Below, piece by piece: positions 1-64,000 of a stretch of DNA of 64,000 bases. A program made the translations under genes and the position numbers. This DNA comes from Rhodospirillales bacterium (GTDB lineage Bacteria; Pseudomonadota; Alphaproteobacteria; BOG-932; Roseiterribacteraceae): assembly GCA_028291365.1 (NCBI GenBank), contig JAQGIE010000045.1:31684-95683 (forward strand), read 5' to 3'. Each line of letters opens with the position of its first letter. Positions within the stretch are counted from its first letter, which is position 1. Below the pieces are notes generated by a model that worked only from the letters and a program-made list of their open reading frames with translations, was not told the origin of the DNA and ran no database searches.

Positions 1-16
1 CCCAGAGGTTCGCCCC

Positions 17-382
17 ATGACCGTCCATGTCTTGTTGCCGTTCCACCTGAATTTCGAGGCCGATCGCGACCTGCAGCAGGCAGCCGGGCCGTCCTCCGCT
101 TCGCGCCAGGCGATGGCATGCCGCTGGCTCCGCCGCGGCATCCAGCTCTATCGCGAACAGGGGTGGGGCGCCTCGGGGGCGGCGGCGCTCGACCCGCCGG
201 TGCGCACCATGCTTCTGCCGCTGACGACCGACGAGACCGCGGTGATCGACGAGATCCGCACCATCGCCGAAGGCGGTGACGAGCTGCAGGCGGTGCTGCA
301 TTCGCTGCTGTGGAACGGCAGCCTGTTCGAGTACGAGCCGGCGATGTCGGACCTCGAGCTGATGGCCTTCGCCGCCGAATAA
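17..382 (+). CDS. hypothetical protein (121 aa)
   Basis: ORF track; ATG start; compact acidic protein; no family recognised. Confidence 0.55.
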   Translation: MTVHVLLPFHLNFEADRDLQQAAGPSSASRQAMACRWLRRGIQLYREQGWGASGAAALDPPVRTMLLPLTTDETAVIDEIRTIAEGGDELQAVLHSLLWNGSLFEYEPAMSDLELMAFAAE

Positions 383-409
383 GCGGGCCCGAACTCAGCG
401 GACCGGAAC

Positions 410-718
410 TCAGCCGGCCGGGCTGGACGCTTCGATGAAACCGTCGGGCGTCCACTCGACCTCATTGCCGAGATCCCGACCCTGCGACAGCAGCACGATC
501 AGCGCTGCGGCGCCGTGCGTCTCGATATGTTCGCGGTTGGCCTGCAGGAACGCGATCAGCGCGTCGCCATCGTCGAGCGCGCCGTCATAGCCGAAGCTTC
601 GAAAGGACGGCGCCTTGATGCGCACGCGCCGCGTTGCATGGGCGATGCGGGCATAGGTGTAGACGACCTGTTCGGCAGGATTCCAGCTATCCGGGAGAGG
701 ACCTTCGAGCCGGAACAT
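410..718 (-). CDS. hypothetical protein (102 aa)
   Basis: ORF track; plausible protein composition compared with overlapping antisense ORFs. Confidence 0.55.
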   Translation of the reverse strand: MFRLEGPLPDSWNPAEQVVYTYARIAHATRRVRIKAPSFRSFGYDGALDDGDALIAFLQANREHIETHGAAALIVLLSQGRDLGNEVEWTPDGFIEASSPAG

Positions 719-770
719 GGGCGGACTCAGCGCCGCAAAACCGCACCATGCAAGTGTTCAATGGTCGCGG

Positions 771-1148
771 TCAGTGAATGGCGCGCGTCAACTGCGCCGA
801 CGCCCCGTCCAGCGCGGTCTTGAGGGCGAAGCGAGTCAAAGGCTTGAGGACGAACCCGACGCCGACTTCGCGGGTCAGCATCTGGATTGCGGGGCTGGAC
901 GAGCCGCTGGTGAACAAGGTCGGGATGCCGCTGCGCGATCGTAGGATCCGCGCCAGCGAAATGCCGTCGATGCCGGCACCGAGATTGACGTCGATGAGGG
1001 CCAAGCTGAACCCATCGGCGCGCCCGGTCCGCAGCGCTTCTTCGGTGCTGATGACGGGAACGCAGACATGACCGTCCTCGCGGAGCAGGTCGCATATCGT
1101 CTCAGCCGTCTGGCGATCGTCATCGACGACGAGAATTTTGAGCTTCAC
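771..1148 (-). CDS. single-domain response regulator (REC), no output domain
   Basis: KILVVDDDRQTAETICDLLREDGH, ALIDVNLG phospho-acceptor region and VLKPL motif; likely GTG start at 1148 inside ORF 771..1235. Confidence 0.8.
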   Translation of the reverse strand: MKLKILVVDDDRQTAETICDLLREDGHVCVPVISTEEALRTGRADGFSLALIDVNLGAGIDGISLARILRSRSGIPTLFTSGSSSPAIQMLTREVGVGFVLKPLTRFALKTALDGASAQLTRAIH

Positions 1149-1308
1149 GTCACAGCAACGCTCGGGAAACGGAAGAATTGTTGCGAGTTGTTTTGCGCGC
1201 CGTGGCGTACGGAACGGCGCGAACTTTTTGTTCAAAGATCGTCACGCCGGCCTTCGCTGGGGTGACGCGAAAACGACTCAGGCGCGCAGAAAAAAGGCAC
1301 GCGACCGG

Positions 1309-3480
1309 TTACATCCGCCGTTCGAGCAGCGCTTCCAGCCGGATCGGCAAGTCGCGCAGGCGCTTGCCCGTCGCGTGCCACACCGCGTTGGCGATGGCAG
1401 GCGCCGCGCCGCACACGGCGATCTCGCCGACGCCCTTCACCCCCAGCGGATTGACGTGCGGATCAGTCTCCTCGACGAACGCCACCGTCAGTTCGCCGAT
1501 ATCGGCCTGGGTCGGGATCAGGTACTCGGCGAGATCGGCGTTGATGACACGGCCGCTGGCGCGGTCCAGCTCGCTCGCTTCGAACAGCGCCATGCCGACA
1601 CCGCCGATCATGCCGCCGGTACACTGGCTGCGCGTCAGCCGGGGATTGACCACGCGTCCCACGCCATAGGCCCCGTGGATGCGTGGAATGCGCACCAGGC
1701 CCAGCTCGCGATCGACGCGCACTTCGACGAAGACGGCGCCGAACGCATGCATCGAGAACCGCTTCGCCGTGTCGCCGGGATTGGAATGGCCGTCGGCTTC
1801 GATCTGCGCCAACCCGGCGCGGCGCAGCTGCTCGACCAGCGAGTCCTCGGGGGCCGGGACAAGCTTCGCGGGGGCATGCTCGGTGCCGGTGATCTGGGCC
1901 AGTTTCTGCTTCACGGCGTTGCACGCCGCGAGCACCGCCGAGCCGACGCTCGCCATCGTCATCGAGCCGCCATGCGGCGGCGTGTTGGGCAGCGCCGAGC
2001 GGCCGATCTCGACCGCGATCGCCTCGACCGGAAGACCCAACGCATCCGCCGCGACCTGGGCGAGGCTGGTGTAGGTGCCCGGTCCCATGTCGCTGGTCGC
2101 GCTTTCGACCGTCGCCGATCCGTTGGCCGACAAGCGTACGCGCGCGCTGGCACGAACATAGTTGGCCGGGTAGGTGGCGACCGCCACGCCGTAGCCGACC
2201 TGCTCGCCGTCCTCGATCCAGCTGCCCGGTTCGAGCCGGCGTTTCGACCAGCCGAAGGTTTCGGCGCCCTGGCGCAGGCATGCGGCGAGCGAGCGAGATG
2301 AAAACGGAAGGTTCGAATGCAAGTCGTGCGTCGGATCGTTGCGCAGCCGCAGCTCGACGGGATCGAGCCTGAGCTGCCAGGCCAGCTCATCCATCGCGGT
2401 TTCGAGCGCGAACAGGCCGCTCGCTTCGCCCGGCGCACGCATATAGGTCGGCGTCGACGTATCGCGCGGCACCACGATGTAGCTCGTCGCGACATCGGCG
2501 CAGCCATACAGCATGCGCGTGGGCCGCAAGAGGCCTTCGGAGAAGCGCTCGTGCCGCGACGTCTCGGCGGCGCCGTCATGCAGGATGGCGGTGAGGAGCC
2601 CGTCTGAATTCGCGCCCAGCCGCACGCGTTGTTCGGTGTAGGGACGATGCCCGACCAAGTTGAACATCTGGCGTCGCGTCAGTTCGATCTTCACCGGCCG
2701 GTCGAGCTCGCGCGCGGCGATGGCGGCGATTTCGGTATGCGGCCAGACGCGCCCGCCCGAACCGAAGGCGCCGCCGACATACGGCGAAATCACCTCGACG
2801 TCGCCGGGCTCGAGGCCGAAATCGCCGGCCAGCACGCGTGCGACGTTGGAGACCCATTGGGACTTGTCCCACAGGCGCAGCTTGCCCTGTTGCCAGTGCG
2901 CGATGGTGACGTGCGATTCGAGCGGGCTGTGCGTCTCGCGCGCGATCACCGTGGAGCAATCGACCTGCGCATCGGACGCGGCAAAGGCTGCGTCGGGGTC
3001 GCCGCGCGCGGTCGTGTCGTCCCGGCGCAAGGTCGCGGCGGCGCTTGCCTCGGTGAAGTCGACCACCGGGTCGCGCTGCTCGGCATAGGTGACGTTGATG
3101 AGGCTCGCCGCAAAATGCGCCTGCTCGATCGTGTCCGCGACCACCACCGCGATCGGCTGGCCGACGAAGCGCACGCGATCGTCGGCGAAGGCGCGCAGCC
3201 GCGCGCCGTCGGGGCGGGTGAATTCCGGACTCACCGGCTCGTTCCACGGCAGGCGCGGCGCGTTGCCGTGCCAGATCACCGCGTGCACACCCGGGCTCGC
3301 CAGCGCCGTGCGCGCGTCGAGCGCGGCGACCCGGCCGGTGGCGACCGTCGCGTCAACGAGAAACCCGTGCAGCATGCCCGGCGGCGCAAATTCGGCGGCA
3401 TAGCGCGCCGCGCCGGTGACCTTGGCGCGTCCGTCGAGGCGCGCCAGTGGCCTGCCAATCATCGACGGCGCATCAGTCAT
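1309..3480 (-). CDS. paoC: xanthine dehydrogenase-family molybdopterin-binding subunit (PaoC-like)
   Basis: Translation from MTDAPSMIGRPLARLDGRAKVTGAARYAAE through VGGAFGSGG and LGVKGVGEIAVCGAAPAIANAVWHATG; start overlaps the stop of the upstream gene. Confidence 0.88.
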   Translation of the reverse strand: MTDAPSMIGRPLARLDGRAKVTGAARYAAEFAPPGMLHGFLVDATVATGRVAALDARTALASPGVHAVIWHGNAPRLPWNEPVSPEFTRPDGARLRAFADDRVRFVGQPIAVVVADTIEQAHFAASLINVTYAEQRDPVVDFTEASAAATLRRDDTTARGDPDAAFAASDAQVDCSTVIARETHSPLESHVTIAHWQQGKLRLWDKSQWVSNVARVLAGDFGLEPGDVEVISPYVGGAFGSGGRVWPHTEIAAIAARELDRPVKIELTRRQMFNLVGHRPYTEQRVRLGANSDGLLTAILHDGAAETSRHERFSEGLLRPTRMLYGCADVATSYIVVPRDTSTPTYMRAPGEASGLFALETAMDELAWQLRLDPVELRLRNDPTHDLHSNLPFSSRSLAACLRQGAETFGWSKRRLEPGSWIEDGEQVGYGVAVATYPANYVRASARVRLSANGSATVESATSDMGPGTYTSLAQVAADALGLPVEAIAVEIGRSALPNTPPHGGSMTMASVGSAVLAACNAVKQKLAQITGTEHAPAKLVPAPEDSLVEQLRRAGLAQIEADGHSNPGDTAKRFSMHAFGAVFVEVRVDRELGLVRIPRIHGAYGVGRVVNPRLTRSQCTGGMIGGVGMALFEASELDRASGRVINADLAEYLIPTQADIGELTVAFVEETDPHVNPLGVKGVGEIAVCGAAPAIANAVWHATGKRLRDLPIRLEALLERRM

Positions 3481-4466
3481 TTCCATGCCGTGTCCTCGGC
3501 GAGCTGCAACAGCACGCGGCGCACGGTGCGGCGCGCCAGTTCGACCTTGAATCCGTTCTGCGTGCCCGCGACGGCGCCGTCGGCGGCGCGCTGCGCTGCC
3601 TGGCTGACGCTCGACTGGGTCGCGGGACGTCCGACCAGCGCGTCTTCGACCGCGTGGGCGCGCCACGGCACGGTGCCGACGCCGCCCAGCGCGACGCGCG
3701 CCTCGCGTACCAGCCCGTCTTCGATCACCAGCCCGACCGCGGCCGAGACCAGCGCGAAGGCGTAGCTCGCGCGGTCGCGCAGCTTGCGATAGGCCGAGCG
3801 TCGCAGCACGTCGCCGAGCGGCAGCTCGACCGCGACGATCAGCTCGTCGGGCGCCAGCGTATGTTCGAGCCACGGCGTGTCGCCCGGCAGGCGCAGCAGA
3901 TCGGCGATCGCGACGCTCCGTTCGCCTGCCGTGCCGCGCAGCCGCACCGTCGCATCGAACGCGGTCAAGGCCACTGCAGCGTCCGACGCATGCGCCGCGA
4001 TGCAATGGTCCGACACGCCGAGAACCGCGTGACCGCGATCGTCACCGTCCAACGCGGCGCAGCCCGATCCCGGCTTGCGCTTGTTGCAACGCTCGAAGCC
4101 GGTGTCGCGAAAATAGGCGCAGCGCGTTCGCTGCAGAAGATTGCCGCCGATCGTGGCGGCGTTGCGCAATTGCGGCGAGGCCGAGGCGAGCACCGCCTGC
4201 GCGAGCGACGGCGCCGCATGCTGTATCAGGGGATTGCCCGCGATGTCGGACAGCGTCGCCAGCGCGCCGATGCGCAGCACGCCCCCGGCCTGCTCGATCG
4301 AACGAAACGGCAGCTTGCCGAGATCGACCAGCGCGGGCGCCTGCTCGACCTGCAGCCGGAGCAGATCGACCAGGCTGGTGCCGCCGGCCAGCGCACGCGC
4401 GCCTTGGCGCAGCGCCGCTCGCGCCGACTCTTCGTCGTCGGCGCGCACAAAGGCGAAAGGCTGCAT
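3477..4466 (-). CDS. paoB: FAD-binding subunit of molybdenum aldehyde oxidoreductase (PaoB-like, with extra FeS cysteine motif)
   Basis: AGGTSLVDLLRLQVEQAPALVDL, ATIGGNLLQRTRCAYFRDTGFERCNKRKPGSGCAALDG. Confidence 0.87.
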   Translation of the reverse strand: MQPFAFVRADDEESARAALRQGARALAGGTSLVDLLRLQVEQAPALVDLGKLPFRSIEQAGGVLRIGALATLSDIAGNPLIQHAAPSLAQAVLASASPQLRNAATIGGNLLQRTRCAYFRDTGFERCNKRKPGSGCAALDGDDRGHAVLGVSDHCIAAHASDAAVALTAFDATVRLRGTAGERSVAIADLLRLPGDTPWLEHTLAPDELIVAVELPLGDVLRRSAYRKLRDRASYAFALVSAAVGLVIEDGLVREARVALGGVGTVPWRAHAVEDALVGRPATQSSVSQAAQRAADGAVAGTQNGFKVELARRTVRRVLLQLAEDTAWK

Positions 4467-4949
<483 letters not shown>

Positions 4950-5024
4950 GGCTGCCTCCGTGGAGTCGACGGCGCAGCAACATGGCGGGCGGGATCGGGC
5001 AGGTCCAGCGCTCGGTTACATGAA

Positions 5025-5055
5025 AAAAGCCGATCCTTCGGCCGGATCGGCTTTT
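5025..5055. terminator. intrinsic terminator (aaaagccgatcc ttcggcc ggatcggctttt)
   Basis: 12-bp arms, 7-nt loop, flanking A and T tracts; follows the minus-strand ORF ending at 5101. Confidence 0.8.
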
Positions 5056-5100
5056 GTCCACCGGCCCGTTGCGGGCCGACATTCGCAGTCTGCGTGTTGC

Positions 5101-5295
5101 CTAGCTGGCGAGCGCCAGCGCCAGCTGTGCCGTTTGCGCGCGCACAAGCTCGCTTTCGGGGATGTTGGTGCGGACAGTCCCGTCCGCGTAACGCAAATCA
5201 TATTTGAATTCACGGTCGTAGCGGCCGGGCAAGCAGCGACCCACGATTTCAGCGTCGCGGAAGGCGTGCCGGACGCGAGATTTTAGAGCGAGCAT
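5101..5295 (-). CDS. small conserved-looking hypothetical protein (64 aa)
   Basis: ORF track; followed by an intrinsic terminator at 5025..5055. Confidence 0.55.
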   Translation of the reverse strand: MLALKSRVRHAFRDAEIVGRCLPGRYDREFKYDLRYADGTVRTNIPESELVRAQTAQLALALAS

Positions 5296-5492
5296 CAGTC
5301 GCCTCCGTAAACACTAATGTTCCGTAGAACTGCCCGAAGCGGCCGGTCGTTCCCCGGCCCGACAGATTTCGCGCATCGTCCACCCATCGCGTGGACGACC
5401 GTTGCAGGACTGCAACAATCGCCCGGGCGTAGGCCGCGTAGCGGGTTGTGATTTTCGCGCGGAAACGCGGGAGGCCCTGCGGGCCTGAAAGC

Positions 5493-6506
5493 CTAGATCG
5501 CGCCGCGCAGCCGAATCTCGCTAATCGAGTGATCGGCTTTCTTGCGCACGATCAGATCGGCGCGGTCGCGCGTCGGCGCGATGTTGTCGCGCAGATTGGG
5601 CAGGTTGATGTCGCGCCACACGTCGCGCGCGAAGGTGATCGACTTGTCGCGATCCATGTCGGCGAAGCGATGAAAATAGGCATCTGGATTCTGGAACGCG
5701 GTCCGTTGCAGCAGCAGGAAGCGTTCGAGGAACCAGTCCTCGATCGAAGCCTCGTCGGCGTCGACATAGATCGAGAAGTCGAAAAAATCGGACGCCATGA
5801 TGCTGACGCCGGGCGCCGTCTGCAGCACGTTGAGACCTTCGAACAACAACATGTCGGGACGTTCGATCGTGTCGACCTTGTCGGGCACGATGTCGTACTC
5901 GACATGGCTGTAGACCGGCACGCTGAGCGTCGCGTCACCGGCCTTGGCGCGCGCCAGGAAGCGCAGCATCGCCTTCTGATCGTAGCTCTCGGGGAAGCCC
6001 TTGCGGTGCATCAGGCTGCGCGCTTCGAGTTCGCGGTTGGGCAGAAGAAAACCATCGGTCGCGACCAGCGCGACGCGCGGATGATCGGGCCAGCGCGCGA
6101 GCAGCGCTGCCAGCACGCGCGCAAAGGTGCTCTTGCCGACCGCGACGCTCCCGGCGATCGCGACGAGGTAGGGGGCGCGTTGGCTGGGCCGGCCGAGAAA
6201 GGCGTCGCGCAGCGTCTGCAGCTGGCGGTGCGCCGCCACCTGCAGGTTCAGCAGCCGGGTCAGCGGCAGATAGACGTCGCGCACCTCGTCGAGCGAGACC
6301 GGGTCGCCGACGCCGCGCAGCCGTTCAAGCTCGGCGTCGGACAAGGTCAGCGGCGTGTGGGCCCGCAAGGCTGCCCAGTCGGCCCGGGTGAAAATGCGGT
6401 AGGGCGAGATCGACTCGCTCGCCGGATTCTCCGGCGTCGAATTGGCGGGCGTCCGATTGCCCGAGGGCAGGCTGGCGGGAGGAATCATGCGGCGGGACTG
6501 TCGCAA
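5493..6506 (-). CDS. coaA: type I pantothenate kinase
   Basis: YLVAIAGSVAVGKSTFARVL (P-loop), VATDGFLLPNREL, FPESYDQKAMLRFL, DFFDFSIYVDA. Confidence 0.95.
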   Translation of the reverse strand: MRQSRRMIPPASLPSGNRTPANSTPENPASESISPYRIFTRADWAALRAHTPLTLSDAELERLRGVGDPVSLDEVRDVYLPLTRLLNLQVAAHRQLQTLRDAFLGRPSQRAPYLVAIAGSVAVGKSTFARVLAALLARWPDHPRVALVATDGFLLPNRELEARSLMHRKGFPESYDQKAMLRFLARAKAGDATLSVPVYSHVEYDIVPDKVDTIERPDMLLFEGLNVLQTAPGVSIMASDFFDFSIYVDADEASIEDWFLERFLLLQRTAFQNPDAYFHRFADMDRDKSITFARDVWRDINLPNLRDNIAPTRDRADLIVRKKADHSISEIRLRGAI

Positions 6507-6823
6507 CTCCCCGCACCGGGTGGAAGGCCGCCGCCCAGGCCGGAGGGCAGCTTCCAGGCTCGAACCGCGAATCCGGGGTTACGGCTCGTTGCTGCGCAGC
6601 GGACCGTCACCTCGGGCGCCGTCGTGGCGCCAGGCGGGGCGGGGCCGACCGGTTGCAGCTTCGGCTGGGCTTCTGGGCGGCGAGTCCCGCCTGCGGCGGC
6701 CGGTGCCTCCCATGGTAAAGAAGGGTCTCATCCCCGATCTGTCGAATTACGTCACCAGCTTGCGGTCGACGTCGGGCCGGCGCGGCGGGTACATCCGGCC
6801 TTTGGTTTGAGCGCGTTCGGTTT

Positions 6824-7336
6824 TTGGAGATCCTTGACGTGGACTTGGTCGCCGCGAGCGCGGTGCTTCTGCTGGCTGCTGCCCCGGCGACGTCCGAGAC
6901 CCCGCCCCAGCTGGTGCTGCAGGGGGTGACTCTCGACATGACCCGCGCCCAGGCGGCGGATGCCGCGGCTGCGGCGGGTGGACGCTGTGGTCGGGTCGGC
7001 GTTCCCGATTCGCTGGCGCCGCTGCTGTGCGGGTTCGGCGGAGACCGCCTGCGCGTCGCCTTCGTGCCTGGTCCGGCCGGTCACGCCATCGTCCGCAATG
7101 CCACGTTGCTGGCGCGTAGCCAGCCGCCGCAACAAATCGACCTCGACAGACTTCAACCCTATCTGATTGCCACGTACGGAACGCCGGTGGAATTGCGCCA
7201 GAACCGGGTTGGGTTCGAGGCGTGCTGGGTGCAGGACTTCCAGCGCCTGACCGTCGAAGCCAAGCCGCGTTTACTGTCGATGCGCCTCGACGCGCGCGAC
7301 ACCGCAAGAGAGAGTAAAGAGAGCGAATGCCGATGA
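6824..7336 (+). CDS. hypothetical exported protein
   Basis: N-terminal hydrophobic segment and coding-like composition; abuts the RND adaptor gene. Confidence 0.5.
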   Translation: MEILDVDLVAASAVLLLAAAPATSETPPQLVLQGVTLDMTRAQAADAAAAAGGRCGRVGVPDSLAPLLCGFGGDRLRVAFVPGPAGHAIVRNATLLARSQPPQQIDLDRLQPYLIATYGTPVELRQNRVGFEACWVQDFQRLTVEAKPRLLSMRLDARDTARESKESECR

Positions 7337-8862
7337 CGCCGTACGAACAACAAAAAGGCCGCGCGCGCCGGAGCCCGCTCGATCTCGCCAGCATGCGCGC
7401 CCGGGTGCGGCGGCTCACCGGCGACCGGCGTGCCGTCGTGCTGGGGGCCATCATCGTCGCGGTCGCGCTCGTCATTTGGCTGGCGATGGCGCGCTCGGCG
7501 GCGCCGCCGCAGGCCGGCCGTTTTCGTGGGATGGGCCCGACGCCGGTGGCGATCGCGACCGTCGATAATGGCGACGTGCCGGTCGAGCGCAGCGCGCTGG
7601 GCACGGTGACACCGCTCGCGACGGTGACGTTGCGCGCGCAGATCGCCGGCCGTCTGGTGCAGGTCGGGTTCAGCGAAGGTCAGGCGGTCCAGGCCGGCGA
7701 TCTATTGGCGCAGGTCGATCCGCGCCCCTATCAATTCGCGCTCGACCAGTCCAAGGGGCAGCTCGAGCGCGATGCCGCGCAGCTGAGCAATGCCGAGATC
7801 GATCTCCAGCGCTATCAGACTCTCGTCAAGCAGGATTCGATCCAGCGTCAGGTGCTCGACACGCAGGTGGCGCTGGTGCGCCAGCTCAAGGGCACGGTGC
7901 AGTCCGATCAGGCCAATGTCGATACGGCGGCACTCAATCTCAACTACACGCGCATCGTCGCCCCGGTGCCGGGGCGCGTCGGGTTGCGCCAGGTCGATGT
8001 CGGCAACTACGTCACACCGGGCGACGCCAACGGCGTCGTCGTGCTGACCCAGACCAAGCCGATCACGGTCGTGTTCACGCTGCCCGAAGACGACCTGCCG
8101 GTGCTGATGCCGCGACTTCGTTCCGGGGCGCAATTGCCGGTCATCGCCATGGATCGCAGCGGCAAGACCAAGCTGGGCGAGGGCGTCGTCTCGGCGGTCG
8201 ACAGCCAGATCGACCAGACCAGCGGCACCGTCCGGATCAAGGCGCAGTTCGCCAATGATGACGAGACGCTGTTTCCCAACCAGTTCGTCAACGTGAAGGT
8301 GATCGTCGACACGCGCAAAGACGTGCCGGTGATTTCCGCCGCCGCGGTTCAGCGCGGCGCGCCGGGCACGTTCGTGTGGCTGGTCAACGAAGACAAGACG
8401 GTCACCGCGCGTCCGGTGACGCTGGGCGTGACCAGCGGCGACCGTATCGCCGTCGAACAGGGCTTGCAGAAGGGCGACCGGATCGTCATCGACGGCGCCG
8501 ATCGCGTCAAAGAAGGCGCGCCGGTGCTGCTGCCGGGTGAAACCCCGCCCAACTTCGTGCCCGGGCAGGGCAATGGCGCCGGTGGACGCCAGCGTCGCGA
8601 AGGCGGTGCGCCGGGGGCACAGAATCGTGGCGCGCCCGGTTCGCCGCCGCCGCTCCCCGCACCGGGTGCGCAAGGTCCGAACGCGACTGCGCCAGGGGCG
8701 CAAACGCCGACCGCACAACCGGCCGAAAGCGGCGCGCCGCAACAGCCCGGCGCCGAACGCCGCCGCCGCCGCGACGGTACGCCGCCTGCCGACGGTTCGG
8801 CTGCGCCGGCGTCACCTGCGCCGGCGCCTGCCGCGCCATCGGGCAACCGCCCGCAACAGTGA
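7327..8862 (+). CDS. RND efflux periplasmic adaptor (MdtA-like) with long Pro/Ala/Gly-rich C-terminal tail
   Basis: N-terminal TM; GTVTPLATVTLRAQIAGRLVQVGFSEGQAVQAGDLLAQVDPRPY; LNYTRIVAPVPGRVGLRQVDVGNYV. Confidence 0.93.
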   Translation: MPMTPYEQQKGRARRSPLDLASMRARVRRLTGDRRAVVLGAIIVAVALVIWLAMARSAAPPQAGRFRGMGPTPVAIATVDNGDVPVERSALGTVTPLATVTLRAQIAGRLVQVGFSEGQAVQAGDLLAQVDPRPYQFALDQSKGQLERDAAQLSNAEIDLQRYQTLVKQDSIQRQVLDTQVALVRQLKGTVQSDQANVDTAALNLNYTRIVAPVPGRVGLRQVDVGNYVTPGDANGVVVLTQTKPITVVFTLPEDDLPVLMPRLRSGAQLPVIAMDRSGKTKLGEGVVSAVDSQIDQTSGTVRIKAQFANDDETLFPNQFVNVKVIVDTRKDVPVISAAAVQRGAPGTFVWLVNEDKTVTARPVTLGVTSGDRIAVEQGLQKGDRIVIDGADRVKEGAPVLLPGETPPNFVPGQGNGAGGRQRREGGAPGAQNRGAPGSPPPLPAPGAQGPNATAPGAQTPTAQPAESGAPQQPGAERRRRRDGTPPADGSAAPASPAPAPAAPSGNRPQQ

Positions 8863-8884
8863 CGCGCGTCAGCGTGGAGCAAAT

Positions 8885-9004
8885 TTCACCGCCTGGACGC
8901 CAAGCGCGCCAAGGAACGCCAAGAGAAATCCTGATGCGCGCATCGCGCGCATCGCTTGCTGAATCGCTTGGCGCACTTGGCGTCCCTGGCGGCTTGGCGG
9001 TGAA
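8885..9004. repeat. imperfect long inverted repeat, intergenic (CACCGCC..CGCCAAG / CTTGGCG..GGCGGTGAA)
   Basis: ttcaccgcctggacgccaagcgcgccaaggaacgccaag pairs with cttggcgcacttggcgtccctggcggcttggcggtgaa. Confidence 0.75.
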
Positions 9005-9016
9005 CGGCACAGATCA

Positions 9017-12000
9017 ATGAGCACAAATCCTTCGCAGCCTTTCATCGTCCGCCCCGTCGCGACGACGTTGCTGATGGCGGCGATCTTGCTGGTCGGCCTG
9101 GTCTCGTTTCGCTTCCTGCCGCTGTCCGCGTTGCCGCAGGTCGATTATCCGACCATCCAGGTCCAGACCTTCTATCCCGGCGCATCGCCCGAGGTGATGA
9201 CGTCGTCGATCACCGCACCGCTCGAACGCCAGTTCGGGCAGATGCCCAACCTGACGCAGATGTCGTCGGTGTCATCGGCAGGTTCGTCGGTAATCACCTT
9301 GCAGTTCGGGCTCGACCTGGCGCTCGACGTCGCCGAACAGCAGGTCCAGGCCGCGATCAACGCGGCCGGCAATCTGCTGCCGGCCGATCTGCCGTCGCCG
9401 CCCATCTACGCCAAAGTCAATCCGGCCGACGCGCCGGTGCTCACCATGTCGCTGTCGTCGAAGACGATGAAGCTGACGCAGGTGCAGGATTTGGCGCAGA
9501 CGCGCCTGGCGCAGAAGATTTCGCAGATCGCGGGCGTCGGCCTGGTCACGATTTCGGGTGGGCAGCGTCCGGCCGTGCGCATCCAGGCCGATCCGCGCGC
9601 GCTCGCCGCCTACGGGCTGGCGATCGACGATCTGCGCACCACCATCGCCAACGCCAACGTGAACTCGCCCAAAGGGAATTTCGACGGGCCGTCGCGTTCC
9701 TACACGATCAACGCGAACGACCAGCTCAAAAGCGCGGCCGAGTACGAGAATCTCGTGGTCGCCTACAAGAATGGCGCGCCGGTGCGGCTGGGGGACGTCG
9801 GCGACGTGGTCGAGGGCGCCGAGAACAGCAAGCTCGCGGCCTGGGTCGATCGTACGCCCGCCGTGGTGCTGAACGTGCAACGCCAGCCGGGCGCCAACGT
9901 GATCGACACGGTCGACCGGATTCGCGCGCTGCTGCCCTCGCTGCAGGCGTCGCTGCCCGCGGCCGTCGAGCTGCGCGTGCTGACCGACCGCACCGTCACC
10001 ATCCGCGCCAGCGTCAACGACGTCGAGATCGAGCTGTGCCTCGCGGTCCTGCTGGTCGTGGCAGTGATCTACGCCTTCCTCGGCAATGCGCGCGCGACGA
10101 TCATTCCGTCGCTGTCGGTGCCGCTATCGCTGATCGGCACGTTCGCGTTCATGTATCTGGCGGGCTACAGCCTGAACAACCTGTCGCTGATGGCGCTCAC
10201 GATTGCCACCGGCTTCGTCGTCGACGACGCGATCGTGATGATCGAGAACATCGCGCGCTACATCGAAGAAGGCGAAGACCCGCTGCACGCGGCGCTGAAA
10301 GGCTCGCGGCAGATCGGCTTCACCATCGTGTCGCTGACCGTCTCGTTGATCGCGGTGCTGATCCCGCTCTTGTTCATGGGCGACGTGGTCGGCCGCCTGT
10401 TCCGCGAATTCGCGGTGACGCTGGCCGTGACGATCCTGATCTCGGCGGTCGTGTCGCTGACCCTGGTGCCGATGCTGTGCGCCAAGCTGCTCAAGCGGCC
10501 GAGCGAATATGAAGAGGGCCGTTTCGCGCGCTGGTCGCGCGAACGGTTCGACGCGCTGATCCACCAGTATGACCGCGCCCTGGTCTGGGTGCTGGCGCGC
10601 CAGAAGGCGACGTTGTGGGTCGCGTTCGGCACCTTGGTGCTGACGGGGCTGCTCTATGTCGTGGTGCCCAAGGGTTTCTTCCCGGTCCAGGATACCGGCC
10701 TGATCCAGGGCGTCAGCGAAGCCGCGCAGTCGATCTCGTTCAAGGCGATGTCCGAGCGGCAGCAGCAGATCGCCGATCTGGTGCTGCAGGATCCCGATGT
10801 CGAAAGCCTGACCTCGTTCATCGGCACCGACGGATCGAACGCGACGCTCAATGCCGGTCGCTTCCTGATCAATCTGAAGCCGCACAATCAGCGTTCCAAC
10901 GACGCGGTGCAGGTGATCCACAACCTGCAGGATCGTGTGTCGCACATCCCCGGCATCTCGCTGCTGATGCAGCCGGTGCAGGATCTGACGATCGACACGA
11001 CGTTCAGCCGCGCGCAGTACCAGTTCGTCCTCGAGACGACCGATCCGGCGCTGCTCGACAGCTGGGTGCCCAAGCTGGTCGACGCGTTGCGCGGCCATCC
11101 CGAACTCACCGACGTCGCCAGCGACCAGCAGCCCAATGGCCTGTCGGCCTATATCCGGATCGACCGCGACACCGCGGCGCGCTTCGGCGTCACGCCGGCG
11201 ACGATCGACCAGGCGCTCTACGACGCCTTCGGCCAGCGCATCATCTCGACCATCTTCACCCAGTCGACCCAGTATCGCGTGATCCTGGAAGCGTCGCCGG
11301 ACCTGCAGGGTTCGCTCGACTCGCTGGCACAGATCCGGATCCCGACCGCGGGCGGCGGGCAGGTTCCGCTGACCGCGATCGCCTCGGTCGAGCAGCGCGC
11401 GGCCCCGCTGCTGATCAATCACCGGGCGCAATTCCCCGCGGCAACGGTGAGCTTCAACGTCGCCCGCGGCGGATCGCTGGGTGCGGCCGTCGAGGCGATC
11501 ACGGCGGCTGAGCAGGAGATCGGTCTGCCGCTGTCGGTGCAGACGCGCTTCCAGGGGTCGGCGCTGGCGTTCCAGTCATCGCTCGGCAGCACGTTGCTGC
11601 TGATCGTGGCGGCGATCGTGACCGTGTATATCGTGCTGGGCGTTCTCTATGAGAGCTACATTCACCCGGTAACGATCCTTTCGACCTTGCCGTCGGCGGG
11701 CATCGGCGCGCTGCTGGCGCTGATCTTGTCGGGCCAGGATCTCGGCATCATCGGCATCATCGGCCTGGTGCTGCTGATCGGCATCGTGAAGAAGAACGCG
11801 ATCATGATGATCGACTTCGCGCTCGCTGCCGAACGCGAAGAGGGAAAATCGCCGTTGGAAGCGATCCATCAGGCCTGTCTGCTGCGCTTCCGTCCCATTC
11901 TGATGACCACGATGGCGGCGCTGCTGGGTGCCTTGCCGCTGATGCTCGGCACCGGCGTCGGTTCGGAACTGCGCCATCCGCTCGGCATCACCATCGTCGG

Positions 12001-12127
12001 CGGGTTGGTCGTGTCGCAGCTGCTGACCTTGTTCACGACGCCCGTCATCTATCTCGCCTTCGACCGGATCGCCCGCCGCGTCGACACGCCCGTCATCGAC
12101 GCAGACGATGAAGGGGTGCCGGCATGA
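9017..12127 (+). CDS. RND efflux permease (MdtB-like)
   Basis: [20 protein letters not shown], conserved TM4 [41 protein letters not shown]. Confidence 0.95.
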
Positions 12128-12134
12128 CGATCCA

Positions 12135-12253
12135 TATTCCCCGCGAAGCTTGTCCCGGCCCCCGAGCCGGGGGCGGGGATCTATTCAACCACCGCCGCGA
12201 TCTGCGTCGGTCCGCCCCGGCGGCCCGATGGATCCCCGCTTTCGCGGGGAATA
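12135..12253. repeat. palindromic intergenic element (attccccgcgaagc..gatccccgctttcgcggggaata) with inner hairpin ggcccccgagccgggggc
   Basis: Inverted repeats read directly between the two permease genes. Confidence 0.7.
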
Positions 12254-12254
12254 A

Positions 12255-15200
12255 ATGAACATCTCCGAACCCTTCATCCGGCGTCCCGTCGCGACGACGC
12301 TGCTGACGATCGGCATCTTCCTCGCCGGCCTGGTCGCCTATTTCCTGCTGCCGGTTTCGCCGCTGCCGCAGATCGACATTCCGACCATCCAGGTCCAGGC
12401 GGTCATGGCGGGGGCCAGCCCCGAAGACATGGCGATTTCGGTGGCGACGCCGCTCGAACGGCGGCTCGGCCAGATCGCCGACGTCACCGAGATGACGTCG
12501 CAAAGTTCGGTTGGCAGCACGCGCATCGTGCTGCAGTTCGGGCTCAACCGCGACATCGACGGGGCGGCGCGCGACGTGCAGGCGGCGATCAACGCCTCGC
12601 GCGTCGACCTGCCGACGTCGCTGCGGTCGAACCCGACCTATCGCAAATTCAACCCGGCCGACCAGCCCGTCGTCATGTTGACGATGCAGTCGGCGACCAT
12701 GTCGCCGGGTCAGATCTTCGACGCCGCTTCGATCGTGCTGCAGCAGAAGATCAGCCAGCTTCCGGGCGTCGGACAGGTGCAGATCTTCGGCAGTTCGAAC
12801 CCCGCAGTCCGGGTCGAGATCAATCCGAAGGCGCTGTGGAAATATGGCATTGGCCTCGACGACGTGCGCGCCGCCCTGTCGAGCGCCAACGCCAATGCGC
12901 CCAAGGGCCAGATCGAGCAGGGCGAGCTGCGCTTCCAGCTCTACACCAACGACCAGGCGCGCAGCGCCGACGAGTATCGGCCGCTGGTGGTCGCATATCG
13001 CAACGGGGCAGCGGTGCGGCTGGGCGACGTCGCCGAGGTGGTGGATTCGGTCGAGGATCTGCGCAACCAGGGTCTCACCAACGGCAAGCCCGCCATCATC
13101 GTCCAGGTGCAGCGGCAACCCGGCGCCAACATCATCGACATGGTCGATCGCGTCAAAGCGCTGATGCCGGAATTGCAGGCATCGATCCCGCCGCAGATCG
13201 ACCTCAAGCTCGGCGTCGATCGTACCGTATCGATCCGGCGCTCGCTGATCGAGGTCGAGCGCACCCTGGTCATTTCGGTGCTGCTGGTGATCGGCGTCGT
13301 CTTCATCTTCCTGCGCGACGCGCGCGCCACGCTGGTGCCCGCGGTTGCCGTGCCGGTGTCGTTGGTGACCGCCTTCGGGTTCATGTATCTGCTCGGCTAC
13401 AGCCTGAACAACATGTCGCTGATGGCGCTGACGGTCGCGACCGGCTTCGTCGTCGACGACGCCATCGTGGTGCTGGAAAATACCAAGCGCCATATCGAAG
13501 CGGGGATGGGCCGCTATCGCGCGGCACTGCTCGGCGCGCGGGAAGTCGGATTCACCGTGCTGTCGATGAGCATCTCGCTCGTCGCGGTGTTCATGCCGAT
13601 CCTGCTGATGGGCGGCCTGCCGGGGCGGTTCTTCCGCGAATTCGCCGTCGTGCTCACGACGTCGATCCTGGTTTCGATGGTGGTGTCGCTGACCACCACG
13701 CCGATGATGTGCGCGCTGCTGTTGCACGACCACAAGCACAAGCCCAGGGCCGCCCGCCGGTCGCGCCTGCTCGACAAGTTCGAACAGGGCTTCGCGTGGC
13801 TGACGCGCAAATATGAAGGCGGCCTGATGTGGTCGCTGCGCAATGGGCGGCTGGTGCTGCTGATCCTGCTGATCACCATCGTGCTCAACGTCTATCTCTA
13901 CATCATGGTGCCGAAGGGTTTTTTCCCGCAGCAGGATACCGGCCTGCTGTTCGCGGGGCTGCGCGGCGACCAGAGCATCTCGTTCCAGGCGATGCAGAAG
14001 AAGATCGCCGACTTCCAGGACATCCTGCTCAAGGATCCGGCGGTCGAAACGGTGATCGGATTCAGCGGCGGCGGGCGCGGCGGTGCCAATAGCGGCAACA
14101 TGTTCGTGCAGCTGAAGCCGCGGAATGAGCGCGACCCTACCGACGAGGTGATGAACCGGCTGCGGCCGAAATTGTCGTCGGTGCCGGGCGCGCAGGCGTT
14201 CATGGCGCAGGTCGGCGACATTCCCGGCCAGGGCGGACGCCAGGGCAACGGCACCTATCAATATACGCTGCTCGGCGACGATCTGAACGAAGTGCGCAAA
14301 TGGTCGTTGGCCTTGCGCGACGAACTGCAGCAGAACGCGGCTGAATTGACCGACGTCAATTCGGACCAGGAAGACAAGGGCCTCGAAGTCGCGCTGCAGA
14401 TCGATCGCGACACGGCGGCGCGGCTTGGGATCCAGACCAGCCAGATCGACAATGCGCTGTATGACGCGTTCGGCCAGCGCCAGGTCTCGACCATCTTCAA
14501 CGCCGTCAACCAATATAAGGTGGTGATGGAGGTCGAACCGCGTTTCTGGCAGAGCCCCGAGACGCTGAACGAAGTCTATGTTCCGACCTCGGGCGGCGCC
14601 CCAGCCGGCAGCAAGGCGACCAATGCGCTCGCCGGCACCTTCAGCACGCAATCGACCGGCACGGGCGGCGCCGCCAACCAGACGACGGCGGCCAACGCGG
14701 CCAACGCCGCCGCCAGCGTCAGCGTGCGCAACGCGTCGCAGAATCGGATCGGCAGCACGGCGGGCGCGGGCACCAACACCGGGTCGGCGGTGTCGACCTC
14801 GTCGTCGAACATGGTCCCGCTATCGGCCATCGCGAGCTGGGGCCCGGGCACGACGCCGCTCTCGGTCAACCATCAGGGCCCGTACGTCGCCACGACGATT
14901 TCGTTCAACACCGCCAGCGGCGTGTCGTTGAGCCAGGCGACCGAGGCGATCAAGGCGGCCGAGGCGCGCATCAAAATGCCGAGCTCGGTGATCGGCGAAT
15001 TCGCGGGCAGCGCGCGGCAATTCCAGCAGACGACCGGCAGCACGCCGATCCTGCTGCTCGCCACCTTGCTCGCCGTCTATATCGTGCTCGGCATCCTGTA
15101 CGAGAGCTACGTGCATCCGCTGACGGTGCTCTCGACCCTGCCGTCGGCGGGCATCGGGGCGCTCCTGGCGATGTTGCTGTTCAACATCGAGTTCGGCCTG

Positions 15201-15569
15201 ATCTCGTTGATCGGCGTCATCCTGCTGATCGGCATCGTCAAGAAGAACGCGATCATGATGATCGACTTCGCGCTCGACGCCGAACGCACCCGCGGCCTGG
15301 ACAGTCTGTCGGCGATTCGCGAAGCCTGTCTGCTGCGCTTTCGCCCCATCATGATGACGACGGCCGCCGCGATGCTGGGTGCGTTGCCGCTGGCGCTCGG
15401 TTCGGGTGACGGCGCCGAGCTGCGGCAGCCATTGGGTATTTCGATCTTCGGCGGTCTGCTCCTCAGCCAGCTGCTGACACTGTTCACCACGCCGGTGATC
15501 TATCTCGCGCTCGACAAGCGCCGCCGCAAGGATCGGGCGGTGAACGCGGCTTTGGTGCCGGCGGAATGA
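12255..15569 (+). CDS. RND efflux permease (MdtC-like) with Ala/Thr/Asn/Ser-rich insertion
   Basis: [64 protein letters not shown]; low-complexity segment before MVPLSAIASW. Confidence 0.95.
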   Translation: MNISEPFIRRPVATTLLTIGIFLAGLVAYFLLPVSPLPQIDIPTIQVQAVMAGASPEDMAISVATPLERRLGQIADVTEMTSQSSVGSTRIVLQFGLNRDIDGAARDVQAAINASRVDLPTSLRSNPTYRKFNPADQPVVMLTMQSATMSPGQIFDAASIVLQQKISQLPGVGQVQIFGSSNPAVRVEINPKALWKYGIGLDDVRAALSSANANAPKGQIEQGELRFQLYTNDQARSADEYRPLVVAYRNGAAVRLGDVAEVVDSVEDLRNQGLTNGKPAIIVQVQRQPGANIIDMVDRVKALMPELQASIPPQIDLKLGVDRTVSIRRSLIEVERTLVISVLLVIGVVFIFLRDARATLVPAVAVPVSLVTAFGFMYLLGYSLNNMSLMALTVATGFVVDDAIVVLENTKRHIEAGMGRYRAALLGAREVGFTVLSMSISLVAVFMPILLMGGLPGRFFREFAVVLTTSILVSMVVSLTTTPMMCALLLHDHKHKPRAARRSRLLDKFEQGFAWLTRKYEGGLMWSLRNGRLVLLILLITIVLNVYLYIMVPKGFFPQQDTGLLFAGLRGDQSISFQAMQKKIADFQDILLKDPAVETVIGFSGGGRGGANSGNMFVQLKPRNERDPTDEVMNRLRPKLSSVPGAQAFMAQVGDIPGQGGRQGNGTYQYTLLGDDLNEVRKWSLALRDELQQNAAELTDVNSDQEDKGLEVALQIDRDTAARLGIQTSQIDNALYDAFGQRQVSTIFNAVNQYKVVMEVEPRFWQSPETLNEVYVPTSGGAPAGSKATNALAGTFSTQSTGTGGAANQTTAANAANAAASVSVRNASQNRIGSTAGAGTNTGSAVSTSSSNMVPLSAIASWGPGTTPLSVNHQGPYVATTISFNTASGVSLSQATEAIKAAEARIKMPSSVIGEFAGSARQFQQTTGSTPILLLATLLAVYIVLGILYESYVHPLTVLSTLPSAGIGALLAMLLFNIEFGLISLIGVILLIGIVKKNAIMMIDFALDAERTRGLDSLSAIREACLLRFRPIMMTTAAAMLGALPLALGSGDGAELRQPLGISIFGGLLLSQLLTLFTTPVIYLALDKRRRKDRAVNAALVPAE

Positions 15570-15598
15570 ACGATTTCTCTCTGCTCGGAAGAACAAGA

Positions 15599-17071
15599 AT
15601 GAACCGGATGTCGAAGAAGAGCAGCGCGGCGTTGCTGTCGCTTCTACTCGCCAGCTGCACCGTCGGCCCCGACTATGTGCGTCCGACCACCGACATTCCC
15701 GCCGCCTTCAAGGAGCAGGCGGGATGGAAGCCGGCGAACCCGGCCGACAGCGCGCCGCGCGGCGAGTGGTGGCGCGCCTTCCACGACTCGACGCTCGATA
15801 ACCTGCAGGTGCGGCTGCTCGACGCCAACCAGTCGCTGCGCGTTGCCGAAGCCAATTACCGCCAGGCGACGGCGCTCACCGATCAGGCCCGGGCGCAGCT
15901 CTTCCCGACGCTCGGCGCCAGTTTCGACGCGACGCGCAGCGGCACGTTCGATCGCGGCAACGCGGCGCCGTCGAACCTGCCCGCCGGCACCAATGTTTCG
16001 TCGGGCGGCGGTACGCGCACGAACTATAGCGCCAGCCTGAACGCCAGCTGGGACATCGATCTGTGGGGCCGCATCCGGCGCACGATCGAATCGCAGAATG
16101 AAAGCGCGCTCGCCAGCGCCGCCGATCTCGCCAATGCGCGCTTGTCGCTGCAGGCGCAGCTCGCCAGCGCCTATGTGCAGCTTCGCTTCGAGGACGAGCT
16201 GCAGCGGCTGCTCGACGCCACGGTCGAGGCCTTTACGCGCGCGCTCAAGATCACCCAGAACCAGTACGGCGCCGGTTTCGCCATGCGATCCGACGTTGAC
16301 CAGGCGCAGACCCAGCTCGAACAGACGCGTGCACAGGCGATCGCGGTCCGAAGTTCGCGCCAGCAGTTCGAACATGCGATCGCAGTGCTGGTCGGCACCC
16401 CGCCCGCCAATTTCGATCTGGCCCCGGGGCGCTTGGCCCTGAGTCTGCCGCAAGTTCCGATGGCGCTGCCGTCGACCTTGCTCGAACGCCGGCCCGACGT
16501 GGCGTCGTCCGAACGTCTCGTCGCATCGGCGAATGCCCAGATCGGTGTCGCCATCGCGGCCTGGTTCCCCGACCTGTCGCTGTCGGGCTCGTACGGAGTC
16601 AGCGGGTCGCCGATCGGAAAACTGTTCCGCGCCTCGAACGCGGCCTGGTCGGCGGGCGCCAGCGTGGCCGAAACCATCTTCGATGCCGGCGCGCGCTCGG
16701 CCCGGGTCGAGCAGACACGTGCCGCCTATGATGGGACGGTCGCGCAATATCGCCAGACCGTGCTGACCGCGCTGAGCCAGGTCGAAGACCAGCTCGTCGC
16801 GCTCGACACGCTCGAGCGGCAGGGCAAGGCCCAGGCGGCAGCGCTCAGCGCAGCGCGCAGCGCGGAACAGTCGATCCTCGATCAGTACCGCGCCGGCCGC
16901 GTCGCCTATACCAGCGTCGTGCAGGCGCAGACGGCGGCCCTGTCGGCCGAACAGTCCTCGCTTGCGGTGCATCAGAACCAGCTGCTGGCCGCGGTGACGC
17001 TGATCCAGGCGCTGGGCGGCGGCTGGGACGGCACCGCCGCAGGTGCCGTGGTGCAGCCGGCCGCCAACTAG
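15599..17071 (+). CDS. NodT-family RND outer-membrane factor lipoprotein
   Basis: Lipobox LLLASCTVGPDYVRP; NASWDIDLWGRIRRTIES; LERRPDVASSERLVASANAQIGVA. Confidence 0.93.
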   Translation: MNRMSKKSSAALLSLLLASCTVGPDYVRPTTDIPAAFKEQAGWKPANPADSAPRGEWWRAFHDSTLDNLQVRLLDANQSLRVAEANYRQATALTDQARAQLFPTLGASFDATRSGTFDRGNAAPSNLPAGTNVSSGGGTRTNYSASLNASWDIDLWGRIRRTIESQNESALASAADLANARLSLQAQLASAYVQLRFEDELQRLLDATVEAFTRALKITQNQYGAGFAMRSDVDQAQTQLEQTRAQAIAVRSSRQQFEHAIAVLVGTPPANFDLAPGRLALSLPQVPMALPSTLLERRPDVASSERLVASANAQIGVAIAAWFPDLSLSGSYGVSGSPIGKLFRASNAAWSAGASVAETIFDAGARSARVEQTRAAYDGTVAQYRQTVLTALSQVEDQLVALDTLERQGKAQAAALSAARSAEQSILDQYRAGRVAYTSVVQAQTAALSAEQSSLAVHQNQLLAAVTLIQALGGGWDGTAAGAVVQPAAN

Positions 17072-17159
17072 GGCTGCGAGCGCGGCGCTTGCTGCGCCGG
17101 CTGCAAATCCCTATGCCGGATCGACGCGGCCAAGCGCCGCACGATCTGGAGATCGCAGC

Positions 17160-17546
17160 ATGAACGACCTTTCCGGCCTGCATTTCCGTCTCGCCGTTCT
17201 GTATGCGATCGCCGCGCTCACGCTCGGCAATTTCATGGGAGCGACCCATGATTTCGGCATGCGCACCGTGCATGTTCACCTGAACCTGCTGGGCTGGGTC
17301 TCAGCCTCGATCTATGGCGTCTATCTGCGCCTGCATCCGGCGGTGGCGTCGACGCGCCTCGCGCGCGTGCATTTCGTCGTCGCCCATGTCGGCTTCATCA
17401 TCTTCGTCACCGGCTTGGCGATGTTGATGCAGACCGACGAACAACAGGGCGCGCCATTGACCGGTATCGGCGGGCTGTTGTCGCTGCTGGGCATGATTTT
17501 GTTCGCGGTGCTGGTGTTCCGCACCAAGCGGCCGGTAGCGGTCTAG
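17160..17546 (+). CDS. small CcoN/cytochrome oxidase subunit I-like membrane protein (128 aa)
   Basis: Start inside ORF 17043..17546; VHVHLNLLGWVSASIYGVYLRLHP, several TM helices. Confidence 0.7.
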   Translation: MNDLSGLHFRLAVLYAIAALTLGNFMGATHDFGMRTVHVHLNLLGWVSASIYGVYLRLHPAVASTRLARVHFVVAHVGFIIFVTGLAMLMQTDEQQGAPLTGIGGLLSLLGMILFAVLVFRTKRPVAV

Positions 17547-17558
17547 CGACCAGATAAA

Positions 17559-17595
17559 GATCGGGGCCGCTGTCGCTTGGACAGCGGCCCCGATC
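17559..17595. terminator. strong hairpin gatcggggccgctgtc-gcttg-gacagcggccccgatc between convergent genes
   Basis: 16-bp perfect arms; no long T tract, so terminator role is probable rather than certain. Confidence 0.65.
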
Positions 17596-17616
17596 GGTTG
17601 CGCGATCCGGATCGGA

Positions 17617-18150
17617 TCAGCGCGGGCCCATCTCGTGCGGACCGCCGTGAGGCATGCCGCCGTGATGCAGCAGACGGTCAGCCGCCTTCTTCTGGTCGTC
17701 GCTGAGCGACGCGTAGAGCGGCTTGGCCGCGGTCAGCAGCTCGTCGAGCTCCTTGGCGCGCTGGGTCAGGTGCTGCTGCTGGAACTGCAGCATCTCGATT
17801 CCGTTGGGGCCTGCCGGCGGCGTCTTGCCGTCATGCGCGCCTTCGAAGCGGGCGCGCCTCTTCTTGACGTCCTCGTCATGCGCCTTGGCGTGCTTGCGCA
17901 CGACGTCCGCCACCGCGTTCCACTGCGCTTCCTGCTGCGGCGTGATTTTCAGGCTCGCCTTGGCGAAGGCGAGCATCGGCTCGACGCGCTCGCTCGGCAG
18001 CGGCCTCGGCGCGCCGTGGTGATGTTCCATCGCCGCCGGGCCCGGGCCCCCGCCCGGACCCGCCGGCGGAGTCTGCGACCAGGCATGCAGCGCGATCGAC
18101 ATGCCTCCGGCAAACAGGGCGGCGAATCCCGCCAGCACAACGCGTTTCAT
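17617..18150 (-). CDS. Spy/CpxP-family (LTXXQ-type) periplasmic protein
   Basis: Signal peptide; ASLKITPQQEAQWNAVADVVRKHA; LYASLSDDQKKAADRLL. Confidence 0.75.
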   Translation of the reverse strand: MKRVVLAGFAALFAGGMSIALHAWSQTPPAGPGGGPGPAAMEHHHGAPRPLPSERVEPMLAFAKASLKITPQQEAQWNAVADVVRKHAKAHDEDVKKRRARFEGAHDGKTPPAGPNGIEMLQFQQQHLTQRAKELDELLTAAKPLYASLSDDQKKAADRLLHHGGMPHGGPHEMGPR

Positions 18151-18459
18151 TCTTCGTCCTCGTCTGATTCATTGAAATCGGTGGGCGGATCCTAGAGGGA
18201 TGCGCCGCGACAGCGAGCCCGACTTGGTAACGATTTCTACAGGTCCGGCTGCGGGCTCCGGCTGGGCGTGGATGGAAGACCCACACCGGCGGCAAGCCTG
18301 TCGGCGGCTCAGGTAACGGCCTGCATCATCGGCGTGTGGCTGGAATCGGAAGGCCCACCCGAAGGCCATAGGATTTGTTACCGTTTATCATTCTCGTGTG
18401 TCGGCGCGTAGCACCCGTCGCGGCCTCTGCCCGGTCTGCGCCCCGCGTCGCGCGCGACT

Positions 18460-21400
18460 GTGAAACCTGCCGTTGCGCAACTTCGCTGGCTGATTTCGCG
18501 CGCTGCGCCCACCACACCGAGGATGATCAAGACCGCGTGTGCCGCGCTGGCACTGCTCTCGCTGGTGTCGGCTGAAGCCGCCGCCGAAACCCAAATCACG
18601 TCGACGCAATCGACTCCGATCGCGACGTCGACCGCCAATAACGGCTTGCCCGACGACATCCGGGTGACCAGTACGGGCGTGCTGCAGACGGGCGGGCCGA
18701 CCACGGCCGCGACGCTCAACAGCAGCAACCTCATCACCAACGAAGGCACGATCAAGATCCTCGACAGCAACGATTCCGTCGGCGTCGCGGTGCGCGGCGG
18801 CAACACCGGCAGCGTCAACAACAACGGCTCGATCGTGATCAGCGAGACGACGCCGGCAACGACGATCCCGCTGACAGTGGAGGGCAACCGCTACGGCATC
18901 CAGGTGACCGGGCCGCAACCCTTCTTCGGCTCGATCGTCCAGGGCACCGGGTCGATCCAGGTGCTGGGCAACAACTCGGCCGGCGTCACGCTCGACACGC
19001 GGCTCGAAGGCTTCATCGCGCTGGGCGGTTCGACCGCCATCACCGGTGACAATTCCGCCGGCCTGCGCACGCGCGGCGTCGTGGTCGGCGACGTCACCAT
19101 CGGCGGCACCGTTACCGCGATCGGCGTCAACACATCGGCGGCGTCGTTCGAACAGTCGATCCTGGGCCGCCTGACGATCCAGAACGCGATGACGGCGACC
19201 GGCTATTTGAACCCGGTGCGCACGACCGATCCCACCGCGTTCGCCGCGCTCGGCCCCAACGACATGCTGCAAGGCGGCCCGGTGGTTCGCGTCGCCGGCG
19301 ATGTCGGCAACGGCGTCATCGTCGACACGGCCGGCACGCTGACCAGCTCGGGCTCGGCGCCGGCGCTGTTGATCGGCGGCACGGCCAACTCGCATCTCGG
19401 CATTGCCGGCACCGATGTCGACAACGCCGCTTTGTTGCTGCGCGGCACGCTCGCCGCCGACGGCGTCTACAACAACATCACCGCGACGACGCTGCAGATC
19501 GGCGGCCAGGGCGGCACCGTCACGCTCGACGGCGGCATCCGCAACACCGGCCAGATCAACGCCAACGCGTTCGCGGCCGGATCGACCGCGGTTCGCGCTG
19601 CTGCCGGTGCGGTCATTCCGACGCTGCGCAACGAAGGCGTCATCCAGGCGACCGCGACCGCGGAATCGCCGATCACCGTAAACGCGGTGCGCATCGAGAA
19701 GGGGGCGACGCTCAATTCGATCGCCAACTCAGGCACGATCAGCGCGACGATCACGGGTTCGAACGGCACGCATACACCGGTCGCCGGCAATGCGACGGTG
19801 ATTCAGGATCTGTCGGGCACGCTGACCTCGATCTCCAACCAGGGCCAGATCCTGGCGACGCTCAATCCGGGCACGGCGGGCGAGGCGACCGCAGGCAGCA
19901 AGATCGCGATCGACGTCCGTGCCAATACCAGCGGCGTCAACTTCACCCAGACCACGATCGCAGGCGGAACGGTGACGCCGAACGTCGTCGGCGACATGCT
20001 GTTCGGTTCGGGCAACGATCAGCTCAACCTGCTGGGCGGCACGCTCAAAGGCGCGGTTGCGTTCGGCGGCGGCAATGACTCGCTGAAACTCGACAATGGC
20101 GCGACATTGACCGGTGCGATCACCGACCCGAACGGTCGCGTCACGGTCGGCATCGCCAACGGCAAGCTGGTGCAGACCGGCTTTGGCCAGTTGAACGTGG
20201 CGGGGCTGAATATCGGTGCCAGCGGCCAGATCGTTCTGCCGTTCGATCCCGCGACCGGCCGCGTCGGCACGATCGCGGCGAGCGGCGGCGTCAATCTGGT
20301 GCAGGGTTCGAAGCTTGGCCTCGACATTCAGTCGAAACTGACGGCGCCGATCGCGCTCACGCTGATCACGGCACCGTCGGCGCAGTTCACCAGCCAGATC
20401 ACGCTGGGCGACGTGCCGTATTTCTACAACGCGACGCTGGTGCAGAGCGCCGCCAACGGTACGATCGGCGTGCAGGTTCGCCAACGCACCGCTGCCGAAG
20501 CCGGCATTACGGTCGGCGCGAACGCCTATAACGCGATCTTCCAGCAGAACGACAAGGACGTGCAGATCGGCCAGGCCTTCTCCCGCGCGGTCGACCAGGC
20601 GAGCTTCAAGCAGCTCTATGAACGCATGCTTCCGTCCTATGCCGGCGGTCAGTTCTATACGCTGAGCCAGGGCGTCGACGCGCTGGTGCGGGCGCAGGGC
20701 GACGACGCGGTGAGTGTGCGCCCGACGACGCGCAACGGTTTCTGGGTCCAGCCGTTCGGCTATGGCGCGTCGCGTGACCGCGATCAGGCGCCGGGTTTCC
20801 TCGGCGGCGGCTACGGTCTCGCGATCGGTTGGGAAAAGCCCAACACATCGGTCGGCACGTACGGCGTCTCGTTGTCGACGCTACGCACCTGGGTCGACGA
20901 CAAGGATACCGATCCCAACGATCGCACCGTGTCGAACTCCTACCTGCTGGGCGCGTACTGGCAGGTAAGCGGCAGCGGCATCAACCTCTCGGCCAGCGTC
21001 AATGGCGGTTACGTGAACTCGGGCAGCACGCGCCAGATCAGCTCGACCGACAGCAACGACGTCGCGTTCACGCGCAACGCGGAAGCGCGCTGGGGCGGCC
21101 TGCTGGGCAGCGCGCACGCCAGCGCGTCGTACCAGGCCGATCTGTTCGGCACCGTCTATGCGCGCCCCAAAGTCACCGCGACGTACCTCATCCTGCAGGA
21201 AAACGCGCACGCCGAAAGCGGCGGCGGCGACGGTTTCGATCTGCAGGTCGGCAGCCGCAACTCGACCCAGGGATCGGTCGAAGGCTCGGTGGCGTTCGGC
21301 GCGGCGCTGGGCAGCGGTGCATTCAAATGGCGTCCGGAAATCGAAGTCGGCTATCGCCAGCTGTTCGGCAACGGGGCGGCTTCGACCACGGCGCAATTCC

Positions 21401-21579
21401 TCAGCGGCGGCCCCAGCTTTACGCTCGACCCGCAGAAGCTGCAGGGCGGCGCCCCGCTGGCACGCATCGCGCTGCGTGGCGGCGATCGCGTTGCCGATGT
21501 CGGATTCGAGCTGGGTGGCGAAGACCGCAGCGGCTACCGCGCCTATGACGGCCGCTTCGTCGCCCGGTTGCGCTTCTGA
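18460..21579 (+). CDS. autotransporter with C-terminal beta-barrel (alternative start 18523)
   Basis: Repetitive N/G/T-rich passenger, C-terminal barrel ending in YDGRFVARLRF; signal peptide MIKTACAALALLSLVSAEAAA from 18523. Confidence 0.88.
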   Translation: MKPAVAQLRWLISRAAPTTPRMIKTACAALALLSLVSAEAAAETQITSTQSTPIATSTANNGLPDDIRVTSTGVLQTGGPTTAATLNSSNLITNEGTIKILDSNDSVGVAVRGGNTGSVNNNGSIVISETTPATTIPLTVEGNRYGIQVTGPQPFFGSIVQGTGSIQVLGNNSAGVTLDTRLEGFIALGGSTAITGDNSAGLRTRGVVVGDVTIGGTVTAIGVNTSAASFEQSILGRLTIQNAMTATGYLNPVRTTDPTAFAALGPNDMLQGGPVVRVAGDVGNGVIVDTAGTLTSSGSAPALLIGGTANSHLGIAGTDVDNAALLLRGTLAADGVYNNITATTLQIGGQGGTVTLDGGIRNTGQINANAFAAGSTAVRAAAGAVIPTLRNEGVIQATATAESPITVNAVRIEKGATLNSIANSGTISATITGSNGTHTPVAGNATVIQDLSGTLTSISNQGQILATLNPGTAGEATAGSKIAIDVRANTSGVNFTQTTIAGGTVTPNVVGDMLFGSGNDQLNLLGGTLKGAVAFGGGNDSLKLDNGATLTGAITDPNGRVTVGIANGKLVQTGFGQLNVAGLNIGASGQIVLPFDPATGRVGTIAASGGVNLVQGSKLGLDIQSKLTAPIALTLITAPSAQFTSQITLGDVPYFYNATLVQSAANGTIGVQVRQRTAAEAGITVGANAYNAIFQQNDKDVQIGQAFSRAVDQASFKQLYERMLPSYAGGQFYTLSQGVDALVRAQGDDAVSVRPTTRNGFWVQPFGYGASRDRDQAPGFLGGGYGLAIGWEKPNTSVGTYGVSLSTLRTWVDDKDTDPNDRTVSNSYLLGAYWQVSGSGINLSASVNGGYVNSGSTRQISSTDSNDVAFTRNAEARWGGLLGSAHASASYQADLFGTVYARPKVTATYLILQENAHAESGGGDGFDLQVGSRNSTQGSVEGSVAFGAALGSGAFKWRPEIEVGYRQLFGNGAASTTAQFLSGGPSFTLDPQKLQGGAPLARIALRGGDRVADVGFELGGEDRSGYRAYDGRFVARLRF

Positions 21580-21670
21580 AGGGGGCGCGTCCGGAGGCTG
21601 CCGGGCAGGAGACTAGGCAGGCGGGCGATTTTGCGTTCCATTGTTGGAATCCAATCAACAGGGGATCCGC

Positions 21671-21985
21671 ATGTTGAAGCCCAAGCTGCTGCTGCTCGTC
21701 GCTGCTCTGACCGTCCCCGCGCTGTCCGCGACCGCGCAGACCGCCGCGAGCACGACCCCCGTTGCGACGCAATCCGCTGCCGACAAGGCGGGCGCCGGCG
21801 CGACGCCCCCCGCTGCATTTTTGCGCACGGCGGAGAAGCGCGGCTATAGCGACATCAAGCTGACCGCCGACAAGGCACGCGGCGGCTGGACCGGCGCCGC
21901 GACCAAGGGCGGCAAGCAGGTGCGGCTGCACCTCGCGCCCAACGGAAATACGCGCGAATTGCGGGCGCCCAAGAAGACGAGCTGA
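21671..21985 (+). CDS. small exported protein
   Basis: Signal peptide MLKPKLLLLVAALTVPALSATAQ; internal ATG of ORF 21641..21985. Confidence 0.6.
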   Translation: MLKPKLLLLVAALTVPALSATAQTAASTTPVATQSAADKAGAGATPPAAFLRTAEKRGYSDIKLTADKARGGWTGAATKGGKQVRLHLAPNGNTRELRAPKKTS

Positions 21986-22048
21986 ACGCGTTCGCCGTTT
22001 GTCGAAGCGAGCGTCAGCTGCGCCGCTTCGACAACGTGCCCGGCGCCG

Positions 22049-22219
22049 TCAGATCGGATCGTCGGTTTTGGATGACGATGGCGGCGGCCCGCGGTGCAGC
22101 GTGCCGCCGTCTTTCTGATAGTCGCGCGCGGTCTTCCCGCGCGGCGGCTCGCGCATGCTGAAATAGGCGACCGCGAAAACCACGACCAATCCCACGACGA
22201 CCCAACCAAACGTACCCAT
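22049..22219 (-). CDS. small single-TM membrane protein
   Basis: MGTFGWVVVGLVVVFAVAYFSMREPPRGKTARDYQKDGG. Confidence 0.5.
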   Translation of the reverse strand: MGTFGWVVVGLVVVFAVAYFSMREPPRGKTARDYQKDGGTLHRGPPPSSSKTDDPI

Positions 22220-22314
22220 TCGCGCCTCCCGCAAATCACCTCATGCCCGGCTCGTGCCGCAGAGACAAGGTCGCTCGGGACGGGCCGGGTCGCTCCGAAA
22301 AACGATGATGAAGC

Positions 22315-23220
22315 TCACGCCGCCGCGGCGGAGCCGTTCGCGCCGGCGATTTCGGCTTCGAGGAAGGCCCGCAGCGCGACGATAGCGGGCTCGTTGCGGC
22401 GCTCGGGTGCGTGCACGAACCAATACGCCATGTCGCTCTCGATGGTGATGTCGAACGGCCGGATCAACCGCCCGTCCGACAATTCGCAGCGGAACAGAAT
22501 CGGGTTGAGCAGCGCCACGCCCTGGCCCGCCATCGCCGCGGTGGCGAGGTGGGACTGGGTGAAATAGTCGGTCGGCACATAGCGCGGCTCGCAGCCCGCC
22601 ATGCCCGCCGCACGGAACCACGGCACCCAGCATTCTTCGTCGCGGAACAGCTCGTAGTTGAGCAGGTCGGACGGCTCGTTCAACGGGCCGGCGCGCGCCA
22701 GCAGCGCCGGCGACAGCATCGGCGTGTGCAGCGCCGGAATCAGCTTGGTCGCTTCGACGCCGGCCCAGCCGCCGCGGCCGCCGCGCAGCGCCAGGTCGGC
22801 GGCGTCGGCGCCGCGCAGATCGCGCAGCTGCGGCGTCGATTCGAGCGAGATCAACACGGTCGGATGCTGGTTGCGAAAGGCGGGCAGGCGATTCACCAGC
22901 CAGTCGGCCAAGGTTTGCGTCGCGCTGATACGCAGGGTGGTGGCTTCCTGCAGCTCCTGCAGCCCCTCGTAGAGCTGGTCGAAGGCGCGCTGGGTGCGCT
23001 GCGCCAGCCGTGCGCCCGACGCGGTCAAGGCCAGGCGCGATCCGTCGCGGGCAAACAAACGGACGCCAAGCCGCTCCTCCAGCTGCCGGATCTGCCAGCT
23101 CACCGCCGCCTGCGTCATGCCGAGTTCATCGGCGGCGCGGGTGAAATTCATGGCGCGCGAGGCCGCGTCGAACGCGCGAAGCGAGGAGAGAGCCGGGAGT
23201 TTGAGCCGCATTGGAACCAT
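22315..23220 (-). CDS. LysR-family regulator (GcvA-like), copy 1
   Basis: LPALSSLRAFDAASRAMNFTRAADELGMTQAAVSWQIRQLEERLGVRLFARDGSRLALT. Confidence 0.9.
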   Translation of the reverse strand: MVPMRLKLPALSSLRAFDAASRAMNFTRAADELGMTQAAVSWQIRQLEERLGVRLFARDGSRLALTASGARLAQRTQRAFDQLYEGLQELQEATTLRISATQTLADWLVNRLPAFRNQHPTVLISLESTPQLRDLRGADAADLALRGGRGGWAGVEATKLIPALHTPMLSPALLARAGPLNEPSDLLNYELFRDEECWVPWFRAAGMAGCEPRYVPTDYFTQSHLATAAMAGQGVALLNPILFRCELSDGRLIRPFDITIESDMAYWFVHAPERRNEPAIVALRAFLEAEIAGANGSAAAA

Positions 23221-23377
23221 TCTAGCGCGCGCCGGAGCGATCGACAGTTCCGCTTGGTGCGCACCCGATGGCACCACCGCCTGCCAACCAAGGTGGGCTT
23301 ATGGGGACCAGCAGGAACTCTCGATTCCGCTTCGCCGTCTGCGGGGCCACTTTCACGGACAGCGAAGGAGATGCGTC

Positions 23378-23560
23378 ATGCGCCAACCCACCGACATCGT
23401 ACCAATCATCCTGCCCGGCCTGTTCAACCGCCCCGAGGCCGAACCCCCCTGCCAGCCGCAGCAGCGCCGGGACGCCATCCCGCACCGCGCGCCGCGCCCG
23501 GGCTGGCGCGCGCTCGAGACGGTCTTCGCCGCCACACGCGTTCGCAGCCACTGGGGCTGA
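23378..23560 (+). CDS. small hypothetical protein (60 aa), divergent from LysR copy 1
   Basis: aaggag upstream of ATG; MRQPTDIVPIILPGLFNRPEAEPP...FAATRVRSHWG. Confidence 0.45.
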   Translation: MRQPTDIVPIILPGLFNRPEAEPPCQPQQRRDAIPHRAPRPGWRALETVFAATRVRSHWG

Positions 23561-23594
23561 GCGGCATGGAGCCTGGCAGGACGATGGGTGAGGC

Positions 23595-24491
23595 TTACGC
23601 CGCGGCGGCGGAGCGGTTCGCGTCGGCGATCTCGGCTTCGAGGAAGGCGCGCAGCGCCACGATGGCGGGGTCGTTGCGCCGCTCGGGCGCGTGCACGAAC
23701 CAGTAGCCGAGCTCATTTTCGATGGTGAGATCGAACGGCTGGATCAGGCGCCCGTCCAGCAACTCGTAGCGGAACAGGATCGGGTTCAGCAACGCCACGC
23801 CCTGGCCGGCCATCGCCGACGTGGCGAGATGCGACTGGGTCAGATAATCGGTCGGCGCGTAGCGCGGCTTGCAGCCCGCCATGCCGGCATCCCGGAACCA
23901 GTGGACCCAGCATTCCTCGTTGCGGAACAGCTCGTACTTGAGCAGGTCGCGCGGCTCGTTGAGGGGACCGACGCGCGCCAAAAGCGCAGGCGACAGCATC
24001 GGCGTGTGCAGCGCCGGAATCAGTTTGGTTGCTTCGACGCCGGCCCAGCCGCCGCGTCCGCCGCGCAACGCCAGGTCGGCTGCGTCGGCGCCGCGCAGGT
24101 CGCGCAGTTGGGGTGTCGATTCGAGTGAGATGGCGACGCTCGGATGCAGCGCGCGGAAGGCGGGCAGGCGATTGACCAGCCAGTCGGCCAGCGTCTGTGT
24201 CGCCGTGATGCGCAGCGTGGCGCCTTTTTCGAGTTCCTGCAGCCCTTCATAGAGAAGATCGAAGGCGCGCTGCGTGCGCTGCGCCAGCCGTTCGCCCGAC
24301 GCGGTCAGCGCCAGCCGCGATCCGTCACGGGCAAACAGACGAACGCCAAGCCGTTCCTCCAGCTGTCGGATCTGCCAGCTCACGGCCGCCTGCGTCATGC
24401 CCAATTCGTCGGCAGCGCGCGTGAAGTTCATTGCGCGCGACGCCGCCTCGAACGCACGCAGGGAGGACAGCGCCGGGAGTTTGAGCCGCAT
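23595..24491 (-). CDS. LysR-family regulator (GcvA-like), copy 2
   Basis: Near full-length similarity to copy 1 throughout the translation. Confidence 0.9.
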   Translation of the reverse strand: MRLKLPALSSLRAFEAASRAMNFTRAADELGMTQAAVSWQIRQLEERLGVRLFARDGSRLALTASGERLAQRTQRAFDLLYEGLQELEKGATLRITATQTLADWLVNRLPAFRALHPSVAISLESTPQLRDLRGADAADLALRGGRGGWAGVEATKLIPALHTPMLSPALLARVGPLNEPRDLLKYELFRNEECWVHWFRDAGMAGCKPRYAPTDYLTQSHLATSAMAGQGVALLNPILFRYELLDGRLIQPFDLTIENELGYWFVHAPERRNDPAIVALRAFLEAEIADANRSAAAA

Positions 24492-24796
24492 TTGAACCAG
24501 TCTAACGCGCCCCGGACGGCTCAATAGGACCGCTTTTTTACAGCTCGGAGCACCAGAGGTGCCGAAAGGCCAGCTTATGCGCGGGATCAGGAAGTCTCAA
24601 TTCGGACTCGCTGCCTTCGGTCGCACCCTCTGCGGCGACAGGGAATGACCGGTGTGGTGCGCGGAGGAGTCAGTTTAACCCCCGTCCGCGTGTGCACGGC
24701 ACATCACGCATCAATGTGCATGTCGGGATGCTGCGTCGAGTCCGTACCTGTCCAAGCTTGAATTTTGTCCATGTCCGAAAATCGCGAGCACAACTG

Positions 24797-26335
24797 ATGG
24801 AAACATGCGATCTCCCGCCAATGGACCTGCTCGACCGTGAAGCGTGCTACCGCGCGATTCAGACCCGCGACGTGCGGTTCGACGGCCGTCTTTTTGTCGG
24901 CGTGACCACGACCGGGATTTATTGCCGGCCGGTCTGTCCGGCGCGCACGCCAAAATTGGGGAATTGCACCTTCCACGCCTCCGCCGCGTCGGCACAGGCC
25001 GGCGGCTTCCGCCCGTGTCTGCGTTGCCGTCCTGAAACGGCACCCGACCTTGCCTCGTGGCGCGGCACGTCGAACTCGGTGTCGCGTGCGCTGGCCTTGA
25101 TCGCCGACGGCGCGCTCGACGGCGACGATAACGGCGTGGACGCGCTGGCCAGTCGTCTCGGCCTCGGCGAGCGCCAATTGCGCCGCCTGTTCCAGCAGCA
25201 TCTCGGCGCATCGCCGGTCGCGGTGGCGCAGACGCGCCGCGTGCTGTTCGCCAAGCAGCTGATCCAGGAAACGCGGTTGCCGATGGCGGAGGTCGCGCTC
25301 GCTTCGGGCTTCGGCAGCGTGCGTCGCTTCAACGAAACCTTCCAGACGCTGTTCCGACGTCCGCCGAGCGCGCTGCGCCGCAGTCATACGTCAAAACAGC
25401 CGGCTGCCGAGCAACCGTCGAACGATCGCGACGGCGTCACGCTGCGGCTGCGCTATCGTCCGCCGTATGATTGGGAGTCGATGCTCGACTTCCTCGGCCG
25501 TCGCGCCATCGACGGCATCGAGCAGGCGACGCACGAGCGCTATCGCCGCACCGTCCAGCATGACGGCAAGACCGGTACGGTCGATGTCGCGCACGAGCCC
25601 GCGCATGAGAGCCTGCGGGTGAAGATCCGCTTTCCCGACGTGCGCGCGCTGCCGGCGATCGTCGCGCGGGTGAAACGCGTGTTCGACGTCGATGCCGACA
25701 TCGCGACCATCTGCGAGCATCTTGCCCGCGATCCGATGCTCGCCAAGCTGGTGGCGCAGCGCCCCGGCCTGCGCGCGCCGGGGGCGTGGGACGGGTTCGA
25801 ACTCGCCGTGCGCGCGGTGCTGGCGCAGCAGGTCACCGGGCTCGCGGCGCGTCAGCTCGCGGGCAAGCTCGTCGCCGTAGCCGGCCACGCGCTGCCCGAT
25901 GGCGGCCTTGATGGCGGCGACAGGCTGCTACGCGTCTTCCCGACGCCGGCACAGCTTGCGGCGGCCGATCTGTCGGCGCTGGGCCTGCCGGCGGCGCAGC
26001 GCGAGACGCTGAAGTCGCTGGCCGAAACCGCGCTGGCCGATCCGAATCTGTTCCATCGCGTCGGCAGCCTCGAAGAGGCGGTCGAACGGTTGAGCGCGAT
26101 CCCCGGCATGGGCAATGGGACCGCGCAGTACATTGCGCTGCGTGCGCTGGCCGAAACCGACGCGTTCCCTGCCGGCGACGTCGGTCTGCTGCGCAGTGCG
26201 GGCGTCGACACGATCGAACGCCCGACAGCGTCGGACCTGCTGCGACGCGCCGAGCCCTGGCGTCCGTGGCGTGCCTACGCGGCGCAGCATCTTTGGGCGG
26301 CCGATCAAGGATTGAGCCAGGCCACGCATGGCTGA
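24797..26335 (+). CDS. Ada metal-binding/AraC-type HTH fused to AlkA-type DNA-3-methyladenine glycosylase II
   Basis: DREACYRAIQTRDVRFDGRLFVGVTTTGIYCRPVCPARTP; AraC HTH; VRAVLAQQVTGLAARQLAGKLV; IPGMGNGTAQYIALRAL (HhH-GPD). Confidence 0.92.
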   Translation: METCDLPPMDLLDREACYRAIQTRDVRFDGRLFVGVTTTGIYCRPVCPARTPKLGNCTFHASAASAQAGGFRPCLRCRPETAPDLASWRGTSNSVSRALALIADGALDGDDNGVDALASRLGLGERQLRRLFQQHLGASPVAVAQTRRVLFAKQLIQETRLPMAEVALASGFGSVRRFNETFQTLFRRPPSALRRSHTSKQPAAEQPSNDRDGVTLRLRYRPPYDWESMLDFLGRRAIDGIEQATHERYRRTVQHDGKTGTVDVAHEPAHESLRVKIRFPDVRALPAIVARVKRVFDVDADIATICEHLARDPMLAKLVAQRPGLRAPGAWDGFELAVRAVLAQQVTGLAARQLAGKLVAVAGHALPDGGLDGGDRLLRVFPTPAQLAAADLSALGLPAAQRETLKSLAETALADPNLFHRVGSLEEAVERLSAIPGMGNGTAQYIALRALAETDAFPAGDVGLLRSAGVDTIERPTASDLLRRAEPWRPWRAYAAQHLWAADQGLSQATHG

Positions 26336-26822
26336 GCGCGCCCGCCTTTTCCTCGATCGCATGGCGACGCCCATCGGTGAGCTGCTGTTGGTCGTGGACG
26401 AGGCGGACCAGCTTTGCGCCACCGACTGGGGCGAGAAAGAAATCCGGCTACGGACCCGATATCCGGCGCTGCAGGACCGGCGCAGCAAGGCGGCCGACGC
26501 GCTGCGCGCATATTTCGCCGGTGAGCTGGCGGCGATCGACAAGGTGCCGGTCGCGACCAGCGGCACCGAGTTCCAGGAATGCGTCTGGCACGTTTTGCGC
26601 GGCATTGCCTGCGGCACGGTTACGACCTATGCCGCGCTGGCGCAGCGCATCGGCCGTCCCACCGCGATTCGCGCCGTCGGTCTTGCCAATGGCAGCAACC
26701 CGATCAGCGTCGTCGTTCCGTGCCATCGCGTGATCGGATCGAACGGCACGCTGACCGGCTATGGCGGCGGGCTCGAGCGCAAGCGGTGGCTGCTCGCGCA
26801 CGAGCAAGTGACTCTGGCGTAG
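26328..26822 (+). CDS. ogt: methylated-DNA--[protein]-cysteine S-methyltransferase
   Basis: IRAVGLANGSNPISVVVPCHRVIGSNGTLTGYGGGLERKRWLLAHE (PCHRV active site). Confidence 0.95.
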   Translation: MAERARLFLDRMATPIGELLLVVDEADQLCATDWGEKEIRLRTRYPALQDRRSKAADALRAYFAGELAAIDKVPVATSGTEFQECVWHVLRGIACGTVTTYAALAQRIGRPTAIRAVGLANGSNPISVVVPCHRVIGSNGTLTGYGGGLERKRWLLAHEQVTLA

Positions 26823-26833
26823 AGGGGCAGCCC

Positions 26834-27688
26834 ATGTCACCTGTTCTCAACCATGCCACTCTAAAAGGCCCGTCGATGAGTTCGAAGAACCCGACCTGCG
26901 CGCAGCTCTTCCACCGTCTGCATCACGACGGAATCCTGTTGCTCGCCAATGCCTGGGACGCGGGCAGCGCGCGCGTGATCGAGAGCGTCGGTGCCAAGGC
27001 GCTGGCGACGACCAGCGCCGGTGTCGCCTGGGCCCACGGCTATGCCGACGGGGACAAGCTGCCGCTGCGCCTGCTGGTGCAGACCGTGTCCAGCATCGCG
27101 CGCGTCACGCGCGTGCCGCTGTCGGTCGATTTCGAAGGCGGCTACAGCGACGACGCGAAGGCGGTCGGCGAGGGCGTCGCGTCGCTGATCGACGCGGGCG
27201 CGGTCGGGATCAACATCGAAGACGGCAAGGGCGAGGTCGACCTGCTGTGCCGCAAGATCGAAGCGGCAGGCGAGGCGGGCGCCCGGCTGGGCGTCGACCT
27301 GTTCATCAATGCCCGCACCGACGTCTATCTGAAGCGGCTGGTGGCGGACGACCGGCGCGTCGAGGAAACCATCCGCCGCGCCGGGCGCTATCGCGAAGCG
27401 GGTGCCAGCGGCATCTTTGCCGCCGGCGTGTCGAACCCGGACGAGATCACCAGGCTGGTGGCCGAGATTGAGCTGCCGCTCAACGTATTAGCCTGGGCCG
27501 GCTTGCCGTCGGCTTCGGCGCTGGAGCGGCTCGGCGTCCGCCGCTTGAGCGCGGGTTCATCGATTTCGGAATCCGCCTTCGGTCATGCCGCCCAGCTGGC
27601 ACGCGCTTTCCTCGACAGCGGCGATCCCGGCTCGGTGCTCGGCGGCGCGCTGGATTACGGCGCCCTGCAGGCGCTGGTGGCGCGCTGA
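26834..27688 (+). CDS. isocitrate lyase/PEP mutase family protein
   Basis: LLANAWDAGSARVIESVGAKALATTSAGVAW; VPLSVDFEGGYSDD; GINIEDGKG. Confidence 0.88.
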   Translation: MSPVLNHATLKGPSMSSKNPTCAQLFHRLHHDGILLLANAWDAGSARVIESVGAKALATTSAGVAWAHGYADGDKLPLRLLVQTVSSIARVTRVPLSVDFEGGYSDDAKAVGEGVASLIDAGAVGINIEDGKGEVDLLCRKIEAAGEAGARLGVDLFINARTDVYLKRLVADDRRVEETIRRAGRYREAGASGIFAAGVSNPDEITRLVAEIELPLNVLAWAGLPSASALERLGVRRLSAGSSISESAFGHAAQLARAFLDSGDPGSVLGGALDYGALQALVAR

Positions 27689-27751
27689 TCTAGAATAATC
27701 AGCATTGGCCGGTTCCGGCCGGGGCATCATGATACCGGCGCTTCAACGCTC

Positions 27752-29362
27752 GTGGAGGATGCCTTGCACGGCCTGATGCAGGACTGGACGCTGACCGTCG
27801 ATCGCATCCTCGATCACGCGGCGAGCTGGCATGGACGGCGCGAGATCGTGACGCGCACGGTCGAAGGACCGGTCGCCCGCATCGGCTACGCGCAATTGCA
27901 GCAGCGCGCGCGACGCCTCTCGGATGCGCTGCTCGAGCTGGGGATTGCGCCGGGCGACCGGGTCGCGACGCTGGCCTGGAATACGCAGCGCCATCTCGAA
28001 GCATGGTACGCGATCATGGGCATCGGCGCGGTGTGCCATACGCTGAATCCGCGCCTGCATCCCGACCAGATCGGCTGGATCGCCAACGATGCCGGCGACC
28101 GCCTGCTGCTCGCCGACATCAGCTTCGCGCCGATGGTGCCGGCCATCCGCGCCTTGTGCCCGTCGATCGAGCGCGTCGTGTTTCTCACCGATCGCGCCAA
28201 CATGCCCGCCATCGACGGCGCGCTCTGTGTCGAAGAGCTGATCGAAGCCGAACAGGGAAGCTGCCGTTGGGGCGGCTTCGACGAGAACAGCGCCTGTGGC
28301 CTTTGCTACACGTCGGGCACCACGGGCCAACCCAAGGGCGTGCTCTACTCGCATCGCTCGAACATGCTGCACACGATGTGCGTGCTGCAGGCCGACGGGC
28401 TGGGCATTTCGGCCAGCGACGTGGTGCTGCCGGTGGTGCCGATGTACCACGCCAATGCCTGGGGCATCGCTTTCGCCGCGCCGATGATGGGCGCGAAGCT
28501 GGTGTTGCCCGGTCCGAGGCTCGACGGCGAGTCGCTGCTCGATCTGATCGAACGCGAACAGGTGACGTTCGCGGCCGGCGTGCCGACCGTTTGGCAAATC
28601 CTGCTCCAGGCCGCTGAGTCGGCGCCGCAACGCCTCGCTTCGCTGCAGCGTGTGCTGGTCGGCGGCGCGGCCTGTTCCGACGCGATCTTCCGCGCCTTCG
28701 ACGCGCACGGCATTCGCGCCATCCATGCCTGGGGCATGACCGAAACCTCGCCCGTCGGCACGGTCTCCGCGCCCACGCTCGACACGCCCAAGACCAGCGA
28801 GGCGCGCCTGCAGCTGCAACGCAAGCAGGGACGGCCGCCATTCGGCGTCGATCTGGCGCTTGCCGATGATGACGGTGCGGCGGTCGCGCGCGACGGCGAG
28901 CGGTCCGGCCATCTCAAAGTGCGCGGCCCGTTCGTGGCACGCCGTTATTTCGGCGGCGGCCACGACGTGATCGACGAGAACGGCTTCTTCGACACCGGCG
29001 ACGTCGCCACGATCGACGCTGACGGCTTCGTGCAGATCACCGACCGCGCCAAGGACCTGATCAAGTCGGGCGGCGAATGGATCAGCTCGCAGGCGCTGGA
29101 AAACATCGCCGCGTCGCATCCGCATGCCGAGCGCGTCGCGGTGATCGCGACCCCGCATCCGCGCTGGGACGAACGACCGCTGCTGCTGGTGCAGTTGCGC
29201 GCCGGCAGCGCGGCGAGCGAGGACGAGTTCCTCGCCCTGTTCGAGGGCCGCGTCGTCAAATGGTGGGTGCCGGACGGGGTGCGTTTCGTCGACGAGATGC
29301 CGCTGGGCGCCACCGGCAAGATCGACAAGCGCGCCTTGCGCGCGATGTGCGCGACGACTTAA
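27752..29362 (+). CDS. AMP-binding acyl-CoA synthetase
   Basis: CGLCYTSGTTGQPKGVLYSHRS; GMTETSPVGTVSAP; DRAKDLIKSGGEWIS; GKIDKRALR. Confidence 0.93.
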   Translation: MEDALHGLMQDWTLTVDRILDHAASWHGRREIVTRTVEGPVARIGYAQLQQRARRLSDALLELGIAPGDRVATLAWNTQRHLEAWYAIMGIGAVCHTLNPRLHPDQIGWIANDAGDRLLLADISFAPMVPAIRALCPSIERVVFLTDRANMPAIDGALCVEELIEAEQGSCRWGGFDENSACGLCYTSGTTGQPKGVLYSHRSNMLHTMCVLQADGLGISASDVVLPVVPMYHANAWGIAFAAPMMGAKLVLPGPRLDGESLLDLIEREQVTFAAGVPTVWQILLQAAESAPQRLASLQRVLVGGAACSDAIFRAFDAHGIRAIHAWGMTETSPVGTVSAPTLDTPKTSEARLQLQRKQGRPPFGVDLALADDDGAAVARDGERSGHLKVRGPFVARRYFGGGHDVIDENGFFDTGDVATIDADGFVQITDRAKDLIKSGGEWISSQALENIAASHPHAERVAVIATPHPRWDERPLLLVQLRAGSAASEDEFLALFEGRVVKWWVPDGVRFVDEMPLGATGKIDKRALRAMCATT

Positions 29363-29910
29363 CGTTTGGCGCGCAGACAACGCGCCAGCTCTTCGAGGAA
29401 CGGCAGGATGTCGAACAGCAGCGTCGAGCCCAGCGCGATGGTCACGTAAATCAGCGGCAGCTTCTCGGGGCGTAGCACCAGCGACCAGTCCGCCGTCTCC
29501 GGCCCGACGCCGAACAGGGCGCAGAATTGTCCCCAATGCAGCGGCAGGATCAGCAGCAGTCCGGTGAACGGCAGCACTTCGAGCCCGCTGTGCACGTGCT
29601 GCTCGAACGGCGTGATGCGGCGCAGGCGGCTGGCATAACTCACGTCCCACACGAGCGTGATCTCATGCGCGACCACGCCGGCGATCATCACCGCCAGCAC
29701 CAGCGCGTTGACCTCGAAAAACATGGCGAGCAGCAGCGGAATGCCGAGTTCGGCAAGTCCCGCCAGATGCAACAAGGATTCCTTGGCTCCCGCCGTGGTC
29801 TCGATGCTGGTGGCGCGGTGGCACCAATAGTCGGCGAATCCCACCGCCACCCAAAGCGGCAGCACGACATAAAGCAGGAGCAGCAGCAGGGCGTCGGTCG
29901 GGCTGGTCAC
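29359..29910 (-). CDS. integral membrane hypothetical protein, GTG start
   Basis: VTSPTDALLLLLLYVVLPLWVAVGFADYWCHRATSIETTAG...; multi-TM C-terminal part of ORF 29359..30951. Confidence 0.7.
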   Translation of the reverse strand: MTSPTDALLLLLLYVVLPLWVAVGFADYWCHRATSIETTAGAKESLLHLAGLAELGIPLLLAMFFEVNALVLAVMIAGVVAHEITLVWDVSYASRLRRITPFEQHVHSGLEVLPFTGLLLILPLHWGQFCALFGVGPETADWSLVLRPEKLPLIYVTIALGSTLLFDILPFLEELARCLRAKR

Positions 29911-30057
29911 GTGACGGCAACGCCTCGCCCGCGATTTCGTCCGCCCCGCCGGTCCCGGGCGGCGCCTGGACAAGCTTGGCCCTGGCATCCGCGCGGTTTG
30001 TGAGTCACCAGTCGCGTGGCTGCCCGGCACGAGGCCGGGCATCAGAGGGAGCAGCGC

Positions 30058-31119
30058 ATGTTCGTCCGCACCGGCCTGTCGATCGTTCTGGCGCTCGGCT
30101 TCGCCTGCGATGCCGCCGCCCAGCGTGCGACGCGGACCGAGATCGATTCGGAACTGCGGCGGATCTTCACTGAAAGCGGCGCGCGCGGCATGGTCGTCAC
30201 CATCGTGCACGGCGATCAGGGCACCGTGCGTGGTTACGGCGAAACCAGGCCCGGCAGCGGGCGCAAGCCCGACGGGCTGTCGCTGCTGCGCGTCAACTCG
30301 ACGTCGAAACTCTTTGCCGCCGATCTGCTCGGTATGTTCGTGCAGGACGGGCGGATCGATCTCGACGAGCCGCTGCAGCGCTACGCGCCGCAAGGGCACC
30401 GCGTGCCGGCGCCGATCACGCTGGGCCAGCTCGCGACTCACACGAGCGGCTTGCCCCGCGATCTCAACGGAATCGCGCAGCCGTACGAAGCCGCGCGCTG
30501 GACCTGGCTGGAACGCCAGACGCAGCTGCCCGTGCCGGGCCGCAGCGCGCTTTATTCCAACGTCGCATTCGACCTGCTGACCGACGCGCTCGCCAACAAG
30601 CTCGGCACGCCTTACCTGCAACTGCTGGCCCAGCGCGTCACCGGACCGCTCAAGCTGGTCGACACGACGACCGCGCCGACCGAGGCGCAATGCGCGCGCC
30701 TGCTCGATGCGGGCGGGCCGGACACGTCGCTGCCATGCCGCGACCAGACACAGTATGCGGGCAGCGGTGGTCTCTATTCGACCGCCAACGATATCGGTCT
30801 GTGGATGAAGAACCAGCTCGCCGCCGATCGCCGCGCGCAATCGGTGCAGGTGCGGCGCAACGACCTGACCAGCGTCGAAGGACTCGACCTTGCCGGCCCG
30901 ATCGACGGCATCGGACTCGCCTGGCTGCATCTTCCCGCCGACGACAATCATCCCGCCTTGATCGAGAAGACCGGCGGCGGCGGCGGTTTCATGAGCTACA
31001 TCGTGCTGGTGCCCGACGCCGGTGTCGGACTCTTCATCGCCATGACCAAGGTCGACGGCGAGGTGATGAAAAAGCTGACCCGCCGCAGCAACGATCTCGT
31101 GGGCTTGCTGGCGCGCTAG
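30058..31119 (+). CDS. secreted serine hydrolase (class C beta-lactamase family)
   Basis: Signal peptide; LRVNSTSKLFAADLLGMFVQDGRIDLDEPLQRYAP; QLATHTSGLPRD. Confidence 0.88.
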   Translation: MFVRTGLSIVLALGFACDAAAQRATRTEIDSELRRIFTESGARGMVVTIVHGDQGTVRGYGETRPGSGRKPDGLSLLRVNSTSKLFAADLLGMFVQDGRIDLDEPLQRYAPQGHRVPAPITLGQLATHTSGLPRDLNGIAQPYEAARWTWLERQTQLPVPGRSALYSNVAFDLLTDALANKLGTPYLQLLAQRVTGPLKLVDTTTAPTEAQCARLLDAGGPDTSLPCRDQTQYAGSGGLYSTANDIGLWMKNQLAADRRAQSVQVRRNDLTSVEGLDLAGPIDGIGLAWLHLPADDNHPALIEKTGGGGGFMSYIVLVPDAGVGLFIAMTKVDGEVMKKLTRRSNDLVGLLAR

Positions 31120-31127
31120 TCTAGGCT

Positions 31128-31150
31128 GGCAGGATGTTAAAAATCCTGCC
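31128..31150. terminator. hairpin ggcaggat-gttaaaa-atcctgcc after the serine hydrolase
   Basis: 8-bp perfect arms 9 nt downstream of the stop at 31119; no T tract. Confidence 0.4.
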
Positions 31151-31185
31151 GCAGCCGCGCGGGCGTGGCGACCGTAACGAATTTA

Positions 31186-31264
31186 CACAGAGGACGCAGC
31201 GGAACGCAGAGAACACAGAGGTATCGGTCGTTGGGGCCCTCTGTGTTCTCCGCGTTCTCTGTGA
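31186..31264. repeat. inverted repeat (cacagaggacgcagcggaacgcagagaacacagagg / cctctgtgttctccgcgttctctgtg)
   Basis: Read directly; convergent intergenic location. Confidence 0.8.
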
Positions 31265-31364
31265 GAAAAATCTTCGATCTCTGACGAAGAAAATTCGCCG
31301 CAGAATCTCACTGCATTTCAACAACGTGCCAGCGCGCGAAGCGTGCCGATCGGCGCCGGCGCCT

Positions 31365-34300
31365 TCACTGTGCCGGTGCCGCTGCCACCGGGCGAATTCC
31401 CTCGCGCCACAGCGCCAGCCGGCGCACCAGGACGTAGAAAATCGGCGTGAAGAACAGGCCGAAGATGGTGACGCCCAGCATGCCGAAGAACACGGCGGTG
31501 CCGATCGCCTGACGCAGCTCGGCGCCGGCGCCGATCGCGGTCAGCAGCGGCACGACGCCGAGGATGAACGCAAAGGAGGTCATCAGAATCGGCCGCAGCC
31601 GCAGGCGGCAGGATTCGATCACCGCTTCGCGCGGAGTCCTGCCGTCGTGTTCGAGCTGGCGCGCGAATTCGACGATCAGGATCGCGTTCTTCGCCGCCAG
31701 CCCGACCAGCACCACCAGTCCGACCTGCGTCAGGATGTTATTGTCCTGGCCGCGCAGCGCGACGCCCGCCATCGCCGAAAGCAGGCACATCGGGACAATC
31801 AAAATCACCGCGAAGGGCAGGGTCCAGCTTTCATACTGCGCCGCCAGTACCAGGAACACGAACACGACCGACAGCAGGAAAATGCCGAGCCCGCCGGCAG
31901 CGAGCTTCTGCTGATAGGAAAGATCGGTCCATTCGAGGCCGAACCCGTCGGGCAAGGTGCGGCCCGCAATTTCTTCCATCAGCTGCAGCGTCGCGCCCGA
32001 GCTGATGCCGGGCTTGGCTTCGCCAATCACTTCCGCCGTCGGATACAGATTGTAGCGCGGCACGCGATCGGGTGCGGTGCGCGTGGTGAAATCGGCGACG
32101 CTGCCGAGCGGCACCATCGACCCGGTGTCGGCGCGGGTGCGCAACCGGGCGATCTGCTCGGGCGCCAGGCGGAATTGCTGATCGGCCTGGGCGCGCACTT
32201 GGAAGGTTCGCCCGACCAGGTTGAAGTCATTGACATAAGCGGTGCCGAGATAGGTCTCCAACGTCGAGAAGATGCGTTCGACCGGAACCTGCAGCATCTG
32301 CGCCTTGGCGCGGTCGACATCGACGAAGATTTCCGGACTGCCGACCTGGAATGGCGACAGCGCGAAGCGCATGCGCGGATCGGCATTGGCGGCGGCAACC
32401 AGATCCTGCACCGCGGCGCTCAGGAGTCGCGGTCCGCGATTCTTGTAATCCTGCACGCGCATCGCGAAGCCGCCGGCCGTGCCGATGCCGCGAATGGTCG
32501 GCGGCGCGAAGACGCCGATCTGCGCTTCTTCGATGCCGGCGAAACGCTTTTGCACCTCGGCCAGAATGGCGTTGGCCGACAGGTTCTTCGCCTTGCGCTG
32601 ATCGAACGGCGTGAGCTGCACGAACACGGTGCCGCCGGCGCTGTTGTTGGTGCCGGTCGAGCCGACGAAGCCGGTGAACATGTGCGCCCACTGCACGCCC
32701 GGCACTTTGAGCGCCTCGTCGGCCATGCGCTTCACCACCGCATCCGAACGTGCCAGCGAGCTTCCCGCCGGCAGCTGCGCCACCGCGATGAGATAGCCCT
32801 GGTCGGCCGACGGAACGAACCCGGTCGGCACGCGGGTAAAGGCGAAAGCGGTCAGCGCGATCAGCAGGACATAGACGCCGAGCATCACCGGCGTGTGCCG
32901 CAGGATGTAATCGACCAGCCGACCGTAGAAATGCGACAGGCGATCGAAGCCGCGATTGAAGCGGTCGATGGCGCCTTGCAGCAGGATGCCCGGCCGCGAC
33001 GTCGGTGCGGCGTGATGGTCATGCGGTTTCAGCAGCAGCGACGCGAGGGCAGGCGAAAGCGTGAGCGAATTGAACGCCGAGATCAGGGTTGCGACCGAGA
33101 TGACGACGGCGAATTGGCGGAAGAACTGGCCTGAAATACCTTCGACGAACATGGTGGGCACGAAGACCGAGGTCAGCACCAGCGCGATCGACACGACCGC
33201 ACCGCCGACCTCGTCCATGGTTCGCCGCGCCGCATCCTTGGCCGACAGGCCTTCGCTCAGATGCCGCTCGACATTCTCGACCACCACGATCGCGTCGTCG
33301 ACGACGATGCCGACCGCAAGCACGAGCGCGAACAGCGTGAGCGTGTTCATGGAATAGCCGAGCGCCAGCATCACCGCGAACGTGCCGATCAGCGACACCG
33401 GAATTGCCAGCAGCGGAATCAGCGTCGTGCGCCAGCCCTGCAGGAAGACGATGACGACCAGCACCACCAGGACGATGGCTTCGTAGATGGTGCGCACCAG
33501 CTCGTCGATCGAGGTGCGCACGAAGAACTCGGTCGGATTGTAGGTCATGCGGTATTCGACGCCGGGCGGAAAATCTCGTCTGAAATCCTCCATCGCCTTC
33601 TGCACCGCGGTCGAGGTGGCGAGCGCGTTGGTACCGGGCCGCTGGAACACCAGCATGGCGATCAGTGGCTGGCCATTGAGATAGGCGTTGGTGTTGTAGT
33701 CGCGGGCGCCGAGTTCGGTGCGTGCGACGTCGGACAGGCGCACGACCCGGCCGCCTTCGCCGCGTTTGACGATGATGCGTTCATATTCTTCGGGCTGCGC
33801 CAGGCGTCCTTGCAAGGTGACGGTGGGCTGGAACGCGGACGGGCTGTCGATCGGCGGCTGGCCCAGAACGCCACCCGCGACCTGCACGTTCTGGGCGCGG
33901 ATCGCGTCGACGATCTCCTGTGCGGTGAGGCCGGACTCGGCGGCGCGATCGGGATCGATCCAGACGCGCATCGCATAGTCGCGTGCGCCGTACATCACCA
34001 CGTCGCCGACGCCTGGGAGGCGCAGCAGCACGTCGCGGATGCGTGTCGAGGCGAAGTTCGACAAATAGAGCTGGTCGCGGCTGTTGTCGGGCGACAGAAG
34101 CTGGATCACCAGCAGAAAGTCGGGCGCGTTCTTGCGCACCGCGACGCCGACGCGACGGACCGTTTCGGGCAGTCGCGGGTCGGCCAGCGCGACGCGGTTC
34201 TGCACCAGCACCTGGGCTTCGTCGAGATTGGTGCCCAGCGCGAAAGTGACGGTGATGCTCAGCCGGCCGTCATTGGTCGACTGGCTGTACATGTAGAGCA

Positions 34301-34529
34301 TGTTGTCGACGCCGTTGATCTCCTGCTCGATCGGCGTCGCGACCGTATCGGCGATGGTCTGCGCGCTGGCGCCGGGATATTGCGCGCTGACCGTCACGGT
34401 CGGCGGCACGATTTCGGGATACTGGCTGACCGGCAACCTGCCGAGGGCGACGGCGCCGACGATCAGAATGACGATCGACAGGACCAGCGCGAGAACCGGC
34501 CGCTCGATCGAGGTGCGGCCGAGGCTCAC
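31365..34529 (-). CDS. RND efflux permease (HAE1, AcrB/MexB-like)
   Basis: SLGRTSIERPVLALVLSIVILIVG; AVGIVVDDAIVVVENVERHLSEG; GLAAKNAILIVEFARQL. Confidence 0.95.
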   Translation of the reverse strand: MSLGRTSIERPVLALVLSIVILIVGAVALGRLPVSQYPEIVPPTVTVSAQYPGASAQTIADTVATPIEQEINGVDNMLYMYSQSTNDGRLSITVTFALGTNLDEAQVLVQNRVALADPRLPETVRRVGVAVRKNAPDFLLVIQLLSPDNSRDQLYLSNFASTRIRDVLLRLPGVGDVVMYGARDYAMRVWIDPDRAAESGLTAQEIVDAIRAQNVQVAGGVLGQPPIDSPSAFQPTVTLQGRLAQPEEYERIIVKRGEGGRVVRLSDVARTELGARDYNTNAYLNGQPLIAMLVFQRPGTNALATSTAVQKAMEDFRRDFPPGVEYRMTYNPTEFFVRTSIDELVRTIYEAIVLVVLVVIVFLQGWRTTLIPLLAIPVSLIGTFAVMLALGYSMNTLTLFALVLAVGIVVDDAIVVVENVERHLSEGLSAKDAARRTMDEVGGAVVSIALVLTSVFVPTMFVEGISGQFFRQFAVVISVATLISAFNSLTLSPALASLLLKPHDHHAAPTSRPGILLQGAIDRFNRGFDRLSHFYGRLVDYILRHTPVMLGVYVLLIALTAFAFTRVPTGFVPSADQGYLIAVAQLPAGSSLARSDAVVKRMADEALKVPGVQWAHMFTGFVGSTGTNNSAGGTVFVQLTPFDQRKAKNLSANAILAEVQKRFAGIEEAQIGVFAPPTIRGIGTAGGFAMRVQDYKNRGPRLLSAAVQDLVAAANADPRMRFALSPFQVGSPEIFVDVDRAKAQMLQVPVERIFSTLETYLGTAYVNDFNLVGRTFQVRAQADQQFRLAPEQIARLRTRADTGSMVPLGSVADFTTRTAPDRVPRYNLYPTAEVIGEAKPGISSGATLQLMEEIAGRTLPDGFGLEWTDLSYQQKLAAGGLGIFLLSVVFVFLVLAAQYESWTLPFAVILIVPMCLLSAMAGVALRGQDNNILTQVGLVVLVGLAAKNAILIVEFARQLEHDGRTPREAVIESCRLRLRPILMTSFAFILGVVPLLTAIGAGAELRQAIGTAVFFGMLGVTIFGLFFTPIFYVLVRRLALWREGIRPVAAAPAQ

Positions 34530-35680
34530 GGGCTTTCCCCGCCGCTGGTGTGGACCTGCAGCGTGGTCTCGTTGGGCGTCACTTTCTGGCCGGTGCGCAC
34601 GCGCTGCAGTCCGGCGATGACGATGCGGTCGTCCTGCGTGATGCCCTGGCGCACGACGCGATAGCCTTCGAAGATCTGCGCCACCGTGACGACGCGCGGC
34701 TGCGGCACGTCGTCGGGACCGAGCACGAAGACGATCTTGTTCGACTGGTCGTTGGTGATGGCTTCATCGGGAATCAGCAGCGCCGCGAACGGCGCGCTGC
34801 CCATCAACCGCACGCGCCCGAACTGGCCGGGTGCGAACAGCAAATTCTCGTTCTTGACCAGCGCGCGTCCGCGCAGCGTGCCGCTGCCGCGATCGAGCCG
34901 GTTGTCGATGAAATCCATGCGGCCGTCATGGGCGAATTCGCGCTCGTCGGCGATCGCGATCTTCACCGGGTTGGCGGTGTCGCGTTCGATCGGACGCAAG
35001 CCGGAAATATGCAGCCGCGTATTCTTGAGGTAGGTGCGCTCGTCGATGTCGAAATAGAAATGGATCGGATCGAGCGACACCAGGGTCGTCAGCAAGCTCG
35101 CGCCGGCATTGTCGCCGCCGACCAGATTTCCTTCCGACACGAATTTGCGGCTGATACGGCCGGTGATCGGCGCGGTGACGCGGGTGAATTCGAGATTGAG
35201 CTTGGCGTTTTGCAGGCTGGCCCGCGCCCCGTCGAGATCGGCCTCGGCATCGCGCCGTTGTTGCGTGCGCTGGTCGCCGATCGAGGCCGACACGTTGCCC
35301 GATTGCAGCAATTGTTGCGCGCGGCCGAGCTCGCGCCCGGCGAGGCCCAGCCGGGCTTCGGACTTGGCGACGTCGGCTTCGGCGCGTCGCGAAGCGGCCT
35401 CGTAGGGGCGCGGATCGATGACGAAAAGCAGGTCGCCCTTCTGCACCACCTGCCCGTCCTTGAAATGGACCGACTGCAGATAACCGCTGACGCGGGCGCG
35501 CAGCTCGACCTCGTCGACCGCTTCGAAACGGCCGGTGAATTCGTCCCAGTCATTGACCACGCGCGACAGCGGCTTGGCGACAGTGACCGTGGGCGGCGGC
35601 GGTTTGACCTGCCCGCTGGGATCGTCGCAACCCGCCAGAAACAGCGATGCGAGCAGGGCCGTGGGGATGACAGGCTTCAT
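34526..35680 (-). CDS. RND efflux adaptor lipoprotein (AcrA/MexA-like)
   Basis: Lipobox MKPVIPTALLASLFLAGCDD; VDEVELRARVSGYLQSVHFKDGQVVQKGDLLFVIDPRPYEA; GGAGG before ATG at 35680. Confidence 0.93.
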   Translation of the reverse strand: MKPVIPTALLASLFLAGCDDPSGQVKPPPPTVTVAKPLSRVVNDWDEFTGRFEAVDEVELRARVSGYLQSVHFKDGQVVQKGDLLFVIDPRPYEAASRRAEADVAKSEARLGLAGRELGRAQQLLQSGNVSASIGDQRTQQRRDAEADLDGARASLQNAKLNLEFTRVTAPITGRISRKFVSEGNLVGGDNAGASLLTTLVSLDPIHFYFDIDERTYLKNTRLHISGLRPIERDTANPVKIAIADEREFAHDGRMDFIDNRLDRGSGTLRGRALVKNENLLFAPGQFGRVRLMGSAPFAALLIPDEAITNDQSNKIVFVLGPDDVPQPRVVTVAQIFEGYRVVRQGITQDDRIVIAGLQRVRTGQKVTPNETTLQVHTSGGESP

Positions 35681-36043
35681 CGGAACCTCCGCCGTCGCGA
35701 ACCCGCCTAGCACGACTCCTGCCAGCTTTTTTGTCGACTGGAGTCTGGTTTGGACGGCCGGTGCACGGCCCTGGAGGCGACGGCACGCCAGCTTCCAGAC
35801 AAGTTGCGTGTGGCCAGGAACGAAGTCCCGGCCGCACCCGTGGGAGGATCGGTGCGCAAGCGACGTGTCGACGACATTCTTGCGCGGACGGATCGGGGCC
35901 GGGCAACTGCCGGCCTTGGTGGGCCGATGCTGATCGGGGCGGATCCGGCGCGCGATGCTGCTATGACCAGCTCCGGCTTGATTCTGGCTTGATCTGGCCC
36001 CGCCGCCCGCTAGGTCGAGCCGGGTATTTCCTCACGAGGCCCC

Positions 36044-37156
36044 ATGAGCGTTTTGTTCTCGTCCTACGCCCTGCGCGGCGTCGCCCTGCCCAATCGGATC
36101 GTGGTGTCGCCGATGTGCCAGTACTCGGCCGAGAACGGCCGGGCCACTGCGTGGCACATGCTGCATCTCGGTCATCTCGCGCTGTCGGGCGCGAGCATGC
36201 TGTTCATCGAGGCGACCGGTGTCGAAGCCGCCGGCCGCATCACGCACGGCGATCTCGGCCTCTATGACGATGCGACCGAAGCGGCGCTGGTGCCGGTGCT
36301 CGCGGCGATCCGCAGCTATTCGACCATCAAGGTCGCGATCCAGCTCGCCCATGCCGGCCGCAAGGCGTCGAGTCACCTGCCATGGGATGGCGGTGCGCAG
36401 ATCCCCGCCGCGCAAGGCGGCTGGGTGACATCGGCACCGTCGCCGCTGCCGCACAAGGACGGTGAAGAAGCGCCGCTGGCGCTCGATGCGGCAGGACTCG
36501 CGCGGGTGCGCGACGCGTTCGTCGCGTCGGCCAAGCGCGCAGTGCGGCTCGGCATCGACGCGATCGAGCTGCACGGCGCGCATGGCTATCTGCTGCACGA
36601 GTTCCTGTCGCCGCTCGCCAACCGGCGCAGCGACGAATATGGCGGCTCGCTCGAAAACCGCATGCGCTTCCCGCTCGAGATCTTCGACGCGGTGCGCGCG
36701 GCAGTGCCCGCGAGCATGCCGGTCGGCGTGCGCGTGTCGGCGACCGATTGGGTCGATGGCGGTTGGGATCTCGACCAGACCATCATCTTTGCCAACGAAC
36801 TCAAGCAGCGCGGGGTCGACTGGATCGACGTCTCGTCGGGCGGCGTGTCGCCGCTACAGAAGATTCCGCTGGGGCCCGGCTATCAGGTGCCGCTGGCACA
36901 AGCCGTGAAGCAGGCGACCGGCCTGCCCGCCATGGCGGTCGGGTTGATCACCGACGCGAGCCAGGCCGAAGACATCGTCGCCAGCGGCAAGGCGGACTTC
37001 GTCGCGCTGGCTCGCGGCATGCTCTACGACCCGCGCTGGCCGTGGCACGCAGCGGCGCAGCTCGGTGCCGCGGTGGACGCGCCGCCGCAATATTGGCGCT
37101 CGCAGCCGAGCGATCAGAAACAGCTTTTCGGCAACACGGTATTCGGCGCCCGCTAG
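36044..37156 (+). CDS. NADH:flavin oxidoreductase, Old Yellow Enzyme family (YqjM-like)
   Basis: LPNRIVVSPMCQYSAENG; LAHAGRKAS; AIELHGAHGYLLHEFLSPLANRRSDEYGGSLENR. Confidence 0.93.
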   Translation: MSVLFSSYALRGVALPNRIVVSPMCQYSAENGRATAWHMLHLGHLALSGASMLFIEATGVEAAGRITHGDLGLYDDATEAALVPVLAAIRSYSTIKVAIQLAHAGRKASSHLPWDGGAQIPAAQGGWVTSAPSPLPHKDGEEAPLALDAAGLARVRDAFVASAKRAVRLGIDAIELHGAHGYLLHEFLSPLANRRSDEYGGSLENRMRFPLEIFDAVRAAVPASMPVGVRVSATDWVDGGWDLDQTIIFANELKQRGVDWIDVSSGGVSPLQKIPLGPGYQVPLAQAVKQATGLPAMAVGLITDASQAEDIVASGKADFVALARGMLYDPRWPWHAAAQLGAAVDAPPQYWRSQPSDQKQLFGNTVFGAR

Positions 37157-38475
37157 CGCACCGCGTCGGCGGTGCGCTGAAACGGGCGGCGGCCGCACAG
37201 CGCGAGGACGATGCCGATCGAGGCGACCAGCAAGGTCGTGCCGACCAGCGCACTTTCGAGTCCGCTGCCGCCGCCGAACAGAAGATCACTCGCGATGCCG
37301 ACGAAGGTCGGGCCCAGCCCGACAGCGATCAACGTCATCACGCACATATAGACCGAAGTGGTGAAGCCGCGCAGCTTCGCCGGCGTCAGCGTCTGCACGC
37401 CCGACAGGCACGACGCTGCCGCGCTTGCCACGACGAACATCAGCAGCGTGAAGGCAGCGACCGCAGCGCTCACGCTGGGCGCCATATAGAGCAGCACGGC
37501 GGTACAGGCCGATGCGGCGAGGCTGATCGCGATGGTGGCGAGCGGCGCACCCGCGACGCCGCGTGCCTGCATGCGATCGGTCATCCAGCCGCCGGTGAAA
37601 TGGCCGGCCGGCCCGGCCAGCAGCGTGGCGCTGCCGATGACGTAACCGGCCTGCTGCACGCTGAAGCCATGCACGCGCACGAACAGGCTCGCCGACCAGT
37701 TGCCGAAGATCTGGATCAGGATGATCGAGCAGACCGCGGCGCCGACATGCAGCGCATAGGCCTTGGCATGGCCGCGCAACCAGGCGACGCCCTCGGCGAG
37801 CGACGGCCTGGCGGCATCCTGCGTGCGTGGCCGTTCGATCTCGCGGACGGTGAGGAGCAGCGGCACCAGCAGAAATCCCGGCAACGATGCGGCGAGGAAC
37901 AGCACCTGCCACGGAGCGAATTCGCCCAGGCCCGGCAGCAGCACGCGGCCCAACGGTACGAGCAGCGCCAGGAGCGCGCCGCCGGCGAGAAAGGCCGTCG
38001 TCTTGCCCAGCGACGCGCCCATGGTGAAGATCGAAACCGCGCGCGCCAGCTGGCTGCGCGGAAAGTAGTTGGCGATCAGCGACATCGAAGCGGGGACCAG
38101 CGCCGCTTCGCCGAATCCGACAATGGCGCGGGCCGCGAACAGGCTGGTGAAATCATCGGCGAAGGCGCAGGCGGCGGTGGCGCAGCTCCAAACCAGAATG
38201 CCGAGCGCAATCAGGTTGCGGCGATGGACGCGGTCGGCGAGCCAGCCCAGCGGCATGCCGACGAGGCTGTAGAGCAGCACGAATCCGAACCCGACCAGCA
38301 GGCCGAGCTGCGTGTCCGACAGGGCCATCGCGCGCCGCACCGGTTCGAGCACCAGGCTCATCACGAAGCGGTCGATGAACGAAACCAGATGCGCGACGCT
38401 GAGCAGCGCCGCGACGTACCATGCGTATCCGCCGGTCCGGCGCACGCTGCCGTCCATCACGCCGACATTGCTCAT
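37153..38475 (-). CDS. MFS transporter
   Basis: MSNVGVMDGSVRRTGGYAWYVAALLSVAHLVSFIDRFVMSLVLEPV; ~12 TM; C-terminal portion of the overlong ORF 37153..39465. Confidence 0.9.
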   Translation of the reverse strand: MSNVGVMDGSVRRTGGYAWYVAALLSVAHLVSFIDRFVMSLVLEPVRRAMALSDTQLGLLVGFGFVLLYSLVGMPLGWLADRVHRRNLIALGILVWSCATAACAFADDFTSLFAARAIVGFGEAALVPASMSLIANYFPRSQLARAVSIFTMGASLGKTTAFLAGGALLALLVPLGRVLLPGLGEFAPWQVLFLAASLPGFLLVPLLLTVREIERPRTQDAARPSLAEGVAWLRGHAKAYALHVGAAVCSIILIQIFGNWSASLFVRVHGFSVQQAGYVIGSATLLAGPAGHFTGGWMTDRMQARGVAGAPLATIAISLAASACTAVLLYMAPSVSAAVAAFTLLMFVVASAAASCLSGVQTLTPAKLRGFTTSVYMCVMTLIAVGLGPTFVGIASDLLFGGGSGLESALVGTTLLVASIGIVLALCGRRPFQRTADAVR

Positions 38476-39599
38476 GCCGGAAGCGCTTCGACCAGGGCGA
38501 GACAGCGTTCGCCCGATCCTTCGCCGGCACACATGAAGTTGGGCGCATAGGCGAAGGCGAGGCGGCGTTCGGGGTCGGCGAATCCGATCGAACCGCCGGC
38601 GCCGGGATGGCCGAAGGCGCGCGGGTTGGGGCCCATCGGCACCATCGGCATCTTGTTCAGAAAGAATCCCAGCCCGTAGCGATAGGGACGGTCGGTCATG
38701 GCGCAGTCGCCATTCCATTGCAGCGTGCGCATGCGTTCGACCGCCGCCGGACTCACCAGGCTCACGCCGTCGAGCGTGCCGCCCTCGGCAAGCGCCGCGT
38801 AAATGCGCGCCACCGAGCGTGCATCGCCATGCCCGTTCGACGACGGCAAGACGCCACGCTGGAATTCCTCGGTGTTGTAATACTGGGTGCCGACCGGACG
38901 CATGTGCCAGGCGCGACCGAGGCGCGTCGTGGGGTCGGCAAATGCCTGCACGGTGAGATGACCCGGATTGCCGATGATGGGCGCGACGCGCGCGATCCGC
39001 GCATCGTCGAGTCCCCAACCATAGCTCGCGCCCAGCGGCGCGGCGATTTCCTCTTCGAAATAGCGCGGCAGGGCGCGGCCATCGACGCGGCGCACCAGCT
39101 CGCCCAGCAGGAAACCCGCCGTCATCGAATGATAGCCGCCGCGCGTGCCGGGCTCCCAGAAGGGCGGTTGCTTTTCGATCGCCTCGATCATCACGTCCCA
39201 CTGCATCACCGAATTTTTCGGTGCCGCGTCGGCATAGACGACGCCCGACATGGCGCTGAGGACGTGGTGGACGGTGACGTGTTCCTTGCCGGCCTGCGCG
39301 AAGCCGGGCCAGTAGCGCGCCACGGGCGCGTCGAGCTCGAGCTTGCCCGCTTCGAGCAGCCGGTGGATGCACAAGGCGGCCATGCCTTTGCCGACCGACA
39401 TCATGCAGACCAGCGTGTCGCGCTGCCATTCGCGGCCGGTGGCGGGATCGGCGACGCCGCCCCACAGATCGACGACCTTGCGGCCGTTTTCATAGACCGC
39501 GACCGCGGCGCCGATTTCGCCGCGGTCGCGGAAGTTGCGCGCGAGGGCGTCGGCGACCGGAGAGAAACGTGGATCGCAGGTGCCTTCGAGCATCGTCAT
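38472..39599 (-). CDS. serine hydrolase / class C beta-lactamase-like esterase
   Basis: LVCMMSVGKGMAALCIHRLLEAGKLELDAPVARYWPGFAQAGKEHVTVHHVLSAMSGV. Confidence 0.9.
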   Translation of the reverse strand: MTMLEGTCDPRFSPVADALARNFRDRGEIGAAVAVYENGRKVVDLWGGVADPATGREWQRDTLVCMMSVGKGMAALCIHRLLEAGKLELDAPVARYWPGFAQAGKEHVTVHHVLSAMSGVVYADAAPKNSVMQWDVMIEAIEKQPPFWEPGTRGGYHSMTAGFLLGELVRRVDGRALPRYFEEEIAAPLGASYGWGLDDARIARVAPIIGNPGHLTVQAFADPTTRLGRAWHMRPVGTQYYNTEEFQRGVLPSSNGHGDARSVARIYAALAEGGTLDGVSLVSPAAVERMRTLQWNGDCAMTDRPYRYGLGFFLNKMPMVPMGPNPRAFGHPGAGGSIGFADPERRLAFAYAPNFMCAGEGSGERCLALVEALPA

Positions 39600-39606
39600 G
39601 GGTGTC

Positions 39607-41757
39607 TCACATCTTCCAGGTCAGGCGCGCGCCGAACGTCCGCGGGTCACCCGGGCGACCGGACACGACGGGCGAAATCGTCGCCGTGGCGGTGATGTAT
39701 TGCCGGTCGAACAGGTTCTTGCCCCACAGTGCCACGCGCCAGTGTCCATCTTCGGTCTCGTACGCAACGCTGGCATTGAACAGCCCGTAGGCGCCCTGGC
39801 TCTGCGCCGGATCGTTCGAGGCGACGAAAAACTGCTTGTCCTGCCAGAAATATTCGCCGCGCAGTGACACCAGCGCGCCGCTCGACAACGGAACGTCATA
39901 TTGCGCCGACAGGTTGGCCGAATATTGCGGCGACGCGTTGAGACGCTTGCCGGTGGCGTCGATCACCACCCCACCGGGGCCCGAAGCACCCGGATATTTG
40001 CCATAGGTGGCGTCGAGCGACGCAAGGTTGGCGCCCAGTTCGAGATTCTGCAGCGGGCGCGTGCGCAGTTCCAATTCGACGCCGTTGATGGTGGCGTCGG
40101 CGGCGTTGGTGATGTCGGTGACGCCGGGACGGATGAAGGCCTGCACCTGCAGGTTCGAATAGTCGTAGTGGAACGCCGTCAGGTTGGCGCGCAGGCGGCG
40201 GTTGAACCATTCGCTCTTGAGGCCCGCTTCGTAGCTCCACAGGGATTCGGGCGCGAAGCCTGCGGCCGCTGCGCTCGTGGTCGAGGTCTGGTTGAAGCCG
40301 CCGCTCTTGAACCCGCGCGTCGCCGAGACGAACAGCAGCGCATCGGGCGTGAGCTGGTATTCTATGCCTGCCTTTGGCGTGAAGGCGTGATACCTGCCGT
40401 CGCCCACATACAGCGTCTGCGCACCGCGCAGGGCGCCGGTGGCGGCGGTGTAGGTGCCGACATTGCCGTAGAACAGTTTTTCTTCTTCGGAATAGCGTGC
40501 GCCCGCGGTCACCGACAGTTGATCGGTCAGGTGATACGTACCCTGCGCGTATGCCGCTTTCGATGTCGTGTGGCTGGACGGGAAGACGCCCGTGAAGGTG
40601 CCGGCGGCGCGCTGATTCACCAGCGTCAGCGTGCCGATATGCTCGACGAAATAATAGAGGCCGGTGACGTAGTCGAGCGCGCCGAGCTTGCCCGAGAGAT
40701 TCAGTTCTTCGGAGAACTGCCACTCTTTTTCGCTGGTGAGCGTGACCGTCGTATCGCGGTCGGTCGAGTCGGTGTCGGTCAGCGTCTTGACGACGTTCCG
40801 CCGGTAGGCGGTGACCGAGCGGAGCTTCATGCCGTTGCCGACGTCGGCTGCGACGTCTTCTGCGAAACCATAGCCGCGCACGGTGCCCAGGCCGGGCTGG
40901 TTCAGCGCAACCTTGCTGTAGTCGCCGAGGATCGAATTGGTCGCGGCGTCGAAAGGCTGCAGGATTTTCGCGTAGCCCATCGGATTAAAATACGCCGAGG
41001 CGAAATCGACACGCGTCGTCGCCTCGATCGATGCGGTCGGCTGCACGCGGACCTGGACGCGGACCGAGCCGGTATTCTGGCTGTCGATGTCGTTGCCGCT
41101 TGCGACGATGTTTTCCCGGTACGGGTCGTGGCGGCTGTAGGTTTCAGAGATGCTCGCCTGCACCTTGCCCGGGATCAGTGCGCCGCTCAGATAAGCCTGT
41201 TCCTGCACCGTGCCGTAATTGCCGACGGTCAGGTCGCCCTTGACGCGCAGCTCGTCGGTCGGCGCACGCGAGATCACGTTGATGGTGCCGCCGACCGAGT
41301 TGCGGCCGTACAGCGTGCCTTGTGGGCCGCGCAGCACCTCGACCCGTTCGACGTCGAGGAAGTTGGCGAATTGTGCGTAGGGCCGCGCCTGATAGACGCC
41401 GTCGACATGCACGGTCGAGCTCGGGTCCGAGCCGTTGAATACGTTGTTCGACCCGATGCCGCGAATATAGATCTGCGCGAAGGTGTTGTTCTGCGGCACC
41501 GTCAGGTTCGGCGTGAACTGCACCAGATCCTTCACGTTGTTGATGAGCGAACGCTCGATCTCGGCGCTGGTGAAGGCAGTGACCGCGATCGGCGTCTTCT
41601 GCAGCAAGGTGGCGCCGGTCTTGGTCGCCGTGACCTCGATTTCTTCGAGCTGCGCCATCGCCGGCGAGGCGGCGAGACAGGTGATCGCTACACCGGACAG
41701 AAGCTGCGCCCGCAAAACCCAGCCCGCCGGACGGCGCGCCCTCGAATAACCCGCCAT
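39607..41757 (-). CDS. TonB-dependent receptor
   Basis: Signal sequence; IEVTATKTGATLLQKTPIAVTAFTSAEIE; VEVLRGPQGTLYGRNSVGGTINVISR; C-terminal TFGARLTWKM. Confidence 0.93.
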   Translation of the reverse strand: MAGYSRARRPAGWVLRAQLLSGVAITCLAASPAMAQLEEIEVTATKTGATLLQKTPIAVTAFTSAEIERSLINNVKDLVQFTPNLTVPQNNTFAQIYIRGIGSNNVFNGSDPSSTVHVDGVYQARPYAQFANFLDVERVEVLRGPQGTLYGRNSVGGTINVISRAPTDELRVKGDLTVGNYGTVQEQAYLSGALIPGKVQASISETYSRHDPYRENIVASGNDIDSQNTGSVRVQVRVQPTASIEATTRVDFASAYFNPMGYAKILQPFDAATNSILGDYSKVALNQPGLGTVRGYGFAEDVAADVGNGMKLRSVTAYRRNVVKTLTDTDSTDRDTTVTLTSEKEWQFSEELNLSGKLGALDYVTGLYYFVEHIGTLTLVNQRAAGTFTGVFPSSHTTSKAAYAQGTYHLTDQLSVTAGARYSEEEKLFYGNVGTYTAATGALRGAQTLYVGDGRYHAFTPKAGIEYQLTPDALLFVSATRGFKSGGFNQTSTTSAAAAGFAPESLWSYEAGLKSEWFNRRLRANLTAFHYDYSNLQVQAFIRPGVTDITNAADATINGVELELRTRPLQNLELGANLASLDATYGKYPGASGPGGVVIDATGKRLNASPQYSANLSAQYDVPLSSGALVSLRGEYFWQDKQFFVASNDPAQSQGAYGLFNASVAYETEDGHWRVALWGKNLFDRQYITATATISPVVSGRPGDPRTFGARLTWKM

Positions 41758-41839
41758 GCCCAAATCCCCCAGTTCCTGATGCCATTCGACAGGCGCGGCG
41801 TTGGACCGCCGATTTTCGCTGTCTGGCGGAGTATGATAT

Positions 41840-41851
41840 CTGTTATAACAG
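41840..41851. promoter_or_regulatory. candidate GntR operator ctgttataacag
   Basis: Perfect 12-bp palindrome in the divergent TBDR/GntR intergenic region; core repeated at 44135. Confidence 0.6.
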
Positions 41852-41953
41852 TTGGCAAGGACCAGATTTGGCTCAATCCTGCAGAAATCGGGCTGAAACA
41901 CGGGGTAATGTGTTATACCCCAGCTAGCAGAATGGCCGGCCGAGGAGCGGAAG

Positions 41954-42688
41954 ATGGCGACAGACGCGGCGCACACGCCGGCCATCCGGCCGGTCGAGCG
42001 CTATGACACCTTGGCCGATCGTGCCTACGAACAGCTTCGCCATGCGCTGACGACGGGCAGTTTCCATCCCGGCCAAAAGCTCACCATCCGCAAGATCGCG
42101 GCGGTGCTCGGCATCAGCGCCACGCCGGCGCGCGACGCGATCGCACGCCTGCTGTCGGAGCGCGTTCTCGAATCCGGGCCCAACCGCACCGTGTCGGTGC
42201 CGATGCTCGATCGCGACAAGCTGCGGCAGATCTATCTGCTGCGCACCGCGCTCGAAGGCATGGCGGCCGAACTGGCAGCACCAAAATTCGACAGCGCCGG
42301 AATCGAAGCGCTCGAACGCACCCAGATCGCGCTGATCGCCGCGATGGATCGCAACGACTACAAGCGGGTGCTGGCCGAGAACGAGGAATTCCACTTCGGG
42401 ATCTATCGCCGTTCCGAAGTGCCGTTGCTGGTCGAGATGATCGGCGCGCTGTGGCTCAAGCTCGGCCCGTCGCTGAACTTTCTCTACCCGTCCTACAATC
42501 ACACGCGCAAAGGCGTGAACCATCACCTGGCGACGATCCGCGCCTTGCGCGCGGCCGACGCGGCCGGCGTTCGCACCGCCATCGAGGCCGACCTGCGCGA
42601 CGGCGAACAGGAACTCGGCAAGGCGCTCGAAACCGAGGCGGGCAAGGGCGCTGCGACCGGCGCTGCAACGCTCGCGAGAGCCAGCTAG
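41954..42688 (+). CDS. GntR-family transcriptional regulator (FCD subfamily)
   Basis: RAYEQLRHALTTGSFHPGQKLTIRKIAAVLGISATPARDAIARLLSERVLE. Confidence 0.93.
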   Translation: MATDAAHTPAIRPVERYDTLADRAYEQLRHALTTGSFHPGQKLTIRKIAAVLGISATPARDAIARLLSERVLESGPNRTVSVPMLDRDKLRQIYLLRTALEGMAAELAAPKFDSAGIEALERTQIALIAAMDRNDYKRVLAENEEFHFGIYRRSEVPLLVEMIGALWLKLGPSLNFLYPSYNHTRKGVNHHLATIRALRAADAAGVRTAIEADLRDGEQELGKALETEAGKGAATGAATLARAS

Positions 42689-42711
42689 CAGCGCGCTTTC
42701 CCGCGCAAGCT

Positions 42712-44055
42712 TCAGGCGCGGATCGCGCTTTCGAGTTGCGCCGCGAGCGCCAGCAGCCGTGCGTCCCCGTGCGACGGACCCATCAATGTGAGCCCGACCG
42801 GCGCGTCGCCGCCGCACGGAATCGAAATGGCGCAGCGATCGAGGAGATTGGCGACCGCGGCATTCCGGATCGAAAGGCGGCCGGCTTCGGCATAGGCGCG
42901 ATCGTCGGCCAGATCGGCTTCGCGCGGCGGCAGGATCGCGACGGTCGGAAACATCACGAGATCGCAGCCGGCGGTCGCAGCATTGGCTTTTTCGATCAGG
43001 CTCCGACGCGCATCGCGCATCGCGCCGAGCACCGACGGATTGACGTCACGGGCGGCGAGGAACCGGTTCGCGACCCGCGGATCGAGCCGATCGCGATGGC
43101 GCAGGATACGTTCGGCGTGCGAATGCCAGCCTTCGATCGGTGAAAAGCCGCCCGCCGCGTTGAGCTGCGGAATCTCGTGCAGCATGGCGAGGTCGAGCGC
43201 CACGATGCGTACGCCGGCACGCTCGAGCCGATGCCGCGCCGCCTCGAACGCGGCCAGCACGCGCGGATCGGTCTCATCCCAGACATATGTCTCCGGTACG
43301 CCGATTCGGGTCGGCATCGGGCCGAGCGCCGGCGCGTCATCGGCGTGGTCGGCGAGCGCGCGGTCGAGCAAGCTGCAACAGGCGACGGACTGCGCGATGA
43401 AGCCGATCGAATCGAGCGATACCGACAATGGCGACATGCCGGCCTGGTCGATGCGCGACGCGGTCGGCTTGAATCCGACCAGGTTGCAAAAGGCGGCGGG
43501 AATGCGCACCGAGCCGCCCGTATCGGTCCCGATTGCGCCGAGCGCCATTCCGTCGGTCACCGACACCGCCGCGCCCGATGACGAGCCGCCCGCGATATGG
43601 GCCTCGTCGCGCCGCCACGGCGTGTGCGGCGTACCGTAACGCGGATTGAGGCCGAGACCCGACAGGGCGAACTCGGTCATGTTGGTCTTGCCGACGATCG
43701 CGGCGCCGGCGGCGCGCAACCGCTGCACCAGCACCGCGTCGCGCTCGGCGGGCGCCTCGTCGCGCAGCGCATAAGCGCCGGCCATCGTGGGTTCGCCCGC
43801 AACGTCGAACAGGTCTTTGATCGAAATCGGAATCCCGTCGAGCGGCGAACGCGGCGCGCGCGCGCCGTAGCGCCGGTCGGCCTCGGCCGCTGCGCGCATC
43901 GCCGAGTCGGCGTAGAGGCGCGTGAAGACGCGCGCGCCTTGACCGTCGCGGTCCAGGGCGCGATCGAGCGATGCTCGCACCAGCTCGGCGCTGGTGCTGC
44001 GGCGGGCGTTGAGCGCCTGGCTGGCCTGGTGGATGCTGTCAAAGCGATGCATCAC
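42712..44055 (-). CDS. amidase (amidase signature family)
   Basis: LDGIPISIKDLFDVAGEPTMAGA; GGSSSGAAVSVTDGMALGAIGTDTGGSVRIPAAFCNLVGFKPT. Confidence 0.95.
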   Translation of the reverse strand: MMHRFDSIHQASQALNARRSTSAELVRASLDRALDRDGQGARVFTRLYADSAMRAAAEADRRYGARAPRSPLDGIPISIKDLFDVAGEPTMAGAYALRDEAPAERDAVLVQRLRAAGAAIVGKTNMTEFALSGLGLNPRYGTPHTPWRRDEAHIAGGSSSGAAVSVTDGMALGAIGTDTGGSVRIPAAFCNLVGFKPTASRIDQAGMSPLSVSLDSIGFIAQSVACCSLLDRALADHADDAPALGPMPTRIGVPETYVWDETDPRVLAAFEAARHRLERAGVRIVALDLAMLHEIPQLNAAGGFSPIEGWHSHAERILRHRDRLDPRVANRFLAARDVNPSVLGAMRDARRSLIEKANAATAGCDLVMFPTVAILPPREADLADDRAYAEAGRLSIRNAAVANLLDRCAISIPCGGDAPVGLTLMGPSHGDARLLALAAQLESAIRA

Positions 44056-44134
44056 TTCTCCTAGCAGCGATCGCGCGCCGCGTCGTCAATAAGGGCCATA
44101 AGCGCCAAATCAGTCTTGCTGGTCCGTCGTCATC

Positions 44135-44144
44135 TGTTATAACA
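44135..44144. promoter_or_regulatory. candidate GntR operator tgttataaca
   Basis: Same palindromic core as 41841..41850, within ATCTGTTATAACA, in the amidase/SDR divergent promoter. Confidence 0.6.
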
Positions 44145-44150
44145 CATAAC

Positions 44151-44930
44151 ATGAGTTCTGAAATATTACCCGCTCGACGGGTGCTGGTGACGGCAGGCGC
44201 GGCGGGCATCGGCCTGGCCATCGCGCGCGCTTTTCTGGCCGACGGCGCCGATGTCCATGTCTGCGACGTCGACGCGGCAGCGCTCGACGCGGCGCGGGCC
44301 GAACTCCCCGGACTGGGTACGTCGAACATCCAGATCGGCGACGCGGCCCAGATGGAGCGGCTTCGAGCCGAACTCGAAGCGCGCTTCGGCGGACTCGACG
44401 TGCTGGTCAACAATGCCGGGATCGGCGGGCCGCGCGGCGCCATCGAAACGGTCAGCGACGACGACTGGGATGCGGTGCTGCGGGTCAATGTCACCGGCAT
44501 GTTCCACGCCGTGCGCGCTTTCGTGCCGGCGATGAAGGCGCAACGTTCGGGCTGCATTCTGAATATCTCGACGACCTCGGTGCGCACCAGCCTGCCCAAC
44601 CGCACGCCCTACGTCGTATCGAAGGCGGCGGTGAACGGGCTGACGCGCAATCTCGCGCGCGAGCTGGGCCCGTTCAACATACGCTGCAACAGCATTTCAC
44701 CCGGCTCGATCGAAAACGAACGCGGCCGTGCGTTGATGACCGATCGCGCGGCGCGGCTGGGCCTCAGCTATGACGAGGCACTGCAGCAGCGGCTCGGATT
44801 CATCTCGATGCGGACCCGCATCGAACCGGAAGAGGTCGGGGCGACCGCCGTGTTTCTCGCGTCGCACGCGGCCCGTCACGTGACCGGCCAGGATGTCAGC
44901 GTCTGCGGCAACGTTGAGTGGGAAGAATAA
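44151..44930 (+). CDS. short-chain dehydrogenase/reductase
   Basis: RVLVTAGAAGIGLAIARAF; DVLVNNAGIGG; YVVSKAAVNGLTRNLARELG. Confidence 0.92.
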   Translation: MSSEILPARRVLVTAGAAGIGLAIARAFLADGADVHVCDVDAAALDAARAELPGLGTSNIQIGDAAQMERLRAELEARFGGLDVLVNNAGIGGPRGAIETVSDDDWDAVLRVNVTGMFHAVRAFVPAMKAQRSGCILNISTTSVRTSLPNRTPYVVSKAAVNGLTRNLARELGPFNIRCNSISPGSIENERGRALMTDRAARLGLSYDEALQQRLGFISMRTRIEPEEVGATAVFLASHAARHVTGQDVSVCGNVEWEE

Positions 44931-44933
44931 TCG

Positions 44934-45827
44934 ATGTCGAGCACCGGACATAAGACGATCGTGACCTGCGCCGTGACCGGATCGGGCGCGCTCGGCCCGC
45001 GGTCGGGCGCCGTGCCGATCACGCCGATTCGCATCGCCGAGGATTGCATCGCTGCCGCACGCGCCGGCGCCGCCGTCGTGCATGTGCATGTGCGCGACCC
45101 CGCGACCGGCGCGCCCAGCATGGATCTCGGCCTTTATCGCGAGACGGTGGGACGAATCCGCGACAGCGGCGTCGACGTCGTGCTCAACCTCACCACCGGC
45201 GTCGGCGCCCGCTATATTCCGAGCGAAGAAGATCCGCTGAAGCCGGCCGAAGGTTCATCGCTGTCCTCGCCCGAGCTGCGCGTCCAGCACGTGCTCGACT
45301 TGAAGCCTGAGATCTGCAGCCTCGACGTCGCGACGATGAATTTCGGCAAGCACGCCATCATCAACACGCCCGATCACATCACCAAAATGGCCGAGCTGGT
45401 GCGCTCGGTCGGCACCAGGCCCGAACTCGAAGTGTTCGATCTCGGCCAGATCGAACTCGCCAGCCGGCTGATCGGCGACGGCGTGATCGATGCGCCGGCG
45501 TTCTTCCAGATCTGTCTCGGCGTTCCCGGCGGCGCGCCCGCGACCTCGGAAACCATGCTGCTGATGCGCCGCTTTCTGCCCGACGGCGCGCATTGGGGCG
45601 GCTTCGGCATTTCCGCCGCGTCGTTTCCGATGGTGGGACAGTGCGCGCTGCTCGGCGGGCATGTGCGCGTCGGTCTCGAAGACAATCTCTATCTCGCCCG
45701 CGGCAAGCTGGCCCCCGACAACGCCTCGCTGGTCGAACGGGCCGTCACGATCGTCGAGTCGCTGGGCGGCACCATCGCAACCGCCGCCGAGGCGCGGACC
45801 ATGCTCGATCTGCGCGCAGCCGCGTAG
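44934..45827 (+). CDS. beta-keto acid cleavage enzyme family protein (BKACE, DUF849)
   Basis: KTIVTCAVTGSGALGPRSGAVPITPIRIAEDCIAAARAGAAVVHVHVRDPATGAPSMDLGLYRE. Confidence 0.92.
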   Translation: MSSTGHKTIVTCAVTGSGALGPRSGAVPITPIRIAEDCIAAARAGAAVVHVHVRDPATGAPSMDLGLYRETVGRIRDSGVDVVLNLTTGVGARYIPSEEDPLKPAEGSSLSSPELRVQHVLDLKPEICSLDVATMNFGKHAIINTPDHITKMAELVRSVGTRPELEVFDLGQIELASRLIGDGVIDAPAFFQICLGVPGGAPATSETMLLMRRFLPDGAHWGGFGISAASFPMVGQCALLGGHVRVGLEDNLYLARGKLAPDNASLVERAVTIVESLGGTIATAAEARTMLDLRAAA

Positions 45828-47879
45828 ATGCGGTTCGCCTGCGATACCGGCGGCACCTTCACCGACCTCGTCGTCGAAGACGCGGACGGGACGTGGCAGC
45901 TCTTCAAGGCGGCGACCACCGCCGACGATCCCGTTCGCGGCGTGCTCGACGCGTTGCGGCTGGCGGCCGACGCCTACGGGCTGAGCCTGGCCGCGCTGCT
46001 GGCGCGCGGCGACGTTTTCGTTCACGCGACCACCCATGCAATCAACGCGGTCATCACCGCCAGGACGGCGCGCACCGCGCTGCTGACGACGCAGGGCCAT
46101 CCCGATATCCTGTTGTTGCGCGAAGGTGGCCGGCCCGATCCGTTCGATTTCCGCATCGCCTATCCGCCGCCCTACATTCCACGCAGCCTCACCTTCGAGA
46201 TCGACGAGCGCATCGACGCTGACGGCAGCGTGTATCGCGCGCTCGACGAAGCTTCGGTGATCGCGACCTGCCGCGAACTCGCCGCCGTCAAAATCGAGGC
46301 GGTCGCGGTGTGCCTGCTGTGGTCGGTGCTGAATCCGGTGCACGAGCTGCGGGTCGGCGAATTGCTCGCCCGGCACCTGCCCGGTGTGCCGGTGACCCTG
46401 TCGCACCTTCTGTCGCCGACCCCGCGCGAGTTCCGGCGTGCCTCGGCAACCGCGATCGACGCGTCGCTCAAGCCGTTGATGGGCGCCTATCTCGGCTCGC
46501 TCACCGAACGGCTGGGCCAGGCGGGCTTTGCCGGTCGCGTACTGGTCGTGACATCGCAAGGCGGCGTGATGGATGCGGCCGAAGTCGCGGCGGCACCGAT
46601 CCATGTGGTGAATTCGGGGCCGTCGATGGCGCCGGTTGCGGGCCGCGCCTATGTCGAGCTGGAAGGCGGCGGCGACGTGGTCGTGGCCGACACCGGCGGC
46701 ACCACGTTCGATGTCAGCGTGGTGCGCGACGGGCGGATTCCGCTGGCGCGCGAATTGTGGATCGGCGCGCCGATCATCGGTCACCTGACGGGATTTCCGT
46801 CGGTCGACGTGCGCAGCGTCGGGGCCGGCGGCGGCAGCCTGGCGCGGGTCGATGATGGCGGCGTGCTGCATGTCGGTCCCGACAGCGCTGGCGCCAAGCC
46901 GGGTCCGGCCTGTTACGGCCGCGGCGGCACGGTGGCGACCCTGACCGACGCGGCGCTGCTGCTCGGCTATCTCGATCCGGCTTTCTTTCTCGGCGGCACG
47001 ATGAAGCTCGATGTCGAGGCCGCGCAGCGCGCCATGCACGCGATCGCGGCGCCGCTGGGCGTCACGTCCGACGAAGCTGCCGCTGCGATCGTCGAACTCG
47101 CCACCGAAACCATGACCCAGGCGATCGTCGACATCACGGTCAAGCAGGGCATCGACCCGGCCGATGCGATCCTGATCGGCGGCGGCGGCGCGGCCGGGCT
47201 GAACATCGTCTTCATCGCGCGCCGGCTCGGCTGCAAGCGCCTGATCATTCCCGGCACCGGTGCCACGCTCAGCGCCGCCGGGGCGTTGATCTCGGATCTG
47301 TCGGCCGATCGCCGCGCCACGCGGCACATGTCGACGTCGCACTTCGACCGCGACGGCGCCAACGCGGTGCTGGAACGGCTCGAAGACGAATGCCGGGTGT
47401 TCGCCGAAGGGCCAGGCCAGGGCGCGATCGCCACGACCTACAGCTACTCGGTCGAAGCGCGCTACGCGGACCAGGCGTGGGAGATCGAAGTCACGCTGCC
47501 GGGCGCTCGCTTCACCGCGGACGGCGACGTCGCCGCGTTCCGGCGTGCGTTCGACGCCGAGCACGAACGTCTCTACGCGTTCGCCGATCCCGCCAGCGCG
47601 ATCGAGATCGTCGGCTGGCGCGTGGGCGTCGCGTGCCGCCTGCGCGAACCCAAGCCCGGCACCTTGCGCGAACGCGTGCGCGGCGGCGCGCCGCGCGACC
47701 GCACCATCCGCCTCCCCGACAATCGGGTCGTCATGGCCAAGGTCTGCGCCTTCGAATCATTGCCGGTCGGCGTGCTGCAGAACGGTCCGGCGGTGGTCGA
47801 ATCGGCTTTCACCTCGGTCGCGATCGACGAAGCGCGCTTCCGGCGCAGTGAAGCCGGCAGCCTGGTGATCGAGCTGTGA
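45828..47879 (+). CDS. hydantoinase/oxoprolinase family protein, subunit A (HyuA-like)
   Basis: FACDTGGTFTDLVVEDADG; VFVHATTHAINAVITARTARTALLTTQGHPDILLLREGGR; VADTGGTTFDVSVVRDG. Confidence 0.93.
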   Translation: MRFACDTGGTFTDLVVEDADGTWQLFKAATTADDPVRGVLDALRLAADAYGLSLAALLARGDVFVHATTHAINAVITARTARTALLTTQGHPDILLLREGGRPDPFDFRIAYPPPYIPRSLTFEIDERIDADGSVYRALDEASVIATCRELAAVKIEAVAVCLLWSVLNPVHELRVGELLARHLPGVPVTLSHLLSPTPREFRRASATAIDASLKPLMGAYLGSLTERLGQAGFAGRVLVVTSQGGVMDAAEVAAAPIHVVNSGPSMAPVAGRAYVELEGGGDVVVADTGGTTFDVSVVRDGRIPLARELWIGAPIIGHLTGFPSVDVRSVGAGGGSLARVDDGGVLHVGPDSAGAKPGPACYGRGGTVATLTDAALLLGYLDPAFFLGGTMKLDVEAAQRAMHAIAAPLGVTSDEAAAAIVELATETMTQAIVDITVKQGIDPADAILIGGGGAAGLNIVFIARRLGCKRLIIPGTGATLSAAGALISDLSADRRATRHMSTSHFDRDGANAVLERLEDECRVFAEGPGQGAIATTYSYSVEARYADQAWEIEVTLPGARFTADGDVAAFRRAFDAEHERLYAFADPASAIEIVGWRVGVACRLREPKPGTLRERVRGGAPRDRTIRLPDNRVVMAKVCAFESLPVGVLQNGPAVVESAFTSVAIDEARFRRSEAGSLVIEL

Positions 47880-49639
47880 GCGCGCCCGAAACCCCGCAAC
47901 TCAGTGGCGCGCGGCTGGGCGTGCTGCGCAGCCGGATGGACGGCATCGCCCGCAAAATGTCCAACGCGCTGTTGCGCGCCGGACGGTCGGGCGTGCTCAA
48001 TCGCGCCAAGGATCTTTCCTGCTGCATCGTCACCGCCGATTGCCGGCTGCTGACGGCGGCGGACAGTCTTCCGATCCACGTCCTGTCGGGGCCCGACCTG
48101 ATGGCGCGCGCGATGCACGAATTTCATCCCGTGCTCGCGGCCGGCGACGCCTTCCTGCACAACTCGCCCTATCACGGCTGCAGCCACGCCGCCGACCACA
48201 CCATCCTGGTGCCGGTGATCGACGCCGCGGGTACGCATCACTTCACCGTGCTCGTCAAGGCGCACCAGGCCGACATCGGCAATTCGATTCCGACCACCTA
48301 CATGGCGCAGGCGCGCGACGTGTACGAGGAAGGCGCCTTGATCTTTCCCGCCGTGCGCGTGCAGCAGGATTACCGGACCAACGAAGATTTCGTGCGCATG
48401 TGCAGGTCGCGCATCCGCGTTCCCGACCAGTGGCACGGCGATTTTCTCGCCATGATCGGTGCCGCCCGTACCGGCGAGCGCGAGTTGCTGGCGCTGGGCG
48501 GCGAGCTCGGCTGGTCCACGCTGCACGTCTTTGCCGAGCAATGGTTCGACTATGGCGAGCGGCGCATGCGCGCCGCCGTCGCGCGCCTGCCGGCGGGATC
48601 GGCGCAGGGCAGCAGCACGCACGACCCGATGCCCGGCACGCCGCCCGAGGGCGTCATGGTGCGCGCCGCGGTGCATGTCCGCCCCGGCGAGGGCGTTATC
48701 GAAGTCGATCTCACCGGCAATGTCGACGCCTTGCCTTGCGGCCTGAATGTCAGCGAGTCGTGTGCGCGCACCGCGGCGCTGATCGGCATCTTCAACACGC
48801 TCGATCCCGACGTGCCGAAGAATGCAGGCAGTTTCCGCTGTATCGACGTGAAGCTGCGCGACGGCAGCGCGATCGGCGGTGCGCGGCATCCGGTCAGTTT
48901 TTCGGTATCGACCACCAACCTCGCCGACCGCGTGGTCGCGTCGGTGCAGCTCGCCATGGCGACGTTGGCGCCCGATTCTGCCGTCGCCGAAGTCGGTGCC
49001 GTCAATCCGCCGCACAAGGGCGTTGTGTCGGGGCGCGACCCTCGTGACGGGCGGAGGTTCGTCAATCAGCTTTTTCTGGGCAGCACCGGTGGGCCGGGTT
49101 CCGCGGTGAGCGACGGCTGGTTGACCTATTCGCATGCCGGCAATGGCGGTGTGTGCTTCGTCGACAGTATCGAGATGGTCGAGCTGCATCATCCGCTGCG
49201 CGTGCACCGCCGTGCGCTGGTTGCCGACAGCGAAGGGGCGGGGCTGCATTGCGGCGCACCGAGTCTCGAAGTCGAGCTCGGCCCGACCCAGGGCACGCTC
49301 AACATCGCCTATGTCAGCGACGGCATCGTGCATGCAGCGCAAGGCGTGTGCGGCGGCGGCGAAGGCGGCCGTGCCGCCGGGGCACGCCGCGACGCCGACG
49401 GCGTCCTGCGCAATCTGGCCTCGATGGGACAGATCGAGCTCGCACCCGGCGACAGGGTGCTGTCGACCGGCACCGGCGGCGGCGGCTACGGCGATCCGCG
49501 CCGCCGCGATCCGCAAGCGGTGTTGCATGACGTGCTCGACCGCCGCATCACGCGCGAACGCGCCGAAACGGTTTATGGCGTACGAATTCTGGCAGACGGC
49601 ACGCTCGATGCGGCCGCGACTGCAAGGCTGAGGGAGTAG
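47876..49639 (+). CDS. hydantoinase B/oxoprolinase family protein (HyuB-like)
   Basis: SRMDGIARKMSNALLRAGRSGVLNRAKDLSCCIVTADCRLL; NSPYHGCSHAADHTILVPV; overlaps the HyuA stop. Confidence 0.93.
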   Translation: MSAPETPQLSGARLGVLRSRMDGIARKMSNALLRAGRSGVLNRAKDLSCCIVTADCRLLTAADSLPIHVLSGPDLMARAMHEFHPVLAAGDAFLHNSPYHGCSHAADHTILVPVIDAAGTHHFTVLVKAHQADIGNSIPTTYMAQARDVYEEGALIFPAVRVQQDYRTNEDFVRMCRSRIRVPDQWHGDFLAMIGAARTGERELLALGGELGWSTLHVFAEQWFDYGERRMRAAVARLPAGSAQGSSTHDPMPGTPPEGVMVRAAVHVRPGEGVIEVDLTGNVDALPCGLNVSESCARTAALIGIFNTLDPDVPKNAGSFRCIDVKLRDGSAIGGARHPVSFSVSTTNLADRVVASVQLAMATLAPDSAVAEVGAVNPPHKGVVSGRDPRDGRRFVNQLFLGSTGGPGSAVSDGWLTYSHAGNGGVCFVDSIEMVELHHPLRVHRRALVADSEGAGLHCGAPSLEVELGPTQGTLNIAYVSDGIVHAAQGVCGGGEGGRAAGARRDADGVLRNLASMGQIELAPGDRVLSTGTGGGGYGDPRRRDPQAVLHDVLDRRITRERAETVYGVRILADGTLDAAATARLRE

Positions 49640-49643
49640 GCAC

Positions 49644-50399
49644 GTGAAGCTTCAGGACAAAGTCGCGCTGGTGTTCGGCGGCAGTTCGGGAATCGGCGAA
49701 GCGGTTTCGATCCGCTTTGCCGCCGAGGGCGCCAAGGTCGCGGTCGTGGCGAGCAGCAGCATCGACAAGGCCGAGAAGGTCGCGAGCAAGCTCCCCGGCG
49801 CGCGCGCCTATGCTGCTGACGTGCGCAGTCCGGCGTCGATCCGCGCCGTCGTCGCAGCGGTCGAGCGCGATCTCGGTCCCGTCGACGTGTTGGTGAACTC
49901 GGCCGGCGTCTACTATCCGACGCCGCTCGGCGAAACCAGCGAGGATGATTTCGACCGCATGGTGCAGACCCATCTGAAGGGCACCTTCTTCGCGATCGAC
50001 GCGGTGGCGCCGTCGATGAAGCGGCGCCGGACGGGACGCATCGTCAACGTCGCTTCGGTGGCAGGGTTTCGCGGCTCGTCGCGCTTTCCGGTCTATTCCA
50101 TGGTGAAGGCCGGCATCGTGATGCTGACCAAGGCGCTGGCCGGCGATCTCGCGCCATACGACGTCCACATCAACGCGATCGCGCCGGGCAACACCGCGAC
50201 ACCGCTGAACCAGGGCGAGCGCACCGGCGACAAGGCCGCCGATATACTTGCTGCCAAGGCTGCCGCGACGCCGAGCACGCGCACCTATTCGCCACCCGAA
50301 GAAATGGCCGCCGCCGTGCTGTTTCTGGTCAGCGGCGAAGTCAACGCGATGCACGGTGCGACCATCCTGCTCGACGAAGGCCTGTCAGCCTGCGTGTGA
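49644..50399 (+). CDS. short-chain dehydrogenase/reductase
   Basis: KVALVFGGSSGIGEAVSIRFA; VLVNSAGVYYP; YSMVKAGIVMLTKALAGDLAPYDVHINAIAPG. Confidence 0.92.
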   Translation: MKLQDKVALVFGGSSGIGEAVSIRFAAEGAKVAVVASSSIDKAEKVASKLPGARAYAADVRSPASIRAVVAAVERDLGPVDVLVNSAGVYYPTPLGETSEDDFDRMVQTHLKGTFFAIDAVAPSMKRRRTGRIVNVASVAGFRGSSRFPVYSMVKAGIVMLTKALAGDLAPYDVHINAIAPGNTATPLNQGERTGDKAADILAAKAAATPSTRTYSPPEEMAAAVLFLVSGEVNAMHGATILLDEGLSACV

Positions 50400-50436
50400 T
50401 GCGGCTGGTTCGCGAACAGCATCGCGCAACGCCGGC

Positions 50437-50724
50437 ATGAAGATCCTGTCGCCCAGCACCAGGCGGCTCTATCGCCTGGACCTTCGCCGATTTGAAGCGT
50501 GGTGCAGCGAGACGCAACGCGCTTCGCTGCCCGCTTCCGATGGGACCTTGTCCGAATTCGTGCACGCCGAACGCGAAATCGGCATCGCCGAGGCGACGAT
50601 CGGGCGTCGTGTCGCCGCCATCCGGACCACACATCGGCTGGCAGGCTTTGCGCCGCCGGCGGTTCCGAAGAAAAGCGATCACGCAGCCCGCGATCACGCC
50701 GGCTGCGCCTTCGCTCTGCCCTAG
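50437..50724 (+). pseudogene. tyrosine recombinase N-terminal (SAM-like, core-binding) domain fragment without a catalytic domain
   Basis: [70 protein letters not shown]; frame ends before any R-H-R-Y catalytic region. Confidence 0.6.
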
Positions 50725-50903
50725 ACCGCCCTGGACGCACCACGGGCAGCTTCCGCCGTCGGCGCCAGCCCGGCGTCGGCGAGCCGCGCCCACCCGACGG
50801 CCGGTCTTCGGCCGAGCGCGTGGCGGTTGCCAATCGCGGCTTTCGTCGCAACTCCATGCCGCCGACGGACGTTCGACCGACGGCCCTCCAGGGAGATCAG
50901 CGA

Positions 50904-51515
50904 ATGCCGAAAATCCTCGTCCTCTACCATTCGACCTACGGCCATATTGAAAAAATGGCCGAAGCGGTCGCCGAAGGCGCGCGGCAGGTGCCGGGCACCG
51001 AGGCGGTGATCAAGCGGGTGCCCGAAACGGTGCCCGAGGAGCTGGCGAAGAAATCGGGCTTCAAGCTCGACCAGAAAGCGCCCATCGCGACCGTCGACGA
51101 GCTCCCCGGCTACGACGCGATCATCATCGGCTGCGGCACGCGCTATGGTCGGCTGGCGTCGCAAATGGCTGCGTTCTGGGACCAGACCGGCGGGCTATGG
51201 GTGAAGGGCGCGCTGGTCGGCAAGGTCGGCGGAGCCTTCACCTCGACCGCGAGCCAGCATGGCGGGCAAGAGACCACCTTGATCGGGATGATCACGATGC
51301 TGCTGCATCAGGGCATGGTGATCGTGGGCCTGCCCTACGCGTTCCCGGGCCAGTTGAGGCTCGACGAAATCACCGGTGGTACGCCCTACGGCGCAACGAC
51401 CATCGCGGCTTCCGACGGTTCGCGCCAGCCGACGGCGAACGAACTCGACGGTGCACGGTGGCAGGGCCAGTGGGTGGCGCACACCGCCGCGAAGATGTCG
51501 CATCACCATCACTGA
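50904..51515 (+). CDS. wrbA: NAD(P)H:quinone oxidoreductase, WrbA family
   Basis: [60 protein letters not shown]. Confidence 0.95.
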
Positions 51516-51540
51516 ACACGAACCAACAAGGAGAGCAGCG

Positions 51541-51969
51541 ATGTCCAAAACCCACGGTAGCGCCGTCTGGCGCGGCGGAATCAAAGACGGGATCGGCGCG
51601 ATCTCGACCAAGAGCGGCGCGCTCAATGAATATCCCTACGGTTTCGCCAGCCGCTTCGAAGGCAAGCCGGGCACCAATCCGGAAGAGCTGATCGGTGCGG
51701 CCCATGCGGGCTGTTTCACCATGGCGCTGTCGCTGATCCTGGGCGAAGCGGGCTTGACCGCCGAACAGATGAACACCAAAGCCGAAGTGACGCTGGAGAA
51801 ACAGGCCGACGGCTTCGCCATCACCGACGTGCATCTGACCTTGGAAGCGAAGATCCCGGGCGCCGATCAGGCCAAGCTCGAAGAACTCGCGGGCAAGGCC
51901 AAGGCCGGCTGCCCGGTGTCCAAGCTCCTCAAGGCGAACATCACGCTCGATGCGAAGCTGCTGAGCTGA
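51541..51969 (+). CDS. osmC: OsmC family peroxiredoxin
   Basis: GSAVWRGGIKDGIGAISTKSGALNEYPY; GTNPEELIGAAHAGCFTMALS; GCPVSKLL. Confidence 0.93.
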   Translation: MSKTHGSAVWRGGIKDGIGAISTKSGALNEYPYGFASRFEGKPGTNPEELIGAAHAGCFTMALSLILGEAGLTAEQMNTKAEVTLEKQADGFAITDVHLTLEAKIPGADQAKLEELAGKAKAGCPVSKLLKANITLDAKLLS

Positions 51970-52012
51970 ATCGGACGGCGTGCACGCTGCGACGCCGCGT
52001 GCACGCCGCCGG

Positions 52013-52423
52013 TTACGGCAGCAGGAATGACAGCGCTGCCCAGGCGAGCGCGAGCAGAATGACGGCGCCGATGATGCCGATGATCACGCGCAACGCGGCC
52101 GCGCCGGCCGCGGCGCCGAAGCCGACCGAAAAAGCGGTGCGGGTGGGATCGACGAGACGATGCAAATTCTCCCGCTGATCGTCACCGTCGTCGGCGGCGG
52201 CGCGCCGGCTGAAGCGCGGCGGGAATCGGCGTCGCGCTGCCGGCGGTTCGTCGATGCGCAGATCGACCCGATGCGGCACCGGTGGATCGGCGACATGTTC
52301 GGTCGTTTCGTAGGCATGGGCGGCGGCTTCGAGCGCGGGCCGATCGGCCGCCGGCCGTCTGACGACAAGATCGCGCCGCTCGGCTTTCGCTTCGCCGTCC
52401 TGGTCCTGTTTCCCGTCCGTCAT
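52013..52423 (-). CDS. hypothetical protein with C-terminal TM helix
   Basis: MTDGKQDQDGEAKAERRDL...LRVIIGIIGAVILLALAWAALSFLLP; internal ATG of ORF 52013..52540. Confidence 0.55.
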   Translation of the reverse strand: MTDGKQDQDGEAKAERRDLVVRRPAADRPALEAAAHAYETTEHVADPPVPHRVDLRIDEPPAARRRFPPRFSRRAAADDGDDQRENLHRLVDPTRTAFSVGFGAAAGAAALRVIIGIIGAVILLALAWAALSFLLP

Positions 52424-52559
52424 CCTGCGACGCTGCCCGTTCGTGGCGATCGGTGCAACGCTGCAATCGCATCGCCGGCGGAAGGTGGCTGAAGCCTTTT
52501 CCGCAACAGCTAGATCGTCGGCCCGGCAGAGACCGGGCATGACGAGCAGAGGGAAACAT

Positions 52560-53111
52560 ATGCCGAACCGTTGCGCCTGGGCGCAGAACGACGCGTTGAT
52601 GGCGGCCTATCACGACGAGGAATGGGGCGTGCCCGAGCGCGACAGTCGCGCGCTCTGGGAAAAGCTCATGCTCGACGGATTCCAGGCCGGCCTGTCGTGG
52701 CGCACCATCCTCTACAAGCGCGACGCGTTCCGGAAAGCCTTCCAAGGGTTCGACCCCAAGAAGGTGGCGCGCTTCACCGATGCCGACATCGAGCGGCTGA
52801 TGCAGGACGCGGGCATCGTCCGTGCGCGGGCCAAGATCGAGGCCACGATCGGCAATGCGCGCGCCTATCTCGCGATGGAAAAAGCCGGCGAGGCGTTTTC
52901 GCCGTTCGTGTGGGGCATGGCGGGCGGCAAGCCGATCCAGGGTGCCGGCACGGTGCCGACCCAGACGCCGCTGTCGGTCGAGATCTCGAAGGCGCTGAAA
53001 AAGCGCGGCTTCAAATTCGTCGGGCCGGTGATCGTCTATGCCTGGATGCAGGCGACCGGAATCGTCAACGATCACGCCGCCGATTGCTTCCGGCGCAAAT
53101 TGAAACCTTGA
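52560..53111 (+). CDS. tag: DNA-3-methyladenine glycosylase I
   Basis: RCAWAQNDALMAAYHDEEWGVPERDSRALWEKLMLDGFQAGLSWRTILYKRDAFRKAF. Confidence 0.96.
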   Translation: MPNRCAWAQNDALMAAYHDEEWGVPERDSRALWEKLMLDGFQAGLSWRTILYKRDAFRKAFQGFDPKKVARFTDADIERLMQDAGIVRARAKIEATIGNARAYLAMEKAGEAFSPFVWGMAGGKPIQGAGTVPTQTPLSVEISKALKKRGFKFVGPVIVYAWMQATGIVNDHAADCFRRKLKP

Positions 53112-53202
53112 GCGTTGGCGCTGGGCAAGCGCTCACCGCCGAACAAACTTCGTCGAGGCCGCTTGACTCGCCCGCCCGGCAGGCCGCACCTTGCCGCTTA
53201 TA

Positions 53203-53222
53203 TTGGACGGTCGTCCGAACTA
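53203..53222. promoter_or_regulatory. candidate TetR operator ttggacggtcgtccgaacta upstream of the GST gene
   Basis: Pseudo-palindrome; 18/20 identical to the reverse complement of 54844..54863. Confidence 0.7.
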
Positions 53223-53238
53223 GATAGAGAGCGGGCAG

Positions 53239-54027
53239 ATGCCGGCGGGCGAGACGGTTGAGCGCGAAGATGCCTTGGCGGGGTTGCCCGAGCTGGTCCT
53301 GTTCCATGCCGCGCATTCGACCTGCAGCCAGAAAGTGCGGCTGTGCCTGGCCGAAAAGAATCTCGCCTATACCAGCCGCATCCTCGCGATCCGGCGCAAC
53401 GAGCATCTCGATCCGGCCTATCTCGCCATCAATCCCAACGGCGTCATTCCGACCCTGACCGTGAACGGCGAGAGCGTGATCGATTCCTCGGTCATCTGCG
53501 AATATCTCGACGAGGTCTATCCGCTGCCGAACTTGTCGCCGCCCGACGCGATGGGCCGCGCCCGCATGCGCGCCTGGCTGCGCTATCTCGAAGAGGTGCC
53601 CACGGCGGCGATTCGCATCCCGTCGATCAACGCGCTGTTCGTCGGGCTGATGAACGAACTCGGCGAAGGCTGGGAAGACGTCAGGCGGCGCACGCCGCTG
53701 CGCGGCGAACTCTATGCCAAGGTCGGTCCCCAGGGCTTCGGCAGGGCCGAAACCGAGGCCTCGCTGCAACGGCTGCGCGCCACGCTCGATCGCGTCGACG
53801 CAGCGCTGCAGAACGGACCGTGGCTGCTGGGTCCGTCCTTCTCGCTCGCCGACATCGTGCTGGCCCCGACCCTGGTGCGCATGGAAGATCTCGGCCTCGA
53901 CGCGATGTGGAGCGATCTGCCGCGCGTCGCCTCCTGGCTGCGCCGTCTGGCCGAACGCCCGTCTTTTGCGATTGCTTATTTTCCCGGTTCGCGCGTTACC
54001 GTCGCCACCACCGACCAGCTGATTTGA
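53239..54027 (+). CDS. glutathione S-transferase family protein
   Basis: LVLFHAAHSTCSQKVRLCLAEKNLAYTSRILAIRRNEHLDPAYLAINPNGVIPTLTVNGESVIDSSVICEYLDE. Confidence 0.92.
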   Translation: MPAGETVEREDALAGLPELVLFHAAHSTCSQKVRLCLAEKNLAYTSRILAIRRNEHLDPAYLAINPNGVIPTLTVNGESVIDSSVICEYLDEVYPLPNLSPPDAMGRARMRAWLRYLEEVPTAAIRIPSINALFVGLMNELGEGWEDVRRRTPLRGELYAKVGPQGFGRAETEASLQRLRATLDRVDAALQNGPWLLGPSFSLADIVLAPTLVRMEDLGLDAMWSDLPRVASWLRRLAERPSFAIAYFPGSRVTVATTDQLI

Positions 54028-54037
54028 TTTGAGCCCG

Positions 54038-54790
54038 ATGCGCAAAGAACCGGCCGCCGCTGCCCCCAAATCGTCCAAGACCGCCGCGCGTGCCCCCGTG
54101 GCCCGGCAGCGCCAGCGCGGCGATCGCGCCATCCGCACGCGCGAACGTATCCTCGAAGCGGCGCTGCAGGATTTCTCCGAGCGCGGCCTGCATGGCGCTT
54201 CGCTGCGCAGCATCAGCGAACGTTCCGAGGTGCCGCTGAGCGCGCTGCATTATCATTTCGGCTCGAAGGAGGATCTGTTCGCCGCCGCGGTCGAGCAGAT
54301 CTTCGCGCGCCTGTCGGCCGAGCGTCTGGCGCTGCTGGCCAAGGTCGAAGCGGCGCCGGAAAAGATCACGGTCGAGGCGATTCTCCACGCCCTCATCGCG
54401 CCGGTGCTGACCCTGGCCGGTGGCCCGCTCGGGGTCGCCTACGCGATGCTGCAATCGCGCCTCTATGATGCGCGCGAAGCCAGCGACCGCATGCTGACCG
54501 GCGTGGTGCTGCCGGCCACTGCACCTTTCCGCCGCGCCTTGCACAAGGTGCTGCCCGACGTGCCGAACGATCATCTCGTGCGCGGCTATCGCTCGATCGT
54601 GCGCGACATCTCGAACGTCGCGATCGACCCGGCCTTCGAATTGTTGACGGGCAAGCCGTCGCTGCCGAAACAAGCCAAGGGCGTCGAAGAACTGGCCGAG
54701 TTCCTCGTCCGCTATCACGCCGCCGGGCTGCGCGCATTGCGTCGGCCGGCTTCTGCCAAGCCGGCGCCGACGCGGCGCCGCAAACACTAG
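54038..54790 (+). CDS. TetR-family transcriptional regulator
   Basis: RAIRTRERILEAALQDFSERGLHGASLRSISERSEVPLSALHYHFGSKEDLFAAAVEQ; alternative TTG start at 54029. Confidence 0.93.
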   Translation: MRKEPAAAAPKSSKTAARAPVARQRQRGDRAIRTRERILEAALQDFSERGLHGASLRSISERSEVPLSALHYHFGSKEDLFAAAVEQIFARLSAERLALLAKVEAAPEKITVEAILHALIAPVLTLAGGPLGVAYAMLQSRLYDAREASDRMLTGVVLPATAPFRRALHKVLPDVPNDHLVRGYRSIVRDISNVAIDPAFELLTGKPSLPKQAKGVEELAEFLVRYHAAGLRALRRPASAKPAPTRRRKH

Positions 54791-54843
54791 ACGAACGCGA
54801 CGGATGACGGCTTCGACGCCGCCGTCTTCGCGCGAATAACAAT

Positions 54844-54863
54844 TAGGTCGGACGACCGACCAA
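54844..54863. promoter_or_regulatory. candidate TetR operator taggtcggacgaccgaccaa upstream of the TonB receptor
   Basis: Palindrome ggtcgg-acga-ccgacc; reverse complement matches 53203..53222 at 18/20. Confidence 0.7.
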
Positions 54864-54884
54864 GATAACAAAGCGGGGCTGGGG

Positions 54885-56975
54885 ATGACACGGATGACGC
54901 GGATTGGGATACGTATGCTGCTGGCGGGTACGGCGTTCTGCGCGATGCAGGAGCCGGCGCTGGCACAGGTCGAAGAAGTGGTGGTGACGGCGACGCGCCG
55001 CGCGACGCGGTTGCAGGACACGCCGGTGGCGGTGTCGACGATCAGCGGCGCGGTGCTCGAAAGCCGCGGCGCGGTGAATCTGTTCGACGCGGCGCCGTAT
55101 CTGCCCGGCCTCACCATCAACGGAACGGCGGGCTACGGCAATTTCCCGCTCGGTATTCGCGGCATCGCCGCCAGCACCTCGCTGCTCGGCTCCGACGATC
55201 CGGTCGCGGTCTATATCGACGGTGTCTATATCGGCAAGCCGGCCGCGATCATGGCCGAGCTGCTCGATCTCGACCGCATCGAAATCGTTCGCGGCCCGCA
55301 AGGTACGCTTTACGGCCGCAACGCCACCGCCGGCGCGGTGCTGCTGACGCGGCGCGAACCGGGCCACGAGCCCGACTATTCGGTCGATGCCAGCTACGGC
55401 AGCTTCGGCCGCTGGCGGGTGCAGGCGCGCGCTTCGACGCCGATCGAGGGCGACCGGCTGCGCGGCAGCATCGCGGTCAGCAGCACCGACATGGACGGCT
55501 GGGGCACCAACAGCGTCACCCATGCCGAGGCGGTGAAGCGCAAGGCGACCGCTGCCGTCGGCACATTGGTGTCGGAAGGCGACGTGGTGAAGTTCACGCT
55601 GCGCGCCGACGGCATGAGCGAGACGGTCCACGACGCGTTCCAGAAGATCAACGCGGTCAACTTTGTCGCCGCGTCGCCGTCGCTCGCCGATTCGCGGCTG
55701 CGCCACGATCCCGACAGCTACGCGCTCGACTATCCGACCTATTTCACGCGTCGCGACGGCGGCCTGTCGCTGAACGTCGAAGCCAAGCTGCGCTTCGCGA
55801 CCCTGCATTCGGTCACCGGCTTCCGCCACGACAAGATCTACGGAACCATCGACACCGACGGCACCGCCGCCAGCCTCAACCGCAACCAGACCGAAGAGAA
55901 ACACGACCAGTATTCGCAGTCGCTGTTCCTGACAGGCACCTACGACCGGCTCGACTGGATCGCCGGCGTCGATCTGTTCAAGAGCATCGGCGACGTCCAG
56001 CAGCGCGTCAGCGCCGTCGCCGCCGCCTCGTCGCTGAACATCATCGCCTCGGCCGACGTCGAAAGCGTCGGCGGCTTCGGCGAGGCGACCTGGCGCGTGA
56101 CCGACCAGTTCAGCGCCACTGCCGGCGCGCGTTACAGCCACGAGCAGAAGCGCTATTCCGACCGCGCCGATGCGGTCGGCGTGTTTCCGCCGACAGCCTT
56201 CGCGTCGCAGGAGAAAAGCTGGGACGCGTTCAGCCCGTCCTTGCGCCTGTCCTACAAGGTCACGCAAGACGCGCTCGTCTACGCGTCGGTGGCGAAAGGC
56301 TTCAAGAGCGGCGGCTTCAGCGCCGGCCAGCGGGTGCCGTTCGAGCCCGAAACCGTGTGGACCTATGAAGCCGGCGCCAAGACGACGTGGCTGGGCGGCA
56401 AGCTGCGCGTCAACGGCGCGATCTTCTACAGCGACTACAAGAACCTGCAGGTGCGGGTGTCGACGGGCCTGGGCACCATCCAGACCTTGAATGCGGGCGC
56501 CTCGACCGTGCAGGGCGCCGAGTTCGAAAGCGAGGTCGAACTCGCACCCGGCTTCCACCTCTCGGGTTTCGCCAACTATGTCGACGCGACCTACGACAAG
56601 TATCTCGGCATCGGCGGCCTCAACAACGCGGGCCAGACCTTGAACCGTGCGCCGAAATGGCAGGTCGGCGCGACCGCCAGATACGAACGGCGCCTGGCGC
56701 AGGCGGGCCGCATCAACGGCGAGCTGGTCTATTCCTATCGCAGCCGGATCTACTTCCAGGCGCCGAACCTGCAGGCGCTCAGCGCCGAGCCCTATCGCAC
56801 GCTCGATGCCAATGTCGGCTACGAAACCGAAGACGGGCATTGGACCGTGGCGGTGCTGGGCAAGAACATCACCGACAACCGCCACATCAACAACGTCGTG
56901 ATCTTCGGCGCCAACCTCATCGCCAGCTACAACGAACCGGCCAGCGTGCGCGTGCAGCTCGGCTATCGCTTCTGA
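54885..56975 (+). CDS. TonB-dependent receptor
   Basis: VEEVVVTATRRATRLQDTPVAVSTISGAVLESRGAVNLFDAAPYLPGL; IEIVRGPQGTLYGRNATAGAVLLTRR; C-terminal VRVQLGYRF. Confidence 0.94.
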   Translation: MTRMTRIGIRMLLAGTAFCAMQEPALAQVEEVVVTATRRATRLQDTPVAVSTISGAVLESRGAVNLFDAAPYLPGLTINGTAGYGNFPLGIRGIAASTSLLGSDDPVAVYIDGVYIGKPAAIMAELLDLDRIEIVRGPQGTLYGRNATAGAVLLTRREPGHEPDYSVDASYGSFGRWRVQARASTPIEGDRLRGSIAVSSTDMDGWGTNSVTHAEAVKRKATAAVGTLVSEGDVVKFTLRADGMSETVHDAFQKINAVNFVAASPSLADSRLRHDPDSYALDYPTYFTRRDGGLSLNVEAKLRFATLHSVTGFRHDKIYGTIDTDGTAASLNRNQTEEKHDQYSQSLFLTGTYDRLDWIAGVDLFKSIGDVQQRVSAVAAASSLNIIASADVESVGGFGEATWRVTDQFSATAGARYSHEQKRYSDRADAVGVFPPTAFASQEKSWDAFSPSLRLSYKVTQDALVYASVAKGFKSGGFSAGQRVPFEPETVWTYEAGAKTTWLGGKLRVNGAIFYSDYKNLQVRVSTGLGTIQTLNAGASTVQGAEFESEVELAPGFHLSGFANYVDATYDKYLGIGGLNNAGQTLNRAPKWQVGATARYERRLAQAGRINGELVYSYRSRIYFQAPNLQALSAEPYRTLDANVGYETEDGHWTVAVLGKNITDNRHINNVVIFGANLIASYNEPASVRVQLGYRF

Positions 56976-57526
56976 TGAAAACCACCATGCATGTACGCTG
57001 CGTCGTCACCGGTCATCATGACGACGGACGTTCGACCTGCGTCGAGGATCGTTCCGTCGTCGAAGGGCCGGGCTGGATGCACGATCTGTGGACCGTGCCG
57101 AGCCTGCCCGCCGACAACGCGCAGGTCGTGCCGCCGCCTTCGCCCAAGCTGCTGCTGGCGCCGCCGCGCGCCGGCGGCATCTTCCGCTTCTTCAAGATTC
57201 CGCCCGACAGCGTGCGCGAAGCGCTCGACGAGGCGTCGATCGAACGCACGCTGCACGAGATCGGCGCCGAGACCGCGAGCTCGGCGGACCGTTCCCGCAA
57301 CCAGCTCTGGCATCGCACCGCGACGATCGACTTCGTCGTGCTGCTGCAGGGCGAGGCCGTGCTGCATCTCGACGACGGGGACGTGGTGCTGAAACCCTAT
57401 GATTGCGTCGTGCAGCGCGGCACGCGGCACGCCTGGAGCAATCCCGGCGACACCGAGGCGGTCTGTATGTGCGTGCTGCTCGACGCCGATCCGCTCGTCA
57501 CCCCAACCGTACAAGAAAAGGCCTGA
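56975..57526 (+). CDS. cupin domain-containing protein
   Basis: IDFVVLLQGEAVLHLDDGDVVLKPYDCVVQRGTRHAWSNPGDTEAVCMCVLLDA; ATGA overlap with the TBDR stop. Confidence 0.88.
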   Translation: MKTTMHVRCVVTGHHDDGRSTCVEDRSVVEGPGWMHDLWTVPSLPADNAQVVPPPSPKLLLAPPRAGGIFRFFKIPPDSVREALDEASIERTLHEIGAETASSADRSRNQLWHRTATIDFVVLLQGEAVLHLDDGDVVLKPYDCVVQRGTRHAWSNPGDTEAVCMCVLLDADPLVTPTVQEKA

Positions 57527-57529
57527 CCG

Positions 57530-58435
57530 ATGCGGCTCGTAACCTTTCGCCGTCGCGACTCGACGGAAGACCGGCTCGGTGCGCTGCTCGGCGGCGGTGC
57601 GCGCGTGCTCGACCTGCACGAAGCGGCCGAGACGATGCGCATGCCCGCCGATTCCTTTCGCGGCATGCAGTCGCTGATCGAGGCCGGCGAGGACGCCTGG
57701 GATCGCGCGCGCGACCTCATCACCGTCGCACCGGCCGGTGCGACGCGCGACGCAGGCGCCATCGTGTTGCGGGCGCCGTTGCCGCGCCCCATCCGCATGC
57801 GCGACTTCACCGTGTTCGAGGCCCACGCTTCGCTGGGGGGCACGCGTCCCTTGCCGCCGGTCTGGTACAAATGGCCGGTCTATTACAAGTGCAACCACCT
57901 CGCCGTCGAAGGACCCGACGCGACGGTGCGCTGGCCGTCCGCCTCGAATGACATCGATTACGAGCTGGAACTTGCCGCCGTGATCGGTCGCGGCGGCACC
58001 GACATCGCGCGCGACGGCGCCGAGGCGCATATTTTCGGCTACACGATCTTCAACGATCTCAGCGCGCGCGACTGGCAGTTCGAAGAAATGACGGTCGGGA
58101 TGGGCCCCGGCCGGTCGAAGGATTTCGACGGCTCGAACGTGCTCGGCCCCTGCATCGTCACCGCTGACGAAATCGGCGATCCCTACGCGCTGACCATGGT
58201 GGCGCGGGTCAATGGTGAGGAATGGTCGCGCGGTTCGAGCGGCGGCATGTATCATCGCTTCGACGCCATGATCGAATTCTCGTCCGAAGCACAAACGCTG
58301 CACCCCGGCGAGATCCTCGGCTCGGGCACGGTCGGCACCGGCTGTGGCTTCGAGCTCGGCAAATATCTCAAGCGCGGCGACGAGGTCGAACTGGAGATCG
58401 AACGGATCGGCGTCCTGCGGACGCGGATCGTGTGA
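57530..58435 (+). CDS. fumarylacetoacetate hydrolase family protein
   Basis: DIDYELELAAVIGRGGTDIARDGAEAHIFGYTIFNDLSARDWQ; DFDGSNVLGPCIVTADE. Confidence 0.92.
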   Translation: MRLVTFRRRDSTEDRLGALLGGGARVLDLHEAAETMRMPADSFRGMQSLIEAGEDAWDRARDLITVAPAGATRDAGAIVLRAPLPRPIRMRDFTVFEAHASLGGTRPLPPVWYKWPVYYKCNHLAVEGPDATVRWPSASNDIDYELELAAVIGRGGTDIARDGAEAHIFGYTIFNDLSARDWQFEEMTVGMGPGRSKDFDGSNVLGPCIVTADEIGDPYALTMVARVNGEEWSRGSSGGMYHRFDAMIEFSSEAQTLHPGEILGSGTVGTGCGFELGKYLKRGDEVELEIERIGVLRTRIV

Positions 58436-59631
58436 TGCAGAAGCTGGCGCCTGGCGAATTCCGGCGCGGCTGGCCGGTGCTGCTGTCGGCGCTGGTCGGA
58501 ACCGGCGTCGGCGTCGTGTCGCTGCCTTATTACACGAGCGGCCTGTTCGTGCGGCCGTTGCAGGAAAGCTTCGGCTGGTCGCGCACCGAAATCGCCGGCG
58601 CGCTGACCTGCGGTTCGCTGGTGCTGACGGCGTCGGGGCCGCTGGTGGGAAAGCTGGTCGACTCGGTCGGCGTGCGGCCGGTGGCGTTGGTGTCGCTGCT
58701 GCTGCTGGCCCTCGGCTTCGTGGTCATGACCCAGGTCGGGCCGTCGCCGGCGAGTTTCATCGCCGCGTTCGGCCTGCTGACCTTGCTCGGCGCCGGCACC
58801 TCGCCGGTCACCTTCACGCGTGCGGTGACGGGCTGGTTCGACCGGCGGCGCGGTCTTGCGCTCGGCATCGTGCTGGTCGGTCCCGGCATCGCGGGCGCGA
58901 TCGCACCGCCGCTCTTGAGTCGCCTGATCGACGCGCAGGGCTGGCAGGCGGGCTATCTGGCGCTGGCGGCGGCGGCGGCGGTGTCGCTGCCCTTGATCGC
59001 CTTCGCGCGCGACGGACGGTCCGGCACCGCGACACGCACCGCGCCGGCGGGCATGGGATTCGGCGCCGCCTTGCGCAGCGCGGTGTTGTGGAAGCTGGCG
59101 CTTGCCGCCTTGTTCGCGGCGTCGGCGATCGTCGCGCTGCTGGCCCATTTCGTCCCGCTGCTGATCGACGGCGGCGTGCCCGCGCAGCGTGCCGCCTCGT
59201 ACGCCTCGGTGATCGGCATATCGGTCGTGGTGAGCCGCATCGTCGTCGGCTTTCTGCTCGATCGCCTGTTCGCGCCGGCGGTGGCGGCGGTGGTTTTCGT
59301 CGCGGCCGCCTCGGCCTTTCTATTGCTGGCGGTGGGCGGTGTCGGTGCGGCCTTGCCCGCGGCCGCAATCCTCGGCGTGGCGCTGGGCGTTGAAGGGGAC
59401 GTGATCGCCTATCTGACGTCGCGCTATTTCGGGCTGCGCGCCTACGGACGGATCTTCGGCCTGGTCTATGGCGCGTTCCTCGTCGGCGGCGCGCTGAGCC
59501 CGCTCGCGGCGGGATGGGTGTTCGACCGGTTGGGCTCGTACCAGCCCGCCCTGTACGGCGGCGCCGTGCTGCTGCTCGCCGCCGCGGCGCTGGTCGGCAC
59601 GCTCGGACGGTATCGGTCGTTCACGCTGTAG
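58435..59631 (+). CDS. MFS transporter
   Basis: GWPVLLSALVGTGVGVVSLPYYTSGLFVRPLQESFGWSRTEIAGALTCGSL; ~12 TM; start overlaps the FAH stop. Confidence 0.9.
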   Translation: MQKLAPGEFRRGWPVLLSALVGTGVGVVSLPYYTSGLFVRPLQESFGWSRTEIAGALTCGSLVLTASGPLVGKLVDSVGVRPVALVSLLLLALGFVVMTQVGPSPASFIAAFGLLTLLGAGTSPVTFTRAVTGWFDRRRGLALGIVLVGPGIAGAIAPPLLSRLIDAQGWQAGYLALAAAAAVSLPLIAFARDGRSGTATRTAPAGMGFGAALRSAVLWKLALAALFAASAIVALLAHFVPLLIDGGVPAQRAASYASVIGISVVVSRIVVGFLLDRLFAPAVAAVVFVAAASAFLLLAVGGVGAALPAAAILGVALGVEGDVIAYLTSRYFGLRAYGRIFGLVYGAFLVGGALSPLAAGWVFDRLGSYQPALYGGAVLLLAAAALVGTLGRYRSFTL

Positions 59632-59724
59632 AACACTGCGACCTACGCGCCGGGTCTTTTCGCGCCCGGCCCGAAGCGCAATCTAGAGCGGCGACGAGGC
59701 CGCCTTCGCGGTCTCCCAGGAGGC

Positions 59725-60633
59725 ATGGCCGTGAACAAGAAGATCCTCGGCATCGAAGCCAGCTCGCGCCCGCATTGGGTCGGCGACGGCTTTCCGGTCC
59801 AGACATTGTTTTCGTATGGCACGCACGGCAACGGCGTCAGCCCGTTCCTGATGCTCGACTATGCGGCACCGACCGAGTTCAAGCCGTCGGCCGCGGCGCG
59901 CGGCGTCGGTGAGCATCCGCACCGGGGTTTCGAGACCGTCACCATCGTCTATCAGGGCGAGCTGGCGCATCGCGACTCGACCGGACAGAGCGGCCGCATC
60001 GGAACGGGCGACGTGCAATGGATGACGGCGGGGGCCGGCATTCTGCACGACGAATTCCATTCGCCCGACTTCACGCGCAGCGGCGGCACGATGGAGATGG
60101 TGCAGCTGTGGGTGAATCTGCCCGCCAAGGACAAGAAGGCGACGCCCGGCTATCAGACGTTGCTCGGCAGCCAGATTCCAATCGTGCAGCTGCCCGGCGA
60201 TGCCGGCTCGCTGCGCGTCATCGCGGGTGAGTTCGACGGCAGCAAAGGCCCCGCACGCACCTTCACGCCGATCGACGTGTGGGACGTCTATCTGAAGCGC
60301 GACAAGCAAGTCACGCTGACGGTACCGGAAGGCCGCACCTTGCTGCTGGTCGTGCTGCGTGGGCCGGTGCTGGTCAACGGCACCGAAATCGCGCGCGACG
60401 CGCAGCTGGTGACGCTCGATCGCGAAGGCACCGGCGTAACGCTCGAAGCGAGCGGCGACGCCGCTTTGCTGCTGCTGAGCGGCGAGCCGATCGACGAGCC
60501 GATCGCGGGCTACGGTCCGTTCGTGATGAACACCGATGCCGAGATCCACGAAGCGATCGACGACTTCAACGCGGGCAAGTTCGGCCGGATGGAGCGGGTC
60601 GAAGTCGGTTCCGTCCAAGCGGCGACGACCTGA
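59725..60633 (+). CDS. pirin family protein
   Basis: GVSPFLMLDYAAPTEFKPSAAARGVGEHPHRGFETVTIVYQGELAHRDSTG; GDVQWMTAGAGILHDEFH. Confidence 0.95.
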   Translation: MAVNKKILGIEASSRPHWVGDGFPVQTLFSYGTHGNGVSPFLMLDYAAPTEFKPSAAARGVGEHPHRGFETVTIVYQGELAHRDSTGQSGRIGTGDVQWMTAGAGILHDEFHSPDFTRSGGTMEMVQLWVNLPAKDKKATPGYQTLLGSQIPIVQLPGDAGSLRVIAGEFDGSKGPARTFTPIDVWDVYLKRDKQVTLTVPEGRTLLLVVLRGPVLVNGTEIARDAQLVTLDREGTGVTLEASGDAALLLLSGEPIDEPIAGYGPFVMNTDAEIHEAIDDFNAGKFGRMERVEVGSVQAATT

Positions 60634-60786
60634 CGGCATGGTCCGGAACGGCGCGGCCCGACGGTCGCGCCGTTCGCAGTTTCTCCCGCGAAGCAAGCCC
60701 GGCCCGCTCGCTTCCTGCATGACACACCAGCTTCCAGGGCAAGGCTGGTGCTGGACATTCCGCGCTGGCTGCGACCAGAGCATGCC

Positions 60787-61758
60787 ATGCACAGCTTTCG
60801 CCACGACTGGGCGCTCGACGAAGTCGAAGCGTTGTTCGGCCTGCCACTGTCCGAGCTCATGCACCGCGCGCAATGCGTGCATCGCGCGCATTTCGATCCG
60901 ACGCGGATCGAGCTGGCGACGTTGCTCTCGGTCAAGACCGGCGGCTGCGCCGAGGATTGTGGCTACTGCGCGCAAAGCGCCCATCACCGCACCGGCCTGC
61001 AGGCGACCAAGCTGATGGCGGTCGAAGCAATCGTCGACGAGGCGCGGCGCGCGCGGGACGCCGGGGCGACGCGCTTCTGCATGGGCGCGGCCTGGCGCTC
61101 GCCCAAGGATCGCGATCTCGACCAGATGTGCGCGGCGATCGCCGAGGTGAAGCAGCTGGGACTCGAGACCTGCGCCACCTTGGGCATGCTGACCGCCGAC
61201 CAGGCCGGGCAGCTGCGTGCGGCAGGGCTCGACTATTACAACCACAACATCGACACCTCGCCCGAGCATTACGCCAGCGTGATCGGGACGCGTTCGTTCG
61301 GCGAGCGGCTGGCAACGCTCGACCATGTTCGCAACTCCGGCATGGCGGTGTGTTGCGGCGGCATTCTGGGCATGGGCGAGCGGCGTTCGGACCGGGCCTC
61401 GATGCTGCGCGTGCTGGCCAACCTGCCGGCGCATCCCGAGAGCGTTCCGATCAACATGCTGATTCCGATCGAAGGAACGCCGTTGGCCGACGCACCCAAG
61501 CTCGATCCGTTCGAACTGGTGCGCACGATCGCAACGGCCCGCATCGTGATGCCGGCCTCGGTGCTTCGTCTCTCGGCCGGCCGCGAGACGATGTCCGACG
61601 AGCTGCAGGCGCTGTGTTTTCTGGCGGGCGCCAATTCGATTTTCGTCGGCGCCAGATTGCTCACCACGCCCAACCCGACGCGCGACCGCGACGACGATCT
61701 GCTGGCGCGGCTGGGGGTTCAGCCGGCTGCCGACGCGAGCGGATTGAGGCCGGCTTGA
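60787..61758 (+). CDS. bioB: biotin synthase (radical SAM)
   Basis: [22 protein letters not shown] (CxxxCxxC); [41 protein letters not shown]. Confidence 0.97.
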
Positions 61759-61798
61759 AGAGCTTCCTGTTCGCGCCTCGAGCGCGCCGGTCGCTTTC

Positions 61799-62131
61799 CT
61801 AGCGGACCTGCCGGCAGATCTTGGCGCGCGCGTTCGTCCAGCAGGAACCGTCCTGTTTGAGTTCGCCGAGCTCTTGGTGCGCGTGGCTGGCTGCAGGCGT
61901 ACCGTTCCAAAATCCGAACGTCGCGTCGTCGAAGATGCTGACAGAGGCGAAGTATTTCGACCGCTTCTTGTCACCGGCGCCGATCGAGAAACCGTCGTCC
62001 GAGATTTCGATGTTGCACGGACCGTCGAGATAGACCTGCCCATCGACCTGCAGAAAACAGGCGCCGGTCTTGGCGGCGGCGCCAAGAGGAACGGCGAGGA
62101 GCAGCAGGGCGAATGCGCTACGCGGAATCAT
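61799..62131 (-). CDS. small exported hypothetical protein
   Basis: Signal peptide MIPRSAFALLLLAVPLGAAAKTGACF; even distribution of Cys residues. Confidence 0.6.
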   Translation of the reverse strand: MIPRSAFALLLLAVPLGAAAKTGACFLQVDGQVYLDGPCNIEISDDGFSIGAGDKKRSKYFASVSIFDDATFGFWNGTPAASHAHQELGELKQDGSCWTNARAKICRQVR

Positions 62132-62218
62132 CGACGTAACGTGTAGCAAACCGGCCGCCGGTTGAGGATTTTCTGTGTGGCCCGTCGACACGGCGCTGTA
62201 TCAAAGGCTCTCAACAGA

Positions 62219-62512
62219 TCATGCCTCGACCAGCTCGATCTTGAGCTTCATGCCGAGCGCGCCCGCAGCGCGTTCGAGCGTGTCGAGCGACACCGCGACG
62301 TTGGTCGGGTCAAGCACGCGTTCGACCTGCGTCCGGCTCGTTTTCATCGCGCTGGCGAGATCTTTCTTCGAGAGCCGGATGCGCTTGCGAGCCTGTTCGA
62401 GCTGCCAGGCCAGCACGCGCTTGGTCGCTGTGCTGTCAATGTCAGCGCGCAGGCCCTGCTCGTGCAGGAACGCATCGAACGATTGGCCGCTGGGGTTCTG
62501 CTTCTTCGCCAT
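62219..62512 (-). CDS. higA: XRE/HTH antitoxin-like protein (HigA-like)
   Basis: LEQARKRIRLSKKDLASAMKTSRTQVERVLDPTNVAVSLDTLERAAGALGMKLKIELVEA. Confidence 0.8.
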   Translation of the reverse strand: MAKKQNPSGQSFDAFLHEQGLRADIDSTATKRVLAWQLEQARKRIRLSKKDLASAMKTSRTQVERVLDPTNVAVSLDTLERAAGALGMKLKIELVEA

Positions 62513-62633
62513 TCAAGGCTCCTTGCGCGTCTGGTAATCGGCCCAGCGCGCTTCCGCGATCTGGATGTCGTGCGAGTTCGAGCACCGAGGTCAGCACCGG
62601 CTGGTTTCCTGAAGCTGTTCGGTAGAAGCGAGC
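62513..62633 (-). pseudogene. higB: internally deleted HigB-like toxin remnant upstream of the antitoxin
   Basis: N-terminal ARFYRTASGNQPV followed closely, in another frame, by C-terminal NSHDIQIAEARWADYQTRKEP-stop; stop abuts the antitoxin ATG. Confidence 0.65.
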
Positions 62634-62741
62634 CGCCAGTCTTTTCCCGCTTGCGACGCTTATGCCGGGCAAAAAGCTGGATGACCGAATCGGGATCGCT
62701 GAGTCAAACTCCGACATCGTTCCGGAATCCCGGAGTCGCCT

Positions 62742-64000
62742 GTGAACCCGAACGGCCTGACGGATGAGGCCTGGGCGGTGATCGAACCGCTCCTCCCAGT
62801 GCCGAGAAAGACCAATCTTGCGGCCCAGCCGATCTCGTGGCGCGCCGTGCTCGACGCTGCGCTTTGGGTTCAAGCGACTGGCCGGCCCTGGCGCGCGGTG
62901 CCGGCGGAGATTGGTCACTGGAACAGCCTGCACGGTCGCTACCGGACCGGATTGACGGGAGCACTCGAAGGATTGCGTGGCCAGCTCGAAATGCTTGCAA
63001 TCGATGAGGCGACGCGCGGCCTGCTGCGTCAGGCGTTGGCGATCGCACCGGCCACAAACGCATCTGTCGCCGGTGTGACCGGCCACAAGCCGGCGAGGCC
63101 GCCCGCAAATGGCTCGGTTCGATCGGCCACAAACGCGTCGTCGCCGGTGCAGCCGGCCACGGCACCGGCGACAAGTACGCCTACGCGTCAGCGCTTGCGT
63201 GTCGCCCGTGACGCGTTCCGCGGCGGTCTTGTCGCCGGTGTGGCCGGCGAACTTGCCGGCGACAACAAGCGGGCGACCGGCGACGGCGAGGAGGCTCGCC
63301 TTGCCGAAGCTTTCGGCCGCCGCACCGGCAAGGCGGTGACGGGCGCGGTGCTGGATCTGGTCGAGGGCCGGGCCAGCAGACGCGGCGCAGCCAGGAAGCG
63401 CCGCTCTGCCGCCCGGCCGCGGGCGGAGGCGGCGGGCGGCGGCGTCGTCGCCCTGCTGCGGCTGTTGATTCCGTATGTGCCGCGCTGGCTGGTGGCGCTG
63501 TTTGCGTCGCTGGTCCTGTTCGGCGTCGCGGTCGATCGGGGTGGCCAGCAATTCGTCGACTTCCTGCGCTGGGCGCGCGCGCAATGGATCGAATGGACCG
63601 CCATCCCGCCCTACTGGGCGCTCGGCGCAGCGGTGCTGCTCGTCTGCGCGTTCTTCTCGATCCGCCATGTCCAGCGGCGCGCGCCATTCCGCGTGCGGGC
63701 TGAACTCGCCGAATTCGCGCGACTGTCGGCTGACGCGATCAGCCACGGTGATGTGGACGACTGGCTCGATTGCTTCTGCTTCCCTGCGATGCTGGTCGAG
63801 ACCGAAGGCAATCACGTGTTCGCCGATCGCGCGTCGCTGGAAGACCTGTTGGCGACGCGGCTGGACTTCTATCAGGCACAGGGTGTTGCCGCGTGTGTGC
63901 GGCGCGTGCGTGACGCGCGCCTGTTCGCGCCCGATCTGGCGCAACTTCGCGTGCACGACACGTTGCGACAGGCCGATGGCGACGCGATCGTCGCGTGGGA
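62742..64000 (+). CDS. IS5-type transposase N-terminal (DUF4096-like) domain + basic/Ala-rich linker + two TM helices + NTF2/SnoaL-like domain; truncated by window end
   Basis: Manual translation from GTG 62742 (GGAG upstream) open to 64000, 419 codons: VNPNGLTDEAWAVIEPLLPVPRKTNLAAQPISWRAVLDAALWVQATGRPWRAVPAEIGHWNSLHGRYRTG...; LLIPYVPRWLVALFASLVLFGVAV; YWALGAAVLLVCAFFSI; ADAISHGDVDDWLDCFCFPAMLVETEGNHVFADRASLEDLL. Not in the supplied ORF track. Confidence 0.75.
   Translation, partial: MNPNGLTDEAWAVIEPLLPVPRKTNLAAQPISWRAVLDAALWVQATGRPWRAVPAEIGHWNSLHGRYRTGLTGALEGLRGQLEMLAIDEATRGLLRQALAIAPATNASVAGVTGHKPARPPANGSVRSATNASSPVQPATAPATSTPTRQRLRVARDAFRGGLVAGVAGELAGDNKRATGDGEEARLAEAFGRRTGKAVTGAVLDLVEGRASRRGAARKRRSAARPRAEAAGGGVVALLRLLIPYVPRWLVALFASLVLFGVAVDRGGQQFVDFLRWARAQWIEWTAIPPYWALGAAVLLVCAFFSIRHVQRRAPFRVRAELAEFARLSADAISHGDVDDWLDCFCFPAMLVETEGNHVFADRASLEDLLATRLDFYQAQGVAACVRRVRDARLFAPDLAQLRVHDTLRQADGDAIVAW

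Follow-up and report, generated by a model that had tools for sequence, protein, structure and literature searches.

Four paralogous proteins of one alphaproteobacterial genome join a DUF4096 transposase domain to probable membrane segments and carry private DNA-word arrays in their own genes

The open frame at the end of the window (the whole stretch of DNA analysed here, 64,000 nucleotides long) is one of four paralogues of a single genome, each of which joins an N-terminal DUF4096 domain to one or two hydrophobic segments, and each of which carries, in the DNA encoding its linker, an array of a short word of its own. The private array within each linker is the most informative feature of these genes, and one that the preliminary description of the window had missed. 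We propose that the four are domesticated-transposase, membrane-anchored DNA-binding proteins that would read the arrays in their own genes, with autoregulation and/or tethering as the result, a reading for and against which we find the arguments evenly poised.

The frame of the window gene opens with GTG and runs without interruption to window position 64000, as had been noted from the letters alone. That position is also the end of the contig (G000:C234:95683), and because the contig itself stops there the gene is cut by the assembly and its 3′ end lies beyond reach. Its absence from the normal list of open reading frames has a single cause, namely that it runs off the end of the sequence. 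The features read in it, other than the array given further below, are as follows.

62732..62735, + strand: GGAG, a possible Shine-Dalgarno sequence 6 nt upstream of the GTG start, read from the sequence
62742..64000, + strand: GTG-started open frame of 419 codons, cut by the contig end, comprising DUF4096, linker, two hydrophobic segments and C-terminal region
62757..62945, + strand: DUF4096 (PF13340) domain, residues 6-68 (hmmscan E=1.6e-15, 57.5 bits, cut-off 34.3)
63477..63533, + strand: hydrophobic segment 1, residues 246-264, a probable transmembrane helix (Kyte-Doolittle mean 2.05 over 19 residues)
63600..63656, + strand: hydrophobic segment 2, residues 287-305, a probable transmembrane helix (Kyte-Doolittle mean 1.87 over 19 residues)
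63681..63998, + strand: C-terminal region, incomplete at the contig end, matching no Pfam family and without a homologue in 386 genomes of the class

The frame as described was confirmed, and its interpretation upheld in part. The N-terminal domain is of the DUF4096 type of IS5-family transposases, a low-complexity linker and two hydrophobic segments follow it, and there is no DDE region: the NCBIfam IS5 transposase model aligns to the protein only over model positions 3-66 of 258, below its cut-off, and the DDE part is therefore absent from the frame. The domain is predicted to be all-helical, the best part of a model built from 43 sequences being residues 31-70 (pLDDT 91-95, against 79.5 overall). 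A search of solved structures with its sequence found no relative, and one with the model found no confident match, the best Foldseek hit reaching only E=3.9. The proposed identity of the C-terminus found no support. It had been taken as a candidate for an NTF2/SnoaL-like fold, but no such Pfam family matched up to E=10 and no relevant PDB or NCBIfam match was found for this region, which is incomplete; the full-length AlphaFold model, made from the single sequence without an alignment, is of low confidence (pLDDT 42).

A search of the source genome with PF13340 brought out four loci that each have a long frame.

WIN: window gene, contig C234, 419 codons as cut, two hydrophobic segments, PF13340 E=1.6e-15
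P42: contig C261, 302 aa from its ATG, complete, one clear hydrophobic segment, not two
P48: contig C69, 334 aa, complete, two hydrophobic segments
P49: contig C203, about 335 aa, complete, two hydrophobic segments

The three complete paralogues match PF13340 with E-values of 4e-19, 2.2e-14 and 5.1e-13, and all four stand above the cut-off. The layout common to them is DUF4096, a low-complexity linker and one or two hydrophobic segments, for which the mean hydropathy over 19 residues is 1.77-2.51; on hydropathy, insertion into a membrane is probable. Pfam and NCBIfam searches placed no transposase family beyond DUF4096 in any of the four, of which WIN is cut at its 3′ end and the others are complete. 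The layout of the window frame is no chance reading frame, since it recurs in three complete paralogues of that genome. The window gene does lie at a contig end, where an IS5 fragment could have been joined to another gene by the assembly, but a chimera of this kind is barely credible given the same layout in three complete paralogues elsewhere, two of which adjoin genes syntenic with the same-genus genome G001. The suggestion that a transposase DNA-binding module has been reused in a membrane-tethered protein is thus upheld as regards the layout, four times repeated and without DDE, though not as regards the NTF2/SnoaL part.

The paralogues are only distantly alike. Against the window gene the other three N-domains show 28-36% identity, those of P48 and P49 are 74% identical to each other, the C-terminal halves are strongly divergent, and a tree, with long branches, gave no support to a single origin of the four. 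In this divergence they are unlike the near-identical copies of an IS. Between P48 and P49, the closest pair, dN/dS is 0.23 over the N-domain, 0.83 over the linker and 0.50 over the C-terminal part; the N-domain of this pair is under purifying selection, while its linker peptide is almost unconstrained. Transposase genes in decay that had become joined, by chance, to whatever lies downstream would also possess a domain of transposase origin from which the catalytic part is gone, and since G001 has no DUF4096 gene the genes are therefore not conserved over the genus. Decay is nevertheless very improbable in view of the four independent frames, open over 302 to more than 419 codons and alike in layout, the coding-type codon positions of the P42 frame, the dN/dS values of 0.23 and 0.50, and the lack of IS ends: the best IS-type inverted repeats flanking P42, P48 and P49 matched at 13-15 of 18 positions, against 12-14 in shuffled flanks, and none was convincing.

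A repeat search of each gene showed the linker-coding DNA of every paralogue to be an array packed with copies of one short word on both strands, the word being TGTSGCCGG in WIN, ACGTCCGC in P42, CACGTCCCG in P48 and CATGTCCSG in P49. The words are private to their genes, such that the matrix of copies in WIN, P42, P48 and P49 is nearly diagonal.

TGTSGCCGG: 7, 0, 0, 0
ACGTCCGC: 0, 9, 1, 0
CACGTCCCG: 0, 0, 8, 0
CATGTCCSG: 0, 0, 0, 8

Within the window gene the array consists of the following sites.

63048..63264, both strands: array of the private word TGTSGCCGG, seven full sites
63048-63056 (-), 63065-63073 (+), 63079-63087 (-), 63165-63173 (-), 63230-63238 (+), 63239-63247 (+) and 63256-63264 (-): the full sites
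Near 63125 and 63200: shorter variants, TGTSGCC

In all four genes the array runs from codon 103-127 to codon 173-196, over 203-222 nt, which puts it within the gene body and not ahead of the start. Every reading frame is used by the sites of P42, P48 and P49, and two frames by those of WIN; because the sites stand on both strands and in different frames they encode different peptides, which in P48 are VPR, TSRG, RGTW and AGRE. When each gene was recoded synonymously 1000 times, the motif counts of 9, 18, 13 and 10 (WIN, P42, P48 and P49) exceeded the maxima of the recoded sets, which were 5, 12, 11 and 6. As the motifs were chosen after the genes had been seen, the motif-free 8-mer measure is the safer one, and by it the highest count was equalled in 16, 0, 0 and 0 of the 1000 recodings, the window array being statistically the weakest of the four (P about 0.016).

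Ordinary loci of the same domain family lack such arrays. Our control set comprised 85 different DUF4096 loci, i.e. the four paralogues and 81 ordinary ones; over the 600 bases after the domain the paralogues hold 6-9 copies of one 8-mer, the ordinary loci at most 3. Over the remainder of the frame, no hydrophobic peak among the 81 exceeds 1.65, a comparison limited by the many frames among them that are short or cut. It might be argued that the repeats are a by-product with no relation to DUF4096, left by slippage or repeat exchange in a low-complexity linker or serving as sites of an unrelated factor. Growth by duplication is common in disordered linkers, the P48 array is in part a tandem of 12-nt units (spacing 12, 12, 12, 12), and GTCCGC arrays occur outside the family too. 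Codon slippage, however, does not make words that lie in both orientations and in different frames and so yield different peptides, and each paralogue has a word of its own in an array of 203-222 nt at the same place; we regard a by-product as distinctly unlikely.

To the extent that the rest of the genome was scanned, the four genes stand out there as well. A motif-free scan of ~1.56 Mb, which included the contigs of interest and was not a random sample, ranked them at the top together with an array on contig C247; besides the four genes, the dense windows (at least 6 copies) were confined to two arrays of related words, a glycine-rich gene and REP-like palindromes. The same-genus genome G001, scanned over 300 kb, had no window above 4 copies. 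Across the whole genome the sole dense cluster of TTGTSGCCGG is in the window gene, and of the 10 inverted pairs formed by the P48/P49 word, 7 fall within the P48 and P49 genes.

Arrays of words related to that of P42, with the core GTCCGC, also occur at an end of contig C188, at an end of contig C148 and on C247, apparently between genes. The two contig ends (L106:1-120 for C188, L107:1-70 for C148) bear ACGTCCGC arrays like that of the P42 gene and may belong to a single locus that the assembly split at the repeat. The array on C247 (C247:441-705, equivalent to L112:441-705) is made mostly of CTGTCCGC, with GCGGACAG as well, amounting to 10 copies and 18 occurrences of GTCCGC; it lies apparently between two convergent genes, on a stretch in which no DUF4096 gene was read. 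These arrays could serve as additional targets of P42, or be those of a paralogue that has been lost or was not assembled.

Arrays apparently between genes on C188, C148 and C247 would suit a more conventional account, by which the four proteins control other genes as ordinary membrane-bound one-component regulators, the in-gene array serves only as an autoregulatory operator and tethering plays no separate part. The combination of a DNA-binding domain with membrane segments is indeed the layout of such regulators. Proteins of the ToxR/CadC type have a cytoplasmic DNA-binding N-domain and a membrane segment, the former an OmpR-type winged helix, with a periplasmic sensor, and bind promoters. 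The paralogues are like them in joining a DNA-binding-type domain to hydrophobic segments, but unlike them in that this domain is DUF4096 and that the array is inside the gene, and no Pfam family of an OmpR-type winged helix or a periplasmic sensor was matched in any of the four. Furthermore, no regulon is visible, because the one dense window-word cluster and most of the P48/P49 pairs sit in their own genes, and the arrays occupy gene bodies, not the DNA ahead of the starts. We therefore consider this account unlikely, while giving it some weight.

Our proposal has each N-domain recognise the sites within its own gene, and the two most similar domains (P48 and P49) are also those with the two most similar words. 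The linker peptides of this pair are 34% identical, and the array is retained in both, with CACGTCC in P48 and CATGTCC in P49. Such a pattern fits selection on DNA sites that would be changing along with the domain, an indication drawn from one pair. The array words were also compared with the ends of ordinary DUF4096 IS5 elements, which we found by an inverted-repeat search and aligned on TAG[GA]. The consensus of 52 elements is TAGG-NNN-TGT-NNN-CA, with TGT at positions 8-10 in 41 of 61 different arms, and the triplet after TGT is element-specific. In several array words a YGT precedes a variable triplet, and among the elements there is one with TGTCCGC (L034) and one with TGTCCC (L206). Against the terminal-repeat profile, however, three of the words gave P = 0.03-0.4 by site and the P48 word failed; the likeness of the array words to element ends is a lead, suggestive only.

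Proteins of this layout were found in one genome only. PF13340 has no match at all in G001, and in other genomes of the family it matches only shorter frames of 118-154 aa. A profile of the four N-domains, run against two overlapping draws, one of 386 genomes from the class and one of 399 from the phylum (>730 different genomes together), recovered the paralogues at E=1e-39 to 1e-43 and no further member, the next matches being frames of 220 and 160 aa at 3e-18 and 5e-18. Homologues of the C-terminal parts were likewise sought without result, with the window protein in 386 genomes and with P49 in 190, and neither P49 against plasmids nor P49 and the window protein against viral contigs gave a match. 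Orthologues with the same fusion, which had been suggested as a check, were not found in related genomes, the paralogues of the same genome being the only ones. The genes adjoining P49 and P48 are conserved in G001 at 78% and 72-75% DNA identity, the similarity stopping about 1.3 kb from the P49 gene and 73 bases from the P48 gene; the flanks of the P42 locus are conserved only in part.

The window protein is not an IS5 transposase, and by family it is not of the ToxR or ParB type either. The paralogues share with IS5-family transposases the N-terminal PF13340 domain, but they are without DDE and convincing terminal inverted repeats, are fused to membrane segments, and have an in-gene site array that the 81 ordinary DUF4096 loci do not. 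The REP-associated tyrosine transposases (RAYTs) belong to the HuH enzymes, possess catalytic residues and are associated with REPs dispersed between genes. They resemble the present case as domesticated-type transposases paired with private short palindromic words, and differ from it in that the paralogues have no catalytic part and carry the words inside the gene (the RAYT superfamily is treated in PMC6006769). For the action that we propose, the closest parallel is the nucleoid occlusion protein Noc of Bacillus subtilis which, according to PMC4331003, binds specific DNA sites and the membrane simultaneously and so brings DNA to the membrane. Noc is ParB-related, attaches to the membrane through an amphipathic helix at its N-terminus and has its sites distributed around the chromosome, whereas the paralogues have a transposase domain, hydrophobic segments, candidate sites mainly in their own genes and no match to the ParB Pfam family in any of the four. 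A transposon-derived PIF/harbinger protein may, according to the abstract of PMC11893794, keep its DNA-binding preference and act on nearby genes; it is eukaryotic, and that abstract mentions neither a membrane anchor nor an in-gene array.

The mechanism that we envisage begins with the N-domain, which probably reads the array in its own gene. It would bind there while the hydrophobic segments keep the protein in the inner membrane. Sites in the gene body would hinder transcription, so that the product would check its own gene (autoregulation); the locus would be kept at the membrane by numerous sites together with numerous anchored proteins; and the private words would keep the four paralogues from interfering with one another. 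As the outcome, autoregulation and/or tethering of the locus to the membrane stands, in our estimate, at or just short of the balance point. More tentative is the full notion of a self-addressed DNA-membrane tether, in which the linker DNA doubles as the sites of the domain that it follows, protein, gene and address co-evolve, and the locus is pinned by its own product; we offer it as a possibility that has somewhat more against it than for it. Domesticated transposase domains and membrane-bound DNA-binding proteins are already known, and the self-addressed array is the new element; in the open-licence papers searched we found no precedent for the layout. If the proposal is true, this would be a case of domestication in which domain specificity and DNA words can be followed within one genome, with four domains that each have a word, among them two closely related domains between whose words one or two bases differ. 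It would offer a natural set for learning how DUF4096 reads DNA, from a domain whose model has no confident solved relative, it would mean that the linker is dictated by DNA sites and not by the function of its peptide, and it would provide a further means by which a chromosomal locus can be attached to the membrane.

Several smaller observations concern the neighbourhoods of these loci and other repeats of the genome. Directly upstream of the window gene, at window positions 62219-62512 on the minus strand, lies a small frame of the XRE/HigA-like antitoxin type, next to which no intact toxin frame was evident by eye. Directly upstream of the P48 gene on C69 is a small protein, P0002 (L110:14569-14976), whose homologue P0003 (L112:36-380) stands beside the C247 array; neither belongs to a known family, and there are 11 matches in G001. 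P0002 was considered as a partner of P48 and rejected, as it belongs to a multicopy family that is present also in G001, which has no DUF4096 gene. Mixed-orientation repeats of CAGAGAAC and GTTCTCTG, 4-5 copies in 260 bases, occur at L110:2536-2860 and L131:9621-9945, and REP-like palindromes of the CATCCCCGCGAAAGCGGGGATCC and CATCCCTGCGAACGCAGGGATCC types lie between genes at L232:19060-19310 and L274:3068-3255.
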